Shown: positions 1-64,000 of the stretch, one piece after another
Layout of the letters: every line of letters begins with the position of its first letter
How positions within the stretch are numbered: position 1 is the stretch's first letter
Assembly: GCA_001657395.1 (NCBI GenBank)
Contig: LYSY01000002.1
Coordinates: 744,001-808,000 of the forward strand
DNA from: Rhodospirillales bacterium BBD 1991-14
GTDB lineage: Bacteria > Pseudomonadota > Alphaproteobacteria > Kiloniellales > Kiloniellaceae
DNA length: 64,000 bases
Reading direction: 5' to 3'
Made by a program: the position numbers and the translations under genes
Notes under the pieces: generated by a model
Told to the model about the DNA's origin: nothing
What the model saw: only the letters and a program-made list of their open reading frames with translations
Database searches by the model: none

Positions 1-1
1 C

Positions 2-578
2 GGCAGCTACAGCCGCGAACAGGCGCGCGATGTGCGCGCGGCGGCGCAGCGCCTGGAACTTGAGGCGCTGATCACCGACGACTACCTGGCAGTCGAGGCG
101 AAGATTGCCGAGTTGGAGCCCGAGCTTGTCCTGGGCACGCAGATGGAACGCCACATCGCCAAGCGCCTGGGCATCCCCTGCGCGGTGATCTCGGCCCCGG
201 TGCACGTGCAGGACTTTCCCGCCCGCTACTCCCCGCAGATGGGTTTCGAGGGCGCCAACGTCCTCTTCGATACCTGGGTACATCCGCTGATGATGGGCCT
301 GGAAGAGCACCTGCTGGGCATGTTCCGCGAAGACTTCGAGTTCGCCGACGGCGCTGCGCCGTCCCACCTCGGCCATGCGAAAGCGTCCGCCGCGGAGGGC
401 GCGCCGGCGGAGGCGGCCGTTGCCGAAACGCTGCAGGACAGCGACGTCATCTGGGCGCTGGAGGCGGAAAGCGAGCTGAGGAAGATCCCCTTCTTCGTGC
501 GCGGCAAGGCGCGCCGCAACACCGAGCATTTCGCCGCCACCCAGGGCATTCAGACCATCACCCTAGAGACCCTCTACG

Positions 579-604
<26 letters not shown>
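2..604 (+). CDS. bchB: Light-independent protochlorophyllide reductase subunit B (C-terminal part)
   Basis: The window opens inside this gene: an open frame runs from base 2 to the TAA at 602-604, about 200 residues. It matches the C-terminal part of BchB, with the segment [20 protein letters not shown] and the following Phe/Gly-rich stretch typical of the family. BchB forms the BchNB catalytic tetramer that, with the BchL reductase, reduces ring D of protochlorophyllide without light. The C-terminal tail ([15 protein letters not shown]) is the usual small terminal domain, so the gene end is intact. The stop lies 26 bases inside bchH, indicating translational coupling. bchN is expected just upstream of the window but cannot be seen. 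The 5' truncation is due to the window edge. Confidence 0.96.
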
Positions 605-5190
<4,586 letters not shown>

Positions 5191-5191
<1 letters not shown>

Positions 5192-5892
5192 TGCTCAACG
5201 GCAGCTACCTGGAACGCCGCGGCGAGCTTCAAGCCTACTTCGACAGGACGGCGGTCGAGGCCTGGAAGAAGCTCACCTCCGATGCGCCGGTCGGGCGTAT
5301 CCGCGCAACCGTAAGGGCAGGGCGGGACCGCATGCGCGACACCCTGCTGGCCTGGCTGCCGGAGGACCTGAGCGGGCGGCGCATCCTCGATGCCGGCTGC
5401 GGCACCGGTGCCCTGGCGGTGGCCGCGGCGGCGCGGGGCGCCGAGGTGGTGGCCGTCGATCTCTCGCCGACCCTTGTCGCACTGGCACGTGAAAGGGCAT
5501 CCGCCGCACCAGGCACCGGTACCATCACGTTCATAGCGGGCGACATGTTGGACCCGGTCCACGGCGACTTCGATTACGTCGTCGCCATGGATTCCTTCAT
5601 CCACTACCGCACCGCCGACATCGTGAAGATGCTGGAGCGTCTGGCGCCGCGGGTCAGCCGCTCCGTCCTTTTCACCGTGGCACCGCGCACACCGGCGCTG
5701 GCGGTGATGCACGGGGTCGGGCGGTTCTTTCCCAAGGGCAACCGGGCGCCCGGAATCGTGCCGGTGGGCGCGGGCCGCATGCAGCGACTGCTGGACCGTT
5801 CCGACGACTTGGCGGCCTGGCAGCGGCAGCGCAGCCAGCGAATCGACAGCGGCTTCTACATCTCGCAGGCGCAGGAGCTGGTCCGGCAATGA
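5191..5892 (+). CDS. bchM: Mg-protoporphyrin IX O-methyltransferase
   Basis: BchM transfers a methyl group from S-adenosylmethionine to the ring-C propionate of Mg-protoporphyrin IX, giving the monomethyl ester used by the cyclases AcsF and BchE. The 233-residue protein has the class I SAM-binding signature ILDAGCGTGALAVAAA near residues 64-79, and the downstream acidic strand VVAVDLSPTLV. Family segments include MDSFIHYRTADI and FTVAPRTPALAVMH. The start is linked to the bchL stop through TGATG and the stop overlaps lhaA through ATGA. The length and context are standard for purple bacteria. Confidence 0.97.
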
Positions 5893-7325
5893 AGCGCTTC
5901 AACGCAGCCATGGTGGAGAGCTGGATGCGGGCCAGTCCGCGGTTCCTGCCCTTTGCCGACGCCGCGTCGAAGGAACTGCCGCTGGGCCGGCTGCTGCGGC
6001 TCTCCCTGTTCCAGGTCTCCGTCGGCATGGCGGTGGTGCTGCTGACCGGCACGCTGAACCGGGTGATGATCGTCGAGCTCTGGGTGCCGGCCTGGCTGGT
6101 GGCCCTCATGGTGTCCCTGCCGCTGGTCTTCGCGCCCTTCCGCGCGCTCATCGGCTTCAAGTCGGACACATACCGTTCCTTCCTTGGCTGGCGCCGCGTG
6201 CCTTACATCTGGTACGGCTCGCTGCTGCAGTTCGGCGGGCTGGCGATCATGCCCTTCGCCCTGCTGGTGCTCTCCGGCGACACGCGCGGCGGCTCCCCGG
6301 TCTGGGGCCAGTTCGGGGCGGCGCTCGCATTCCTTCTGGTGGGCGCCGGCATGCACACGACCCAGACCGCCGGGCTGGCGCTGGCGAGCGACCTCGCGAA
6401 GGACGAGAACCGGCCGCGGGTCGTCGCGCTGCTCTATGTCATGCTGCTGGTCGGCATGGTGTTCAGCGCGATCGTTCTGGGCGCGCTTCTCGACGACTTC
6501 AGCCCCAAGCGCCTGATCCAGGTGGTGCAGGGCGCGGCGGTTCTGACCATCGCCCTCAACATGATCGCCCTCTGGAAGCAGGAGGTGCGCGACCCCAAGC
6601 GTACCGCCCACCATCTGCCGCGTCCGACATTCAGCGATGCCTGGCGTGCCTTTATCACAGGCGGCCGGTCCAAGCGTCTGCTGGTTGCGGTCGCTCTGGG
6701 TGCTGCGGCCTTCAGCATGCAGGACATCCTGTTGGAGCCCTATGGCGGCGAGATCCTGCAGCTTTCCGTCGGCGCCACCACGACGCTGACGGCGCTGCTT
6801 GCCGGGGGTACCTTGCTCGGCCTCGCGTTGGCGGCCCGCCAGCTTTCCCGGGGACAGGACCCGCACCGGCTGGCCGGCTTCGGTGGCGTGATCGGCGTGT
6901 TCGCTTTCTCCGCCATCATCTTCTCCGCACCGATGGACTCGGCGCTGTTGTTCAGGGTCGGCACAACGCTCATCGGCTTCGGTGGCGGTCTCTTTGCGGT
7001 GGGGACCATGACGGCGGCCATGGCGCTGGCCCGCAACGGCAACAGCGGCATGGCCGTCGGCGCCTGGGGCGCCGTGCATGCGACGGCCACCGGGGTGGCC
7101 ATCGCTCTGGGCGGGGTCTTGCGGGACTTCGTCGGCGGCCTGGCGCAGGACGGTGTGCTGGGATCGGCGCTGATGCACCCCGCCGTCGGCTATTCGGTTG
7201 TCTATCACCTGGAAATTCTTCTGCTGTTTGCGGCCCTGGTTGCCATCGGCCCCTTGGTGCGCCCAATCGGCGCACCGCAGGAGGAGCCGGAGGGCAAGTT
7301 CGGCATGGCCGAGATTCCCGGCTAG
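5889..7325 (+). CDS. lhaA: Light-harvesting 1 assembly protein LhaA (PucC family)
   Basis: A 478-residue polytopic membrane protein of the BCD/PucC branch of the major facilitator superfamily, with about twelve hydrophobic segments. The family signature is the first-helix region FQVSVGMAVVLLTGTLNRVM followed by IGFKSDTYRSFLGWRRVPYIWYG. LhaA is known to assist assembly of the LH1 antenna and probably handles bacteriochlorophyll delivery. Its place between bchM and puhA is the conserved position of lhaA in purple bacteria. It overlaps bchM by four bases. A second PucC-like gene lies at 43123-44499. A direct transport substrate has not been proven for this family. Confidence 0.93.
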   Translation: MKRFNAAMVESWMRASPRFLPFADAASKELPLGRLLRLSLFQVSVGMAVVLLTGTLNRVMIVELWVPAWLVALMVSLPLVFAPFRALIGFKSDTYRSFLGWRRVPYIWYGSLLQFGGLAIMPFALLVLSGDTRGGSPVWGQFGAALAFLLVGAGMHTTQTAGLALASDLAKDENRPRVVALLYVMLLVGMVFSAIVLGALLDDFSPKRLIQVVQGAAVLTIALNMIALWKQEVRDPKRTAHHLPRPTFSDAWRAFITGGRSKRLLVAVALGAAAFSMQDILLEPYGGEILQLSVGATTTLTALLAGGTLLGLALAARQLSRGQDPHRLAGFGGVIGVFAFSAIIFSAPMDSALLFRVGTTLIGFGGGLFAVGTMTAAMALARNGNSGMAVGAWGAVHATATGVAIALGGVLRDFVGGLAQDGVLGSALMHPAVGYSVVYHLEILLLFAALVAIGPLVRPIGAPQEEPEGKFGMAEIPG

Positions 7326-7346
7326 GGCCTTGAAGGGAGGTATGTG

Positions 7347-8132
7347 ATGGAAATTGGTGCGATCACCGGCTACGTGGACGTCGCGCAGGTCGTCCTCTAC
7401 GTCTTCTGGGCCTTCTTCTTCGTTCTCATCTATTACCTGCACACGGAGAACAAGCGCGAAGGCTACCCGCTGGAGAGCGATCACCTGGATCCGGCGCGGC
7501 GCAAGAAGATCAACGGGCTCACCCATCTTCCGGCGCCCAAGATCTTCAGGATGATGGACGGCTCCATCATCAAGGCGCCGGACCCGGCGCGGGCCGACCG
7601 GCGGCCGCTGGCTGCGCAGGCCACGGCCAACACCGGCGGCTCGACCATCGCGCCGACCGGCGAGCCGATGCTCGCCGAAATCGGCCCGGGGTCCTATGCC
7701 GAGCGCGCAAACACGCCTGATATGACCTTTGAGGGCGCGCCCAAGCTGGTGCCGATGCGCGTGGCAACCGACTTCCACGTGGAAGAGCGTGACCCCGATC
7801 CGCGCGGCATGACGGTCCTGGGCGCCGACGGCCAGGCCGCGGGCACGATCACCGACATCTGGGTCGACCGCGGCGAGTTCGTCATCCGCTTCCTGGAGAT
7901 GGCAGTCGCCGGCACCGAGGGCAGAAGGGCGCTCCTGCCGATCGCCATGGTCGTCGTGGACGGCAAGAAACGCACCGTGAGCGTGGCCGCGCTGCTGTCA
8001 AATCAGTTCGCCGGCATCCCGGCGCTCGCCAATCCCGATCAGGTCACCCGCCTGGAGGAGGAGAAGATCTACGGCTACCTCGGCGCCGGCACGCTCTATG
8101 CCACGCGCCGGCGCGCGGAGCCACTGGTATGA
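7347..8132 (+). CDS. puhA: Photosynthetic reaction centre H subunit
   Basis: The H subunit caps the cytoplasmic face of the L/M reaction centre and shapes proton delivery to QB. The 261-residue product starts MEIGAITGYVDVAQVV. Its single N-terminal transmembrane helix, VLYVFWAFFFVLIYYL, is followed by the conserved TENKREGYPLE and a PRC-barrel domain. The ATG at 7347 was chosen because the ribosome site AAGGGAGG (7333-7340) ends six bases before it. An in-frame GTG at 7344 is possible but is spaced more tightly. The stop overlaps puhB by four bases. Confidence 0.96.
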   Translation: MEIGAITGYVDVAQVVLYVFWAFFFVLIYYLHTENKREGYPLESDHLDPARRKKINGLTHLPAPKIFRMMDGSIIKAPDPARADRRPLAAQATANTGGSTIAPTGEPMLAEIGPGSYAERANTPDMTFEGAPKLVPMRVATDFHVEERDPDPRGMTVLGADGQAAGTITDIWVDRGEFVIRFLEMAVAGTEGRRALLPIAMVVVDGKKRTVSVAALLSNQFAGIPALANPDQVTRLEEEKIYGYLGAGTLYATRRRAEPLV

Positions 8133-8791
8133 GCCACGACGACTTCGCCTTCGAACCGGTCCCGGGCCTGCCGGAACGGCTGCCGCCCGGTGAGACCATG
8201 CTGTGGCAGGGCAGGCCGTGCTGGCGGGGCCTGGCTCTGCGTGTCTTCCATCTGCGCAAGGTTGCGGTCTACTTCGCTGTTCTGCTCGCGTGGCAGGGCA
8301 CCGCTGCGGTCTATGACGGCGGGTCCGCCGCCGATGCGATGCTGGCAATGCTGACGGTCCTGCCCATCGCGCTCGCCGGTCTCGGCATCCTGGCCGGCCT
8401 GGCGCTGCTCTACGCGCGCAGTACGATCTACACCATCACCAGCCGGCGTGTGGTCATGCGCTTCGGCATCGCCCTGCCGATGACCGTGAACCTGCCGTAC
8501 AGCAAAGTTGGGGCCGCGGCCCTGCGCCGGGGCGGCGACGGCAGCGGCGACATCCCGCTGGCGCTCAAGGGACCGGACAAGATCGCCCATCTGGGGCTCT
8601 GGCCCTTCGCCCGGCCCGGCCACTATCGCCGGCCCCAGCCCATGCTGCGCGCGCTGGCGGCACCGGAGGCGGTGGCCGGCATTCTCGCCGGCGCCCTCAA
8701 GGCGGACCACGGCGGCGGTGTGGTTCATGCGGTTGGTGTCCACCCGCCGGCAGCGCAGCAGGCGCCGGGCTTGGCCGCCGCGCAACACTAG
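8129..8791 (+). CDS. puhB: Photosynthetic complex assembly protein PuhB
   Basis: A 220-residue membrane protein with the PuhB-type N-terminus FEPVPGLPERLPPGETMLWQG. About three hydrophobic segments follow, among them VYFAVLLAWQGT and an Ala/Leu-rich stretch around residues 70-90. A bacterial PH-like region, TITSRRVVMRFGIALPMTVNLPY, comes next. PuhB is known to support reaction-centre assembly. The ATG overlaps the puhA stop (ATGA). The C-terminal tail after ILAGALKA looks poorly conserved and may not be essential. A 33-base gap with a ribosome site separates it from puhC. Confidence 0.93.
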   Translation: MSHDDFAFEPVPGLPERLPPGETMLWQGRPCWRGLALRVFHLRKVAVYFAVLLAWQGTAAVYDGGSAADAMLAMLTVLPIALAGLGILAGLALLYARSTIYTITSRRVVMRFGIALPMTVNLPYSKVGAAALRRGGDGSGDIPLALKGPDKIAHLGLWPFARPGHYRRPQPMLRALAAPEAVAGILAGALKADHGGGVVHAVGVHPPAAQQAPGLAAAQH

Positions 8792-8824
8792 AGAAGCCGG
8801 AGAAGAAGAGAAAGGAGCGCAGCC

Positions 8825-9280
8825 ATGGCCCACCATCACGATCAGCCGGTGCCCCGCAGGGCTTTGATCGCCGCGGCCGCGCTCATCCTCTTCTCGATCG
8901 CAGCGGTTGCACTGGCGCGCCAGGGGCTGATCGGTCCGGCCGAGGTTGTGCAAGACATTCCCGTGGAGTCCCGCGACCTGCTGTTCGTCGACCGGCCGGA
9001 CGGCCGCGTGGCGGTGCTGTCCGCCGAGACGGGCGAGACCGTCGCGGTCATCGGCTCCGGCGCCGACGGCTTCCTGCGCGGGGTGATGCGCGGCCTCGCG
9101 CGCGAGCGTCGCCAGCATGGCTTCGATGCGGAACAGCCGTTCCGCCTGCTGCGCCAGAGCGACGGCCGCCTCACACTGGTGGACCTGGCGACCGAGCGCC
9201 GTATCGAGTTGATCTCCTTCGGCCCCACCAACGCCAAGGCCTTCGCCCGATTCCTGCCGTCCTGGAGGCAAAACTCATGA
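8825..9280 (+). CDS. puhC: Photosynthetic complex assembly protein PuhC
   Basis: The 151-residue protein has one N-terminal transmembrane segment (about residues 13-32) and a small periplasmic domain containing LLFVDRPDGRVAVLSAETGE and FIRGVMRG-like family features (here FLRGVMRGLARER). PuhC homologues (photosynthetic complex assembly protein 1) help organise the reaction centre-LH1 complex. GAAAGGAG lies about seven bases before the ATG. The C-terminal TNAKAFARFL is conserved in the family. The stop overlaps the next small gene through ATGA, so puhABC and the following genes are coupled. Confidence 0.93.
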   Translation: MAHHHDQPVPRRALIAAAALILFSIAAVALARQGLIGPAEVVQDIPVESRDLLFVDRPDGRVAVLSAETGETVAVIGSGADGFLRGVMRGLARERRQHGFDAEQPFRLLRQSDGRLTLVDLATERRIELISFGPTNAKAFARFLPSWRQNS

Positions 9281-9582
9281 GCCGCCTGATCCGCGTTTTC
9301 GGCGAAGCCTTCGATGTCGGCTGCACGGTGGACATCGAAAACACCTTCGACAGTTGTCACGCCCATGTGGAACTTGACGGCAATCTGCCGATCCATCCCG
9401 GTGACGCCGTGCGGGTTCAGGGCGATCCGGTCGTCGTGCCCTATGGCGCGAAGCTGACCCTGCGCCGCCGCGCCAGCGTCAGGCGTGCCGGTGCCCTGAA
9501 GCGCCTCTGGACACGGCTCAGCGGCAATCTTGAATGCCTCGATCTCTTCGAGGTCAGCTTTTCCTCAGGGAGCAAGCTATGA
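9277..9582 (+). CDS. Small conserved protein of the puh-acsF operon
   Basis: A 101-residue protein with no transmembrane segment and no cysteine cluster beyond scattered Cys. It contains several short beta-like stretches ([33 protein letters not shown]) and a basic middle ([18 protein letters not shown]). It is joined by ATGA overlaps to puhC upstream and acsF downstream, so it is translated as part of the assembly/cyclase operon. I recall unnamed small ORFs at this position in other photosynthesis clusters, but I do not recognise a named function. Position suggests a role with AcsF or in complex assembly; that is inference only. Confidence 0.8.
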
Positions 9583-10646
9583 CGATCGAAACCCTCTCCG
9601 TCACCTCGCAAGACACCATGGCGATGGCGCAGCAGAACACGGTGCTGAGCCCGCGCTTCTACACAACCGACTTCGACGAGCTCGACCGGATCGATGTCAG
9701 CCCGGTGCGCGGCGAATGGGACCAGTTGATCGCTGAGATGCGCGCCGACCCCAACAAGGGGCATTTCAAGCGCAACGAGAACTGGGAGGCCGTCCGCCTT
9801 GCGGATCTGCCCGAGGGGCTGCGCCAGGAGTTCGTCGACTTTCTCGTCAGCTCACTCACCGCAGAGTTTTCCGGCTGCGTGCTCTACGCGGAAATGAAGA
9901 AACGCGGCACCAACCCGGATATCTGCGAGCTGTTCAAGATGATGAGCCGCGACGAGGCGCGCCATGCCGGCTTCATCAACGACGCCCTGAAGGAGTTCGG
10001 CATCGGCGTCGATCTCGGTTTCCTGACCCGCACCAAGAAGTACACCTTCTTCAAGCCGAAGTTCATTTTCTATGCGACCTACCTGTCGGAGAAGATCGGC
10101 TACGCCCGTTACATCTCCATCTTCCGGCAGTTGGAGCGTCATCCCGACCTGCGCTTCCATCCGATCTTCAAGTGGTTCGAAAAGTGGTGCAATGACGAGT
10201 TCCGCCATGGCGAGGCCTTTGCTCTTCTCATGCGGGCCAATCCGCAGCTGCTGCGCGGCCACAACAAACTCTGGGTCAAGTTCTTCCTGCTGGCGGTCTT
10301 CGCGACGATGTACGTGCGCGACCACGCCCGGCCGGAGTTTCACAAGGCCCTGGGGCTGGACCCCACCGACTATGACTACCAGGTCTTCCGCATCACTTCA
10401 GAGATCTCAAAGCAGGTCTTCCCCCTGACCCTGGATCTGGACAGTCCCCGCTTCCGTGCCGGGCTGGAGCGGCTCCTGCGCATCAACCGCCGGCTTGCCG
10501 AGGCCAAACAGGCTGGTGGTCTTGCGGGCCGGCTGCGCGTCGCCGGTTTGTCGGCGGCAGCGGCGGCCACCTTCCTGCGGCTATACTTGGTTCCAGCCAA
10601 GGCCAACGTGCTGCCTCTGCACAGCCGGATGCAGCCGGCCTGGTGA
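9579..10646 (+). CDS. acsF: Aerobic Mg-protoporphyrin IX monomethyl ester (oxidative) cyclase
   Basis: This 355-residue di-iron enzyme forms the isocyclic ring E of bacteriochlorophyll using O2. Iron ligand motifs are visible: Glu in [13 protein letters not shown] (about residues 95-106), the first ExxH in [10 protein letters not shown] (E126, H129) and the second in [10 protein letters not shown]. The ATG at 9579 overlaps the preceding stop (ATGA) and has AGGGAG just upstream; a longer frame exists from 9534 but lacks this support. Because bchE, the anaerobic cyclase, is also present (46373-47995), the organism can probably close ring E with or without oxygen. Confidence 0.97.
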
Positions 10647-10665
10647 GATAGGAACGAGACCGCTC

Positions 10666-11499
10666 ATGGCAACCTATGGTCTTCCGGCTCTTGCGGCCCT
10701 TCTGGTCTGGTGGCTCAGCACCGGGGTGATCCTGATGCTGCAGCGCCTGCCGGAGCGGACCTACGGCTGGAGTTTCCTGGGCACGAGCCTTCTGGCCGCC
10801 ATGGCGCTCTGCGTTCTGATCGTCACCGCCGCGCAGACCACCACGGCCTGCGCCTACTGGGCCTTCCTCTCCGGCGTCGTGCTTTGGGGCTGGCATGAGC
10901 TGGCCTTCCTCCAGGGCAGGATCACCGGTCCGCACAAGGGGGCCTGCCCGCTTGAGGCCAGCGGGCCGCAGCGCTTCGTCCTCGCCGTCCGCACGCTGCT
11001 CTATCACGAGCTGGCCATCCTCGCGACCCTCGGCCTCCTGGCAGCGGTGACCTGGAATCAGCCGAACCAGTTCGGCCTTTGGGTTTTTCTGGTCCTCTTC
11101 GTCCTGCGCCTGAGCGCCAAGCTCAACATCTTCCTCGGTGTACCCCATCTGAGCGAGGAACTGCTGCCGCAGCGCCTGGCGTTCCTGAAGAGCTACTTCG
11201 GGCGGCGGCCAATGAACAGCCTGTTCCCGGTTTCGATCACGCTGTCGACTCTCCTGGCGGCCTATGTTTTCCACGCCGCCTTCTCCGGCGATGCAGATGC
11301 TTTTGCGGTCACCGGCTATACCCTGGTGGGTGCGATGGTCGTTCTCGGAACCCTCGAGCACTGGCTCCTGGTTCTGCCCCTGCAGGACTCGGCGCTGTGG
11401 CGCTGGGCCTTGGGCAGGGACGAGACGATCCACAAAGACAAGACCAAGACCGCGGCCTCTCCAATCTCCGCGGTTCCGAGCGAAGGGAGGTTCCCATGA
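10666..11499 (+). CDS. puhE: Photosynthetic complex assembly protein 2 (PuhE family)
   Basis: A 277-residue polytopic membrane protein with about seven to eight hydrophobic segments. It matches the PuhE family: [20 protein letters not shown] at the start, [23 protein letters not shown], then [22 protein letters not shown]. The ATG at 10666 follows acsF by 19 bases; the open frame extends upstream inside acsF, but only this start agrees with the family N-terminus. Its stop overlaps hemA (ATGA). PuhE is linked genetically to reaction-centre/LH1 production in Rhodobacter; its exact function is not settled. Confidence 0.92.
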
Positions 11500-12713
11500 A
11501 CTACGAAGCTTACCTGAAGAGCCGCCTGGACGGACTGGTTGACGAAGGGCGCTATCGCGTCTTCGCCAATCTGGAACGTCATGCCGGGGCCTTCCCGCGC
11601 GCCACCCACCGCCCGCAGGATTCGGATCTCGCCGAGGTCACGGTCTGGTGCTCCAACGACTACCTGGGCATGGGCCAGAACCGCCTGGTCATCGATGCCA
11701 TGCACGAGGCGCTTGAGCGCTGCGGCGCTGGTGCCGGCGGTACCCGCAACATCTCCGGGACCAATTGCTACCATGTGCTCCTGGAGCAGGAGCTGGCGGA
11801 CCTGCACGGCAAGGAGGCCGCGCTTCTCTTCACCTCCGGCTACGTGTCCAACTGGGCGGCACTGGGCACCCTTGCCTCGCAGATCCCTGACTGCCTGGTG
11901 CTTTCCGATGCGCTGAACCACGCCTCGATGATCGAGGGCATTCGCCACAGCCGGGCCGAGAAACGCATCTTCGCCCACAACGATCCGGAGGACCTGGACC
12001 GCAAGCTGCGCGATGCCGACCCGCAGCGGCCGAAGCTGGTTGCCTTCGAGTCCGTCTACTCCATGGACGGCGACATCGCGCCGATTGCCGAGATCTGCGA
12101 CGTTGCCGAGGCGCACAACGCCATGACCTACCTGGACGAGGTCCACGCCGTCGGCATGTACGGCCCGCGCGGCGGCGGCATTGCCGAGCGCGAAGGCCTG
12201 ATGGACCGGCTGACGGTGATCGAAGGGACGCTTGGCAAGGCCTTCGGCGTGGTCGGCGGCTACATCGCCGGCTCGGCGGCGCTCTGCGATTTCGTGCGCA
12301 GTTTCTCCTCCGGGTTTATCTTTACCACCGCCCTGCCGCCGGCGGTGGCTGCGGGCGCGCACGCGAGCATCCGCTACCTGAAGTCCAGCAGCCGGGAGCG
12401 CGATCTGCAGAAGCAGCGGGTTGCGGCCCTGCGCCGCCAACTCGACGGCGCTGGGATACCCCATATGCGCAACCCGAGCCATATCGTGCCCGTCATGGTC
12501 GGCGATCCGGTGCTCTGCAAGAAAATCAGCGATGAACTGATGGAAAGCTTCGGCATCTATGTCCAGCCGATCAACTATCCCACCGTGCCACGCGGCACGG
12601 AGCGGCTGCGGCTCACGCCGTCGCCGCTGCACAGCGCGGAGGAGATCACGGCGTTGGTCTCGGCGCTGTCCCGGATCTGGTCTTCTTATGGCTTGAAGAC
12701 AGCCGCCGCATGA
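11496..12713 (+). CDS. hemA: 5-Aminolevulinate synthase
   Basis: HemA condenses glycine and succinyl-CoA to 5-aminolevulinate, the first step of tetrapyrrole synthesis in alphaproteobacteria. The 405-residue protein is a PLP-dependent alpha-oxoamine synthase. It has the glycine-rich [10 protein letters not shown], the DEVHAVG motif and the catalytic Schiff-base lysine K248 in [16 protein letters not shown] lies six bases before the ATG, which overlaps the puhE stop. Having hemA last in the bch-puh operon ties precursor supply to pigment demand. Another ALA synthase copy may exist elsewhere in the genome; this cannot be judged here. It is distinguished from the paralogous serine palmitoyltransferase at 55490-56704. 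Confidence 0.96.
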
Positions 12714-12752
12714 GGGCAATCTAAAGGGTCGCGCTCACTTTAGGACTCTGCA

Positions 12753-13274
12753 GTGCCTGATCACATCACGATCCCCGCGATCGCGGAGGACGAAAGCCTC
12801 TATCCTATCGAGAAGATCGAAGCGCACCGCCTTGGAGTTCTCCATCAGGCGGTGTCGATCTTCGTGTTCTGCGGGGCCGATCTGCTGGTACAGCGGCGGG
12901 CTGCCGGCAAGTATCATTGCGGCGGTCTCTGGGCGAACAGCTGTTGTTCCCACCCGCACTGGGGGGAAACCCTGCAGGACTGTGCCGAGCGGCGCCTGGG
13001 GGAGGAGCTGGGCCTCGCGCTGCCACTCACGCAGGTCGGCGCCATCGAGTACGCCGCCGGTGTGGGTAACGGGATGCGCGAGCACGAGCGCGTGGCGGTG
13101 TTTCACGCCCCGGCCGACCGGCAGACGCTGGACATCCGCCCGGACCACGAGGAGGTTTCGGAACTGCGCTGGGAAACCCCGCGGCGCCTGCATCGCGAGG
13201 CCACCGAACGCCCCGAGATCTTCGCACCGTGGTTCCGCATCTATCTCGATCGTTGGGACGAACTGGGTCTTTAG
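12753..13274 (+). CDS. idi: Isopentenyl-diphosphate delta-isomerase (type 1)
   Basis: The 173-residue protein interconverts isopentenyl and dimethylallyl diphosphate, supplying carotenoids and the phytyl tail of bacteriochlorophyll. It shows the type 1 IDI hallmarks: the catalytic Cys in ANSCCSHPHWGE, metal-binding His residues, and a nudix-like box around CAERRLGEELGL. The start is GTG at 12753, with AGGA seven bases upstream. An idi gene near hemA and puhE is found in several purple bacterial clusters. It is separated by 39 bases from hemA and could be co-transcribed with it. Confidence 0.94.
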   Translation: MPDHITIPAIAEDESLYPIEKIEAHRLGVLHQAVSIFVFCGADLLVQRRAAGKYHCGGLWANSCCSHPHWGETLQDCAERRLGEELGLALPLTQVGAIEYAAGVGNGMREHERVAVFHAPADRQTLDIRPDHEEVSELRWETPRRLHREATERPEIFAPWFRIYLDRWDELGL

Positions 13275-13309
13275 ACCGGGACTTCGGCAATGGTCAGCGG
13301 CGCTTGGGA

Positions 13310-13588
13310 CTAGTGGGGGCGGCCCTTCTTGCCCTGCATGAGACGCCCGGCGTGGTGATAGAGCCGGTAGAGGCCGGCGAGGGCCACCAGACCGAGCCCT
13401 GCCTGCGCGATGCCGAAGGCTGCGGTGACGATGCCGCGTGTCGTGCGATCGGCATCCGCAGGGTCCAGGGTCGCACTGGCGGCAGCGACGGTCGCACCGC
13501 CGGCGGCGGTCAACAGCCAGCCCAGAGCCATGACCCGGGTGGCCTTGTGCAGTCTGTCGGCCCTCAACTTGGCGGTCCGCCGACTCAT
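13310..13588 (-). CDS. Small two-helix membrane protein downstream of tspO
   Basis: A 92-residue product begins MSRRTAKLRADRLHKATRVM and carries two hydrophobic segments (about residues 19-38 and 54-76). It ends with a basic tail, GKKGRPH. The ATG overlaps the tspO stop through ATGA (13585-13588), which argues that it is a real coupled gene although no family is recognised. The positive-inside pattern suggests that both termini are cytoplasmic. It could be a small partner of the TspO protein, but this is inferred from position only. Confidence 0.6.
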   Translation of the reverse strand: MSRRTAKLRADRLHKATRVMALGWLLTAAGGATVAAASATLDPADADRTTRGIVTAAFGIAQAGLGLVALAGLYRLYHHAGRLMQGKKGRPH

Positions 13589-14043
13589 GAACTGCTCCGG
13601 TTGAGCTGCCAGACGGCAAGGTTGAGGGCAGCGGCGAAGGTGACCCAGGCCAGATAAGGCACCAGCAGCCAGGCCGCCACAGGGTCGATGGGGTGGAAGA
13701 TCAGGATGTTGGCGCCGATCGCGGTCCAGAGGCAGAGCACCTCCGCCATCGCCCAGTCCATCCGCTTCAGCCCGAAGAAGATCGCCGACCAGCCGGCGTT
13801 GAGGGCCAGTTGCACCGCATAGACCGCCATCGGCAGGAGGAGGGCGTCGGCCTCCGCCCGTTCCCAGACGCGCCAGCCGGCGATGGCAATCATCACGTAG
13901 AGCAGCGTCCAGCCGGCGCCGAACACCCAGTCCGGCGGAGTCCATCCCGGCTTTGCGAGTGCACGATACCAGTCGTCAGGCTTGAAGAGGGCGCCCGAGC
14001 TGGCCACCAGCATTACGCAGATCAGAAAGACGGCAAGTGACAT
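13585..14043 (-). CDS. tspO: TspO/MBR family tryptophan-rich sensory protein (copy 1)
   Basis: A 152-residue five-helix membrane protein of the TspO (peripheral benzodiazepine receptor, CrtK) family. Conserved parts are SSGALFKPDDWYRALAKPGWTPPDWVFG, the long helix LYVMIAIAGWRVW, and the aromatic-rich NAGWSAIFFGLKRMDWAMAEV. TspO binds tetrapyrroles and affects photosynthesis gene expression in Rhodobacter. This copy is divergent from the alpha/beta hydrolase gene and coupled to a small membrane protein. A second TspO lies at the usual CrtK position (29197-29688), so the cluster has two paralogues that differ clearly in sequence. Confidence 0.93.
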   Translation of the reverse strand: MSLAVFLICVMLVASSGALFKPDDWYRALAKPGWTPPDWVFGAGWTLLYVMIAIAGWRVWERAEADALLLPMAVYAVQLALNAGWSAIFFGLKRMDWAMAEVLCLWTAIGANILIFHPIDPVAAWLLVPYLAWVTFAAALNLAVWQLNRSSS

Positions 14044-14280
14044 TGGCGTCCCTGTTGGCGCATGTCGGTCGAGGGCTGCGCCGCAGCCCTTCTGCCGACA
14101 GCCGTTCAGCCCAACAAGCTAGCGCAGGACGCCGCAAGGTCCAGGGGAACAGCGCGCAGTCACCGCGCCGAATTGCCGCGGTGGCGGCAGGCTGTGCGCT
14201 TCCTCTTCGCCGTGTTAGGAAGATCTCATGTCCCGGCGCAAAGACAGGTCAGGTCTGGTGAGCGTGGCAAGGCCGTTGGT

Positions 14281-15762
14281 ATGCCTGTGATTCGCGCCCT
14301 GCTTGGCGTTGCCGCCGCGCTCTTGGCGGGCCTGGCCCTCTGGCAACTCGAATCGGCCCGGCACGGGCTTTCCATTGCCGCGCTGAATGTCGGTGAAACG
14401 CCGGCGACGGTTTATCGCCTGCCAGACGTGCAGGGCCCTGCCGTGATCATCGCGCATGGCTTTGCCGGCTCGCGCCAGTTGATGGAAGCCTATGCCCTGA
14501 CGCTGGCCCATGCCGGCTACGTCGCGGTCAGCTTCGACTTTCCCGGCCACGGCCGCAATCCCAATTCGATGACGGGGGATATCACCCGGATTGAAGGAAC
14601 CACACGGCAACTGATTGCGGAGACTGCCGCCGTGATCGATGCTGCCGCCGCGCTCGATGCTGTCGAGGGTCCGGTGGTCCTGCTCGGTCATTCCATGGCG
14701 ACCGATATTCTGGTGCGCCAGGCGGCCGTCGATCCGCGCGTCGCTGCCGTGGTCGCGGTTTCCATGTATTCCGAGGCCGTCACCGCAGCGCAACCGGCCC
14801 GGCTGCTGATGATCTCCGGCGCTTGGGAGCGGCATCTGCGGGCCGTCGCGCTGGAGACCCTGCACCTCGTGGACTCGCAGGCCGCCGAAGGGGAGACGGC
14901 AGTCAGCGGCGACGGCACGGTGGTGCGCCGCGCCGCCGTCGCACCGCGGGTCGAGCATGTTGGCGTGCTCTACAGCGCCGCTGCGCTCGAAGAAGCCCTG
15001 ATCTGGGTAGACGCGGCTTCAGGCCGCGTTTCCGAGAGACGGGTCGCAGCCACGGGGCCGTGGATTGTGCTGCTGCTCGGCAGTCTCCTGGCGCTTGCCT
15101 GGCCGCTGGCGGCGCTGCTGCCCCAAAGCCCCCGTTCGCCGCAGAGCTTGCAAGGGCGAACCTTTGCCGTCGCCATCCTGCTGCCGGCTCTGCTGACGCC
15201 GCTGTTGCTCTATCCGGTGAGGCTGCAGCTCCTGCCGGTGCTGGTCGCGGACCATCTGCTGCTTCACCTTCTGGTCTACGGAGTGATCGGCCTTGCGGTG
15301 CTGCGTTGGCGCGGTGTGCATCTCGGCCCTCTGGCGGTGCTGCCGATTGTCGCACTGCTGGTCTTCGGCCTCGGTGTATTCGGGGTCGCGCTCGACCGTT
15401 ACGCCGCCAGTTTCCTTCCCCATGCCGGGCGCCTGCCGATCATCCTCGCCCTGGCGCTGGGTGCGGTCCCCTTCATGCTGGCCGACAGTCTGGTAACCGA
15501 GGCGGGACGCGCGCCGGTCTGGCGCGGACTGGCGGCGCGGGCGGCCTTCCTCGCCTCGCTGGGCCTCGCCGTCGCCCTGGACTTCGAGCGGCTGTTCTTC
15601 CTTCTGCTGATCCTCCCGGTGATCGTTCTGTTCTTCCTGGTCTTCGGCCTGATGGGCCGCTGGGTCGGCCGGCGCAGCGCAGCGCCGCTGGCTTGCGGGC
15701 TCGGTCTCGGCTTAATCCTCGCCTGGGCGCTGGGCGTCAGCTTTCCCTTGGTTGCCGTCTGA
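14281..15762 (+). CDS. Membrane-bound alpha/beta hydrolase of unknown substrate
   Basis: The 493-residue protein has an N-terminal membrane anchor (about residues 5-21) and then an alpha/beta-hydrolase domain. That domain has oxyanion region IIAHGFAGS (about 56-64), SFDFPGHGR, and nucleophile elbow LLGHSMA with Ser138. From about residue 260 to the end it is almost wholly hydrophobic, with roughly six to eight membrane segments broken by a Pro/Gln/Ser loop (PQSPRSPQS). ATG 14281 was chosen because the anchor follows it directly; the open frame extends upstream without family support. The gene sits between tspO and the puf terminator. I do not recognise a named homologue; an esterase acting on a membrane pigment or lipid is one possibility. 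Confidence 0.75.
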   Translation: MPVIRALLGVAAALLAGLALWQLESARHGLSIAALNVGETPATVYRLPDVQGPAVIIAHGFAGSRQLMEAYALTLAHAGYVAVSFDFPGHGRNPNSMTGDITRIEGTTRQLIAETAAVIDAAAALDAVEGPVVLLGHSMATDILVRQAAVDPRVAAVVAVSMYSEAVTAAQPARLLMISGAWERHLRAVALETLHLVDSQAAEGETAVSGDGTVVRRAAVAPRVEHVGVLYSAAALEEALIWVDAASGRVSERRVAATGPWIVLLLGSLLALAWPLAALLPQSPRSPQSLQGRTFAVAILLPALLTPLLLYPVRLQLLPVLVADHLLLHLLVYGVIGLAVLRWRGVHLGPLAVLPIVALLVFGLGVFGVALDRYAASFLPHAGRLPIILALALGAVPFMLADSLVTEAGRAPVWRGLAARAAFLASLGLAVALDFERLFFLLLILPVIVLFFLVFGLMGRWVGRRSAAPLACGLGLGLILAWALGVSFPLVAV

Positions 15763-15786
15763 GGTCCTCTCGGGCTCCCTCTTGGG

Positions 15787-15816
15787 AAAAAAAAGGGAGG
15801 CCGTTGCAGGCCTCCC
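15787..15816 (-). terminator. Rho-independent terminator of the puf operon
   Basis: An eight-base perfect stem, GGGAGGCC with GGCCTCCC (15795-15802 and 15809-15816), encloses a six-base loop. It is followed on the minus strand by eight T residues (15787-15794). It lies 35 bases beyond the pufC stop, so it ends the long crtEF-bchCXYZ-pufBALMC transcript. The T-tract is only on the minus-strand side, so it is not a good terminator for the hydrolase gene on the other strand. Confidence 0.92.
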
Positions 15817-15850
15817 GATGGAGCAAAGCGTCATCTGAGGGAATGTCAGA

Positions 15851-16873
15851 TCATTGCACAGGCGCTCCAAGTTCCGGATGGTCCTCCAGGGCATTGGCGC
15901 CGTACATCGGTTTCGGGATGCCCTGGTGGCAGGTCGTGCACATGGCTTTGGGCGCGTCGCCCTCGGGGCCGAGCCGGTTCTCCGGCAGCGCCGATTGCAG
16001 CGGGATGAGGTACTCCTCGTTCAGGTTCTGAACCATCTCGATGCCGTGCCAGGCGGTCATGCGTTGCGGCGTGCTCTGCTCCCAGTCACCGAAGGCGCGG
16101 CTGTTGTGGCAATAGGTGCAGTTCACGCCCAGGCCCTCGGACATGTGGACCATGAGAGAGTAGGTGGATTCGGTCTTCTGGATGGACTCGCCGCCCTCGG
16201 TGGTCGGCAGGGCGGCAAGGGCGGCCACCCGGATCTCCACGTCGTCCTTGGTGAGATACCGCATCAGGGCGTCGTAGGGCAGCGAGGAATAGCCCGTCAC
16301 CTCCACACCGAGGTTCTGGTTGTTCCGCCTGGCGGAGAAGCCGCCTGTCGTTTCCTTCTGGTGATCCTCCTCAACCCAGACATACTCCGGCACATGCTGG
16401 CCGCGGTGGCAGGTGAAGCAGTTCACCCCCGCACCGCCGACGTGGGTGTCCCATTCGGAGTTGATGGTCTGGGTCATCTGGATCATGCGGCGCGAAACAA
16501 TCTTGGTGTAGACGTCGTCGGCGGCCAGGTTCTCCTCGTTGTGGCAGTAGGCGCAGCCCTCTTCCGGGGAGACCCAGGTGGTGATGGACAGCATCAGGTG
16601 GTCGAACTGATCCTGCGAGAGCGCGCCCAGAACCTGCACGTTCTCGTAAACCTCGCCGGCCGGCGGGCCGCCGGGCTCGACCCGCCCGTAGCTCTCCCAG
16701 ACCTGGTTGCGCTCGGCGAGGTCGGCTTCCGTGCGCGGATTGTCGACCTGGACCATGCCGGTGCCGCGAAAGCCTTTCTGCGTGCTGTCGATCGGCGGGT
16801 GGTCCCAGTCCGACATCGCCGCCAGAACGAGGACGAAAACGAAGGGGATCGCGACTATCCATACGTCCTTCAT
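15851..16873 (-). CDS. pufC: Photosynthetic reaction centre tetrahaem cytochrome c subunit
   Basis: PufC re-reduces the oxidised special pair of the reaction centre on the periplasmic side. The 340-residue product has four CxxCH haem motifs (C107-H111, C152-H156, C252-H256, C312-H316), so it is tetrahaem. Upstream methionines that can serve as axial ligands (for example in LMLSITTW and RMIQMTQ) are in place. The N-terminus, MKDVWIVAIPFVFVLVLAAM, is a hydrophobic anchor with no cysteine at the usual lipobox position, so it is probably an uncleaved membrane helix. The ATG lies two bases after the pufM stop and has GGGAGGGAA upstream. Longer frames extend into pufM and were rejected. Confidence 0.97.
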   Translation of the reverse strand: MKDVWIVAIPFVFVLVLAAMSDWDHPPIDSTQKGFRGTGMVQVDNPRTEADLAERNQVWESYGRVEPGGPPAGEVYENVQVLGALSQDQFDHLMLSITTWVSPEEGCAYCHNEENLAADDVYTKIVSRRMIQMTQTINSEWDTHVGGAGVNCFTCHRGQHVPEYVWVEEDHQKETTGGFSARRNNQNLGVEVTGYSSLPYDALMRYLTKDDVEIRVAALAALPTTEGGESIQKTESTYSLMVHMSEGLGVNCTYCHNSRAFGDWEQSTPQRMTAWHGIEMVQNLNEEYLIPLQSALPENRLGPEGDAPKAMCTTCHQGIPKPMYGANALEDHPELGAPVQ

Positions 16874-16875
16874 GG

Positions 16876-17847
16876 TCAGTTCCCTCCCATTCCGGCCGGG
16901 TCGGCGGTGCTGCCGAAGACATCGGGATAGGGCGGCGCGATGCCGTGCTTGACGCCCCAGAGATACCAGTTGTCGACCACCGTCCCGGTCAACAGGATGC
17001 CGATGCCACCGGTCAGCGGGCAGAGCACCGCAAACCACCAGGCCCAGCGGTGGATCGATTCCATGGTGGCGTTGAAGCCCATGGTCCAGCGCCAGAACAG
17101 GGCCGCCCGCTCGGAGGCGGTGCCGCGGTCGACGATCTGCTCGATCTCGCGGTCGCCGCCGAAGCGGCTGACCGCCAGGATCGTCGCCCCGTGCATGGCA
17201 AAGAGCAGGGCCGAGCCATAGAGAAAGACGATCGAGAGCATGTGGAAGGGGTTGTAGAAAAGGTTGCCGTAGCGGATCGAGAAGGCGGCTGTCCAGTCGA
17301 GATGCGGGAAGATCCCGTAGGGCACGGCCTCCGCCCAGCTGCCCATCAGGATCGGCCGGATCAGGCCCAGCACGAAGAACAGCCAGAGCGCCGCAGCGAA
17401 GGCCCAGGCAATGTGCTTGCCCATGCCGAGCGCCTGGGCCCGGGTGTAGAGCCTGGCCCACCAAAGCAGCACGGAGGCCGACAGGAAAGCACCGGTCACC
17501 AGGAACCAGCCACCCTCCGCCATCGGCGGGAAGGAGAGTCCGTACTCAGGCGCCGGCGGGTCCAGCGACAGCCAGAAGAGCTGACGCACGAACTGGATCG
17601 GGTCCCAGCCGACGGAGGCCAGCATGTTCAGGCCGATGGTAACGAAGGCGATGGTGCCGCAGATGATGGACGCAACCCCGAGGCCCCCGAGGTAGAGCGG
17701 GCCGATCTGTGCCTCGCCGAACTTGCCGGCCCAGTAGGCCATCCAGGTCTTGTTGCCGCGCGTCCAGGCGCCGCTCTTGACCGGAACGCCGAGGTCGGGT
17801 GCGCCGTGAACCTGGACGTCGGTGAAGATGTTTTGATATTCGGGCAT
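16876..17847 (-). CDS. pufM: Photosynthetic reaction centre M subunit
   Basis: The 323-residue protein has five transmembrane helices and pairs with PufL to bind the special pair, accessory bacteriochlorophylls, bacteriopheophytins and quinones. The N-terminus, [15 protein letters not shown], and the iron/QA region [27 protein letters not shown] are clear. The C-terminus, [16 protein letters not shown], is typical, with a short tail [13 protein letters not shown]. The ATG at 17847 is preceded by GGGGG at good spacing; an in-frame start 24 bases upstream would add non-family residues. It follows pufL by five bases. Confidence 0.97.
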
Positions 17848-17852
17848 TGGTC

Positions 17853-18686
17853 CTACCCCCCTGTGCTCCAAATCGGCAGGTCAAGCCACCAGTTCCACCA
17901 CGAGGGCCAGCCGGCGACCCAGAACGGGCCGCTGATGATGATGCAGACAGCGCTCCAGAAGCCGGCGGAGAGCGCCAGGAAGAGGCCGAGGCGGTGAATG
18001 CCGAGGGTGCCGATGGAATAGCCGATGGAATCGCGGAAGAACGTGTTCTCGTGCTCGGCGGTCTTGACCGGCTCGCCCTTCTCCGGGTTCGTGGCCGAGA
18101 GGATGAGGCCGCCGTGCAGCGCCAGTGCCAGGCAGGTGGTAAAGAAAAACGTTACGGCGATCATATGCGCCGGGTTGTAGTGAAAGTGCAGGTACTGGTA
18201 GCCGACGTTGGAAACCCAATCCAGGTGACTGAGGATGCCGTAGGGGAAGCCGTGCCCCCAGGCACCGAGCAGCACAGGGCGGATGACCACCAGCGAAAAG
18301 TACGCGAAGATCGCGACGCCGAAGGCGAAGGGAACGTGGTAGCCGATGCCCAGCTTACGGGCGATTTCCACTTCCCTGAGGGCCCAGGACCCGAAGGCGC
18401 CCAGCGCGCAGACCGTGATGACCTGCCAGAGGCCGCCCTCGGCCAGGGGTGCAAGCGCGAGGCCGTAAGAAAGATCGGGCGGGGCGATGTTGATGCGCCA
18501 GACGTTCCACGTCGGGCCGATGGCTGCACCGTAGAGGATCAGCACCGTTCCCAGGATCGAGAAGAATGCCGTGAGGACACCGAAAAAGCCGACATAGAAC
18601 GGCCCGATCCAGAAGTCGAACAGATCGCCGCCGATCAGCGTACCGCCGCGGACGCGATACTTCTTTTCGAAATCGAGCATGGCCAT
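17853..18686 (-). CDS. pufL: Photosynthetic reaction centre L subunit
   Basis: A 277-residue five-helix subunit of the type-2 reaction centre. The N-terminus [20 protein letters not shown] aligns with the standard PufL start, supporting the ATG at 18686. Functional segments include the special-pair region [24 protein letters not shown], with the His ligands. The QB/iron region is [22 protein letters not shown]. It is separated from pufA by about 180 bases containing a strong inverted repeat, the normal arrangement that keeps antenna mRNA more abundant than reaction-centre mRNA. Confidence 0.98.
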
Positions 18687-18789
18687 GGTCAGAACCTCCA
18701 GACGCTGCGTCCCTCAAATCCCCTTTCGCGGGGTGGGCGCAGCGGGGGAACCGTCTCAGCGAGAGCGGGTTCCGCCCGCCGTCCCCATC

Positions 18790-18853
18790 ATCGATGCGTC
18801 GTGGATCCGGGACCGGCTCGAAGGGGATGGCACCCGGTCCACGACGTCTCGAT
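18790..18853 (-). other. Long stem-loop in the pufA-pufL intercistronic region
   Basis: Plus-strand arms 18790-18811 and 18833-18853 are complementary in blocks: ATCGA with TCGAT, CGTCGTGGA with TCCACGACG, and CCGGG with CCCGG, with small internal mismatches and a loop of about 20 bases. It lies between the pufA stop and the pufL start. In Rhodobacter, stem-loops at this place stabilise the pufBA segment against 3' decay, setting the antenna to reaction-centre ratio. The same role is inferred here from position and structure. Confidence 0.8.
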
Positions 18854-18865
18854 GCCTGCTTTCCT

Positions 18866-19000
18866 TTACGGATTCATCAACCAGTTGAATCGTTCCGTGC
18901 TGAGCAGGATGAAGTGAATCATCGCGGCCAGCGAAAACAGGAATACGCCTTGTACGACCATCACTCTGCGAGGGTCGAACATGAGCCAAATTCGCCACAT
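18866..19000 (-). CDS. pufA: Light-harvesting 1 alpha polypeptide
   Basis: A 44-residue antenna protein, too short for routine ORF lists: [16 protein letters not shown], a single helix, the bacteriochlorophyll ligand His29 in [16 protein letters not shown], and a C-terminus that stops at LMNP. The MWRIW start and [12 protein letters not shown] segment are diagnostic of LH1 alpha. The C-terminal tail usually extends ten or more residues past FNWL; here it is almost absent. GGAGGAGAG precedes the ATG. It follows pufB by 12 bases in the pufBALMC order. Confidence 0.97.
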
Positions 19001-19012
19001 TGCTCTCTCCTC

Positions 19013-19228
19013 CTATCCGATTAGGGATGACAGAGTGCTGGTAGCACTCGGCAGGATGTCCGAAGCGGAAGCAGCCATTTCAGGATGAAACCAAGGACGC
19101 CAGATCCAGGTGAGCAGATGCGCAACAACCGCAATTGCCACAAAGAGCCAGAGGCCTTGCATATAGTACTTATGGAACTCCTTCGCTTCGTCGGGGGTAA
19201 GGCCTGACAAACTCTCATGGTCGGCCAT
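19013..19228 (-). CDS. pufB: Light-harvesting 1 beta polypeptide with C-terminal extension
   Basis: A 71-residue LH1 beta subunit. The conserved N-terminus [20 protein letters not shown], the transmembrane helix with bacteriochlorophyll ligand His37 ([13 protein letters not shown]), and an excellent ribosome site (GAGGAGG) are present. Most LH1 beta chains end within a few residues of the WRPW motif. This one continues for about 24 residues ([19 protein letters not shown]...), rich in Ser/Ala, on the periplasmic side. The family call is certain; the tail is unusual. Confidence 0.97.
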
Positions 19229-19426
19229 AGTCTACCTCCTCGATGATTGGCCTTGCGGCCGTTACCGCATAATCCCTACGCGGCCAGGGCCCCCCACCGG
19301 GATGACCCCGGCATGGTGGTTCGGACGCCCCGAAGGTGGGGCGAATTCCTATGAATGATCGCTGCGTACCAAGGCGTGCGGCATCCGAGAGCCTTGCCGC
19401 TGGCACCAGTGTTGTCTGAACTTTCT
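19229..19426 (-). other. bchZ-pufB leader without pufQ
   Basis: About 200 bases separate bchZ from pufB. The region holds a small hairpin (next entry) and a second GC-rich imperfect inverted repeat (CCACC...GGTGG, near 19293-19320). A frame beginning ATGAAGAAAGTTC, overlapping the bchZ stop and running through pufB in another frame, has no PufQ-like transmembrane helix and is not accepted as a gene. No TGT-N12-ACA site was seen here, so separate puf promoter control by PpsR is not evident. Confidence 0.6.
19326..19343 (-). other. Hairpin upstream of pufB
   Basis: CGCCCC and GGGGCG form a six-base stem with a six-base loop in the minus-strand RNA. No T-run follows, so it is more likely an RNA processing or stability element between bchZ and pufBA than a terminator. 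The function is inferred. Confidence 0.5.
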
Positions 19427-20884
19427 TCATGCCGCCGTGCCCTCCACGACAGAGAGGCGGGCGCGGTCGAGGCAGGCAGTGGTGACCTCCTCCAGTCCAG
19501 CGACGCGGGCCTGTTTCTCTGCTGCGTCGCGCAGACGTTTGGCTGCCGAGATGCGGGTGAGCACGGGGTGCTTTTCCAGCAGGCGCGACAACGCGGTCTG
19601 TGCATCGGCCGTCCAGGGCAGTGCGCGGTGCAGGCGTGCCGGCGTCGCCTCTGCACGGTCGAGGTCGCTGCCGAGCGGCAGGATGTGGAAGAGCGCATCG
19701 AAGAGCGCGTTGCAGACCTCCTGCACCAGGTAGGTCGCGCCGGCATAGCCCATGAAGGGGGTGCCGGTGTGGCGGCGGATGATGGTGCCGGGGAAGGAGG
19801 CGGGAATGAAGATCGCCCGGCCTCCGGTCTCGGCCAGGTACATGCGCTCGTTGTAGCTGCCGAAGAGCACCAGCGGTGTCTTGTCCTGCACCGTCTTGCG
19901 GATGACCTCGTTGTCGGGCTTCTTGCCGGCGCTGCGCTGGAAGGCGAAGGTGCAGGGCAGGCCCAGGTCATACTCCAGAAAGTTTCTGAGCCCGCGCGTA
20001 TAGGTCTCGTTCGCGACGATCGCGAAGCTTGCGGTGCCGAAAAAGTCCTGGGTGACGGAGCGCCAGAGATCCCAGACTGGCTTGATGGTCGTGTGTTTCT
20101 CGCGGCGGATGAAAGGCTCGGGATCGAGACCCAGCAGTTCGCCCAGGCTGCGCAGAAACTTGGTCGTGCTTTCCACACCGATGGGGGCCTGCAGATAGGG
20201 CCGCTCCAGGGATTCGCAGAGCATGCGCCCGAACTCGCGGTAGAGGCAGACGTTCACCTCCGCATCGACCAGGCGCGGGATTTCGCTCAGATGGCTGCCC
20301 AGCGGGAAGACCTGGTTGACCTCGGCGCCGATGCCTTCGACCAGGCGCCGGATCTCCGCCAGGTCGGAGGGCATGTTGAACATGCCGTAGCTGGGCCCGA
20401 TGATGTTGACCCGCGGCTTGGCGCCCTCAGGCAGTGGCTTGGCCTTGGGCGGCCTGCCTTTGCGCGCGCCGTACTCCGACCACAGCCAGGAGAGGGCGCG
20501 GTCGGCACTCTGCCACTGGTCCTCGTCGATGGTGCGCGGCAGGAAGCGCTTGATGCCGGTGCCCTCCGGCGTCACACCGCCGCCGATCATCTCGGCGATC
20601 GAGCCGGTGACGACGACGGCCGGCAGGTCCGGGTCCAGGGCCTTGTGGGCCCGGCGCATGGCGTTTTCCGTGCCGGTCTGGCCCAGTTCTTCCTCGGCCA
20701 GCCCGGTCACCACGATGGGCAGTTCATGGGGCGGCAGGCCGTCGGTGTAGTGCAGCACCGAGGTGACCGGCAGGTTCTCGCAGCCGACCGGTCCGTCGAT
20801 GATCACCTGCAGCCCCTTGATGGCGGTGAAGACATAGACCGAGCCCCAGTAGCCGCCGGCGCGGTCGTGATCCTGGATCAGCAT
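19427..20884 (-). CDS. bchZ: Chlorophyllide a reductase subunit Z
   Basis: BchZ, with BchY, forms the catalytic component of chlorophyllide a oxidoreductase, which reduces the C7-C8 bond of ring B. The 485-residue product starts [19 protein letters not shown] and has the cluster-ligand segment [40 protein letters not shown] and [19 protein letters not shown] follow. The ATG at 20884 overlaps the bchY stop by seven bases. Longer in-frame starts inside bchY have no family support. The gene order bchXYZ-puf is standard. Confidence 0.97.
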
Positions 20885-22437
20885 CCGATCGCTCCCTCGA
20901 CCTTGTCGGTCTTTGCGCTTTTCTGGGCGTCGGCCTTGATCCGCCGCGCGCTGTTCTTTTTGCGGAAGGCCTGCTGGTCCGGCGGGACGTCTTCCCAGAT
21001 GCCGGCGTTGTCGCCCTCGCCGACGTCTTCGAAGAAGGCCTTCATGCGGTCGAAGCGGGGCTTGTTGGCAATCGCGCCGTTGATGAGCTGTCCCAGAACG
21101 CCGGCACCGGCGACACCCATCAGCGGGCGCGCGGAGATCAGGTTGGTGAAGTAGAGCGCCGGGATCGTCTCTTCCTTGGCCTTCTGGACCACCGGCGTGG
21201 TCCCGATGGCGAGATCCGGTCTGAACTCGGCGACGGCGGCCAGGTCCTGCTCCAGGGAGGCGCGGAAGTTCACCTGCACGCCATGGGCCTGCAGCCAGTC
21301 GCGGTCGCTTGCCGACCACGGCGTCGATGGGCAGGCGGTGCCGACGTAGCGCACCTCGGCGCCGGACTCGATCAGCAGGCGCGCCACCAGAAGTTCGGAG
21401 CCTTCGTAGCCCGAGAGCGTGATCCGCCCCTTGATGGGCGTGGTGGCGAGGGCCGCGGCGATGGCCGGGAGGGCCTCGTTCTTCGCGGCCTCCACCTTCG
21501 TTCTGGCGATCCCGCAGCGTTCACCGATGGCATCCAGCCAGGCGGCGGTCCCGTCGTAGCCGACCGGCGCGGAGCCGATGATCGCGCGCCCGGCGGCGGT
21601 GAACTCGCGGCAGGCGCTGGTATAGAAGGGGTGCAGTGCCGCCACGGCAGCGCAGTCGAGAGCGCCGTAAAGCTCCCGCCACTCGCGGGTCGGGACCACC
21701 GGTCCGGCCGCCAGCCCCATGGGTGCCAGCATCTGGCCGATGGTGACCGGGTCGGCCGGAAAGACCTCGCCCAGCAGGGTAATTGTCGGCTTGTCCCTGA
21801 TGCCGCCGCGCGGCGCCTGCACCGGGCCCTGCTCCGCCTCGGTCCGGGCGTACTTCAGCATGGCCCCGGCAAGCACGTCCTTGGCCTCCGCATGGGTCGG
21901 AACGCCGAAGCCCGGCACGTCGATGCCGATGATCCGCACGCCGTTGATCTCCTTCGGCAGCATCTGCAGGGGAATGCCGGAAGCCGTCGGCACGCAGAGA
22001 TTGGTCACCACCACCGCGTCATAGAGATCGGGGTCGGCAAGCTTGTGCACCGCATCGCGGATGTCTTCGTAGAGCTTGCCGGTGACCAGCGTTTCGGAGT
22101 TGAAGGGCACGTAGCCGACGCTGCGCCTGGCGCCGTAGAAGTGGGAGGTGAAGGTGAGGCCGTAGACGCAGCAGGCGGAACCGCAGAGTACCGAGGCCGT
22201 GCGCCGCATGCGCAGGCCCACGCGCAGGGAGCCGAAGGCTGGGCACATGCTCTGCGGTTTGTCGTGCGGTCCTTGCGGATAGTCCTTCGCGTATTGGTCC
22301 AGCACCGCGCTCTTGCCGGCTTTTTCGGCGGCGGCGCGCATCTTCTCGGCCCCGCCATGACAGCCGCCTGCGCTTTCCGGAGTCTGCGGTTCCGGATCGG
22401 CGGTGGTTCTGGCGGTGGCAGTCTGATCGATGGTCAT
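20878..22437 (-). CDS. bchY: Chlorophyllide a reductase subunit Y
   Basis: The 519-residue subunit binds the shared iron-sulfur cluster and substrate together with BchZ. Conserved segments include [49 protein letters not shown] and [13 protein letters not shown]. The N-terminal 30 residues (Thr/Pro-rich, then [11 protein letters not shown]) are typical of the family. The ATG at 22437 lies 45 bases after bchX, the largest gap inside bchXYZ. The C-terminus KVEGAIGC overlaps bchZ. Confidence 0.97.
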
Positions 22438-22482
22438 GGCGGTGTCGTTCGGGAAGGGCCTGTCTGCGTCCTCGGGCGGGCG

Positions 22483-23532
22483 TCAGACCTTTTCGTAGAT
22501 AACCTCCAGGGAGTCCTTGCGCAGGGTGGCGGCGGAGGCACACATGTCTTCAAGCCTTGCCGGCTGCAGCACCACGTCGCGCCCGGTCTCCTCGCTGGAG
22601 AACAGACCGAGAAGTCCGTCCTGGGAGAGCGGCTGAGGCTGCAGCGGCGGTGCCTCGGCGACATTGGTGGCAAGCTCTTCGAAGAGGCCGCCCCATTCAC
22701 TCTCAGGCATGCCGATGATCTCGTAGTTCGCGCTCTTGCGCCGGATGTCCTCGTTGGCGGGAATGGCGGAGAGCACGGGGATGTCGACGGCTTCGCAGAA
22801 GGCCGCCGCCTCGCCGGTGCCGTCGTCCTTGTTGATCACCATCCCGGCGACCCCGACGTTGCCGCCCAGCTTGCGGAAGTACTCGACCGCCGAGCAGACG
22901 TTGTTGGCGACATAAAGCGACTGCAGGTCGTTGGAGGCGACGACGATCACCTTCTGGCACATGTCCCGGGCGATGGGCAGGCCGAAGCCGCCGCAGACCA
23001 CGTCACCCAGGAAGTCGAGGAGCACGTAGTCGAAGTCCCAGTCGTGGAAGCCCAGCTTCTCCATGAGCTCGAAACCGTGGATGATGCCGCGCCCGCCGCA
23101 GCCGCGGCCCACTTCGGGGCCGCCAAGCTCCATGGCGTAGACGTTGTCGCGCACGAAGCAGACATCGCCGATGGCGACGTCCTCGCCGGCGTCTTTTTTG
23201 CGGCTGGAGGTTTCGATGATGGTGGGCACGCTGCGCCCGCCGAACAGCAGCGACGTCGTGTCGCTCTTGGGATCGCAGCCGATCAGCAGAACCTTCTTGC
23301 CCTGCTGGGCCATCATGTAGCTGAGGTTGGAAAGCGTGAAGCTCTTGCCGATACCGCCTTTTCCGTAGATGGCGATGATCTGGGTTTCCTTGGTGGGGAC
23401 GGCTGTGGGCACCGGGGTGGGTTCGACCTTCGCCTCGGCTCTCAAGGCAGCGACCATGTCGTCGCGGGCGTTGGCGTCTGCGCGTTTGACAGCATTCTTG
23501 ATCGAGCTCTTGGCCACACTGCGGTCCGTCAT
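22483..23532 (-). CDS. bchX: Chlorophyllide a reductase iron protein subunit X
   Basis: BchX is the NifH-like ATP-dependent electron donor to BchYZ. The 349-residue protein has an N-terminal extension of about 50 residues before the P-loop [14 protein letters not shown], as is normal for BchX and unlike BchL. Cluster cysteines lie in [16 protein letters not shown] and [12 protein letters not shown]. The start overlaps the bchC stop (ATGA at 23529-23532). Its family assignment against bchL (4280-5191) is clear from these features. Confidence 0.98.
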
Positions 23533-24476
23533 TTGCTTCCACTCCAGTCCAAGAGCATTTTCAGGCAGGCCGGATCGTCGAAAGCCGTGCGATAGGCCTG
23601 CTGTGCGCGGTCATAGGGTGCGCGGTGGGTGACGAGATCGCCGAGGGCGAGCTTTCCGTCCTCGAGCAGCGCCTTCACCGCCGCCAGGTCGTCCGGTTGC
23701 CACTCCGCGGCGATGCGCAGCCGTGCTTCGCGCATGAAGGCCGGCGGAAAGGCGAAGGACGGACGCGCCTCGTAGAAGCCGGCCAGGACGATCTCCCCGC
23801 CCGGCGCCAGATGCTGGACCAATCGGTCGATCAGGCCGGCGTCGCCGCTGACGTCGTAGATGGTGCGGTAATCCCGCCGCTCGTCTTCGTCAGGGTCGAT
23901 AACCGCGTAGCCGTCGGCATCGTTGCGGCGCTCCGGCTTTGTCTCCCAGACCGTGGGTGCGGGTCCGCCTGCGGCCAGGGTCAGGCGCGCCAGGATGCGG
24001 CCGAGCACGCCATGGCCGACGATCAGCTCGGGCAGCGCTGTGCCGGCGCTGCGCCCGGCAAGCGCGTGCTGCGCGGTGGCGGCCAAGGCCAGCAGAACGC
24101 CGCTCTCGCCGAGGCCACGGTCGATGGCGACCGCGCGCTTTGCCGGCGTGACCAGCCGTCCCGCCGTTCCGCCGAACAGGCTGCGCATGTCGGGATGACA
24201 CTGTGCGCCCGGCACGAAGACAAAGCTGCCGGGTCGCTTGTCCGCCTCCGGACCGGCCTCCACCACCTCGCCCACGGACTCGTAACCAGGGACCAGCGGG
24301 TAGCCCATGCCCGGGAAGTCCGGCATGCGGCCGGACCAGAGCAGCCGTTCGGTCCCCGTGCTGATGCCGCTCCACCTGATGTCGACAACGACATCCGCCG
24401 CCTGGGGCGACGTGAGGGGCAGCCTTCTCAAAGCGAGGTGCTGGGGGGCTTCCAAGACGACCGTGGCGGCTTCCAT
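23529..24476 (-). CDS. bchC: Bacteriochlorophyllide a dehydrogenase
   Basis: BchC oxidises the C3 hydroxyethyl group of 3-hydroxyethyl bacteriochlorophyllide to the acetyl group of bacteriochlorophyllide a. The 315-residue medium-chain dehydrogenase-like protein begins [19 protein letters not shown]. It includes [37 protein letters not shown] and a Rossmann region [15 protein letters not shown]. The ATG at 24476 fits the family; a TTG 78 bases upstream lies within the operator region and was rejected. Two PpsR palindromes sit 60-103 bases upstream, between crtF and bchC, giving this operon its own promoter. Confidence 0.96.
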
Positions 24477-24535
24477 GAGGGACCCCGTCGAAACGCCCGC
24501 AGGAGCCTGCGGGCCCTGATCCTGTTCTGCTAATG

Positions 24536-24579
24536 TGTCAGTGTAAGATGACAAATATAGTTGTCAACTTTAATTAACA
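24536..24579. promoter_or_regulatory. Tandem PpsR/CrtJ operators of bchC
   Basis: Two exact TGT-N12-ACA palindromes, TGTCAGTGTAAGATGACA (24536-24553) and TGTCAACTTTAATTAACA (24562-24579), are separated by eight bases. This is the site class bound by the PpsR/CrtJ repressor, and paired sites with an eight-base gap are known for bchC in Rhodobacter capsulatus. The repressor gene is in this window (40666-42126). Aerobic or redox-dependent repression of bchCXYZ-puf is inferred. Confidence 0.93.
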
Positions 24580-24588
24580 TCTCTCGTG

Positions 24589-25767
24589 TCACGGCCGGGC
24601 GAGAATCAGGCGTGCAAGATCCGGCATCGGGCCGGGCAGGGCCGTGATCCGGCCGAACCCGGCCTGCCGCAGCAGCGCGCCATGCGCGTCCGGACTGCGG
24701 ATCTCTCCGGGCCCCATGGCCAGCAGATAGAAGCTGAAGTAGGCATCGGCGATGCGTTCGCCGGCGGGACGGCCGGACATCGGCTCGGCGATCAGCAGGC
24801 TGCCGCCTTTGTCCAAAGCCGCGCGGCAGGCCTTGAGCAGCGTCAGCACCGTGGCGTCGTCATGGTCGTAGACGACGCGCACCAGGGTGATGAGGTCGTG
24901 CCCGGACGGCAGCGAATCCGCCGTGAAGTCGCCGCCGATGCAGCGCAGGCGGTCGCCAAGCCTTTTGTGGGCCATGCGGTCAGCCGCTGCCGTGGCCACG
25001 GGCGGCAGGTCGAAAAGCGTGAGGGCCGCGCCCGGCGCGGTCTGCGCCACGTGCTCCAGGAAGGTTCCGGTGCCGCCCCCGACGTCGAGGATGCGGCGGT
25101 ACCTGCGAAAGGGAAAGCCGCGCGTGACCGCCTCGGCGATCATCGCCTGCGAGACCGCCATCAGGTCGCTGTAGGCCTGCACGGCATCGGGCGCCGGCGC
25201 GTCCGCGCCGGTGCCTTCGACATAGGTCCAGTAGCGGCCGATCTGCGTCGGCGGGGCTTCGCCGCGCAGCAGCGCCAGAGGATCGGCGAGGTCGCCGTAG
25301 AGCAGCCTGTGGTGGCGGATCATCGCCACGGCACCGGGGTTGCCGGCCAGCGCCGCGCCGCGCAGGCCGAGGCCAAAGCGTCCCCGGCTGCGGGGCGCCG
25401 CGAGGCCGAGTGCGGCGGCCGCCTGCAGTAGCCGGCGCAGGGCGGGCTCCGGGAGACCGCTGTGCCGCGTCAGCTCTTCCGGTCTGCGGGGACCGGCCCG
25501 CAGGGCTTCCAGCAGGCCCGCAGTGACAAAGGCATAGAGCACTTGAGAATAGACGAACCCGGCGCAGAGGTCGAAGAGGCCGCGCATCTGCTGGCGGGCC
25601 AACGGCCGGGTGAGAGGAAAGCGCCCCGCCCAGGCCTGGAGCCGCGGCGAAGCGGCAAGCCGCGTGACTGCTTCGCGCAGGCGGTCCCCCAGGGTCAGCG
25701 CCAGGGTGGGCGGCGGCGTGTCCGGCCAGTCTTGGCTGTTCGCCTCGTCGCTGTCGGCCATCCACAT
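24589..25767 (-). CDS. crtF: Demethylspheroidene O-methyltransferase
   Basis: CrtF methylates the C1 hydroxyl of carotenoids of the spheroidene/spirilloxanthin pathway using S-adenosylmethionine. The 392-residue protein has an N-terminal dimerisation/winged-helix part and a C-terminal SAM domain with RILDVGGGTGTFLEHVAQTAPG. DLPPVATAAADRM and DLITLVRVVYDHDDA follow. The start is ATG 25767 (MWMADSDEA) or the second ATG at 25761; either leaves 14-20 bases after crtE. The gene ends ten bases before the bchC operators, the usual crtEF-bchC arrangement. Confidence 0.95.
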   Translation of the reverse strand: MWMADSDEANSQDWPDTPPPTLALTLGDRLREAVTRLAASPRLQAWAGRFPLTRPLARQQMRGLFDLCAGFVYSQVLYAFVTAGLLEALRAGPRRPEELTRHSGLPEPALRRLLQAAAALGLAAPRSRGRFGLGLRGAALAGNPGAVAMIRHHRLLYGDLADPLALLRGEAPPTQIGRYWTYVEGTGADAPAPDAVQAYSDLMAVSQAMIAEAVTRGFPFRRYRRILDVGGGTGTFLEHVAQTAPGAALTLFDLPPVATAAADRMAHKRLGDRLRCIGGDFTADSLPSGHDLITLVRVVYDHDDATVLTLLKACRAALDKGGSLLIAEPMSGRPAGERIADAYFSFYLLAMGPGEIRSPDAHGALLRQAGFGRITALPGPMPDLARLILARP

Positions 25768-25781
25768 GGCGCAGCCATCGC

Positions 25782-26651
25782 TCAGGCGGCGCTCTGTGCC
25801 AGCTCGGCCGGCAGGAAGCGCTTCGACTCCGACTCGATCAGCTTGCGTAGCGTGGCGGCGCCCGGGCTTGGCGGAATCGACTCGACGGCGTCGTGCAGAA
25901 GCTGCTTCAGATGCTTCACCGCGCCCTCGAGCCCGTGATACATCACCGCGTTGGGCCGGTTGAAGCTGGCGTCCTGTCCGGTCGGCTTGCCCATGGCCGC
26001 GGCGCTGCCGACCACGTCGTGAATGTCGTCGGCAACCTGGTAGGCTTCGCCCAGGCGCTCGCCCAGCATGCGCCACAGCGTGGCGTCGCCGCCGGCGGCG
26101 ACGGCGCCGGTTTCGGTGGCGGCGGCGAACAGAGAGCCGGTCTTGGCGCGCTGGTAGTCGGCCAGGATGGCATCGGGTTCCGATTCCCAGGCCTGGCCGG
26201 CGACGATGCCGAAGGGCATGCCGACGGAGCCCGAGACAATGCGCAGCAGCGCGGCGGCGCGCTCCGGCGCCTGGGCGATGCGGTGCGACAGGACCTCGAA
26301 GGCGAGGACAATCATGGCGTCGCCGGCCAGCACCGCAATGGGCTCGCCGAAGGCGCAGTGCACCGAGGGCTTGCCGCGCCGGGTGGCCGCGTCGTCGAAG
26401 CAGGGCAGGTCGTCATGCACCAGCGAGGCACAGTGCAGAAGCTCGATGGCGATGGCAGCAGCGGTCGCGGTCTTCGGATCGTCGTCGCCGCAGCTTGCGG
26501 CCACCGCCAGGCAGAGCTTGGGGCGGATGCGCGCCCCGCCGGGAAAGACAGCGTAGCGCATGGCCTCGGCCAACTGCGGGGGTGCCCCCTTTTGCCCGGC
26601 CCGCCCGAGAGCCGCCGTCAGGGCGCCTTCGATACGCTTTTCCATTTTCAT
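25782..26651 (-). CDS. crtE: Geranylgeranyl diphosphate synthase
   Basis: The 289-residue prenyltransferase makes the C20 precursor for both phytoene (CrtB) and the bacteriochlorophyll tail (BchG). It has the first aspartate-rich motif as DDLPCFDD and the second as DDIHD, plus GGARIRPKL and GKPSVHCAFGE. GGGAGGG lies five bases before the ATG at 26651. It heads the crtEF-bchCXYZ-puf superoperon and is divergent from crtD, with shared PpsR sites between them. Confidence 0.96.
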   Translation of the reverse strand: MKMEKRIEGALTAALGRAGQKGAPPQLAEAMRYAVFPGGARIRPKLCLAVAASCGDDDPKTATAAAIAIELLHCASLVHDDLPCFDDAATRRGKPSVHCAFGEPIAVLAGDAMIVLAFEVLSHRIAQAPERAAALLRIVSGSVGMPFGIVAGQAWESEPDAILADYQRAKTGSLFAAATETGAVAAGGDATLWRMLGERLGEAYQVADDIHDVVGSAAAMGKPTGQDASFNRPNAVMYHGLEGAVKHLKQLLHDAVESIPPSPGAATLRKLIESESKRFLPAELAQSAA

Positions 26652-26718
26652 GGCATCCCTCCCGCTTTGCCGTGGTGCCGGGCTGGGTCACCCGTCCAGG
26701 CAAATTGTCGTGGAAAAG

Positions 26719-26761
26719 TGTCAGAAAAACCATACACTAATAATGTCAAGTTTCAATGACA
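26719..26761. promoter_or_regulatory. Tandem PpsR/CrtJ operators between crtE and crtD
   Basis: Two exact TGT-N12-ACA sites, TGTCAGAAAAACCATACA (26719-26736) and TGTCAAGTTTCAATGACA (26744-26761), are seven bases apart in the 128-base divergent region. They can control crtE (minus) and crtD-crtC (plus) together. An ATG at 26756 that could start crtD lies inside the second site, which favours the later crtD start at 26780. Confidence 0.92.
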
Positions 26762-26779
26762 AAACCGAAAGCCAGAAAT

Positions 26780-28312
26780 ATGGACGCCCGGCGCGCGGTG
26801 GTCATCGGAGCAGGGATCGGCGGTTTGGCGGCGGCGCTGCGGCTGGCCGCCGATGGCCGGGCGGTGACGGTGGTCGAACGCGCCGCCGGGCCGGGCGGCA
26901 AGATGCGTGCGGTTTCCGTGGGGGACAGCCGCTTCGATGCAGGCCCGACGGTCTTCACCATGCGGTGGGTCTTCGAACGGCTCTTCGAAGCCGCCGGGCT
27001 GGCGCTGGACGACCATGTCCGTCTGCGTCCTGCCACCACCCTGGCGCGCCATGCCTGGCAGGACGGCGCGACCCTTGACCTCTTCGCCGACAGGCAGCGC
27101 TCGGCCGAGGCGATTGGCGCCTTTGCCGGCGCGCGGGAGGCGCGCAACTATCTGCGCTTCTGCGACGACTCCGCGGCGGTCTTCCGCCTGCTGAAGGACA
27201 GCTTTCTCTGCCAGCCCCGGCCCAATCTCGGCCGTCTGGTCCGCGCCTTCGGGCGCGCCGGTTTCGCGTCGGTCGGGCGCCTGCAGCCCTTCGGCACGCT
27301 GTGGCGGGCCCTGAGCCGGCAGTTCGACGATCCGCGCCTGCAGCAGCTCTTCGGGCGCTACGCCACCTACTGCGGCTCCTCGCCTTTCGAGGCGCCGGCG
27401 ACCCTGATGCTGGTGGCCCATGTGGAACAGGACGGCGTCTGGTACGTCGAGGGCGGCATGCACGTCCTCGCCGGCGGTCTCGCGGCGCTGATCGAGCAGC
27501 AGGGCGGAACGCTGCGCTACCAGAGCCAGGTTGATGAGATTGTGATCGAACGCGGGCGGGTGGCTGGCGTCCGCCTGCAGGACGGGGAACACCTGCCCGC
27601 CGATGCGGTGATCATGAACGGCGACTGCGCGGCGCTCGCCGCCGGTCTGCTCGGGCAGGCGGTGCGCTCCGCCGTCGCGCCGCGGCCCCGTACGACACGC
27701 TCGCTGTCGGCCGTCACCTGGCTGTTGGAAGCGCGGGCCAGCGGCTTCCCGCTGCTGCGCCACAACGTGTTCTTCTCCAGCGACTATGCCCGCGAGTTTC
27801 GCGAGCTTTTCAGGCAGCACCGGCTGCCGGGCGAGCCCACGGTCTATGTCTGTGCGCAGGATCGCGGGGATGAGCCGAAGACCGGCGCCGGCGACGCGGA
27901 ACGTTTGTTTTGCCTGGTCAACGCGCCGGCGGTGGGCGACCGCGGCGGGCCCGAAAAGGCGGAGATCGAAGCATGCGAAAACCAGACCTTCTCCCTGCTG
28001 CGCCGTTGCGGGCTGGCGATCGAACGCGATCCCGACCGCAGCGTCGTGACGACGCCGCAGGACTTTCACCGCCTCTTTCCGGCAACAGGGGGCGCGCTCT
28101 ACGGCCGGGTGTCGCACGGCTGGAAGGCGTCACTGCAGCGGCCGGGCTGCCGCACGGCGATCCCCGGCCTCTATCTGGCGGGGGGCAGCGTGCATCCGGC
28201 ACCGGGGGTGCCGATGGCGACGCTCTCCGGCCTTATGGCGGCGGAGAGCTTGGTCGCGGACCGCGCTTCGATCCGCCGGTTCCGCAGGGCGGCTACGTCT
28301 GGTGGTACCTAG
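26780..28312 (+). CDS. crtD: Methoxyneurosporene/hydroxyneurosporene dehydrogenase
   Basis: CrtD introduces the C3,4 double bond in hydroxylated/methoxylated carotenoids. The roughly 510-residue FAD-dependent phytoene-desaturase-family protein has the N-terminal dinucleotide fold AVVIGAGIGGLAAALRLAADG and GGKMRAVSVGDSRFDAGPTVFTM. At the C-terminus is the FAD signature GLYLAGGSVHPAPGVPMATLSG. ATG 26780 places the Rossmann motif five residues from the start, as in the family, while ATG 26756 lies within a PpsR palindrome. The C-terminal codons overlap the conserved 5' part of crtC in another frame. Confidence 0.94.
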   Translation: MDARRAVVIGAGIGGLAAALRLAADGRAVTVVERAAGPGGKMRAVSVGDSRFDAGPTVFTMRWVFERLFEAAGLALDDHVRLRPATTLARHAWQDGATLDLFADRQRSAEAIGAFAGAREARNYLRFCDDSAAVFRLLKDSFLCQPRPNLGRLVRAFGRAGFASVGRLQPFGTLWRALSRQFDDPRLQQLFGRYATYCGSSPFEAPATLMLVAHVEQDGVWYVEGGMHVLAGGLAALIEQQGGTLRYQSQVDEIVIERGRVAGVRLQDGEHLPADAVIMNGDCAALAAGLLGQAVRSAVAPRPRTTRSLSAVTWLLEARASGFPLLRHNVFFSSDYAREFRELFRQHRLPGEPTVYVCAQDRGDEPKTGAGDAERLFCLVNAPAVGDRGGPEKAEIEACENQTFSLLRRCGLAIERDPDRSVVTTPQDFHRLFPATGGALYGRVSHGWKASLQRPGCRTAIPGLYLAGGSVHPAPGVPMATLSGLMAAESLVADRASIRRFRRAATSGGT

Positions 28313-29190
28313 ACGCCTTCAGCGATGACGGGCGCTACGGGCTGACCATCATCCTCTTCATCGGCAGCGTGTTCTCGCCCTATTACGCGGCGGCGCGGCG
28401 GCGCGGGGCCGGCGACCCGCGCAATCATGTGGCCGTCAACGTCGCCCTCTACGGCGGTGCCGAGCGCCGTTGGAGCATGACCGAGCGCAACAGCGCCGCG
28501 CTGACGGCAAGTTCCGACCATCTGCAGATCGGACCCAGCGCGGCGCGCTGGGACGATGATGGCCTGACCATCCGGCTCGACGAAGTGGCGGTGCCGATGC
28601 CGCGCCGCATCCGCGGCACGGTGCGCCTGATGCCAAGCCAGGTGACGGGTCAGTGCTTCACGCTGGATCCTGCAGGGTGCCACCGCTGGTGGCCCATCGC
28701 GCCCCACGCCCGTGTCGAGGTCGCCCTGGAAACGCCGGCGCTGACGTGGTCGGGCGACGGCTACTTCGACAGCAACGAAGGCAGCGAGCCCTTGGAGGCG
28801 GGCTTTGCCCGCTGGACATGGCTGCGCGCCCACCTCGCGGACCGGTCGACCGCCCTGCTCTTCGAACCGCTGTGCCGGGACGGCACGCAGGAGCTGACGG
28901 CGCTGACGGTTGCGCGCGACGGCGCCATCGCACCCTTCCAGGCGCCCGAACGGGCGGTCCTGCCGGGCACGCTCTGGGGCATTTCAAGAGAAACCCGGGC
29001 AACGGGGGAGGGCACTGCAAAGGTGGTCGCCACCCTGGAGGACACGCCCTTCTATGCGCGTTCGCAGGTGTCTCTGGACCTGCTGGAACCGGCGGTCCCC
29101 GCGATGCACGAAAGTCTTTCGCTGGATCGTTTCGACAGCCGCTGGGTCCAGCTGCTGCTGCCCTTCCGCATGCCGCGCCGGGCGCGCTGA
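28252..29190 (+). CDS. crtC: Hydroxyneurosporene synthase (carotenoid 1,2-hydratase); start unresolved
   Basis: CrtC hydrates the psi end groups of neurosporene/lycopene. Family sequence is recognisable from GPRFDPPVPQGGYVWWYLDA through FIGSVFSPYYAAARRRGAGDP, NHVAVNVALYGGAERRWSMTER and SGDGYFDSNEG to PFRMPRRAR. The conserved N-terminus lies within the last 60 bases of crtD, in a different frame. No ATG, GTG or TTG exists in this frame between about 28081 and 28368; the first later one is GTG 28369, which would remove the conserved GGYVWWYLDAFSDDG block. The start given here is where homology begins, not a start codon. Initiation at a rare codon, frameshifting from crtD, or a sequencing error are the options. 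Confidence 0.85.
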   Translation, partial: GRGPRFDPPVPQGGYVWWYLDAFSDDGRYGLTIILFIGSVFSPYYAAARRRGAGDPRNHVAVNVALYGGAERRWSMTERNSAALTASSDHLQIGPSAARWDDDGLTIRLDEVAVPMPRRIRGTVRLMPSQVTGQCFTLDPAGCHRWWPIAPHARVEVALETPALTWSGDGYFDSNEGSEPLEAGFARWTWLRAHLADRSTALLFEPLCRDGTQELTALTVARDGAIAPFQAPERAVLPGTLWGISRETRATGEGTAKVVATLEDTPFYARSQVSLDLLEPAVPAMHESLSLDRFDSRWVQLLLPFRMPRRAR

Positions 29191-29196
29191 GCGGGC

Positions 29197-29688
29197 TCAG
29201 CCCGCCGGTCTCAGATCCGCGCGCTCGCGGTTCAGGCGCCAGATGGCGCGGTTCAGGACCCAGGCGAAGCTCACCCAGAGCAAATAGGGCACCAGCAGCC
29301 CGGCCGCCCAGGCGGAGACCGGATAGAACACCGTCATGGTCGCCAGGATTGACAGCCAGAGTGCGGTCATGTCGGCCAGTGCGAGGCCCGGCCGCCGCAG
29401 CCCGAAGAAGCAGTAGGACCACAGCGCGTTGAAAACGAGGTGGACGGCATAGACCGTCAGCGGAAACCAGGTCTCTCCCGCCGGCGCGCTGGTCCAGACC
29501 AGCCAGCCGGAGACCGCGATCATGCTGTAAAGCACCAGCCAGACCGGCCCGAACAGCCAGCCCGGCGGACGCCAGGACGGCTTGTGCAGGTCTTCGTACC
29601 AGGGCCCGGCACGAAAGATCGCGCCGCTGGAAGCCGCCAGTAGACAGGCGAGGGCGAAGAGCGGCAGGGCGGCGTCGAGGGACGGCAT
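29197..29688 (-). CDS. tspO: TspO/CrtK tryptophan-rich sensory protein (copy 2)
   Basis: This 163-residue five-helix protein sits directly downstream of crtB, the classic crtK position. Conserved features are SSGAIFRAGPWYEDLHKPSWRPPGWLFGPVW, LYSMIAVSGWLVW, NALWSYCFFGLRRPGLALADM and VPYLLWVSFAWVLN. TspO in Rhodobacter is an outer-membrane-associated tetrapyrrole-responsive regulator of photosynthesis genes. This copy is the likely orthologue of CrtK; the copy at 13585-14043 is a paralogue. The stop lies seven bases from the crtC stop on the other strand, so the two genes converge. Confidence 0.94.
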   Translation of the reverse strand: MPSLDAALPLFALACLLAASSGAIFRAGPWYEDLHKPSWRPPGWLFGPVWLVLYSMIAVSGWLVWTSAPAGETWFPLTVYAVHLVFNALWSYCFFGLRRPGLALADMTALWLSILATMTVFYPVSAWAAGLLVPYLLWVSFAWVLNRAIWRLNRERADLRPAG

Positions 29689-29704
29689 GGGCGAGGCGTT
29701 TCCT

Positions 29705-30766
29705 CTATACGGTACCCGCGTTCACGTCCCGCAGGCGGTCGCGTTGCTTCAGCTTCATAAAGAGGCCGAGCACCCACTCGGCGCGCGACTCCGCATCGGG
29801 GTCGCGGGCCTCCGGGTCGTCACGGGCGCTGCGCGTGGCGGCATCGACCAGGAACGCCGTTGCCGGCGTAGCGGACTGCGTTGCACGTCGGCGCAGGAAG
29901 GGGGATCCCGCCAGCGCCTGGACGACGAGCGCAGCCTTGCGCCGGCGCGACACGACGGCTCTCTGGTTGAGGGAGTCGAAGCCATTGGCGGCGACCACGC
30001 TGCCGATTTCGGCATAGAGCCGACGGGCCGCGTTGATCGCGGGCCGGCAGCCGGCAGGCAGGCCGGCGATGCCCGGTGCCGCGCGGACGTAAAAGACATC
30101 GGCTTCGCGCAGCAGCCTGGCGATGACCTCTGCCAGGGCCGGACTCATCGCCGGTGCGGCAAGGAAGGCCGCCGGATCGATCCCTGCCTCGACGAGCCAG
30201 CGGCGCGGCAGGTAGAGGCGGCCGGCGCGGGCGTCGTCGCCGACATCGCGGGCGATGTTGGTGAGCTGCATGGCGAGGCCGAGATCGCAGGCCCGCGCCA
30301 GGGTCTCCGGATCCCGCCCGTCCATCAGACAGCTCATGATGGCACCCACGGTGCTGGCGACCCGCGCCGCATAGGCGTGGAGATCCTCGATGGTTTCGAA
30401 CTGGCGGCCGCGGTCATCCCATTCCAGACCCTCGATCAGCGCATCGAAGAGCGCGCGCGGCAGCCGGTGGTGGTCGACCACGTCGGCCAGCGCCCGGTCG
30501 GAGGGATGGTCGAGGGGGCGGCCCCGGTAGACCGCGCTCAAGCGCCGTCTCAAACCGGCAATCGCATCGGCGCGGCCGCCGGCAAGGTCGACCTGATCGT
30601 CGGCCAGCCGGCAGAAGGCGTAGATCGCATAGGCCGGGTCGCGCAGTTCCCGCGGCAGCAGCAGCGAGGCGGCGAAGAAACTGCGGGAGCCCTGGCGGAT
30701 CAGCCGGCGGCAGACCAGCCGGTCTTCAAAGCTGGCGTAGCGCCACTCAGACCAGGGCGCTGGCAT
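29705..30766 (-). CDS. crtB: Phytoene synthase
   Basis: CrtB joins two geranylgeranyl diphosphates into phytoene. The 353-residue protein has the squalene/phytoene synthase features SRSFFAASLLLPRELRDPAYAIYAFCRLADDQVD (first Asp-rich motif) and AMQLTNIARDVGDDARAGRLYLP (second Asp-rich motif). The start ATG 30766 lies 20 bases inside the end of crtI, indicating coupling; upstream in-frame codons within crtI lack homology. A linker before the C-terminus (PEARDPDAESRAEW) is charged and variable. Confidence 0.96.
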   Translation of the reverse strand: MPAPWSEWRYASFEDRLVCRRLIRQGSRSFFAASLLLPRELRDPAYAIYAFCRLADDQVDLAGGRADAIAGLRRRLSAVYRGRPLDHPSDRALADVVDHHRLPRALFDALIEGLEWDDRGRQFETIEDLHAYAARVASTVGAIMSCLMDGRDPETLARACDLGLAMQLTNIARDVGDDARAGRLYLPRRWLVEAGIDPAAFLAAPAMSPALAEVIARLLREADVFYVRAAPGIAGLPAGCRPAINAARRLYAEIGSVVAANGFDSLNQRAVVSRRRKAALVVQALAGSPFLRRRATQSATPATAFLVDAATRSARDDPEARDPDAESRAEWVLGLFMKLKQRDRLRDVNAGTV

Positions 30767-32276
30767 GGGGAACCACCTTGTCGAGCACGCGCGCCGAAGC
30801 GATGACGCCGGGGATGCCGGCTCCGGGATGGGTGCTGGCACCGACCATGTAGAGCCCCTCGATCTCCTCGCTGGCGTTGTGGGGGCGGAACCAGGCGCTC
30901 TGCCAGAGCAGCGGCTCCGGCCCGAAGCCGGCGCCGAGGTAGGAGTTGTAGCGGGTGGCAAAGTCCTGCGGCGTCATCATCCTTGATGAGACGATGCTCG
31001 CGCCGAGCCCGGGCATGATCGTTTCCTCGAGACGCTGCTCGACGCGCCGGCGGTAGGCTTCGGCCTGCGCCTGCCAGTCGCAGTCGGCCTCCAGATGCGG
31101 CACGGGGGAGAGCGCATAGAAGGTGTCGCAGCCGGGCGGCGCCAGCGCCGGGTCGGTCGCCGTCGGACGGTGCAGATAGATGCTGAAGTCCTCGGCCAGG
31201 GTCTTGTTCTTGAAGATGTCGCGCAGCAGGCCTTCGTAGCGCGGCCCCAGCACCATGGTGTGATGCTTGATGGCGGGAAACTGCCTGTTGGTGCCGAAGT
31301 ACCAGACGAAGAGGCCCATCGAGTACTGGGTGCGCCGCACCTTGGCCGGCGTCCAGCGCCGCCGCTTCTGCGGCAGCAGCTTGGTGTAGGTCCAGGGTGC
31401 GTCGGCGTTGGAAACGACGATATCGGAGTCGATGCGCTCGCCGCTGGTCAGCTCGACGCCGGTGGCGCGCCCTTCGGTGGTGAGAATGCGCCCGACCTCC
31501 GCATTGAAGCGCAGGCTGTTGCCCTGGCCGCGAATCAGGCCGGCCAGGCCTTTCACCACCTCGCCGGTGCCGCCCATGGCGAAGTGGACACCCCATTCCC
31601 GCTCCATGTGGTTGATCAGGCAGTACATCGCCGTCACCGAGAAGGGATTGCCGCCGATCAGCAGCGGATGAAGGCTGATGGCAATGCGCAGCCGCGGATC
31701 GCGGATGTAGCTGGAGACCAGGCCGTAGACCGTCCGGTGCCCGCCCAACAGGGCGATCTTCGGCACCGCGCGCAGCATGGTCGCGAAGGACGAGAAGGGA
31801 ACGTCCGCAAGCACGCCGAAGCCGTAGTCGTAGATCTTCTTGCTTTGCTGCATGAAGCGTTCGAAGCGCGGCACGTCGTCGGGGGAGAACTTGGCGACCT
31901 CGGCGCGCATGGCTTCGGCATCGCCGCTGTAGGTGAAGACCGAGCCGTCGTGAAAGCGGATATCGTAGAAGGGCGAGAGCGACTTCAGTTCGATGTCCTG
32001 ATGGAGATCGCGGCCGCAGAGCGCCCAGAGCTCTTCCAGCAGCCAGGGCGCGGTGATGATCGTCGGCCCCGAATCGAAGGTGAAGCCGTCCTGGCGGTAG
32101 ACGTAGGCGCGCCCGCCCGGCGCGTCCAGCTTCTCCAGGACGGTGACGCGGTACCCTCTGGCGCCCAGGCGGATGGCGGCGGCGAGCCCGCCGAAACCGC
32201 TGCCGATCACCACGGCCTGCGGCCGGCGCAGGGCGCCGGGGGCTTCGGTCCTCGGTCGATCCAGGTACGTCAACAT
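30747..32276 (-). CDS. crtI: Phytoene desaturase
   Basis: CrtI carries out the stepwise desaturation of phytoene to neurosporene or lycopene. The 509-residue FAD enzyme has QAVVIGSGFGGLAAAIRLGARGYRVTVLEKLDAPGGRA at residues 20-57 and the C-terminal GLYMVGASTHPGAGIPGVIASA. The ATG at 32276 has no clear ribosome site. It sits in a near-consensus PpsR palindrome, so the transcript may be leaderless or nearly so. Seventy-seven bases separate it from bchO, enough for its own promoter. A pathway ending at spheroidene or spheroidenone is suggested by the companion crtA, C, D and F. Confidence 0.96.
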   Translation of the reverse strand: MLTYLDRPRTEAPGALRRPQAVVIGSGFGGLAAAIRLGARGYRVTVLEKLDAPGGRAYVYRQDGFTFDSGPTIITAPWLLEELWALCGRDLHQDIELKSLSPFYDIRFHDGSVFTYSGDAEAMRAEVAKFSPDDVPRFERFMQQSKKIYDYGFGVLADVPFSSFATMLRAVPKIALLGGHRTVYGLVSSYIRDPRLRIAISLHPLLIGGNPFSVTAMYCLINHMEREWGVHFAMGGTGEVVKGLAGLIRGQGNSLRFNAEVGRILTTEGRATGVELTSGERIDSDIVVSNADAPWTYTKLLPQKRRRWTPAKVRRTQYSMGLFVWYFGTNRQFPAIKHHTMVLGPRYEGLLRDIFKNKTLAEDFSIYLHRPTATDPALAPPGCDTFYALSPVPHLEADCDWQAQAEAYRRRVEQRLEETIMPGLGASIVSSRMMTPQDFATRYNSYLGAGFGPEPLLWQSAWFRPHNASEEIEGLYMVGASTHPGAGIPGVIASARVLDKVVPHASALV

Positions 32277-32311
32277 TTGTTGACATTAAAACCTGTAAAG
32301 TATTTTTGCGC
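32268..32311. promoter_or_regulatory. Degenerate tandem PpsR-like sites at crtI
   Basis: The element CGTCAACATTTGTTGACA (32268-32285) differs by one base from TGT-N12-ACA and contains the perfect inverted repeat GTCAAC-N4-GTTGAC. Eight bases further on, TGTAAAGTATTTTTGCGC (32294-32311) keeps only the left half-site. The spacing equals that of the strong operator pairs in this cluster. The crtI start codon lies in the first element. Confidence 0.6.
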
Positions 32312-32353
32312 AACGGCTCAGTGACCGCCGGGACGCGTTCAGACCTAGCGCTT

Positions 32354-33262
32354 TCAGGTCGCGGGCTGGGCGTTCGTCTCCAATACGGCCTCCGCTGCCG
32401 CCAGGATCTCGGCGGCAACCTCTGCCGGGCTTTCCTCGTGGGCGAGGTGGCCCAGGTCCCTCAGCCGCAGGACCGTCCCGTCCGGCACCCGGCGGCGCAC
32501 CGTTTCGGCGCCTGAGGGCGGCACCGCCAGGTCGTTCTCGCCGACCATCAACACGATCCGCCGGGTCAGCTTCGGCAGGGCCGCGTTCAATGAGTCCAGA
32601 TCCCAGTTCGCCATCATTCCAAGCGATCCGGAGACGTGCACCGGATTGCGCAGCAGCCGGCCGTAGAGCGCGATACCCCGGTCGTCCAGCTTTGAGCCGG
32701 TCTGGGTGATCAGGCGCTTCACCGCGTGGCGGTCCGCCATCGCGGCGAAGACCCGCGGCGTCAGCGGGTTGAGAAAGAGGGCGCGAGCCAGCAGCGGAAA
32801 AAGGATTCCGGAGGACCCGGGAAAGGGCAGCCAGGCGCCGTTCAGGCTGACCAGCAACGCCGGATCGATGGCCTTGTCGAGGCAGAGCCGAGCGGCAATG
32901 GCAGCGCCCGCCGAGTGTCCCACCACCACCGCGGGCCTGACATCCAGGGTCTTCAGCAGTCCAGCCAGGGCTTTCGCCATACCCGGCAATGCGAGGCGGT
33001 GGCGCGGCGGCATGGCGGTGAAGCCGTGGCCGGGCAGGTCGGGCGCAATGACCGTGAATCGCCGGGCCAGGGCCGGCATCAGGTCGCGCCAGGAATGGGT
33101 CGCCGCTGCCGTGCCGTGGAGCAGCAGCATCTGCGGTCCCTTGCCCTGACGCTGGACGTGCCAGCGCAGGCCCGCGGCGGTCACGAAGGCGCTGTCGTTG
33201 CGGTTCGGCCAGTCCGCCCCGTCGCGGGCCCAGTCCAGCGGCGGTCCCAGGAAGAGGCTCAT
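32354..33262 (-). CDS. bchO: Alpha/beta hydrolase BchO
   Basis: BchO is an alpha/beta-fold hydrolase always found with the magnesium chelatase genes; it is thought to assist Mg chelation or handle a tetrapyrrole intermediate, but its reaction is not proven. The 302-residue protein has MLLLHGTAAATHSWRD, IAPDLPGHGFT, the nucleophile elbow VVVGHSAGAA (Ser117), and a late DLGHLAHEESP with the likely catalytic His. GGAGAG precedes the ATG at 33262. It follows bchD by 25 bases in bchI-bchD-bchO. Confidence 0.92.
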   Translation of the reverse strand: MSLFLGPPLDWARDGADWPNRNDSAFVTAAGLRWHVQRQGKGPQMLLLHGTAAATHSWRDLMPALARRFTVIAPDLPGHGFTAMPPRHRLALPGMAKALAGLLKTLDVRPAVVVGHSAGAAIAARLCLDKAIDPALLVSLNGAWLPFPGSSGILFPLLARALFLNPLTPRVFAAMADRHAVKRLITQTGSKLDDRGIALYGRLLRNPVHVSGSLGMMANWDLDSLNAALPKLTRRIVLMVGENDLAVPPSGAETVRRRVPDGTVLRLRDLGHLAHEESPAEVAAEILAAAEAVLETNAQPAT

Positions 33263-33287
33263 GGACCCGCTCTCCTGGCCCCAAAAC

Positions 33288-35120
33288 TCATGGCGCGGTA
33301 TCCGCCACCTGCTGCCGCACCGCAGCCGACAGCGACACCGCGTCGGCCTGCGGTAGCGCCAGGTAACGCGCGCCCAGGTTCTGCGCGAGACGCTGCCCAG
33401 CCGGACGCGGGCGCGGCGAGATGTCGACCAGCAGGCTGGCGAAGCCGTTGGCCGACAGCCGGCGGGCGGCGACTTCCGCATCCTTGGCCGCGCGTTCGCG
33501 ATCTGCGGTGCCGTCCAGGGCGACGTTGCCGCGCCCGTCGGTCAGAAAAACGACCGTCGCTGCCTGGCCCTTGCGTGTCAGGGCTTCGGCCAGATCGTTC
33601 GCCGCCGTGATGGCGGCGGCCAGCGGTGTGCCGCCACCGGCGGGAAACCCGGCCAGGCAGCGCTTTACCCGGGTGAGCGAGCGCGTCGGCGGCAGCAGCA
33701 GCTCCGCGCCGCTGCCGCTGAAGGTCAGCAGCGCGACGCTGTCGCGCCGGATGTAGCAGTCCGCCAGCAGCAGCTCGATGGCGCCCTTCGCCTCGGCCAG
33801 GCGATGCAGGGCCGTGGAGCCCGAGGCATCGACCGCGAAGACGGTGGTGGTCTCGGGATGGTGCTTGTGGCGGGTGATGCGAAAGTCATCCCGCCGCAGC
33901 AGAAGCGGCGGCCCCTTCGCAGCAGGATCGGCCGGATGTTCCGCGCGGCGGATCCGCTGCCAGGGCGCGGCGGCGCGCAGTGTCGCCAGGACGTTGAGGC
34001 GCTGTCCCGGCTTGGGCGGACCGGGGCGGGTGCCGACCGGGCGGCCGCGCCTGCCGATCGCCTGCAGCTTGTTGGCCCGGCCGGCACCGCTTTGCTTGCG
34101 GCCCTGCGGTGCGGCGCCGTCCAGGGAAGCGAGCAGGTCCGGCGGGATCGCCGCCTTGGCCGCGGCCAGCACAACGTTCTCAAGAGCCTCGGGTGTTCGC
34201 ACGCTCTTCGCCTCGGCGGGCGCGTCCGAGTCCGCCGGCTGGTCAGTGGCGTTTTCGCCCGGCTGCGGCGCTGCTTCGCCGACGGCTTTCGGCTGTGGGT
34301 CCTCCGGCAGGCGCTGCGCGCGCGGAGCCAGGACGAGGCCGGCGGCCACTGCGGCGTCCCCCTGAGAGACTGTCTTGCGTCCGTTGAGGGCCGCGACAGC
34401 CTGAGCCGCCGTCAGGGCGAAGCGCAGCGGCCGCGCCGAGGCGATGGCGAGCGCCTGCGCCGTCGCGCAAAGGCTTTCGACAATCCGGTCATCGGTCGCG
34501 ATCGCCGGCAGACGTTTCCGCGCCGCGGCGATATCGCGGTGCGACAGCTTTGTGAGCTGTCCGGTCGCGAAACCCGGTATCGGCGCCTCGTTGTCGTCAC
34601 CCTGCCGGTCTTCGAGCTGAAGATGAAACGCAAGCCTGTCCAGAAGACAGGCCGGCGGCGTTTCGTCCGCCTCCAGGCCTTCGTCCAAGAGCAGCAGGGC
34701 AAAGCGTGTCGCCAGGCGGCCGCTCAGACCGTCGCGCTCCAGCACCACTTCGCCTGCGTCCATCGCCGCCGCCAGCTTGCCGGCCAGGGCGGGCTCCATG
34801 CGCTCGGCCATGGGCAGGGTGAGAAGGCCGCCGTCGCTCTCGGCAAGCAGACCGCGCTGAACCATCGGCTTGCCGGCCCGCAGGGTGGCCGCCAGATCCA
34901 GGCCGCCCAGCAGCCGGTCGTCGGCAATCTGCGGCGGCAGACGGCGGCGCGGCATCTCCACGGGCAGCAGGCCGTCCAGATAGCGCGTCCAGGCGTCGCG
35001 GCCAGGACCCGCGCGGGACCGCAGGACGGCGCCGCTAAGGGTGAGGGGGGCCACCGCCAGCAGCGCGGCCGCCAGCATCGCTGAACGCGGCGGCGGGCCT
35101 CTGTCTGGCCTGCGGGCCAT
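33288..35120 (-). CDS. bchD: Magnesium chelatase subunit D
   Basis: BchD forms the AAA+ double-ring platform with BchI in magnesium chelatase. The 610-residue protein has a degenerate AAA+ N-terminal part, with no intact Walker A. A Pro/Gln/Ala-rich acidic linker (about residues 270-330) follows, and then a C-terminal von Willebrand A-like integrin I domain with the MIDAS sequence VFAVDASGSTALHRLAEAK. The start ATG 35120 comes two bases after the bchI stop. Frames extending upstream through bchI are artefacts. Confidence 0.96.
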   Translation of the reverse strand: MARRPDRGPPPRSAMLAAALLAVAPLTLSGAVLRSRAGPGRDAWTRYLDGLLPVEMPRRRLPPQIADDRLLGGLDLAATLRAGKPMVQRGLLAESDGGLLTLPMAERMEPALAGKLAAAMDAGEVVLERDGLSGRLATRFALLLLDEGLEADETPPACLLDRLAFHLQLEDRQGDDNEAPIPGFATGQLTKLSHRDIAAARKRLPAIATDDRIVESLCATAQALAIASARPLRFALTAAQAVAALNGRKTVSQGDAAVAAGLVLAPRAQRLPEDPQPKAVGEAAPQPGENATDQPADSDAPAEAKSVRTPEALENVVLAAAKAAIPPDLLASLDGAAPQGRKQSGAGRANKLQAIGRRGRPVGTRPGPPKPGQRLNVLATLRAAAPWQRIRRAEHPADPAAKGPPLLLRRDDFRITRHKHHPETTTVFAVDASGSTALHRLAEAKGAIELLLADCYIRRDSVALLTFSGSGAELLLPPTRSLTRVKRCLAGFPAGGGTPLAAAITAANDLAEALTRKGQAATVVFLTDGRGNVALDGTADRERAAKDAEVAARRLSANGFASLLVDISPRPRPAGQRLAQNLGARYLALPQADAVSLSAAVRQQVADTAP

Positions 35121-35122
35121 CG

Positions 35123-36145
35123 CTATGCAAAGACCTCGGCCATGGCGCGCTCGACGCGCACCGCCGATCCGCTGTCGTCCAACGGGTCGCGCCGCAGCCT
35201 GTGGCGCAGCGCCAAGGGCGCGACTTCCTTGAGGTGATCCACTGATACCGCCCGCTTGCCTTCCAGTGCTGCCGCTGCCCGCGCGGCGCGCACCAGGGTC
35301 AGTTCGCCGCGCAGACCGTCGGTGCCCAGCGCGATGCAAAGCTCTGCGCCCTTTTCGTAGACCGCATCGGGAACCGACACATCGTCCAGACGTTTGCGGG
35401 CCTGGCTGAGGCGTCGGCGGATCTTCTGATCCTCCGGCTTCCACTGTTCGATGAAGGCTGCGGGATCGCGCTCGAAGGCATCGCGCCGCCGTACGATGTC
35501 GACCCGCGCGGCGACTTCCGTCGGCGTTCCGACGTCCACCGAAAGCCCGAAACGGTCCAGCAATTGCGGGCGCAGCTCACCCTCCTCCGGGTTGCCGCTG
35601 CCGACGAGAACGAAGCGCGCCGGATGGCGCACACTCAGGCCCTCCCGCTCGACCACGTTCTCGCCGGAGGCGGCGACATCCAACAGCAGGTCGACCAGGT
35701 GATCTTCCAGCAGGTTCACTTCGTCGATGTAGAGGAAGCCGCGGTTGGCGCGGGCCAGCAGGCCCGGCTCGAAGGCTTTCTGGCCGGTGCCGAGGGCCCG
35801 TTCCAGATCCAGGGCGCCGACCACCCGGTCCTCGGTAGCGCCCAGGGGCAGATCGACGACGGGCACTGGCACCAGGCGGCTTTTCACCGTGGTCTTTGCG
35901 GTTCCGGCGTCGCAGACGCCGCAGAGGTCGGCGTGCTCTTCGGGCGCGCAGGCGTAGGGGCAGCCGATCACCGCGCGCATCCTCGGCAACAGGGTTGCGA
36001 GGCCGCGCACTGCCGTGGACTTGCCGGTGCCGCGGTCGCCGAAGATCAGAACGCCGCCGATCGACGGATCGACCGCAACGATCAGAAGCGCCAGCTTGAT
36101 CTGGTCCTGGCCGACGATGGCGGAGAAGGGAAAGGCTAACGGCAC
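35123..36145 (-). CDS. bchI: Magnesium chelatase ATPase subunit I
   Basis: The 340-residue AAA+ ATPase powers Mg2+ insertion by BchH. Walker A is GDRGTGKST at residues 36-44 and Walker B is [13 protein letters not shown]. The MgChe signature [23 protein letters not shown] is complete. Four Cys-containing segments ([18 protein letters not shown]) form the usual insertion. The start codon is GTG (36143-36145). It heads bchIDO-crtIB-tspO and is divergent from crtA. Confidence 0.96.
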
Positions 36146-36315
36146 GGTGCGAGCTTTCTCTCAACCCCGGGGTTGGGCTGCGCGCCGTGGCGCTGCCACG
36201 GTCCTGCGGCTGTTTCGCGACCTGCGGTTTGGTGCCCAGGCCTGCCCCCAAGGGGGTGTGGTGAACCGCGGTTCATGATCCCTGTCCCTGCGTTCGTGCG
36301 TGACAGCGCGGTCAG

Positions 36316-36333
36316 TGTCGAGTTTAATTGACA
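36316..36333. promoter_or_regulatory. PpsR/CrtJ operator between bchI and crtA
   Basis: TGTCGAGTTTAATTGACA is an exact TGT-N12-ACA palindrome in the 224-base divergent region. Seven bases downstream, 36341-36358 begins with TGT but lacks the right ACA, so it may be a weak second site. The operator lies 37 bases from the crtA start and about 170 from bchI, so it most likely governs crtA and may act on both. Confidence 0.88.
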
Positions 36334-36369
36334 ATCGAAGTGTATAGCATTTTTTCCGGCGGTTTGAAC

Positions 36370-37089
36370 ATGAAAGCGGTGTCGCTCTCCTTCTTCCGCT
36401 TCGAAGGGCTTGCGGACAAGCTCTGGGCATTCTCGCAGATGCAGTTCGCCCGGCGGCCGCTGCGCGCAACGCCCGATATCGGGTTCCACAAGCTGCTCGG
36501 CAGCGGCAGCCGCGAAGGCTTCCATCCGTTTCCCAACTTCTCGGTCTACGCCGTCCTGGCCACCTGGCCGTCGGTCGAGACCGGGCGGGCGCGCATGAAG
36601 GAGAGTGCCGTCTTCCGGCGCTACCGTGCCCACGCGGCGGAAAGCTGGACGGTCTTTCTGGGGGCGACCCAGAGCCGTGGCCAGTGGGACCGCGATGCAC
36701 CCTTCGCGCTTGCACAGGATGCCGGCGCATCAAATGTCGAGTCCATTGCCGTTCTGACCCGCGCCTCGGTCAGGCTGCCGCATGTGCTGGCCTTCTGGCG
36801 GCGGGTGCCGGACATCGCGGCGACGATCCGCAAACAGGACAGCCTCGCCTTCAAGATCGGCATGGGCGAGATCCCCTGGCTGCATCAGATCACCTTCTCG
36901 ATCTGGCACGACCGCGGCGCGATGGAGGCCTTCGCCTATCGCGGTTTCCATGCCGAGGCGATCGAGCGGGTGCGCGCAGAAGGCTGGTTCAGCGAGGAGC
37001 TTTTTGCGCGCTTTCGCGTCCTCCACGCCGAGGGAGCCTGGGAAGGCGGAGATCCGCTGGCCCGTACGATGGACCTGGCTGCGGAATGA
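36370..37089 (+). CDS. crtA: Spheroidene monooxygenase
   Basis: CrtA adds a keto group at C2 of spheroidene in air, giving spheroidenone. The 239-residue protein matches the family: MKAVSLSFFRFEGLADKLWAFSQM, FHKLLGSGSREGFHPFPNFSVYAVLATWP and FKIGMGEIPWLHQITFSIW. The ATG at 36370 fits the family start, while a TTG at 36328 falls inside the PpsR operator. Its presence implies red, oxygen-modified carotenoids. The P450 gene follows after 18 bases, suggesting co-transcription. Confidence 0.95.
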   Translation: MKAVSLSFFRFEGLADKLWAFSQMQFARRPLRATPDIGFHKLLGSGSREGFHPFPNFSVYAVLATWPSVETGRARMKESAVFRRYRAHAAESWTVFLGATQSRGQWDRDAPFALAQDAGASNVESIAVLTRASVRLPHVLAFWRRVPDIAATIRKQDSLAFKIGMGEIPWLHQITFSIWHDRGAMEAFAYRGFHAEAIERVRAEGWFSEELFARFRVLHAEGAWEGGDPLARTMDLAAE

Positions 37090-37107
37090 AGGGTGCGTGA
37101 GTTTGCC

Positions 37108-38523
37108 ATGAAGACCCTGGCCCTCCGCCGCGAAGACGCCGTTCGCTCGGACCCGCCGGCCCTCTACCGGCCGCCGGCGCCGGTGCCGACGACGGCCGTG
37201 CGGGCCCTTCTGCGCGGCTTTGTCAGCCGGCAACGCGACCTGCTCAGCCTGATGCCGCAGGAAGCCTACCGGGTCATGCTGGCGGAACTCGGGCGCACGC
37301 GGCGCCGGATCATCCTGGTGAACGATCCGGCCCTGGTGCGTGGGCTGCTGGGGGAGGAAGCCGACCGCTTTCCCAAGAACGATCTCATGGTCGGCGCCCT
37401 GAATCCTCTGGTCGGCGACGGGGTCTTCGTCTCGAGCGGCCAGACCTGGCGCCGGCAAAGACGGATGATCGATCCCGCCTTTTCCCACATGCATGTGAAC
37501 CGTGCCTTTCGCGGCATGGAGGCCGGCGTCGCCGCCTTCGAAGCGCGCCTCGACCGGCTGGCCGAGACGGGCGCGCCTTTCTCGCTGGAAAAGGCGATGA
37601 GCCATCTGACCGCCGACATCATCTGTCGCACGATCTTCTCCATACCGCTGGAGAGCCGTCAGACGCATGAGGTCTTCGATGCCTTTGCCCGCTTTCAGGA
37701 CTCCGTCGCCAATGTGCAGATCTTCCGGCTCTGGCTCGGGCGGCCCTGGGCCCGGGTGCGCCAGCCGGCAAAGGCGGTCGCGGCCGCCCGGCTGTTGCGC
37801 CACCACGTCGGCGCCCTGATCGACCAGCGCATCGGCGCCGGCGGGCGGCTGGACGCGGACATCGCCGCGGATGTCATTTCCGCCCGCGATCCGGAGAGCG
37901 GCCAACGGTTCAGCCGCGACGAACTGATCGACCAGATCGGCGTGTTCTTTCTGGCGGGGCATGAGACCACCGCCGGAGCCCTTGCCTGGGCGCTGTTCAC
38001 GCTTTCCCAGGCGCCGGGCGCCGCCGAAAGACTGCGTGCCGAGGTTGAAGCGGTGACCGGCGGCGGGCCCATCGGCTTTGGGCACACCAAGCGCCTGGGC
38101 TTCGTGCGCAATGTTTTTCGCGAAACGCTCAGGCTCTACCCGCCGCTGGCGTTCATTCCCCGGGTGGCGCTTGAGGCCGGGCGGATCGGCGGCCTGGCGG
38201 TGCCGCGCGGCGCGATGATCATGGTGTCGCCATGGATCATGCACCGCCATTTGGCCCTTTGGCGGAACCCCGACCGCTTCGATCCCGATCGTTTCGCGGT
38301 CGAGCGCGAGAACGATCTCGTGCCGAACGCCTATCTGCCCTTCGGCATGGGGCAGCGCTTCTGCGTCGGTGCGGCCTTTGCGACCGTCGAGAGCACATTG
38401 ATCCTGGCCCGCTTTCTGCGCCGCTACGAGATCGAGGTGCTGAACGCGAAGTCTGTGAGACCGGTCGCGCGCCTGACGACGCGCTCCGCCAGTGGGATCG
38501 AAGTGCGCATCAGGCGGCTCTGA
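37108..38523 (+). CDS. Cytochrome P450 linked to crtA
   Basis: A 471-residue P450 without a signal peptide. The I-helix oxygen-binding motif is AGHETTAGALAWALF (about residue 283 on), the ExxR motif lies in FRETLRLYPPLAF, and the haem-thiolate loop is PFGMGQRFCVGAAFA with Cys near residue 418. The ATG 37108 was chosen; an in-frame GTG at 37093 is possible. A P450 is not part of the standard crt/bch set. Its location 18 bases after crtA, inside the photosynthesis cluster, suggests a carotenoid or other isoprenoid hydroxylation. The substrate is unknown, and fatty-acid hydroxylation is an alternative. Confidence 0.93.
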   Translation: MKTLALRREDAVRSDPPALYRPPAPVPTTAVRALLRGFVSRQRDLLSLMPQEAYRVMLAELGRTRRRIILVNDPALVRGLLGEEADRFPKNDLMVGALNPLVGDGVFVSSGQTWRRQRRMIDPAFSHMHVNRAFRGMEAGVAAFEARLDRLAETGAPFSLEKAMSHLTADIICRTIFSIPLESRQTHEVFDAFARFQDSVANVQIFRLWLGRPWARVRQPAKAVAAARLLRHHVGALIDQRIGAGGRLDADIAADVISARDPESGQRFSRDELIDQIGVFFLAGHETTAGALAWALFTLSQAPGAAERLRAEVEAVTGGGPIGFGHTKRLGFVRNVFRETLRLYPPLAFIPRVALEAGRIGGLAVPRGAMIMVSPWIMHRHLALWRNPDRFDPDRFAVERENDLVPNAYLPFGMGQRFCVGAAFATVESTLILARFLRRYEIEVLNAKSVRPVARLTTRSASGIEVRIRRL

Positions 38524-38589
38524 GGTCTGTGCCCGGTGGCCAGTGGTGGGGGCCAGTTGTGGGGGCCGGTTGTTCGGCCGGCTGCGTCG

Positions 38590-39189
38590 TCAGGCCGATC
38601 CGAAGGCTGCAGAGCGGGAGTCGCCTTGCCGCCGCGCTGCGCGCAGCTTCAGGAGGAACTGCGTTGCGTTCACCACGTAAGCCGCATAGGCGGCCAGCGC
38701 CAGCAGCATCTGCCCCTGTGCCCCCAGGGCGCCGCTGATCAGAACGACCAGATAGGCCGTGTGCAAGGCGATCACCAGCATGCTGACGACATCTTCCCAG
38801 AAGAAGGCCGGGGCGAAGAGATACTGGCCGAAGACCTCGCGCTCCCAGAGCGCGCCGGTCACCATGATGGCGTAGAGCGCCAGTGTCTTGACGACGATCG
38901 AAGCGGTAGCCGCCTCGAAACCGACACCGGTTGCAAGGAACCGCAGCACCAGAACCAGGCTGACCAGGAAAACGGCGAACTGCAGCGGAGCGAGAATGCC
39001 CTGGACCAGGGTCCAGGCTGTTTCATCCCGGCGGCGCCGTTGCTCGGGTGTGTAAAGCGTGTTGGGCAGTGTCCGGTAGCGCCGTTCGCGCCCAGGGCTG
39101 CTGGTGCCGGCAAGCGTAGACCACGGGCAGAGGTCAAAGCGTGCGAGGCATCTGTCGATCACCTGGTTGAAATCCGGGGCAAGGATCAT
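38590..39189 (-). CDS. bchF: 2-Vinyl (3-vinyl) bacteriochlorophyllide hydratase
   Basis: BchF hydrates the C3 vinyl group of chlorophyllide/bacteriochlorophyllide. The family core begins LYTPEQRRRRDETAWTLVQGILAPLQFAVFLVSL and continues with TASIVVKTLALYAIMVTGALWEREVFGQYLFAPAFFWEDVVSMLVIALHTAYL, with about four membrane helices. ATG 39189 has GGAGG nine bases upstream and gives a 199-residue protein; ATG 39198 abuts the same GGAGG. The roughly 45 residues before the core (ILAPDFNQVIDRCLARFDLCPW...) exceed the usual BchF start. bchF normally precedes bchN; here it is separated by about 38 kb and inverted, with its own PpsR operators. Confidence 0.93.
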   Translation of the reverse strand: MILAPDFNQVIDRCLARFDLCPWSTLAGTSSPGRERRYRTLPNTLYTPEQRRRRDETAWTLVQGILAPLQFAVFLVSLVLVLRFLATGVGFEAATASIVVKTLALYAIMVTGALWEREVFGQYLFAPAFFWEDVVSMLVIALHTAYLVVLISGALGAQGQMLLALAAYAAYVVNATQFLLKLRAARRQGDSRSAAFGSA

Positions 39190-39667
39190 CGGAACCATCC
39201 TCCGCTGATACCCTCCGAGGAGGGTGCGGGAAGCCGCCGAAGCCGGATCTGGCTTGCTCTATCCTTGGCGACGCGCCCTTGTCCGCTTCTGGCTGGGCTT
39301 TTGGCGTCCCATCTCCGGCCTGCCAAGGAGGCCTCCCATTGACGCTTCGGAGTCTATCGGACCTCTTCCCCGAATGTCAATTGCAATGGTCAATTGAAGA
39401 TGTCATCTATTTTTGACACAATCCACCTTCCTTGACACATCGATGACAGAGAGCTACAGATTCCTCTAGGGTAGGTTGGTTAACAAGCACCCGCACCGGG
39501 CATAAGTCCTGCAGCCTAGACTCGAAAAAGAGCTCCGTTTACGACGGCTGCGTGTGTTCAGCAACACAACCGGCGGTGTTTGGTCCTCGCAAAGTTCGCC
39601 GACAGGAGATAGCGAACAAAGAACAAAACAAAAACAAAAACAAATGCACAGATCGGGGGGATGTCAG
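39190..39667. other. bchF-aerR intergenic region
   Basis: About 480 bases without an accepted gene between divergent bchF and aerR. It contains the PpsR operator pair at 39375-39418 and further TTGACA/TGACA half-sites at 39432-39447. A striking A-rich tract lies at about 39610-39645, just ahead of aerR. The aerR frame stays open up to 39554, so part of this region could be translated as a longer AerR isoform. No RNA gene was recognised. Confidence 0.6.
39375..39418. promoter_or_regulatory. PpsR/CrtJ operator pair of bchF
   Basis: TGTCATCTATTTTTGACA (39401-39418) is an exact TGT-N12-ACA site. Eight bases before it, TGTCAATTGCAATGGTCA (39375-39392) is a one-mismatch site (TCA for ACA). They lie about 190-230 bases upstream of bchF and about 250 upstream of aerR, so they could serve either promoter. 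Confidence 0.88.
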
Positions 39668-40570
39668 ATGGCAGGCCTGCGACAACTGGGAAACACCAGG
39701 GAGTATCTGCAAGAGTTCGAGTGCTTCGACGGCTGCGACAGCAGCGCCGAAGGGGAAGTCTCCGAAGTTGGCGGCCCAGCCTCGACAGCTGGTCTTGCAG
39801 CCCTAGAAAAGACCATCGAGACCGAGATCGTTCCGCGCCTCATGCTGGCCCACAAGGCCGACATGATGCCGAAGGAGCCGTTGGGGCCGGAGCCGGCGCT
39901 TCCGGACCCGCACGATGTCGCCGACTTCACCGCCTTCATGGTTGACGGCGACATGCAACGCGCTCTCGACCAGGTCGAAGGGCTTCGACGCCGCGGTGTC
40001 TCGCTGGAGGCCATCTATCTCGAACTGATGGCCCCCGCGGCACGCGATCTCGGCGAACAGTGGATCGAGGACCGCAGCGATTTCATTACTGTGACCCTGG
40101 CGCTCTCGCGCATGCAGCAGATGCTGCATGCGCTGGGCCCTGACCGCGATGATGGAAGCGCCGCCTTTGCGGATGGCCGCAAGGCGCTTCTGGTGACGGT
40201 TCCAGGCGAACAGCACACCTTTGGGATCTATATGGTCGCCGAGCTTTTCCGCCAGAAGGGCTGGGACGTCTGGGGTGGGGTCCCGGAAAGCCAGGAGTCT
40301 GTTCTCGAGCTTGTGAAGGGCGACTGGTTCGATGTGATTGGTGTGTCGGTCAGTTCGCAGAGCAGTGTTGTTGGACTGGGCAAATTTATTCGGCGTATCC
40401 GAAAGTGTTCCTGCAACAAGGATATCGGCGTTCTCCTGGGGGGCCGCGCGTTTGAGGGAAAGGCCGAACTGGCCGCAGACCTCAGCGCTCACGCGGTGAT
40501 CGCGGACGGGCGGCGGGCCGTGGCGCAGGCGCAACAGTTCGTCGGAAGATCAAATCGTCTCCTCGCCTAG
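39668..40570 (+). CDS. ppaA: B12-binding photosynthesis regulator AerR/PpaA
   Basis: A 300-residue cobalamin-binding-domain protein next to ppsR, the normal position of AerR/PpaA, which opposes PpsR/CrtJ repression in response to B12 and light. An N-terminal helical part is followed by a B12 domain with VTVPGEQHTFGIYMVAELFRQKGWDVWGG, including the probable Co ligand His183, and GVSVSSQSSVVGLGKFIRRIRK. ATG 39668 has a run of six G seven bases upstream. An upstream ATG (39644) and GTG (39554) are in frame, allowing longer isoforms like the long AerR known in Rhodobacter capsulatus. Confidence 0.92.
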   Translation: MAGLRQLGNTREYLQEFECFDGCDSSAEGEVSEVGGPASTAGLAALEKTIETEIVPRLMLAHKADMMPKEPLGPEPALPDPHDVADFTAFMVDGDMQRALDQVEGLRRRGVSLEAIYLELMAPAARDLGEQWIEDRSDFITVTLALSRMQQMLHALGPDRDDGSAAFADGRKALLVTVPGEQHTFGIYMVAELFRQKGWDVWGGVPESQESVLELVKGDWFDVIGVSVSSQSSVVGLGKFIRRIRKCSCNKDIGVLLGGRAFEGKAELAADLSAHAVIADGRRAVAQAQQFVGRSNRLLA

Positions 40571-40619
40571 TCTCTGTAAAGTCAGATTGACGTTGAGAAA
40601 GTGTTGGCTGCACTGGTCG

Positions 40620-40641
40620 GCGCTGATATGAACATCAGCGC
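40620..40641 (+). other. Perfect hairpin just upstream of ppsR
   Basis: GCGCTGAT and ATCAGCGC form an eight-base perfect inverted repeat around a six-base spacer, ending 24 bases before the ppsR ATG. There is no T-run, so it is not a standard terminator. It may be a protein-binding operator or an RNA element that tunes ppsR translation or separates it from aerR. The function is unknown. Confidence 0.6.
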
Positions 40642-40665
40642 ATATTAGAGAAACCGGTGGTGGAA

Positions 40666-42126
40666 ATGGACGATTTCGTCTCCGATAACGGCCTCAGCCA
40701 CTTCAAATCTCCAGACAAGGCTTTTGGAGGGTTCGATGCCGGCACAACCGGGGCTTTGGTCGCTGCCGCGGCCGACATCGCTCTGGTCGTAACCCCTGAC
40801 GGGACGATTCGCGATCTGGCGTGTTGCAACGGCGACCTGCTCAAGGACAAGGTCGAGGACTGGCGGGGCCGCAAATGGGCGGATACCGTCACGGACGAAA
40901 GTCACGCCAAGATCGAAGCGCTCCTGGCTGCGGCGGCGCAAAGCGGTGCGCAGCGCTGGCGACAGGTCAATCATCTGGTCCCCGGCGGCCCCGACCTGCC
41001 AATGCGCTATCTGACCTTTCCTCTCGGCGAAGACGGATTGATCCTGGCGCTTGGCCGCGAACTGGAAACCGTTGCCAAGTTGCAGCGCGAACTCGTGCAG
41101 ACACAGCAGGCGATGGAACGGGAGTACATGCGCCTGCGTCACACGGAGACCCGCTACAGGGTGCTGTTCCAGATGGCCTCGGAGGCCATCCTGATCATCG
41201 ATGCTTCGGACCGCCGGATCGTCGATGCCAATCCGGTGGTGATCCACCTTGTGGGCTCGACGGCCGGTGAACTGATCGGCCAGCGCTTTCCCGATGACAT
41301 CGACAGCAACGACCGCGAACTGGTGGTCGACCTCTTCTCCAGCATTCGCAACGCCGGCCAGGCGACGCGGGAGAGCGCCCAGATCAGGCTTAAGGATCAA
41401 CAGCTTCGTATCTCCGCTTCGCTGTTCCGCCAGGGCAATCACGCGCATTTCCTGGTCCGTCTTTCCCCCCTGCACGACCTTGAGCGGGAGGCGCCGGCGC
41501 TGTCGAAGACGCGCTCGCGGCTGCTTGAGATCATCGATCTGATGCCCGAAGGCTTCGTGGTCACCGACTTGAAGGGTCAGATCATCACCGCCAACCCGGC
41601 CTTCCTCGATCTCGCCCAGCTGGCAACCGAAGAACAGGCGCAGGGCGAATCGCTGGGCCGCTGGCTGGGCCGGTCGGACATCGACATGAACGTGCTCACC
41701 GCCAATCTGAACGAGCACGGCGTCGTCCGTCTGTTCGTGACCACGATCGAAGGCGACCTCGGGTCGCGGGAGGAAGTCGAGCTCTCGGCGGTTTCGGTGC
41801 CGGATGCCGATGAGCCCTGCCTGGGCTTTGCCATCCGCGGTGTCGGCAGCCGCCAGCGGCGCAACGATGTGGGTGCCGGCCAGCTGCCGCGCTCGGTCGA
41901 GCAGCTGACGGAACTCGTCGGCCATGTCTCCTTGAAGGACCTGGTGCGCGAGACCACGGACATGATCGAGCGCATGTCCATCGAGGCGGCGCTGGAACTC
42001 ACCAGCGACAACCGTGCCTCTGCCGCCGAGCTTCTGGGGCTCAGCCGCCAGAGCCTCTATGCCAAGCTCCACCGCTACGGTCTGGGCGATCTGCCCTCCA
42101 GCCATTCCGACGATAACCGCGGTTAA
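40666..42126 (+). CDS. ppsR: Photosynthesis gene repressor PpsR/CrtJ
   Basis: The 486-residue repressor has an N-terminal PAS-like domain, a glutamine-rich linker helix (LQRELVQTQQAMEREYMRLR, about 135-160) and two PAS domains. A C-terminal Fis-type helix-turn-helix, IEAALELTSDNRASAAELLGLSRQSLYAKLHRYGL, follows. It is expected to bind TGT-N12-ACA sites, many of which are in this window. ATG 40666 was chosen over two in-frame GTG codons just upstream. Cysteines lie at positions 53 and 54 and in ADEPCLGFAI; none falls in the helix-turn-helix, so redox control through a DNA-binding-domain cysteine, as described for Rhodobacter, may not apply. Confidence 0.95.
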   Translation: MDDFVSDNGLSHFKSPDKAFGGFDAGTTGALVAAAADIALVVTPDGTIRDLACCNGDLLKDKVEDWRGRKWADTVTDESHAKIEALLAAAAQSGAQRWRQVNHLVPGGPDLPMRYLTFPLGEDGLILALGRELETVAKLQRELVQTQQAMEREYMRLRHTETRYRVLFQMASEAILIIDASDRRIVDANPVVIHLVGSTAGELIGQRFPDDIDSNDRELVVDLFSSIRNAGQATRESAQIRLKDQQLRISASLFRQGNHAHFLVRLSPLHDLEREAPALSKTRSRLLEIIDLMPEGFVVTDLKGQIITANPAFLDLAQLATEEQAQGESLGRWLGRSDIDMNVLTANLNEHGVVRLFVTTIEGDLGSREEVELSAVSVPDADEPCLGFAIRGVGSRQRRNDVGAGQLPRSVEQLTELVGHVSLKDLVRETTDMIERMSIEAALELTSDNRASAAELLGLSRQSLYAKLHRYGLGDLPSSHSDDNRG

Positions 42127-42186
42127 ACCGGAAGTTGATCTAAGCCTGGAAGAGGCTCGACTGAACATTCGCAGTGCGTTGATGTG

Positions 42187-42230
42187 TGTCCAATAAAATT
42201 GACGATCAGTGTTGTCAATTATAGGATACA
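42187..42230. promoter_or_regulatory. PpsR/CrtJ operator pair of bchG
   Basis: TGTCAATTATAGGATACA (42213-42230) is an exact TGT-N12-ACA site that ends only five bases before the bchG ATG. Eight bases upstream, TGTCCAATAAAATTGACG (42187-42204) has one mismatch. Repressor bound here would block initiation directly. The closeness to the start codon leaves little room for a leader RNA. Confidence 0.9.
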
Positions 42231-42235
42231 TCATC

Positions 42236-43123
42236 ATGCGCCCGGCGATGACATCCGTTGTCCAACTGCTGAAGCCGATCACTTGGTTCGCGCCCATGTG
42301 GGCCTATGCCTGCGGCGTCGTCTCCGTCGGACTGCCCTCCGGATTGGCGGCCACGGACCGCTGGTTTCTGCTGGTCCTCGGCGTGCTTCTCGCCGGTCCT
42401 CTGGTCTGCGGCACAAGTCAGGCGGTGAACGACTGGTTCGACCGCCACGTCGATGCGATCAACGAGCCGGACCGGCCGATCCCCTCGGGGCGGGTGCCCG
42501 GGCGCTGGGGGCTTTACATCGCCATTGCCTGGACCGCGCTGTCGCTGCTGGTCGCCACCGCGCTGGGGCCCTGGGGCTTTGCCGCAGCGGTGATCGGCCT
42601 GGCGCTGGCCTGGGCCTACAGTGCTCCGCCATTGCGCCTGAAGGAAAACGGCTGGTTCGGCAACTCGGCTGTTGCCGTCTGCTACGAAGGGCTTCCCTGG
42701 TTCACCGGTGCGGCTGTGATGGCGGCGGCCCTGCCGGACTGGCGGATCATCGCGCTGGCCGGGCTCTACAGCATCGGTGCCCACGGCATCATGACCCTGA
42801 ACGACTTCAAGTCGGTCGAGGGTGACCGCCAGACCGGTGTCCGCTCGCTGCCGGTGCAACTCGGCGTCGGACGGGCCGCGCGGATGGCCTGCTGGTTCAT
42901 GGTCGTCCCGCAGGTTCTGGTCGTCGGGCTCCTGGCCGTTTGGGGCCATCACTTCCACGCTCTGGCGGTGGCTGCCCTGCTGGCCGTTCAACTCCTCCTC
43001 ATGGACCGCCTGTTGAAGCAGCCGCGGCAGCGGGCGCCCTGGTACAACGCTACCGGCACCACGCTCTACGTCATCGGCATGCTTGTCAGCGCCTTTGCCT
43101 TGCTGGGCTCGGGGGCAGGGTGA
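42236..43123 (+). CDS. bchG: Bacteriochlorophyll synthase (prenyltransferase)
   Basis: BchG attaches geranylgeranyl (later phytyl) to bacteriochlorophyllide a. The 295-residue UbiA-family membrane protein has the Mg-diphosphate motif NDWFDRHVDAINEPDRPIPSG and the second motif DFKSVEGDRQTGVRSLPVQLG, with about eight membrane helices. ATG 42236 starts MRPAMTSVVQLLKPITWFAPMWAY; an upstream in-frame codon at 42209 lies in the operator. There is no recognisable ribosome site. The stop overlaps the next gene by one base. Confidence 0.96.
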   Translation: MRPAMTSVVQLLKPITWFAPMWAYACGVVSVGLPSGLAATDRWFLLVLGVLLAGPLVCGTSQAVNDWFDRHVDAINEPDRPIPSGRVPGRWGLYIAIAWTALSLLVATALGPWGFAAAVIGLALAWAYSAPPLRLKENGWFGNSAVAVCYEGLPWFTGAAVMAAALPDWRIIALAGLYSIGAHGIMTLNDFKSVEGDRQTGVRSLPVQLGVGRAARMACWFMVVPQVLVVGLLAVWGHHFHALAVAALLAVQLLLMDRLLKQPRQRAPWYNATGTTLYVIGMLVSAFALLGSGAG

Positions 43124-44499
43124 TGCGGCGCACCGGGCTTTCGTGGTTTGCAATCGCGCGGCTCGGTCTGGTGCAGACGGCGCTCGGCGCCATCGTCGTG
43201 CTCACAACCTCGACCCTCAACCGCGTGATGGTCGTGGAGCTGGCGCTGCCGGCCACCCTGCCCGGCGTTCTGGTCGGCCTCCACTACGCGGTCCAGGTGT
43301 TGCGCCCCCGTCTGGGCTACGGCTCCGACGTCGGGGGGCGGCGCACGCCCTGGATCGTCGGCGGCATGCTGGCGCTCTCGCTGGGTGCTGTGACCGCGGC
43401 GCTGGCGGTGGCCCTGATGTCGGTCCAGCCGTTCTTGGGCATCGCCCTGGCGGTGCTCGCTTTCACGGTGATCGGCGGCGGCGTCGGTGCTGCCGGAACC
43501 TCGCTCCTGGTGCTCTTGGCGAAGCAGGTCGATGCCGACCGCCGCGGCCCGGCGGCCACCATCGTCTGGATGATGATGATCGCCGGCTTCGTGGTAACGG
43601 CGACGGTTGCTGGCCATCTGCTCGATCCGTTTTCGCTGACGCGCCTGGTCGCCGTCAGCCTCGGCGTTGCCGCCGCAGCCTTCGTTCTGGCGCTGATTGC
43701 GGTCTTCGGTATCGAAGGCAGGCCGACGCCGATGCCGGCGCCGCAGCAGAACCCCCAAAGCCCACAGAGCCCCCAGGGGCCCCAGGCCATGCCGCCCTTC
43801 CGCGAGGCCATTCGTCAGGTCTGGGGCGAGCCGCGCGCACGGCGCTTCGCGGTCTTCGTTTTCGTCTCGATGCTGGCCTACAGCGGCCAGGACCTGATCC
43901 TGGAACCTTTCGCCGGCACGGTCTTCGGTCTGACGCCGGGCGAATCGACGCGGCTCTCCGGCGTGCAACACGCCGGCGTGTTCCTCGGTATGCTTCTGGT
44001 TGCTCTGGCCTGTGGCCGCCTGGCGCGCGGCCGTTTGGGTTCGCTCATGGGCTGGACCGTCGGCGGCTGTATCGCTTCGGGCGTGGTTCTTCTGGCCCTG
44101 GCCTTTTCCGGCTTTGCGGTCGGAAGCTGGCCCCTGCGCGCCACGGTCTTCACGCTGGGTGTGGCCAACGGCGCCTTCGCGGTGGCGGCCATTGGCTCGA
44201 TGATGAGCCTTGTCAACGACGGCCGCGCCAAGCGGGAGGGCGTGCGCATGGGCCTTTGGGGGGCGGCGCAGGCGATTGCCTTCGGCCTGGGAGGTCTGCT
44301 CGGCACCATGGCCGTCGACCTCCTGCGCTGGGCACTCGCCGCGCCGACATCCGCCTACGCGATGGTCTTCGCGGGCGAAGCGATGCTGTTCTTCCTGGCC
44401 GCCGGCCTGGCGCTGAGGGTCAGGGGCGTCAAGGACAGTTCTGTTGCTGGCAGCGTGCACGCGCGAGGACCCGGATATGCGCCGGTTGGAGGAGACTGA
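43123..44499 (+). CDS. PucC-like major facilitator of the bchG-bchP operon
   Basis: A 458-residue twelve-helix protein of the BCD/PucC family, with LVQTALGAIVVLTTSTLNRVMVVEL and LRPRLGYGSDVGGRRTPWIVGG. It corresponds to the bch2/orf428-type gene found between bchG and bchP in purple bacteria. A Pro/Gln/Ser repeat (PQQNPQSPQSPQGPQ) fills the central cytoplasmic loop. It is linked to bchG by TGATG. The family helps in antenna assembly or tetrapyrrole handling; the specific role of this member is not established. It is distinct from lhaA at 5889-7325. Confidence 0.92.
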   Translation: MRRTGLSWFAIARLGLVQTALGAIVVLTTSTLNRVMVVELALPATLPGVLVGLHYAVQVLRPRLGYGSDVGGRRTPWIVGGMLALSLGAVTAALAVALMSVQPFLGIALAVLAFTVIGGGVGAAGTSLLVLLAKQVDADRRGPAATIVWMMMIAGFVVTATVAGHLLDPFSLTRLVAVSLGVAAAAFVLALIAVFGIEGRPTPMPAPQQNPQSPQSPQGPQAMPPFREAIRQVWGEPRARRFAVFVFVSMLAYSGQDLILEPFAGTVFGLTPGESTRLSGVQHAGVFLGMLLVALACGRLARGRLGSLMGWTVGGCIASGVVLLALAFSGFAVGSWPLRATVFTLGVANGAFAVAAIGSMMSLVNDGRAKREGVRMGLWGAAQAIAFGLGGLLGTMAVDLLRWALAAPTSAYAMVFAGEAMLFFLAAGLALRVRGVKDSSVAGSVHARGPGYAPVGGD

Positions 44500-44503
44500 G
44501 CTG

Positions 44504-45703
44504 ATGCAGCCTATGGAAAGCTACGACGTCGTGGTGGTGGGTGGCGGCCCGGCCGGGGCGACGGCGGCCTCGGACCTCGCCCAACAGGGGCGCAGCGTTT
44601 TGTTGCTCGACAAGGCCGGGCGCATCAAACCCTGCGGCGGCGCGGTGCCGCCGCGCCTTATCCGCGACTTCGCCATTCCCGACTCCCTGATCGTCGCAAG
44701 GGCCCGCTCGGCGCGGATCATCGCGCCCTCCGACCGCACGGTCGACATGCCGATCGACGGCGAGGGCTACGTCGGCATGGTGGACCGCTGCGACTTCGAC
44801 GAGTGGCTGCGCCGCCGCGCCGCCATGCAAGGGGCCGACTGGCGGCAGGGCAGCTTTCAGCACCTGACCCGCGATGCTCAGGACAGGCCCGTGGTGACCT
44901 ATCGGACCAAGGCGGGAGGCATTGTTTCCGTGCGCGCCCGCACGGTCATCGGTGCCGACGGCGCCAACTCCGCCGTGGTGCGCGAGGCTTTTCCCCAGGC
45001 GGAGAAGATCCCCTTCGTCTTCGCCTACCACGAGGTCGTGCGGTCGCCGCAAACCGCGGGCTCGCAAGGCGCTGCCTTCGACGGCACGCGCTGCGACGTC
45101 TACTATCAGGGCCGTCTCTCGCCGGATTTCTACAGTTGGGTGTTCCCCCACGGCGACACCGCCAGTATCGGCACCGGTACTGCGATCAAGGGCCTGTCGC
45201 TGCGCGGCGCGGTCGACCAGTTGCGCCGTGACTCGGGCCTCGATGGCGTCGAAACCCTGCGCTGCGAGGGCGCGCCGATCCCGCTGCGGCCGCGCAAGCG
45301 CTGGGACAACGGGCGCGACGTTCTCCTGGCCGGCGACGCCGCCGGGGTGGTGGCGCCGGCCTCAGGCGAAGGCATCTACTATGCGATGCTGGGCGGCCGC
45401 CTGGCTGCCGAAGCGGCCGGCGAGTTCCTGGTGAGCGGCGATGCGAAGGCGCTGGCCCAGGCGCGGCGCCGCTTCATGAAGGTGCACGGCCGGGTCTTCT
45501 GGATCCTCGGCATCATGCAGCGCTTCTGGTACGTCAACGACCAGCGCCGCGAGCGCTTCGTCAGCATCTGCGGTGACCGCGACGTCCAGCGCCTGACCTG
45601 GGAGTCCTACATGAACAAGGAGCTGGTGCGCCGCGACCCGCTGGCGCATCTGCGGATCTTCTTCAAGGATCTGGCGCACCTCTTCCGATTGGTCTCGCCC
45701 TGA
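44504..45703 (+). CDS. bchP: Geranylgeranyl bacteriochlorophyll reductase
   Basis: BchP reduces three double bonds of the geranylgeranyl tail to phytyl. The 399-residue flavoprotein has the N-terminal FAD motif YDVVVVGGGPAGATAASDLA and GRIKPCGGAVPPRLI. VIGADGANSAVVR and the second FAD segment VLLAGDAAGVVAPASGEGIYYAM follow. ATG 44504 has GGAGGAG nine bases upstream and follows the carrier gene by four bases. It completes the bchG-carrier-bchP operon, all under the bchG operators. Confidence 0.96.
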   Translation: MQPMESYDVVVVGGGPAGATAASDLAQQGRSVLLLDKAGRIKPCGGAVPPRLIRDFAIPDSLIVARARSARIIAPSDRTVDMPIDGEGYVGMVDRCDFDEWLRRRAAMQGADWRQGSFQHLTRDAQDRPVVTYRTKAGGIVSVRARTVIGADGANSAVVREAFPQAEKIPFVFAYHEVVRSPQTAGSQGAAFDGTRCDVYYQGRLSPDFYSWVFPHGDTASIGTGTAIKGLSLRGAVDQLRRDSGLDGVETLRCEGAPIPLRPRKRWDNGRDVLLAGDAAGVVAPASGEGIYYAMLGGRLAAEAAGEFLVSGDAKALAQARRRFMKVHGRVFWILGIMQRFWYVNDQRRERFVSICGDRDVQRLTWESYMNKELVRRDPLAHLRIFFKDLAHLFRLVSP

Positions 45704-45733
45704 AGCCTTTTCCTTTGTGAGATGCTTTCGGCG

Positions 45734-46360
45734 CTACCGGCGCGCGATCTCGAAGCGGCAGGCCTCCGCGCCTGCGTGACAGCAGGCTGGATGGCACACT
45801 GCCACCGCCGGGTCCACGAGGACCTCAAACAGCCGCCGGAAGACGGCGCTGTGCCAGGCGCAGCCCGGCATGGCCAGGGGGTTGTCGGTGATTTCGATGA
45901 CCCAGAGCGGTCCGCTCTTGCCGCTGCCGCTTCTTCCCCGGGCGTTGTCGGTGCGCAGCGTGCCGGAGCCTGCGAAAGTCCAGGCGTTCTTTGCGATCGC
46001 CGCCAGCAGCAGCGGCCCGGCCAGGGCCGGCGGCAGCGCCCGCAAGACGCTTTGCGCCGGGGTGGGAATGCGGTTGGCAAGGATGTAGTCGGCGGTACGC
46101 GTTCCCGCCTCGGCCGCAACTGCCGCTGCAGTCACGGCCGGCAGGTCGGCAAAGACGCATCCAAACAGCCTAGCGGCCAGCACTTCGTCCACCATCTCGC
46201 CGGGAGGCTCGATGAGGAAGCGCTGCAGTCCCGCGTTTCCGAAAAGCTCCCTTGCGGCCTGCGCGCCCAAGCTGTCTCGCAACGCCCCAGCGAGCTGGAT
46301 CACCGCATTGGGGCCGACCCGCGGCGCGGGCTCGCGTGCCTGCAGGATCGCTTCCGGCAT
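45734..46360 (-). CDS. bchJ: Bacteriochlorophyll 4-vinyl reductase-type protein BchJ
   Basis: The 208-residue protein has a C-terminal V4R domain with cysteines and histidines in AVCHPACCHAGAEACRFEIARR, which may bind metal, and the family start RVGPNAVIQLAGALRD. BchJ was first named as the 8-vinyl reductase, but later work assigns that activity mainly to BciA, BciB or the BchXYZ enzyme, so BchJ may instead be a substrate carrier or a helper of the cyclase. It lies 12 bases after bchE in the same direction, so it is probably co-expressed with the anaerobic cyclase. Its stop faces bchP. Confidence 0.92.
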   Translation of the reverse strand: MPEAILQAREPAPRVGPNAVIQLAGALRDSLGAQAARELFGNAGLQRFLIEPPGEMVDEVLAARLFGCVFADLPAVTAAAVAAEAGTRTADYILANRIPTPAQSVLRALPPALAGPLLLAAIAKNAWTFAGSGTLRTDNARGRSGSGKSGPLWVIEITDNPLAMPGCAWHSAVFRRLFEVLVDPAVAVCHPACCHAGAEACRFEIARR

Positions 46361-46372
46361 GACCCGGGCCCG

Positions 46373-47995
46373 TCAGGCGGGCGGGGCTGTTTCGTGGTCT
46401 ACCAGCTCCGCCATCTGCTCGCTGCCGCCGCCGCAGGCTTTGACGGCCAGCCGGCTTTCGCGTTTCTTCGCGGCCCGCTCCGCCGCCGATTCCCAGTCGG
46501 CAGTTTGCGCCGGCGCGATGCGGCGCGTGTCGTCGAAGTGGAAGTCGACGGATTTCTTCGACTGCGGCCCCCAGTAGTTGACCTTGCCGAGGTCATAGAA
46601 GGTCCGCTGGAACCCGGCCTTCAGAAAGGCCTTTAAGCAGCCCAGCAGATAGCGCCGGCGGAATCCCGTGCCGCGCCAGGGATAGTGGAACAGCGCCTTG
46701 CGCATATAGAAGCGGCGGTAGTTGTTCATGACTCGGTCGAGCAACTCGGCGCGGTCCATGGCTTCCGGTTTCATGATCGGCGTGACGAAGTTGTACTTGG
46801 AGAAGTCGAAGACCTCGACCTTGTCGCCCAGTTCCTGGAACAGCGAGGAAAACGGCCAGGGCGTGTACATCGCCCAGTTCGCAAGATCAGGATCCCAGCC
46901 CCGGGCCATCTGGTAGGTTTCCTCCAGCGTCTCGGCGGTCTCGTTCTCCAGTCCGACGATGAACTGCGCCTCGATGAAGATGTCCGCCTCGCGCAGCAGT
47001 TCGATGGCGCGGCGGTTGTCCTCGATCTTGGTTTCCTTGTTGAAGCGGTCGAGGCGGAGCTGGGCAGCAGCCTCGGTACCGAGGCTGACATGAACCAGGC
47101 CGGCGCGGCGATAAAGCGGCAGCAGCTCGGCATCGCGCAGGATATCCGTGACCCGGGTGTTGATGCCCCACTTCACCTTGTCCGGCAGGCCGCGCGCGAT
47201 CAGCTCTTCGCAGAAGGCGATGAACTTCTTGCGGTTTATCGTCGGCTCCTCGTCGGCAAGGATGAAGAAGCCGACCTGGTGATCGCGCACCAGGGTTTCG
47301 ATCTCGTCGACCACCTTCTTCGGGTCGCGCACCCGGTAGTCGCGCCAGAACTTCCACTGCGAGCAGAACGAACAGGTGAAGGGGCAGCCGCGGGCCATGT
47401 TGGGGATGGCGACCCGCACGCCCAGGGGCACGTAGGTGTACTTGCTCCACTCCAGCAGCGACCAGTCCGGGTCGATGGCATCCAGGTTCTTCACAGTCGG
47501 TGCGGCCTGGGTTGCGACGATCCGCTCGCCGTCCCGGAAAGCGAGACCGGCGATGCTGCCGCGGTCATCCGGCCACCGCCCCGCGTCGACCGCCGTGATC
47601 AGCGCCACCAGGATTTCCTCGCCCTCGCCGCGGACGATGGCATCGATCCAGGGCGCCTCCGACAGCACCTGCTTGTACATGAAGGTGGCGTGGATGCCGC
47701 CGAGGATCCGCACGGCGTCGGGACAGACGTCCCTGGCAATCTCCAGCACGCGTTCGGCCTTGTAGATGGAGGGCGTGATCGCGGTGCAGCCGACCACGTC
47801 GGGCGACAGCGCGGCAATCCGGCGTCCCACCTCCGCATCGTCCAGGTCGTTCGTCATGGCGTCGATGAAGTGGATGTCGTCGTAACCGGCCGCGCGCAGG
47901 GAGCCGGCGAGATAGGCGGCCCAGGCCGGGGGCCAGCTGCCGGCAATCTCGGCGCCGCCGGAGTGATAGTTCGGATGGACCAGAACGACACGCAT
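46373..47995 (-). CDS. bchE: Anaerobic Mg-protoporphyrin IX monomethyl ester cyclase
   Basis: BchE closes ring E without oxygen, taking the oxygen atom from water. The 540-residue enzyme has an N-terminal B12-binding domain (starting [19 protein letters not shown]) and a radical-SAM core with CPFTCSFC (C204, C208, C211). The BchE-specific C-terminus is [39 protein letters not shown] precedes the ATG. The promoter region has two exact PpsR sites and an FNR-like box, which fits low-oxygen expression. It is the oxygen-independent partner of acsF. Confidence 0.97.
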
Positions 47996-48017
47996 GGGGC
48001 AGGCCTCCCATCTTTGT

Positions 48018-48061
48018 TGTCGCTCTTATATTACAATTGACGATGTCTTGTTGAATTGACA
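48018..48061. promoter_or_regulatory. Tandem PpsR/CrtJ operators of bchE
   Basis: Two exact TGT-N12-ACA palindromes, TGTCGCTCTTATATTACA (48018-48035) and TGTCTTGTTGAATTGACA (48044-48061), are separated by exactly eight bases. They lie 23-66 bases upstream of the bchE start, so binding would cover the core promoter. Confidence 0.93.
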
Positions 48062-48069
48062 CACATCAA
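48056..48069. promoter_or_regulatory. FNR-like box overlapping the bchE operator
   Basis: TTGACACACATCAA matches the FNR consensus TTGAT-N4-ATCAA at nine of ten specified positions. It overlaps the distal PpsR site by six bases and is centred about 67 bases upstream of the bchE start codon. Activation by an FnrL-type oxygen sensor under anoxia is inferred. Confidence 0.6.
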
Positions 48070-48125
48070 GGCGGCGCTTGCGGTGGTGCCCGTGCTCTGG
48101 CCGATGTTCCCGGCGTCCCTTCCTG

Positions 48126-48578
48126 CTACTTCACCGTCAGACAGCTGCAATCCACCGCCTGGGCGACCTTGTGGGAGACGCTGCCGAGCAGCAGGCCGCC
48201 GAGGTCCCCGAGGCCGCGGCGGCCCATCACGATGAGGTCGGCACCCGATCCTTCGGCAACGGCGGCAATCACGCTGGCCGGGTCCCCGCTTTCAAGGCGT
48301 TCCTCAACCGCGTCGACGCCATTGTCGCGCAGGCGCCGGGCCGCATTGCCAAGGATCTCCTGTCCGACCGACTCGATCAGATCCTTTTCCGTGATCCTGA
48401 TGTGCTCCACCTTGGCGTAGGCCTGCAGTTCCTTGGGCACACTGTACCCGCCAGCATGGGTCAATACATGCAGCAGCGTGAGCGCTGCGCCATCCTTTCC
48501 GGCCAGGCTGCCGGCGATGTCGACAGCGCGCGTCGCGTGTTCCGAGCCATCGATGGGGACGAGAATGCGCTTGAACAT
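48126..48578 (-). CDS. Universal stress protein (UspA family)
   Basis: A 150-residue single-domain Usp. The N-terminus FKRILVPIDGSEHATRAVDIA and the ATP-binding loop VMGRRGLGDLGGLLLGSVSHKVAQ (G-x2-G-x9-G-S) indicate an ATP-binding type. GGGAGGG precedes the ATG. It lies beyond bchE on the same strand but upstream of the bchE operators, so it is a separate transcription unit. Usp proteins of this kind are often induced at low oxygen; no direct link with photosynthesis can be shown. Confidence 0.92.
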   Translation of the reverse strand: MFKRILVPIDGSEHATRAVDIAGSLAGKDGAALTLLHVLTHAGGYSVPKELQAYAKVEHIRITEKDLIESVGQEILGNAARRLRDNGVDAVEERLESGDPASVIAAVAEGSGADLIVMGRRGLGDLGGLLLGSVSHKVAQAVDCSCLTVK

Positions 48579-48782
48579 GGGGGCCCTCCCAAGGTGCCGT
48601 TGCGTCCGACTGTGGCCCCACCTGAAACGATCAATAGCGTCGTTCGGTCCGCCCGGCGTTGACGTGTGTCATGTCGAAGGATCGGGTCTGCGCCTCGCGG
48701 ACAGGGGACTTTGGGGCGCCCCGTGGGCGTCTGCGTCGGGGCTACCGGCACAATGACCCACCGGCAAACGGCCGGGAGAGGT

Positions 48783-49427
48783 TCAGGCGCGTTTCGGCGG
48801 CGTCCCGGGGTCGCCCAGCGCCGATCCGATGCGTTCCAGCATATGCGGCGGCGCCTTATCGATCACGTCAGGCGGCATGCCGAGTTCCTGCAGGGTGCAG
48901 CCGCTTGAAATGCCGGAGAGGCCGTGGAGGGCGGACCAGATGAAGAGGGCGTCGAGCAGGACGGCGGCGTCGGAGGCTGCGCTGTCCTCTGTGCCCTTGC
49001 CCGGGGCGCTGCGGCGGCGAAGCGCCTCGCAAAGCAGCGAAAAGGCATGCCGTGCCTGCGCCATCATATGCGGATGCGCTTCGGTGTTGGGTAGCGGCGT
49101 TCCGAACATCAGCCGGTATTGCAGCGGGTGCTCCCTGGCGTAGCGCAGGTAGGCGCTGGACATCGCCAGAAGGTCAGCATGCGGATCCTCGCTGTGCGGC
49201 TGTTCATTCAGGTAGCGGGCAAAGGAGGCAAAGGCCCGGGCAACGATTTCTGCCAGGATGTGGTCCCGGCTTGGGAAGTGTTTGTAGGGAGCCTGGTGCG
49301 ACACGCCGAGGCGGCGCGCGACTTCTCGAAGGCTCAACTCTTCCACACCCTCGGCATCGATGATCGCCAGGGCTTCCTGAATGCAGGCCTCGCGCAGATC
49401 GGTGGGGCGTTCCCGCTTCTTGGTCAT
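48783..49427 (-). CDS. TetR/AcrR family transcriptional regulator
   Basis: The 214-residue regulator begins MTKKRERPTDLREACIQEAL. It has a TetR helix-turn-helix, LSLREVARRLGVSHQAPYKHFPSRDHILAEI (about residues 31-61), and a helical ligand-binding domain of the WHG type (HPLQYRLMFGTPLPN). ATG 49427 was chosen; a longer frame extends into the upstream lipoprotein gene. It lies 55 bases after that gene on the same strand, and twin palindromes upstream of the pair look like its operators, so it is probably autoregulated. The ligand is unknown. Confidence 0.9.
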   Translation of the reverse strand: MTKKRERPTDLREACIQEALAIIDAEGVEELSLREVARRLGVSHQAPYKHFPSRDHILAEIVARAFASFARYLNEQPHSEDPHADLLAMSSAYLRYAREHPLQYRLMFGTPLPNTEAHPHMMAQARHAFSLLCEALRRRSAPGKGTEDSAASDAAVLLDALFIWSALHGLSGISSGCTLQELGMPPDVIDKAPPHMLERIGSALGDPGTPPKRA

Positions 49428-49482
49428 CGGCGGCAGGGTAGTCGAGCCGCCTGATTCCGTCGAGGGCGCCGCCGGTTCCCGG

Positions 49483-49965
49483 TCAATCGTAGTGGCGCCC
49501 ATCTTCTTCGAGGATCTCGACCGCACGGTCCCAGGGCAGGGGAATGTCATCGCGCTCCACCTCGAAACGGGCGAAACCGGTTTGACTCAGGGCCGGGAGG
49601 CTTTGTTCGATGGCGGTCTGGTGAACAGTGCTGCCGACGAAGGCGTCCAGATTCGCTTCGTCGATCCACACCGTCATGGTCCAGGCTGTGGCGCCGAAGA
49701 GTTGCCTGCGCAAGGAGTAGCCGATCAAGCCCTGCCGGGACTCGAGCGATGCCTCGACGCGCCGGACATTGGTCCAGAAGCCGGAGCGCTCGCTGCTGTC
49801 ACCCTGCAGGACCGCCTTGGTTATGGCGACGACCACCCGGTCGGGCCCTTCAAGCGTGACCCCCTCTTTCGGGTCGAACCCCGGCCCCTCGAAGGGGGTG
49901 GCGATTGTACAGCCGCCAAGCGCCAGGAGTGACAGAACCGCAATGGTCAGGCGTCGCTTTGGCAT
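49483..49965 (-). CDS. Lipoprotein with ABM-like domain
   Basis: A 160-residue protein with a lipoprotein signal (MPKRRLTIAVLSLLALGGC; lipobox LGGC, lipid-modified Cys19). The mature part contains TAWTMTVWIDEANLDAFVGSTVHQTAIEQSLPAL, reminiscent of the antibiotic-biosynthesis-monooxygenase/DUF3291-type alpha-beta barrel. A true ABM-like fold on an exported lipoprotein would be unusual; the fold call is tentative. GGAGGAG precedes the ATG. It is first in a two-gene unit with the TetR regulator and has two palindromic operators upstream, so it is probably the regulated effector. Confidence 0.75.
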   Translation of the reverse strand: MPKRRLTIAVLSLLALGGCTIATPFEGPGFDPKEGVTLEGPDRVVVAITKAVLQGDSSERSGFWTNVRRVEASLESRQGLIGYSLRRQLFGATAWTMTVWIDEANLDAFVGSTVHQTAIEQSLPALSQTGFARFEVERDDIPLPWDRAVEILEEDGRHYD

Positions 49966-50077
49966 ACTGCGCTCCTCCGCTGTCCCGACCCTGGAAGACT
50001 CAGGGCTTGGCCAATGGCCTTGGTCGCAGGGCGAAGAGGGAATCCGCTGAAAGGGTCCTTCCTAGCGCCTCTCCGAA

Positions 50078-50092
50078 GTTGACAGCGTCAAC
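50078..50092. promoter_or_regulatory. Palindromic operator 1 of the TetR-lipoprotein unit
   Basis: GTTGACAGCGTCAAC is a near-perfect palindrome in the region between the lipoprotein gene (minus) and pncB (plus). Its match to operator 2, 30 bases away centre to centre, suggests paired binding of a dimeric regulator, most simply the neighbouring TetR protein. Confidence 0.75.
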
Positions 50093-50107
50093 ATGATAGA
50101 GGTTGAG

Positions 50108-50122
50108 GTTGACAGTGTCAAC
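50108..50122. promoter_or_regulatory. Palindromic operator 2 of the TetR-lipoprotein unit
   Basis: GTTGACAGTGTCAAC is a perfect palindrome around a central base. It differs from operator 1 by one base, at the tenth position. The TTGACA within each copy could also serve as a -35 element, so bound repressor would compete with RNA polymerase. It contains TGTCAA but is not a PpsR-type TGT-N12-ACA site. Confidence 0.78.
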
Positions 50123-50234
50123 TTTGCGGGTTCAGGGCACATATCTTGATCTGACGCAAGGTCGCCGGGCCGGGGGTTTGCCACCTTTATGAACGGCGCG
50201 GCGGACAGCGAAGCGCCCTGCGAAAGCCCAGCCA

Positions 50235-51581
50235 ATGGCCCATACCAGCCTGCTTCTGACCGATCTCTACGAGCTGAACATGCTCCAGGCCTACCAGCAG
50301 GCGGGCATGGCGGAAACGGCGGACTTCGAGTTCTTTGTGCGCAAACTGCCGCCGGGGCGAAACTTTTTGGTCGCCGCCGGCCTGGAGCAGGTTGTCGCGT
50401 TTCTGGAAAGCGCCGCCTTCACGGATGAAGAGATTGGCTGGCTCGCCACGCAGCCGGGGTTCTCCCGGACGTTCCTGGACAGTCTCTCCGCCCTGCGGTT
50501 CACCGGCGACGTCGATGCCATGCCGGAGGGAACGATCTTCTTCCCTGACGAGCCGATCCTCAGAGTGTCCGCGCCGCTGCCGGAAGCGCAGCTCTTCGAA
50601 ACGCGGATCATAAATCTCCTGCACTTCCAGACGGTCGTGGCCTCCAAGGCGAGCCGCATGGTGCTGGCCGCCGGCCCGATGATGCTGGCGGACTTCGGCC
50701 TGCGGCGCGCGCACGGGGCCGAGGCGGGTCTGCTCGCCGCCCGCGCCAGCTATCTGGCGGGCTTTGCCGGTTCCGCCACTGTCCTGGCGGCACGGCGCTT
50801 CGGCGTGCCGGCTTCGGGGACCATGGCCCATTCCTTCATCCAGGCCCATGACGACGAGGCCCGGGCCTTTGAGCACTTCGCCCGCTCCCGCCACGAGGGG
50901 GTGGTCCTGCTCATCGACACCTACGACACGGAGCTGGCGGCGCGGAAGGTGGTGGCGCTGGCGCCCCGCCTTGCCGCGGAGGGACACGAGTTGAAGGGCG
51001 TGCGCATCGACAGCGGCGACCTGGCCGACCATGCCCGGCGGGTACGGGCGATCCTCGATGACGGCGGTTTGCGCCAGGTGCAGATCTTTGCCAGTGGTGG
51101 CCTTGACGAGTGGGCGCTGCGGCGCCTGGTGGACGCTGGCGCCCCCATCGATGCCTGCGGCGTGGGCACCAGCCTCTCGACCTCGGAGGATGCGCCGGCG
51201 CTCGACTGCGCCTACAAACTGCAGGCCTATGCCGGGCGGGCCAAGCGCAAGCGCTCCGAGGGCAAGGCGACCTGGCCGGGCCGCAAACAGGTCTACCGCC
51301 GCTATGATGCCGGCCGGGTCATGGCGGGCGATCTGCTGACCCTGGTGGATGACCGGGCTGCCGGCGAGGCGCAGCTGCGGCCTGTGATGCGCGGCGGCAA
51401 GCGCCTCGGTCCTGTCCCACGGCTCGACGAGGTTCGTGCCCATGCGGCCGCCGAGCGCGACCGCCTGCCGAAGCACTTGCGAAGCCTTGAACCTGCAGCC
51501 CCCTATCCGGTTGCGGTCTCGCCGGCACTGCGCAGGCTGACCGCTGAGGTCGACCGGGCCGCAGAATCGGCGCCGGCCTGA
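50235..51581 (+). CDS. pncB: Nicotinate phosphoribosyltransferase
   Basis: This 448-residue enzyme recycles nicotinate to nicotinate mononucleotide in NAD salvage. Family features are LLLTDLYELNMLQAYQQAGM at the start, DFGLRRAHGAEAGLLAARASYLAGFAGSATVLA, GTMAHSFIQAHDDEARAF, the phosphoribosyl/nicotinate site GVRIDSGDLADHARRVR and GVGTSLSTSEDAPALDCAYKL. The short spacing before it contains the TetR-like operators, which may or may not influence it. It is not connected with the photosynthesis genes. Confidence 0.94.
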   Translation: MAHTSLLLTDLYELNMLQAYQQAGMAETADFEFFVRKLPPGRNFLVAAGLEQVVAFLESAAFTDEEIGWLATQPGFSRTFLDSLSALRFTGDVDAMPEGTIFFPDEPILRVSAPLPEAQLFETRIINLLHFQTVVASKASRMVLAAGPMMLADFGLRRAHGAEAGLLAARASYLAGFAGSATVLAARRFGVPASGTMAHSFIQAHDDEARAFEHFARSRHEGVVLLIDTYDTELAARKVVALAPRLAAEGHELKGVRIDSGDLADHARRVRAILDDGGLRQVQIFASGGLDEWALRRLVDAGAPIDACGVGTSLSTSEDAPALDCAYKLQAYAGRAKRKRSEGKATWPGRKQVYRRYDAGRVMAGDLLTLVDDRAAGEAQLRPVMRGGKRLGPVPRLDEVRAHAAAERDRLPKHLRSLEPAAPYPVAVSPALRRLTAEVDRAAESAPA

Positions 51582-52240
51582 CAGCCGCGGCCGGGGTTCT
51601 CAGGCTCGCGCCGTTGCCGCCTCTGGGGGCGGATCTGCGGGGCCCCGGGGTGGCGGGGGCGCCGGAGCCACCGGGGCCGCCGGGGCCTGTAACGCTGCGG
51701 CGGTCAGGTCATCTCGGAAGGGATAGGCCACCGTCCTGAGAGCGCCCCTGAGAGCGCCCCTGAGAGCGCCCCTGGGAGCCCTCTGGGGGCGCCAAGTGGC
51801 GGAAACAGCTACATTTGCGCATCGTTCTTGCGGCGAAGGCTAGTCAATTGGCTGCGATGCGTCTAAAAGCAACAAGAGATTAACTTGCCGGATATCTTTG
51901 GGTATGTTGTCGCACCGAGCAGCCCAAAGTATGGAAAGGCCAACAAGAGGGATCTTTTGAGCGGGAAATATCGAGGAGTGGGGGGTTTCCTGTCTTTAAA
52001 TGTGCGTTATCGATTGATGAGTTCGGTAAACGCCCCAAATGGTAGCCTGCTGCCGATCTGCGGCGGCGGCCCATTTATTATGCCTGTCTAATATGCGCCG
52101 CCCTTCTCGCCTTAAGTAATGCGTTGATTGCTTGCAAATGCTCCTGAAGAGGGTGGCCCGACTCCTGATACCTTTGTTTTCCGTAATCCACCCAAATCCA
52201 TGCAACGAAATCGGAAGGAACCCGATTCAGGGATCTGTTG
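51582..52240. other. Intergenic region before the sphingolipid genes
   Basis: About 660 bases without a supported gene. The first part is very GC-rich and holds a 12-base tandem repeat (51735-51782). From about 51840 to 52240 the composition is clearly more AT-rich than the neighbouring genes, which fits promoter DNA for the acyl-AMP ligase operon or a remnant of inserted DNA. Short frames here (for example 51885-52091 on plus) show no recognisable protein features. Confidence 0.6.
51735..51782. repeat. 12-base tandem repeat, about four copies
   Basis: The unit CCTGAGAGCGCC occurs three times in perfect succession (51735-51770), followed by a diverged fourth copy beginning CCTGGGAGCC. It lies in non-coding DNA downstream of pncB. 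Copy number may vary between strains by replication slippage. Confidence 0.85.
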
Positions 52241-54025
52241 ATGATGAATGTTACGGCGTCTATCAATGACGATTTGCCTTTTGTGGTGGCAGAATTTGAC
52301 ACGCTGGTTCAAGGACTAGACTACGCAGCCAGGGGGAACACCGGATACAACTTCTTCTCAGGCAGAGGGGAGGTCGCGCACGTCCTGAGCTACAGGGAGT
52401 TGCGCGAGCGTGCCATCGTCCTTGCACGGCGTTTGGACAAACTGGGCCTTCAGCGCGGTACGCGGGTCGCAATCATCGCAGAGACAGTCCCTGAGTTTCC
52501 GGTCTTCTTTTTCGCCTGTCAGTACTCCGGCCTGATCCCGGTGCCGCTCCCGCTGCCGATCCATCTGGGCAGCCACGAAGCCTACGTCGAACGTCTGCGG
52601 TCCATGATTGCCCGCGCCGGCGCGGAGATCGCCGTTGGCCCCCCCGAACTGATGTCCTTCCTCACGGAAGCCGGCGGCGGCCTGAAGATGATCGGGACGC
52701 CTGCCGATTATGCCGCGCTGCCGGAAACCGGCGGTGATCTGCGGCCCTTTGAAGCCGATGAGCCCTGTTACATCCAATATTCCTCCGGCAGCACCAGTCT
52801 GCCGCGGGGGGTCTTCATTTCCCAACGTGCGATCACCAGCAACGCCCGTGCAATCGGCCAGCACGGCCTCAAGCTGCGCAGCGGAGACCGCAGTGCGTCC
52901 TGGCTGCCGCTGTATCACGACATGGGCTTGGTCGGCTTCTGCCTGACGCCGATGTTGAGCCAGGTGACCGTCGACTACCTGGCAACGAAAAGTTTCGCTC
53001 TGCGCCCGCTGACCTGGTTGAAGCTGATGTCGCGCTACGGCGGCACCATTTCGTTCAGCCCGACCTTCGGGTACGAACTCTGTGTGCGCCGGGGCCTCAA
53101 CGGTTCGGCCAAGGAAATCGACCTCGGGCGCTGGCGGGTTGCCGGCATCGGCGGCGATATGGTCCGCGCCGATATTCTTCACAGTTTCGCCGAAACCTTC
53201 GGGGTTGCCGGGTTTTCGCCCAAGGCTTTCCTGCCGAGCTACGGCCTTGCCGAATCGACGCTGGCGGTGGCCTTTGCGCCTCTGGACACCGGTATCGAGA
53301 TCGACCGGGTCGACCAGGGCCGCTATGCGGGCAACGGGATCGTTACGCCGGTCAAGCGCGGACCGAACGGGTCGAGCCGCAGCGCCCGATCGTTCGTCAG
53401 CTGCGGGACCGCGCTGCCGGATCATGCGGTGGAAATCCGCAGCGAGAAGAACGACAAGCTGCCCGACCATCACGTCGGTCGGATTGTGGTCCGCGGCCCC
53501 AGCGTCATGGATGGCTACTTCGATGACCCGGCGGCGACCGAAGCCGTGAAGACCGAGGACGGCTGGCTGGACACGGGTGACCTGGGCTACATGTCCGGGG
53601 GCAACCTGATCGTGACCGGCCGGCGCAAGGATCTTGTGATCCTGAACGGCCGCAACATCTGGCCGCAGGACGTCGAGTGGGCGGTCGAGGCCTTGGCCGA
53701 CGTGCGCGCAGGCGACGTAGCCTGCTTCTCGGTCATCGAGGGTGACGTCGGCGAGCAGATGGTGGTGATCCTGCAATGCCGCCTGCACGACCCCGTGGCG
53801 CGCGAGCAGCTGCGCAAGCAGGCCGCAGCGACGGTCCGGACGACCTGCGGCGCCGATTGCCGGGTGGTGCTGGTGCCGCCCAAGACCTTGAAGTTCACGT
53901 CCTCCGGCAAGCTCAGCCGCTCTGCGGTCCGCCAGGACTACCTGACCGGCGAAATCGCTGATGTAAGCCATTCGATCAAACAGGTCTCGTCCGCCGTGTC
54001 CGCATCGTCGCAGTCGGGCGATTGA
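52241..54025 (+). CDS. Fatty acyl-AMP ligase / acyl-ACP synthetase of the sphingolipid cluster
   Basis: A 594-residue adenylate-forming enzyme. It has the AMP-binding P-loop YIQYSSGSTSLPRGVFISQ, LPLYHDMGLVGFCL, the A5 motif SYGLAESTLAV, the A7 Asp motif DGWLDTGDLGY, and GRRKDLVILNGRNIWPQDVEWAVE. This resembles fatty acyl-AMP ligases (FadD32 type) that load an acyl carrier protein rather than CoA. It leads the reductase, ACP and serine palmitoyltransferase genes; in Caulobacter a similar enzyme loads the ACP used for sphingolipids. ATG 52241 has AGGGA seven bases upstream. Confidence 0.9.
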   Translation: MMNVTASINDDLPFVVAEFDTLVQGLDYAARGNTGYNFFSGRGEVAHVLSYRELRERAIVLARRLDKLGLQRGTRVAIIAETVPEFPVFFFACQYSGLIPVPLPLPIHLGSHEAYVERLRSMIARAGAEIAVGPPELMSFLTEAGGGLKMIGTPADYAALPETGGDLRPFEADEPCYIQYSSGSTSLPRGVFISQRAITSNARAIGQHGLKLRSGDRSASWLPLYHDMGLVGFCLTPMLSQVTVDYLATKSFALRPLTWLKLMSRYGGTISFSPTFGYELCVRRGLNGSAKEIDLGRWRVAGIGGDMVRADILHSFAETFGVAGFSPKAFLPSYGLAESTLAVAFAPLDTGIEIDRVDQGRYAGNGIVTPVKRGPNGSSRSARSFVSCGTALPDHAVEIRSEKNDKLPDHHVGRIVVRGPSVMDGYFDDPAATEAVKTEDGWLDTGDLGYMSGGNLIVTGRRKDLVILNGRNIWPQDVEWAVEALADVRAGDVACFSVIEGDVGEQMVVILQCRLHDPVAREQLRKQAAATVRTTCGADCRVVLVPPKTLKFTSSGKLSRSAVRQDYLTGEIADVSHSIKQVSSAVSASSQSGD

Positions 54026-54125
54026 CCGGTTGAGGTCACAACGGGGGACGGTCCTCGCAAGGGCCCGGTCCTGTGAGAGGCCCCCGGGAGCCGCGCCCCG
54101 ACTGCAGCGGGAAAGCTGACGGAGC

Positions 54126-55115
54126 ATGACTGAGACCACGCCGGCGCCCGGCTGTGTCGCCCTGACCGGTGCCACCGGCTTCGTCGGTGGTCATATTCTC
54201 CGGCAATTGACAGCCGCCGGCTGGCACGTCAGGGCGCTGACCCGGCGGCAGGGTGGGCTGGGCGAACCGGCGCCCGGCGTGACGCCGGTGACAGGATCGC
54301 TCGAATCGCGGGATGCCTTGGCGGCGCTGGTCGAGGATGCCGACGTTGTGGTGCATTGCGCCGGCCTTGTGGCGGCCCGCCGCTCCAGTGCCTTCGATCA
54401 GGTGAACCGTGGCGGTACGGCCCGCCTGGTCGAGGCTGCCGCCGCCCGGCCGGTGCCCCCCCGGTTCCTGCTCGTCTCGTCCCTGGCGGCGCGCGAGCCA
54501 CAGGTTTCCCCCTACGCCGTCAGCAAGTACCGGGGCGAGGAAGCCCTGCGCAAAGACGGGACCGGGCTGTTCTGGCAGGTTCTGCGGCCGCCGGTCGTCT
54601 ACGGCCCCGGGGATCGCGCCACGCTGGACCTTTTTCGGCAGATTTCCAAGGGTTTCGCGGTGATTCCGCGGACACGCGGGCGGTTTTCGATGATCTATGT
54701 CGAGGACCTTGCCGCCGCTGTCGTGGCGCTGCTGGGGCCCCCGGTACAGAGCGCATCGGGATCGCACACCACGGTTCCACCTGCCTCGGTCCTGGAGATC
54801 GATGACGGCAAGGTCAACGGCTACAGCTGGGCGGAGGTTATTGCGGCGGCCGAGGGCCATCTGGGGCGCAGGGTTCGCAGTTTTGCGGTGCCCCTGGCCG
54901 TGCAGCGCCTCGCGGCGGCGGTCAGCGTCGGCGCTGCTCTGGTGACGGGCAAGGCCCCGGTGCTGTCCCAGGGCAAGGTCAACGAGATCGCGCATCCGGA
55001 CTGGGTCTGCCGGACCAATCGCCTCAACGAGCTTCCGTTCTGGCAGCCGTCCGTCGGCTTCGAGGAGGGTTTGTCAAAGACCCTCGCATGGTATAAGGCT
55101 GCGGGCTGGCTCTAG
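54126..55115 (+). CDS. cerR: NAD-dependent epimerase/dehydratase-type ceramide reductase
   Basis: A 329-residue extended short-chain dehydrogenase. The nucleotide fold is ALTGATGFVGGHILRQL (residues 12-28), the mid-section is DVVVHCAGLVAARRSSAFDQVNRGGT, and the catalytic YxxxK is in SPYAVSKYRGEEAL. RPPVVYGPGDRATLDLFRQISKGF is typical of the family. By synteny with Caulobacter, where an epimerase-like CerR between the acyl-ACP synthetase and the ACP reduces the 3-oxo group of the ceramide intermediate, the same role is inferred. It is 100 bases after the ligase gene and on the same strand. Confidence 0.85.
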   Translation: MTETTPAPGCVALTGATGFVGGHILRQLTAAGWHVRALTRRQGGLGEPAPGVTPVTGSLESRDALAALVEDADVVVHCAGLVAARRSSAFDQVNRGGTARLVEAAAARPVPPRFLLVSSLAAREPQVSPYAVSKYRGEEALRKDGTGLFWQVLRPPVVYGPGDRATLDLFRQISKGFAVIPRTRGRFSMIYVEDLAAAVVALLGPPVQSASGSHTTVPPASVLEIDDGKVNGYSWAEVIAAAEGHLGRRVRSFAVPLAVQRLAAAVSVGAALVTGKAPVLSQGKVNEIAHPDWVCRTNRLNELPFWQPSVGFEEGLSKTLAWYKAAGWL

Positions 55116-55232
55116 GGGACTGTTTCAAGGGCCTGCTTCAAGGTTGGGGAAAGCATTGGGAGTGCGGTCGGACCGGTGAGCAGTGAATCTCAGGCTCTTG
55201 TTCAGGGTCAAACCAAGCAACGAGGTAAACAC

Positions 55233-55493
55233 ATGCAATGGACTGCCGATGAGGTCCATGCGGAGGTGGTTCGGCTGCTCGAGCCGTTTAACCCGCAGTC
55301 CGTCGATCTGCAGGCGGAGACAGACCTTGCCACCGATCTCGGCATGGACTCCGTCGCTGCCATGAATATGGTCATGGAGGTCGAGGACCGCTTTGATATC
55401 GACATCCCCATCAGCCTGCTGCCGGACGTGAAGACGCTGCAGGATCTGGTCGATGCAGTGCTGGCCGAACTGAGCAAGAAGCCGGCCCAATGA
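55233..55493 (+). CDS. Acyl carrier protein of the sphingolipid cluster
   Basis: An 86-residue ACP starting MQWTADEVHAEVVRLLEPF, with the phosphopantetheine-attachment Ser40 in DLGMDSVAAMNMVMEVED. ATG 55233 has GAGG seven bases upstream; the open frame runs further upstream without ACP homology. The stop overlaps the serine palmitoyltransferase start (ATGA), so both are translated together. It is a dedicated ACP, distinct from housekeeping AcpP, and probably delivers the acyl chain to the adjacent Spt. Confidence 0.93.
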   Translation: MQWTADEVHAEVVRLLEPFNPQSVDLQAETDLATDLGMDSVAAMNMVMEVEDRFDIDIPISLLPDVKTLQDLVDAVLAELSKKPAQ

Positions 55494-56704
55494 GTCTGCT
55501 CGACAAATACGACAAGGTCTCCGTGCGCCACCAGCGTCTTCTGTCGTTTGGCCGGGACCCCTTCAACATCTGCATGGATCGGATCGTTTCGGCCACCGAA
55601 GCCGTGATCAACGGCCGGGATGTCATTCTGGTCGGCACGAACAACTATCTGGGCCTGACGTTCGATCCCGACTGCGTCGCCGCGACGGCCGATGCCGTGA
55701 CGCGCGAAGGCACCGGGACGACCGGTTCGCGCATTGCCAACGGCACCTATGCCAGTCATCGCGGTCTCGAGCAGGCGATTGCCGGTTTTCTGGGCCGCCG
55801 TGCGGCGATGGTGTTTCCGACCGGCTATCAGGCCAACCTCGGGATCCTCGCAGGCCTGGCCGGCCCCGAAGACACGATTCTGCTGGATGCAGATTCGCAC
55901 GCCAGCATCTATGACGGCTGCCGCCTGAGCGGTGCCAAGCTCGTCCGTTTCCGGCACAGCTCGCCCGAGGACCTGGACAAACGTCTGTCCCGGCTGAGCG
56001 GAGGAACGGGCGGCACCCTGGTGGTCGTGGAGGGCATCTACAGCATGCTCGGCGATCAGGCGCCGCTGCGCGAGTTTGCCGACGTGAAGCGCCGCCACGG
56101 TGTCGAACTGCTGGTCGACGAAGCGCATTCTCTGGGTGTCTTCGGCGACCGCGGCCGTGGTCTCGTTGAGTCCGCCGGGGTCGAAGAGGACGTCGATTAC
56201 GTTGTCGGCACTTTCAGCAAGAGCCTGGGCGCAGTCGGCGGATTTGGCGCTTCCGATCATCCGGCCTTCGAGCGTCTGCGCTATACGAGCCGGCCGTACA
56301 TGTTCACGGCCTCCTCCTCGCCGTCCACCATCGCCACGGCAATGGCGGCGCTCGACAAGATCCAATCGCGCCCGGAACTGCGCGAGCAGCTCTGGCGCAA
56401 TGCCCGCACCCTCTACGACGGGCTGAAGGACCTCGGTTTCACCATCTGTGCCGAGACGAGTGCGATCATCGCCCTGAAGATGCCGAGCGAAGCGGCGGCG
56501 GTCTACATGTGGAACGCCCTGATGGAAGCCGGAGTCTACGTGAACCTCGCGCTGCCGCCGGGCACGCCGGACGGCAGCTCGCTGCTGCGCTGCAGTCTCT
56601 CTGCGGCGCACACACCCGCTCAGGTCCAGCGCATCTGCGAGATCTTCGGCACCTGCCTGGAAGCATTGAAGGCCTGGCAGGTCACCCAGTCGGCTGCCGA
56701 GTAG
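55490..56704 (+). CDS. spt: Serine palmitoyltransferase
   Basis: A 404-residue PLP-dependent alpha-oxoamine synthase. The PLP lysine is K244 in VGTFSKSLGAVGGFG, the aspartate/histidine pair is in LLVDEAHSLGVFG, and GTNNYLGLTFDP and GTGTTGSRIANGTYASH are conserved. It could be 8-amino-7-oxononanoate synthase or another family member, but coupling to a private ACP, acyl-ACP synthetase and CerR-like reductase argues for serine palmitoyltransferase, the first enzyme of sphingolipid synthesis. It converges on the lipid-kinase/TAM41 operon, ten bases away on the other strand. Confidence 0.9.
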   Translation: MSLLDKYDKVSVRHQRLLSFGRDPFNICMDRIVSATEAVINGRDVILVGTNNYLGLTFDPDCVAATADAVTREGTGTTGSRIANGTYASHRGLEQAIAGFLGRRAAMVFPTGYQANLGILAGLAGPEDTILLDADSHASIYDGCRLSGAKLVRFRHSSPEDLDKRLSRLSGGTGGTLVVVEGIYSMLGDQAPLREFADVKRRHGVELLVDEAHSLGVFGDRGRGLVESAGVEEDVDYVVGTFSKSLGAVGGFGASDHPAFERLRYTSRPYMFTASSSPSTIATAMAALDKIQSRPELREQLWRNARTLYDGLKDLGFTICAETSAIIALKMPSEAAAVYMWNALMEAGVYVNLALPPGTPDGSSLLRCSLSAAHTPAQVQRICEIFGTCLEALKAWQVTQSAAE

Positions 56705-56713
56705 CCGCCTGAT

Positions 56714-57676
56714 CTACCGGAAGGCGCCGCGGCGATAGAGCTGCCAGAACAGAAGCGGGGCCGCCAGCAGAGGGTGGCGGCGCTGCCAGGGGGTCAGGGT
56801 CACCGCCACGCCTGAGTGCCGCTCGATCTTCCATGCCAGATAGTCCGGGCCATCGGCGAAGGTAAAGGCAGCCTTCATCAGCCGCAGAATCGAGAGCAGC
56901 TTGCCCTGGACGCGGCGCAGCCACCACCTGCTTCGGGGCGGGCCGCCCGGTGACGGGCAGGCGTAGCGCGTCGGACCCGCCGGCGCGCCGTCCTGGCCGG
57001 CGACCGCAGGCACCTTCAGCGCCACAAGGGCGGCCTTACCCACGGCCTCGAAGTATCGGCGATTGGCATCGTAGAGATCCTTGACCCGGTCCGGACCTTC
57101 GGCCCGCAACTCCGTGCGATAGGTTTCGCGGAACACGGCCGTCCACAGATCCTCGACCGTGAAGTCACTCTGCATCAGGGCAAGGCCCTCCGTCACCGTG
57201 TGCAGGACCGAGCCGGCGAGGGCCGCTGTCACCTCTGCCCTGACGTCGGCGTTGCGGCTGTAGACGAGGCGGCAAGACTGCGCAAAGCGGGCCCAGAGAT
57301 AGGGATGGAACCAGCGCCCCCCGGCCCCGGCGGCAAAGTCGGCAAGCGAGCAGACGGCGTACTTGGCGCGCACGACGGCGCCCTCCGCATCCCGCGTTTC
57401 CAGGTAATAGACGTTTGGTGGCAGCGCCTGGTTGGCCAGCGCGCTCAGACCGCTGCGGTGAGCGCCAGTATAGCTGTCGACCAGAAGATAGAGGTCCGCA
57501 ATCCGGCCTTCGAGGGTTTCGCTGCCAAGACAGGAGCCATAGAAGAGCGTTGCGGCAACAGCGCCATGCCGCTGTTTTGCGGCTTCCGCGATCGCGGCGA
57601 CAGACCGGGCGACAGACTGGGCGACGGGGCGCTGAACCTCTGCCTGCAGCAGTGCCTCAAGCTCTCCGCCGCTCAT
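56714..57676 (-). CDS. TAM41-like phosphatidate/ceramide-phosphate cytidylyltransferase (predicted)
   Basis: A 320-residue protein that by eye resembles mitochondrial TAM41 (CDP-diacylglycerol synthase). Similar features are the nucleotidyltransferase-type FYGSCLG with acidic strand ADLYLLVD (residues 46-67), NVYYLE, AKYAVCSLADF, WARFAQSCRLVYS, TELRAEGPDRVKDLYDANRRYFE and a C-terminal KLLSILRLMKAAFTFADGPDYLAWKIERHSG amphipathic helix. TAM41 makes CDP-diacylglycerol from phosphatidate. Beside a lipid kinase and a CDP-alcohol phosphotransferase in a sphingolipid cluster, this protein may use ceramide-1-phosphate and CTP. The gene starts three bases after the kinase gene. The fold call is good; the substrate is inferred. 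Confidence 0.75.
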   Translation of the reverse strand: MSGGELEALLQAEVQRPVAQSVARSVAAIAEAAKQRHGAVAATLFYGSCLGSETLEGRIADLYLLVDSYTGAHRSGLSALANQALPPNVYYLETRDAEGAVVRAKYAVCSLADFAAGAGGRWFHPYLWARFAQSCRLVYSRNADVRAEVTAALAGSVLHTVTEGLALMQSDFTVEDLWTAVFRETYRTELRAEGPDRVKDLYDANRRYFEAVGKAALVALKVPAVAGQDGAPAGPTRYACPSPGGPPRSRWWLRRVQGKLLSILRLMKAAFTFADGPDYLAWKIERHSGVAVTLTPWQRRHPLLAAPLLFWQLYRRGAFR

Positions 57677-57679
57677 CGC

Positions 57680-58717
57680 TCAAATCCTCACGAAGCGGAT
57701 CTGCTGGTCGGCGGCAAGCAGGACGGGGCACCCGGGTTCGGGCTCGAAGAGCTCGCCGTCCAGGGTGAAGGGGCAGTCCATGGCAAGCGAGACCCGGTTG
57801 GCCCTCCGGCTGAGGTAGCTTGTTGCGGGCAGCTTGCGGTCTTCGCCGCCATAAAGCACACGCCAGGCATAGCGCAGGAGACGCTCGGGCGGATAGGCGA
57901 TGCTCGTGAAGCGGAGCTGTCCGTCGCCGCCGTCCCAGAACGGCCGGCTGCCCAGCACAAGACGGTCCAGCGTGGTCGCGAGGATCACCAGGCTGGTGAG
58001 GTGTTCGGCTGGCTGGTTGTCGAAGGTGACGTCGATCCTGTCGCCGGAAAAGACCTTCCTGTTGGGACCGCTCCTGCCTGGACCGCCCCTGCCTAGACCG
58101 GCGCTGGCCTCGGCATCGCCTTGTTGGGCCCCGCGGCCGCGCAGCAGCCAGTCGGCGAGGAGGCCCGCCAGGGTAACGGCCGCGGCGGTATCGGCCTTGA
58201 TCTTGTAGGGATGGACTTTGGACCGGCAGGCGATGATGGCGCGATAGATGGCCGCGCCGCCAAAGAACATGCCGTATTGCGGGGGGCTGCCGCGCGCATT
58301 CTCAAGCCTGAGGATCTGCCGTTTCGCGGTGGCCCGGGCGATCTCCCCTTCGTCCGCGCTCTGCAGCAGCCTGCCGAGTTTTGCCAGACCCGTGCTCATG
58401 CTTCCACGCAGGCCGACGTCACCGGCGATCATGTTGGTCATGCCGCAGGGCAGGACTGCCAGGCGCGGCTGCTGCTCGTAGGGGCGCCCACCGAAGAGCG
58501 CGGTCAGCACTGCCTGGATGGTGCCGTCGCCCCCCGCAACGGCCACGGTATCGATCTCCCTGCGGGCGAAGTCGGCCAGGATCTCGGGGATGTCGGCGAC
58601 GGTCTCCAACACCGCGTGACGGGCGCCGGGCAGTCCGGCAACTGCCGAGTCCAGCTTCTCGATGCCCCGCTTGTTCTTCTGGCTGCGCGGATTGGTGATG
58701 ACGCCAAGGCTGCCCAT
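57680..58717 (-). CDS. Diacylglycerol/ceramide kinase-family lipid kinase
   Basis: A 345-residue protein of the DAGK-catalytic family. Its N-terminus is MGSLGVITNPRSQKNKRG, the nucleotide-binding GGDGT lies at residues 62-66, and the C-terminal beta domain is FTLDGELFEPEPGCPVLLAADQQIRFVRI. A ceramide kinase of this family (CpgB) lies beside spt in Caulobacter, so ceramide is the likely substrate here. A Gly/Pro/Arg linker (GLGRGGPGRSGPNRK) coincides with a 15-base tandem repeat. The ATG lies two bases after the phosphotransferase stop and the stop lies three bases before the TAM41-like gene: a tight operon. Confidence 0.9.
   Translation of the reverse strand: MGSLGVITNPRSQKNKRGIEKLDSAVAGLPGARHAVLETVADIPEILADFARREIDTVAVAGGDGTIQAVLTALFGGRPYEQQPRLAVLPCGMTNMIAGDVGLRGSMSTGLAKLGRLLQSADEGEIARATAKRQILRLENARGSPPQYGMFFGGAAIYRAIIACRSKVHPYKIKADTAAAVTLAGLLADWLLRGRGAQQGDAEASAGLGRGGPGRSGPNRKVFSGDRIDVTFDNQPAEHLTSLVILATTLDRLVLGSRPFWDGGDGQLRFTSIAYPPERLLRYAWRVLYGGEDRKLPATSYLSRRANRVSLAMDCPFTLDGELFEPEPGCPVLLAADQQIRFVRI
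58065..58109. repeat. 15-base tandem repeat within the lipid kinase gene
   Basis: Two close copies (GGACCGCTCCTGCCT, GGACCGCCCCTGCCT) and a diverged third (AGACCGGCGCTGGCC) lie end to end. The period of 15 keeps the frame and encodes a five-residue Gly/Pro/Arg-rich repeat in a surface linker. Confidence 0.8.
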
Positions 58718-58719
58718 GG

Positions 58720-59961
58720 TCAGCGCGGCTCGGTCATCCAGGATCTCAGGCGCCCTCTGCCGCGTGCCGCCGCCATCGCCTGAAAGAGCTGCAGGACGTG
58801 CAGCAGCAGGCAGGCTGCAGTCCAGACGGCAACGGCAATGAGGCCGAGATCGGGACGTCCCAGTGCCGCGCCGAGTGTGAGCAGCACGAGGTTCGGGTTG
58901 CGCCGGGCGGTGACCAGCCGAAACCAGGTGTCGACGGGCCGCCAGATGTGGATTTCCAGGCCGAGCCGCCAGATGGCGATGCCCTCGATGACCCGCTGCA
59001 GGACGTAGCCCGCGACAATCACGCTGAGCGCGAGGGTCAGGGCGCCGCTGTCCAGTGCATGGGCACCGTGCTGCAGGCCCAGCCCCCAGGCGACATACCA
59101 GAAGGGCGGATGTATCAGATCGATGGAATGGTCGAAGACATTTCCGAACTTCGACGAGCGCAGCGTGATGCGGGCTAGCTTGCCGTCGACGGTGTCGAGA
59201 AAGGTCATCAGCCAGGCGGCCAGCAATCCCGGCAGCCAGTTGCCCTCCCAGAACCAGTAGAAGGCCGCGATGACGGCGACGAGGCTGACCGCGGTGACCT
59301 GGTTGGGGGAGATGTCGAGGCGTGCGCAAAGCCTGGTGACATAGAACGCGGGACGCGGCCAGAGCCATTTGGTGACGAGATCCGTGGCGCCCTTGTAGGT
59401 GCCCATGAACATGCGCCACTCGGTTGCCGCGAGCGTTTTGCGGTCAGGCAGCAGGGCGTAGGGTTCCTCGCGCTTGCGCAGGGCCTCCCAATACGACGCG
59501 CCCAGCTCGGCACTGCGGACCGGCCACAGTCCCTCGGGAACCTGAGCCCCCTGCCCGGACTGCAGAACCGCCGCGCCGGCCTCTGCCAGTCCTGCCGGCG
59601 CATGCACCGCCAGCGGTATCCCGGCATGGTCGCCGTTGGAAAGCAGCACGGCGCCGGGGGCATTCAGCAAAGCCTTAACCAGCGGCGTGTCGATCACCGC
59701 ATCGGCACGGACGAGGATGACTGCCTGGTTCTCTCCGGCAAGCTCGGATTCGGGGATGAAACAGTCGACTCCCGCTGCAGCAAAACTGCGCCGCAGCCGG
59801 TCTTCCGGGGTCGCGAACCAGATCTCAAGCGCGCCTTTGCCGATCAGGCAGGCCGTTCGCGGAGCCTCGGGCCCCTGGCCCTGGCCGGTGGAGGTCTGCT
59901 CGGCGGAGCTATCCTGGGCGGAGATGTTTTGGGATGTCCCTGTTTCGGTTTCGGCGCGCAC
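58720..59961 (-). CDS. CDP-alcohol phosphotransferase with degenerate N-terminal nucleotidyltransferase-like domain
   Basis: The C-terminal half has the CDP-alcohol phosphotransferase signature D-x2-D-G-x2-A-R-x8-G-x3-D-x3-D in FLDTVDGKLARITLRSSKFG and FDHSID (about residues 256-281), with about six helices around it. The N-terminal 180 residues resemble a MobA/sugar-nucleotidyltransferase fold that has lost its glycine-rich loop. The very N-terminus is Ser/Thr/Gln-rich. GTG 59961 with GAGAG upstream was taken as the start; a TTG at 60048 would add 29 residues. It would join a phospho-headgroup to CDP-diacylglycerol or, in this setting, CDP-ceramide; the acceptor is unknown. Confidence 0.87.
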   Translation of the reverse strand: MRAETETGTSQNISAQDSSAEQTSTGQGQGPEAPRTACLIGKGALEIWFATPEDRLRRSFAAAGVDCFIPESELAGENQAVILVRADAVIDTPLVKALLNAPGAVLLSNGDHAGIPLAVHAPAGLAEAGAAVLQSGQGAQVPEGLWPVRSAELGASYWEALRKREEPYALLPDRKTLAATEWRMFMGTYKGATDLVTKWLWPRPAFYVTRLCARLDISPNQVTAVSLVAVIAAFYWFWEGNWLPGLLAAWLMTFLDTVDGKLARITLRSSKFGNVFDHSIDLIHPPFWYVAWGLGLQHGAHALDSGALTLALSVIVAGYVLQRVIEGIAIWRLGLEIHIWRPVDTWFRLVTARRNPNLVLLTLGAALGRPDLGLIAVAVWTAACLLLHVLQLFQAMAAARGRGRLRSWMTEPR

Positions 59962-60150
59962 TAGGCTCTCTTTTTTGAAGTCCGCCCTACCGAAGTCTGG
60001 GGCGAAGTCTGCGGCGATCGCGGGGACGGCCGGGACGGGGTCCGCCAAACCTGCGGGGAACGGCTGAAGGGCCCCATTTGGCGAACCGGCCCCGGCTTGT
60101 CAAGGCCGGCTGCGCAGCGCAGCGGCCGGGTAAGGCTCTCTACGGCAGGG

Positions 60151-61236
60151 CTAGGTGGGGCGGTGCTTCAGCTCGTGCCAATACGCGACGCTGGCGGCGA
60201 CCGCGCCGAAGATCGCCAGGGGCGCGATGCTGGCAAGCAGCGGCGGCAGCAGTCCGACCTCACCCATCGCAAGGGTAATCCCGTTGAATATGAAAAAGGA
60301 GAAACCGACAGCGATGCCGGCGATGAGGAGAAGGCCCAGCCGCCCGGAGCGCTGCGACTGCTGGGCAAGGAACACGCTGAGGCAGAGCATCAGGAACGGA
60401 ATCAGGCAGTCTGCCAGCTTGGCATAGTGCCAGGTCTGGTAGAGGTGGGGGGCCCATGTGCTGCCGCCCCTGCCGTCGACGAAGCGCTGCGTCTCGTAGA
60501 AAGAAAGGTCCCTTGGGTGCGCCAGCAGATGCTGCAGGTTGGCGGCCTGAAGATCGATCGGCCAGGTCCGCTCGGCTTCATAGGTCGGCCGGCCCCCTGC
60601 CGCCGGAACCGTCGTGACGTCGAAGAGCTGCCACAGCCCATCGCGGTACTCGGCGCGGCGCACGTCAACCCGTGCCAGCAGTCTGCCCTCTGCGCTGCGC
60701 TTGAAAAGCGTAAAGTCGCGCAGCCCTTCGGCGTCGATGTTCTCGGCGGGAATCCGGACGATGTCGTTGCCGACGTGGATCCAGGTCATGCCGTTGCCGT
60801 CCTGCAGCGTCGGCCGGCTGTCGTCGCTGGCGACGCCCCATTCCTGAAGCGCCTGGACACTGGGTGGCACGAGCTCGTTGTCGACAACGAACTGCAGGCC
60901 GCCGAGCACGATGGCCAGAGGAATCAAGCGCCCCACCAGACCGAACTGCGAGACGCCGGAGTTCCAGATCGCCGTCAGCTCTCCGTGCCGGATGAGGAGG
61001 GTCAGGGTGAGGAGGCCGGCCAGCAGCGTCGCGATCTTTATCAGATCCGAAACGATGGTTGGCGAACGCAGCATTACGTAGCGAACCAGCGCCGCCGTTC
61101 CGCCGTCGTCATGGGCCATGACGCCCCTGGCATTGGCCATCAGATCGAGGCCCATCAGAAACGCCCCCATGCCGAACAGCAGGAGGGCGAATCGCGCGAC
61201 GAACAGCCGCGTCACATATCGGGTGAGAACCCTCAT
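60151..61236 (-). CDS. LptG-like permease (YjgP/YjgQ family)
   Basis: A 361-residue protein with the LptF/LptG layout: membrane helices near the N-terminus (MRVLTRYVTRLFVARFALLLFGMGAFLMGLDL), a periplasmic jellyroll-like domain (about residues 130-260) and three C-terminal helices. LptFG pairs extract lipopolysaccharide from the inner membrane with the LptB ATPase. The start overlaps the LptF-like stop (ATGA). Because it sits beside sphingolipid genes, it may be either the housekeeping LptG or a second copy dedicated to sphingolipid export. Confidence 0.88.
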   Translation of the reverse strand: MRVLTRYVTRLFVARFALLLFGMGAFLMGLDLMANARGVMAHDDGGTAALVRYVMLRSPTIVSDLIKIATLLAGLLTLTLLIRHGELTAIWNSGVSQFGLVGRLIPLAIVLGGLQFVVDNELVPPSVQALQEWGVASDDSRPTLQDGNGMTWIHVGNDIVRIPAENIDAEGLRDFTLFKRSAEGRLLARVDVRRAEYRDGLWQLFDVTTVPAAGGRPTYEAERTWPIDLQAANLQHLLAHPRDLSFYETQRFVDGRGGSTWAPHLYQTWHYAKLADCLIPFLMLCLSVFLAQQSQRSGRLGLLLIAGIAVGFSFFIFNGITLAMGEVGLLPPLLASIAPLAIFGAVAASVAYWHELKHRPT

Positions 61237-62597
61237 TCCGTAGACGCCTGGCCCGTAGACGCCTGGCCCGTAGACGCCTGGCCCGTAGACGCCTGGCGCT
61301 TCGCGCCATCGCCGGGCCGCATGGCCTGCAGGGTCGCCTTGACCAGCTCGGCCGGCGACGGCCAGGCGGCCCCCCGCGTCACCACGTAAGCGCGCCGATA
61401 AAACAGGAAAACGCTGACAGCGACGATCAGCAGAAAGGGCAACCATTGTCCGACGAGCGCGCTCACATGGCCGACCGAGGACATCGATTTGCCGATGCTG
61501 AGTGCCTGGTTGTAGACGATCAGAAGGAACAGACCCGCCGCGATGCCGTAACCCTGGTGGCTTCTTCGCGGCCCGATGGCAAGGGCAACCGCGAGAAAGG
61601 GCAGAAACGTCAGCGAGAACGTGCGCACCAGCCGGTCGTGAAACTCGGCCAGCATCTGATCGCTGGTTACGCCGGGCGGAGGTGTCGCGCGGTATTGCCA
61701 GAGCTCCAGCAAGGTCAGCTCGCGTTCGTCCTCGCCGCGTGGGCGAAAGGCCTCCTGACCGACCAGATTGGTTGGCAGTTGCAGACGGCCGAAGTTCAAG
61801 ACCCCGACCTTCCGGCCCTCTTCCCGGCCCTCTTCTGCGGTGCTTTCCGCTGTACCGCGTTCTGCTGTATCGCGTGCTACCGTATCGCGTTCTACCGCAT
61901 CGCTTCCTGCCGCGTCGCGGTCCGTCCCGGCGTCCGGGCCTGCCGGCGGACCGGCCTCCAGGCGCACGCCGTTCGACAGAACAAGGGTTGAGCCGCCGGT
62001 AGCGTCGGAGATCACCAGCCGACCGCGCTCCGCGGTCATGGTGATGCTGTTTCCGTCTTCGTCTTCTTCGTAAAGGAAGACGCCGCTAAACGCGCGGCTG
62101 CCGCGGCGTACGCCATTGGCCATGAAGGTGGAGCCGTTCACCTCCATGAAGGTGCGTGGCTGCAGGTAGGTGTTCACGGCCTGCTCCGCGACCTCGTGAA
62201 TCAGGGCGCGGTAGGTATAGCGGGCATAGGGCTGGCCGAGGTTGAAGTTCACTGCCGAGACGGCGGTGAGAACCAGTGCCAGGATCAACACCGGCCGCAG
62301 AAGCTGCGGCAGACCGATGCCGGCCGATCCAAGGGCATCGAGCTCCCGCGCGTGGTGCAGCCGGCTGAACGCCAGAAACACGCCGAGAAAAAAGGCCGCC
62401 GGAAGCGCCAGCGCCATATAGTGCGGGACGAGAAAGGCCAGCATCTGCAGCAGCACGGTCAGGCCGCCGTCGGAATCCAGCACCATGTCGAGCAGGCGCA
62501 ACATCCGTTCGGTCAACAGCACGAGAAGCGCGATGCCGACGGTCACTACCAGCGGCATCATGGTCTGCCTCAGAAGATAGCTGCTGATCGTCGACAC
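61233..62597 (-). CDS. LptF-like permease with repeat-expanded regions
   Basis: A 454-residue partner of the LptG-like protein. The N-terminus ISSYLLRQTMMPLVVTVGIALLVLLTERMLRLLD and the central FFLGVFLAFSRLHHARELDALGSAGIG are typical of LptF. The periplasmic domain contains an unusual acidic Ala/Asp/Arg/Thr-rich insert (about residues 216-260), encoded in part by 15-base repeats. The C-terminus ends in four QAST(G/E) repeats encoded by another 15-base array. The start GTG 62597 was chosen because the amphipathic first helix follows it. No LptB-type ATPase gene is in the window. Confidence 0.88.
   Translation of the reverse strand: MSTISSYLLRQTMMPLVVTVGIALLVLLTERMLRLLDMVLDSDGGLTVLLQMLAFLVPHYMALALPAAFFLGVFLAFSRLHHARELDALGSAGIGLPQLLRPVLILALVLTAVSAVNFNLGQPYARYTYRALIHEVAEQAVNTYLQPRTFMEVNGSTFMANGVRRGSRAFSGVFLYEEDEDGNSITMTAERGRLVISDATGGSTLVLSNGVRLEAGPPAGPDAGTDRDAAGSDAVERDTVARDTAERGTAESTAEEGREEGRKVGVLNFGRLQLPTNLVGQEAFRPRGEDERELTLLELWQYRATPPPGVTSDQMLAEFHDRLVRTFSLTFLPFLAVALAIGPRRSHQGYGIAAGLFLLIVYNQALSIGKSMSSVGHVSALVGQWLPFLLIVAVSVFLFYRRAYVVTRGAAWPSPAELVKATLQAMRPGDGAKRQASTGQASTGQASTGQASTE
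61238..61297. repeat. Four 15-base tandem repeats at the 3' end of the LptF-like gene
   Basis: The unit CCGTAGACGCCTGGC is repeated four times without change. On the minus strand it encodes the C-terminal QASTG pentapeptides of the LptF-like protein and lies just before the LptG-like start. Exact repetition suggests recent slippage and possible copy-number variation. Confidence 0.92.
61858..61917. repeat. Four diverged 15-base repeats in the LptF-like periplasmic insert
   Basis: Consecutive units CGTTCTGCTGTATCG, CGTGCTACCGTATCG, CGTTCTACCGCATCG and CTTCCTGCCGCGTCG share a 15-base period and encode a charged five-residue repeat. The divergence implies an older expansion than the C-terminal array. 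Confidence 0.8.
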
Positions 62598-62657
62598 CCT
62601 GGGCTCCGCTTTCCCGTCCGCCTGTTCTGGCCGCCAGTTCCGGTCCGCTTTCGGTCC

Positions 62658-63131
62658 CTAGGCTGCCGGGGCCGGCCAGGCCGCCTTCACCGCCTCGCCG
62701 AGGCGTGCCAGCGCGGCTGCGTCCGGCGTGACCCCGGAAGACAGGTCGGGGGCGGCGGGCCAACCGGCATCCGGATAGACCGTTCCGGCGAACTCCTGGC
62801 CGCTGTCATAGCGCGGAAGCACGTGAAAGTGGACGTCCGGATCGACCATCATCAGCATCAGATAGTTGATCTTCTGATAGGGGCGGAAGGCGCGCAGTCC
62901 CGTTTCGATGTCCTTGACGGCCTGTTGAAGCTCGCCATAGGCCTCTGCGCTGATCTCGCTGAACGCCTGGGCCTCGTCCTTGCAGGCCAGCACCAGGGCG
63001 CCCAGGGTGGCCTGATGGGGACGCAGCAGCACCACCCAGTGCCCGTACTCCCGGATCAGCGAACCGGGATAGCCGAACTTTTGCATGGTCGCGTTGGGCC
63101 GGAGGGTTTCGGGTCCGCTTGACAAACTCAC
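62658..63131 (-). CDS. HIT family protein
   Basis: A 157-residue histidine-triad protein. The core is YGHWVVLLRPHQATLGALVLACKDEAQAFSEI and the HIT motif region is VDPDVHFHVLPRYD, where the usual first His of HxHxHxx is replaced by Asp. HIT enzymes hydrolyse or transfer nucleotidyl groups (Ap4A hydrolase or AMP-lysine type), so a role in nucleotide clean-up is plausible. The start is GTG 63131. It lies 60 bases upstream of the LptF-like gene on the same strand and may be in the same operon. Confidence 0.85.
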   Translation of the reverse strand: MSLSSGPETLRPNATMQKFGYPGSLIREYGHWVVLLRPHQATLGALVLACKDEAQAFSEISAEAYGELQQAVKDIETGLRAFRPYQKINYLMLMMVDPDVHFHVLPRYDSGQEFAGTVYPDAGWPAAPDLSSGVTPDAAALARLGEAVKAAWPAPAA

Positions 63132-63269
63132 GACAGGATCATACCTCGCTGGGTCTGAGGGGCCGGACGGCGGCTGCTTTGCATGGGGATGTTCCCGCCA
63201 TCGCAGCCGTACTAGTGAAGGCCGCCGGGAGCCTGGCGGCGTCTTGCTGCCGGACGATAAGGAGATGTG

Positions 63270-63779
63270 ATGATCATTTCCCGGATCTCAACCTTGAAAC
63301 GGATCAGCACAAGCTTGGCCGCATTCCTGGGCCTGGGCGTGCTTGCCCTGGGTCTCGCCCGGGGCGACGCGATCGCTGCCGGGCAGTCGGCCTGCACGGC
63401 GGAGGAGGGCGCGCAGATTGAGGTCAAAGTTGAAAATGTGCGCAGTTCCAAAGGGTTGATAACAGCAGTTTTGTACAGCGATGACCCGGAGGGCTTCCTG
63501 AAGCGGGGGCAGCGGCTTGACCGCATAAGGGTCGAGGCCAAAGAGGGCGAGACGCTGCTGTGCCTTAAGGCCCCGGCCGAGGGCCGCTACACGGTCGCAC
63601 TCTATCACGATGAGAACGGGAACAAAGAGTTCGATCGGAATTTCCTCGGCATTCCGTCCGAAGGCTATGGCTTCTCAAACAACCCGGGGTTCCGCTTCGG
63701 CAAGCCGGAGCAGGAGGAAACCCTTTTTTCGGTCAACGGAAGCACGACCAAGGTGAGCATCTCTGTGCTCTATCTTTAG
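63270..63779 (+). CDS. Exported DUF2141 protein
   Basis: A 169-residue protein with a signal peptide (basic start, hydrophobic AAFLGLGVLALGLARG, AXA-type site near AIAAGQ). Its DUF2141 beta-sandwich contains IEVKVENVRSSKGLITAVLYSDDPEGFL, GRYTVALYHDENGNKEFDRNFLGIPSEGYGFSNNP. The acidic DENGNKEFD loop may bind calcium. AAGGAG lies five bases before ATG 63270. DUF2141 genes are common near lipid genes in alphaproteobacteria; the function is unknown. Confidence 0.9.
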   Translation: MIISRISTLKRISTSLAAFLGLGVLALGLARGDAIAAGQSACTAEEGAQIEVKVENVRSSKGLITAVLYSDDPEGFLKRGQRLDRIRVEAKEGETLLCLKAPAEGRYTVALYHDENGNKEFDRNFLGIPSEGYGFSNNPGFRFGKPEQEETLFSVNGSTTKVSISVLYL

Positions 63780-63829
63780 GTCCTGGCTTTAGGTCCCGGC
63801 TTTAGGTCCTGGCAGGCTTTAGGCCCTTA
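63774..63829. repeat. Short tandem repeats between DUF2141 and the metallophosphatase gene
   Basis: Four copies of a CTTTAGG(T/C)CC-type element begin at 63774, 63787, 63800 and 63817, the first two 13 bases long and exact except for one base. The DUF2141 stop codon (TAG) falls in the first copy. The array may disturb or replace a terminator between the converging genes. Confidence 0.75.
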
Positions 63830-64000
63830 CAGGCGGTAGCGCCGGGCCTCGGAGAACCGCCCGCCGGCCGGGTCGAAGCCGCGGGCCGTTACATCGATGC
63901 GCCAGCGCTTCCCGTCCTGCTCAATGGTGTAGAGCTGGTAGTGCGCCTGCGGCTTCTTGCCGCTGCTGGCCGCCGAGGCTGAAGGCACGCCCAGAACCGG
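63827..64000 (-). CDS. C-terminal end of a probable metallophosphatase (cut by window edge)
   Basis: A minus-strand frame enters at base 64000 and ends with TAA at 63827-63829, giving 57 residues ending HYQLYTIEQDGKRWRIDVTARGFDPAGGRFSEARRYRL. This resembles the C-terminal strand pair of calcineurin-like metallophosphoesterases, but the catalytic part is outside the window, so the call is tentative. It converges on the DUF2141 gene. Confidence 0.5.
   Translation of the reverse strand, partial: PVLGVPSASAASSGKKPQAHYQLYTIEQDGKRWRIDVTARGFDPAGGRFSEARRYRL

Follow-up and report, generated by a model that had tools for sequence, protein, structure and literature searches.

By what route do bacteria attach the first phosphoglycerate to ceramide, in making a lipid that aids the survival of Caulobacter in the absence of LPS? 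The locus analyzed here lies in a 64,000-nucleotide stretch (the window) of Rhodospirillales bacterium BBD 1991-14 (contig LYSY01000002.1, positions 744,001 to 808,000), and it raises this question through three adjacent genes for a lipid kinase, a TAM41-like protein and a CDP-alcohol phosphotransferase (CPT). A preliminary description had read them as one line leading from ceramide through ceramide-1-phosphate and CDP-ceramide to a ceramide with a phospho-headgroup. Which of these steps can be assigned to which enzyme?

Results

The three genes are all on the minus strand, spaced by only 2 and 3 bases; cpgC converges with spt, the two ends being separated by 9 bases (Table 1). The tight packing, the kinase and CPT families and the sphingolipid setting described earlier were all borne out; spt and the acyl-AMP ligase score over curated cut-offs, and the acyl carrier protein, the CerR-like protein and, past the window, the bCerS-like protein are assigned by domain and place. 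Besides the adjacent cpgB-like and cpgC-like genes, both genes for the second phosphoglycerate are present, cpgA-like in the window and cpgD-like beyond it, and the best PDB sequence match of the cpgD-like product is the CTP:phosphocholine cytidylyltransferase LicC (2e-11). Domains and gene content mark the operon almost certainly as cpgA-cpgB-cpgC of the ceramide diphosphoglycerate (CPG2) cluster, and the cluster appears complete. Its LptF/LptG-like genes in the window and its cpgD-like, CC_1153-like, bCerS-like and phosphoesterase genes at and past the window end did not enter the preliminary description. The likeness to Caulobacter cpgABC, noted before, is one of domains and gene content. 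A primer sequence from PMC12275187, used to seek a Caulobacter genome in the families of G244 and G163, matched none of 397 and none of 16 genomes.

Table 1 Genes of the locus. C15, genome positions past the window end. Labels at or beyond the window end come from domain and place.
Gene or product	Position	Strand	Basis
aasR-like acyl-ACP synthetase/fatty acyl-AMP ligase	52238..54025	+	NF006624 2.2e-230, 766 bits (cut-off 600)
SDR, CerR-like by cluster place	54126..55115	+	Pfam Epimerase 1.5e-24
acyl carrier protein, acpR-like	55176..55493	+	Pfam PP-binding 1.7e-11; ORF limits, real start possibly further in
spt, serine palmitoyltransferase	55490..56704	+	NF047599 2e-188, 626 bits (cut-off 500)
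cpgC-like Tam41-fold nucleotidyltransferase, putative CTP:ceramide-1-phosphate cytidylyltransferase	56714..57676	-	predicted fold, Foldseek, VIA-align
cpgB-like DAGK-family kinase, expected ceramide kinase	57680..58717	-	Pfam DAGK_cat 2.1e-14; GGDGT at residue 62
cpgA-like, cytidylyltransferase-like N-terminal domain and CPT domain	58720..59961	-	Pfam CDP-OH_P_transf 2.9e-10
LptG-like permease	60151..61446	-	TIGR04408 8.4e-60, 202 bits, under cut-off 240; ORF limits; match starts at residue 74, so the real start is further in
LptF-like permease	61233..62597	-	TIGR04407 1.9e-67, 227.5 bits, slightly under cut-off 230
small HIT-like protein, family u13 of related clusters	62658..63131	-	49% identical to the u13 representative across 140 residues, the representative itself a Pfam HIT match at 5.1e-4, slightly under cut-off
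DUF2141-like protein	63267..63779	+	phmmer 2e-23 to a DUF2141 protein
metallophosphoesterase, 3' part, CC_1158-like by domain	63827..64000	-	phmmer to Pfam-named representative; ORF extends to C15:808852
cpgD-like	C15:808884-809657	+	phmmer to Pfam-named representative; ORF limits
CC_1153-like NTP_transf_3	C15:809640-810587	-	phmmer to Pfam-named representative; ORF limits
bCerS-like GNAT	C15:810452-811606	-	phmmer to Pfam-named representative; ORF limits
fatty acid hydroxylase	C15:811705-812469	-	phmmer to Pfam-named representative; ORF limits

The AF2 model of CpgC (protein P0002; pLDDT 93.8) is predicted to have the Tam41 fold. All five Foldseek rows with E≤0.001 were Tam41 (1.3e-9 to 1.8e-7), and VIA-align gave Z scores of 19.0, 17.5 and 17.1 to Tam41 structures 7ecd, 6ig4 and 6ig2, the best non-Tam41 row having a Z of 8.7. 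The profile search that had been proposed alongside structure prediction went the other way for the protein itself: Pfam Tam41_Mmp37 matched neither CpgC at E≤1 nor anything in the whole genome of this organism at E≤10, CpgC yielding Rpf1_C at E 0.73 alone in Pfam and nothing at E≤1 in NCBIfam. The profile did match two of the 30 CpgC-family members of alignment A1 at E≤1 (P0002 not among them), the best being L006 with E 9.8e-7 and 28.8 bits, over the cut-off of 24. The earlier TAM41 label therefore stands by predicted fold and by a relative, but not by the Pfam profile of the protein itself. Searches of PDB sequences returned SAKe proteins only for P0002 (E 5e-6 to 0.022), one nucleotidyltransferase (NTase) at E 0.034 for the 30-row profile and nothing relevant for L006, so that the kinship with Tam41 rests on the fold and the Pfam match of L006. 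The SAKe matches were rejected as chance; they involve one short Gly/Pro-rich stretch, single copies of which have i-Evalues of at least 86 in the two alignments shown. When 249 genomes of the phylum were scanned with Pfam Tam41, one match came up, under cut-off, and no bacterial Tam41 to align.

All 30 aligned CpgC members keep Y46, G47, D61, K105, R130, E189, R191 and E193, and at the NTase-motif site following D61, 28 of them have Tyr. This pattern fits the statement in PMC11646218 that Tam41 retains one of three acidic residues, the active sites being compared through the published description of Tam41.

Next we consider how the genes are distributed. Among the 289 genomes searched, cpgC was found in 34, all of which have cpgB (E 5e-12 or better; on a contig other than that of cpgC in G123, G186 and G227), whereas cpgB was in none of eight hand-picked genomes without cpgC. 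The cpgA gene (E 1e-75 or better) is in 20 of the 34 and absent from 14, and cpgD (E 1.4e-60 or better) is in exactly the same 20; lower-scoring CpgD-like NTases occur in all 42 genomes searched, reaching 3.4e-14 in control G014. At the level of loci, where absence is local only, the 37 of at least 20 kb among 80 (the best 80 of at least 575 confirmed stretches, out of at least 595 listed) comprise 19 with cpgA and cpgD, three with cpgA alone (the 20-kb loci L035, L077 and L107), none with cpgD alone and 15 with neither. On a CpgC tree of 30 genomes the cpgA/cpgD pair changes at least seven times, together each time; four independent pairs lie on well-supported branches, a number with which a sign test cannot reach 0.05. 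The CC_1153-like gene is in 33 of the 34 cpgC genomes and in none of the eight controls. By their occurrence the genes fall into a core (cpgB, cpgC, CC_1153-like) and an add-on (cpgA, cpgD).

The distribution bears on the possibility that CpgC is an ordinary Tam41 that turns phosphatidate into CDP-diacylglycerol and is merely located in the cluster. This genome has two genes of CTP_transf_1, the CdsA family, and CpgC is therefore not needed for CDP-diacylglycerol. Although a bacterial Tam41 with CDP-diacylglycerol-forming activity has been reported (Kimura 2022, as cited in PMC11646218), the constant company of cpgB and the loss of both ceramide phosphoglycerate (CPG) and CPG2 from the Caulobacter CC_1161 mutant make this reading very improbable.

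In Caulobacter, CC_1160 and CC_1161 are required for CPG, and CC_1159, CC_1153 and CC_1152 for CPG2. CC_1159 (cpgA) is not needed for CPG, and loss of CC_1153 or CC_1152 raises CPG. In our CpgA (P0003), the CPT motif DxxDGxxARx8GxxxDxxxD is intact at residues 256-281, and none of the 35 rows of alignment A2 departs from its fixed residues. The AF2 model (pLDDT 88.2) fits AF2299 (Z 24.5) and IPCT-DIPPS 4mnd (Z 22.2) over residues 34-398, and the IPCT-DIPPS model NF041135 is matched by CpgD in its N-terminal part (2.6e-14) and by CpgA in its C-terminal part (4.6e-7), both far under the cut-off. Because cpgA tracks cpgD exactly, the Caulobacter genetics agree and CpgA resembles IPCT-DIPPS, we consider that CpgA in all likelihood uses CDP-glycerate, not CDP-ceramide.

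The three enzymes could instead work in one line, with CDP-ceramide from CpgC as the direct substrate of CpgA. The single, tightly spaced operon favors such a line, as do the Nitrospirales loci L036 and L037, arranged cpgA-cpgB-cpgC-cpgA', and the strongest sequence matches of CpgA, which are archaetidylinositol-phosphate and PIP synthases, enzymes that use CDP-lipids. It is nevertheless unlikely, given the 14 cpgC genomes without cpgA, the exact pairing of cpgA with cpgD, the dispensability of CC_1159 for CPG and the fit to AF2299 and IPCT-DIPPS. Thus, of the path drawn in the preliminary description, the kinase, the Tam41-like nucleotidyltransferase and the CPT are all present, but the last arrow, with the CPT as consumer of CDP-ceramide, is probably wrong.

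If CpgA uses CDP-glycerate, which transferase makes CPG? In 13 of the 14 cpgC genomes without cpgA (G071, 82% complete, was left out), six have two CPT matches only (E≤0.001), as do two of the eight controls. For five of these six genomes without cpgA, the two matches are a PssA-like protein and PgsA (the PssA match of G256 is under the model cut-off); the sixth is G159. A dedicated second CPT as CPG synthase was considered, since some clusters have one, and rejected in view of these six genomes. In the five with only PssA and PgsA, the user of CDP-ceramide, if CDP-ceramide exists, would be a housekeeping or other transferase. This organism has six CPT matches, and another CPT could therefore serve as CPG synthase.

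The same five genomes are also compatible with a route without CDP-ceramide, in which another nucleotidyltransferase, for instance the CC_1153-like protein, would activate glycerate and CpgC would join it to ceramide-1-phosphate (or ceramide). Published schemes leave the CpgC reaction open ("via an unidentified mechanism", PMC13228409), and the CC_1153-like gene follows cpgC closely; since CC_1153 is not needed for Caulobacter CPG, this pattern is unexplained by the pathway that we propose below. On the other hand, loss of CC_1153 or CC_1152 raises CPG rather than abolishing it, and the Tam41 fold with its one-acid pattern favors nucleotidyl transfer to a lipid phosphate. We regard this route as possible but somewhat doubtful.

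Discussion

Our analysis suggests a concrete reaction for CpgC. The formation of CDP-ceramide is, in our estimate, an evenly balanced proposition, and the fold by itself does not establish the substrate; the fuller reading, that CpgC is a CTP:ceramide-1-phosphate cytidylyltransferase feeding housekeeping PgsA or PssA in genomes without cpgA, is tentative. The preliminary description held that a CDP-activated ceramide step had not been described, yet the idea is in print as a suggestion without demonstration: according to Olea-Ozuna 2024 (PMC11324152), CC_1161/CpgC might make "(NDP)-activated ceramide". In the literature searched we found neither a demonstration of this reaction, nor a CpgC assay, nor the wording "CDP-ceramide" or alternative phrasings; as PMC11324152 expresses the idea in other words, the absent string is no proof of novelty.

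In the pathway that we propose, CpgB would convert ceramide to ceramide-1-phosphate, as in Caulobacter, and CpgC would combine this product with CTP to give CDP-ceramide. A further transferase, possibly a housekeeping CPT (PgsA or PssA), would swap CMP for glycerate or phosphoglycerate, giving CPG; this transferase is a gap in the model. CpgD, shown in Caulobacter to make CDP-glycerate, would supply CpgA, an AF2299/DIPPS-type CPT that would place phosphoglycerate from CDP-glycerate onto CPG to form CPG2, as in the published model, and the LptF/LptG-like proteins may help in transport of the lipid to the outer membrane, as suggested in print. As a whole, this scheme has about an even chance of being right. 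If CpgC does make CDP-ceramide, this would be the first CDP-activated sphingolipid and thereby a lipid intermediate of a new kind. In genomes without cpgA, where CpgC would feed PgsA or PssA, one small enzyme would then open the glycerophospholipid headgroup machinery to ceramide; the gene pattern indicates the candidate enzymes.

The locus is the alphaproteobacterial form of an already known set of genes for adding phosphoglycerate to ceramide lipids. In the Caulobacter crescentus cluster (CC_1152-CC_1168; cpgA CC_1159, cpgB CC_1160, cpgC CC_1161, and cpgD ccna_01210, CC_1152 by numbering), a CDP-alcohol transferase, a ceramide kinase and a CDP-DAG-synthase-like protein are likewise described close to spt, ACP, cerR and acyl-ACP synthetase genes, and the two clusters also have in common cpgD-like, CofC-like, bCerS-like, phosphoesterase and LptF/LptG-like genes; the likeness is one of described domains, with gene order compared through the published text. 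Caulobacter CpgB, a ceramide kinase in vitro according to PMC10331486, shares by description the DAGK family, the GGDG motif and the partners of our kinase. With the CDP-diacylglycerol synthase Tam41/TAMM41 (6ig4, 6ig2, 7ecd), CpgC has in common the fold over 219-226 residues and a single acidic residue retained in the NTase core, but it is only 14-17% identical, escapes the Pfam Tam41 profile and co-occurs with cpgB in all 34 genomes. Its conserved C-terminal part, W251-P302, lies mostly beyond the aligned range, but because the yeast Tam41 crystals lack 74 C-terminal residues (PMC7018664), this does not count as a difference from Tam41. Finally, CpgA shares with AF2299 and the bifunctional IPCT-DIPPS (4o6n, 4mnd) a cytidylyltransferase-like N-terminal domain followed by a CPT, and CpgD resembles the IPCT part of the archaeal enzyme; here, in contrast, the two activities are on separate genes, and the expected CDP-alcohol is CDP-glycerate.

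CpgC is predicted to adopt the Tam41 fold

A cpgC homologue was found in 34 of 289 genomes of the class (E ≤ 1e-3), and 30 CpgC sequences, one per genome, were aligned; the remaining four genomes, whose matches were weakest or split and which had no locus, were omitted. With the AlphaFold2 model built on this alignment (pLDDT 93.8), all five PDB rows returned by Foldseek at E ≤ 0.001 were Tam41, including mitochondrial 6ig4 and 6ig2 and bacterial 7ecd. VIA-align superposed the model on 7ecd with Z 19.0 (226 residues, 2.9 A) and on the mitochondrial entries with Z 17.5 and 17.1, the next row falling to Z 8.7. Pfam Tam41_Mmp37 matched two of the 30 aligned members, one over its cut-off, and nothing in the window genome, whose CpgC had no relevant match in Pfam or NCBIfam. 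The Tam41 resemblance noted in the preliminary description is sound as a predicted fold. According to PMC11646218, Tam41 has kept a single acidic residue where the NTase fold has three. D61 is invariant in CpgC (30/30). At the second site of the NTase motif, 28 of 30 members have Tyr.

A CDP-ceramide step catalyzed by CpgC is plausible, and we consider the chances for and against it about equal. A search for CDP-ceramide and alternative phrasings returned no paper, and two later papers (PMC12275187, PMC13228409) term the CpgC step unidentified. The earlier statement that such a step was undescribed holds for its demonstration, within the literature searched, but not for its proposal, which is already in print: Olea-Ozuna 2024 (PMC11324152) suggested NDP-activated ceramide as a possible product of CpgC (CC_1161).

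CpgA is distributed with CpgD rather than with CpgC

cpgB was present in all 34 genomes with cpgC (best E 1.2e-230 to 4.9e-12), on a different contig in G123, G186 and G227, and a CC_1153-like gene in 33, the exception (G071) being 82% complete. cpgA (E 9.7e-76 or better) and cpgD (1.4e-60 or better) occurred in the identical 20 genomes (Fisher 7e-10, relatedness not corrected), the best matches among the other 14 being 2.1e-5 and 2.3e-9. On the CpgC tree, covering 30 of the 34 genomes, the pair changes at least seven times; the four independent pairs whose branches are well supported show agreement in every case, a number with which a sign test cannot reach 0.05. Among 37 named loci of at least 20 kb, from the best 80 of at least 575, cpgB was in 36, cpgA and cpgD together in 19, neither in 15, cpgA without cpgD at the same locus in three (L035, L077, L107), and cpgD without cpgA in none. 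Eight control genomes without cpgC, picked by hand, had neither cpgB (E ≤ 1e-5) nor a CC_1153-like gene (E ≤ 1e-3); their best cpgA-like (3.8e-6) and cpgD-like (3.4e-14) matches were both in G014. The near-constancy of the CC_1153-like gene is unexplained, because Caulobacter CC_1153 is dispensable for ceramide phosphoglycerate (CPG). In the window genome this gene lies just past the window end, and the best PDB sequence match of its product is hypothetical protein TTHA0179 (2dpw, E 7.9e-19).

The CpgA model (AF2 pLDDT 88.2) aligned with AF2299 at Z 24.5 and with IPCT-DIPPS at Z 22.2, over 318 residues each. By sequence, PIP synthase and AF2299 entries ranked first for the CpgA profile, with 4mnd lower (1.2e-4), and the IPCT-DIPPS model matched CpgD in its N-terminal and CpgA in its C-terminal part, both far under the cut-off. 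According to PMC11324152, Caulobacter CPG requires CC_1160 and CC_1161 but not CC_1159, and the diphosphoglycerate form (CPG2) needs CC_1159, CC_1153 and CC_1152. From the co-distribution, the likeness to IPCT-DIPPS and these genetics, we conclude that CpgA, a CDP-alcohol phosphotransferase (CPT), is not an obligate partner of CpgC and most likely uses CDP-glycerate, as PMC12275187 also proposes. The preliminary description had CDP-ceramide passed to the neighboring CPT; this is probably wrong, since cpgA accompanies cpgC in only 20 of 34 genomes and tracks cpgD, and CC_1159 is dispensable for CPG.

Which transferase might take CDP-ceramide

We searched for the CPT family in 28 genomes: 13 of the 14 with cpgC and no cpgA, the window genome, six with cpgA and the eight controls. 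Two CPT matches were found in six of the 13; in five of these the pair was PssA-like plus PgsA, and in G256 the PssA match was under the cut-off. If CpgC makes CDP-ceramide, it would be taken up in such genomes by a housekeeping CPT or by a different type of enzyme.

A second CpgA-like CPT, 31-37% identical to the window CpgA, occurs in G037, G263, G165, G186, G163 and G093. It adjoins lptG or a fatty acid hydroxylase gene in L081, L107, L119 and L126, and comes after cpgC in L036 and L037. It is a candidate for a CPG-forming step in lineages having the paralogue. Away from the cpg cluster, the window genome carries a CPT match (9.2e-8) beside a weak cpgD-like nucleotidyltransferase (1.8e-14), perhaps another CDP-alcohol pathway.

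Locations of the features discussed (L, cpgC loci; C8 and C15, contigs of the window genome G000)
Feature	Location	Strand
cpgA	window 58720-59961	-
cpgB	window 57680-58717	-
cpgC	window 56714-57676	-
15-base tandem repeat	window 61238-61297	
13- and 17-base tandem repeats	window 63774-63834	
CC_1153-like NTP_transf_3	G000:C15:809640-810587	
CPT match beside cpgD-like nucleotidyltransferase, outside the cluster	G000:C8:80859-82105	
Second CpgA-like CPT	L081:2477-3682	-
Second CpgA-like CPT	L107:3150-4373	-
Second CpgA-like CPT	L036:11196-12419	+
Second CpgA-like CPT	L037:11116-12354	+

The window carries a cluster like that of Caulobacter

ORF reading bore out the three minus-strand genes, spaced 2 and 3 bases apart, and Pfam assigned a CPT to cpgA and a DAGK-family kinase to cpgB. 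The cpgC 3' end lies 9 bases from that of the convergent spt. The sphingolipid setting was also confirmed (Pfam/NCBIfam), with plus-strand genes for serine palmitoyltransferase, acyl carrier protein, an SDR and a fatty acyl-AMP ligase adjoining the operon; LptG- and LptF-like genes are also inside the window. Four perfect tandem copies of a 15-base unit lie at the lptF end and lptG start, reading as STGQA-type units in the LptF tail, and short tandem repeats are found between the DUF2141 and phosphoesterase genes. At the window end and beyond, the contig encodes a phosphoesterase, a cpgD-like protein, the CC_1153-like NTP_transf_3, a GNAT protein regarded as the bCerS, plus a fatty acid hydroxylase. 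Labels were assigned by domain and place, not by alignment with Caulobacter proteins. All eleven genes on the published list for CPG2 formation thus seem to be represented in this organism. Homologues of cpgB and cpgC also occur together well outside Alphaproteobacteria, e.g. in L046, L051, L053, L094 and L101, on contigs labeled Desulfobacterota, Calditrichota, Nitrospirota, Rokubacteria and Gammaproteobacteria.

The names cpgABC reportedly originate from Zik et al. 2022. Published work describes CC_1159, CC_1160 and CC_1161 (cpgA, cpgB, cpgC) as a CPT, a ceramide kinase and a CDP-DAG-synthase-like protein (PMC11324152), CpgB as a ceramide kinase in vitro (PMC10331486), and CpgD as a CTP:phosphoglycerate cytidylyltransferase (PMC12275187). 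The weak CofC match (3.7e-4) of the CC_1153-like protein parallels one that PMC11324152 reports for Caulobacter CC_1153. The window operon has the same set as Caulobacter cpgABC, a CPT, a kinase and a CDP-DAG-synthase-like (Tam41-fold) protein, so the link drawn from synteny was correct, and the operon is a new instance of a known cluster.
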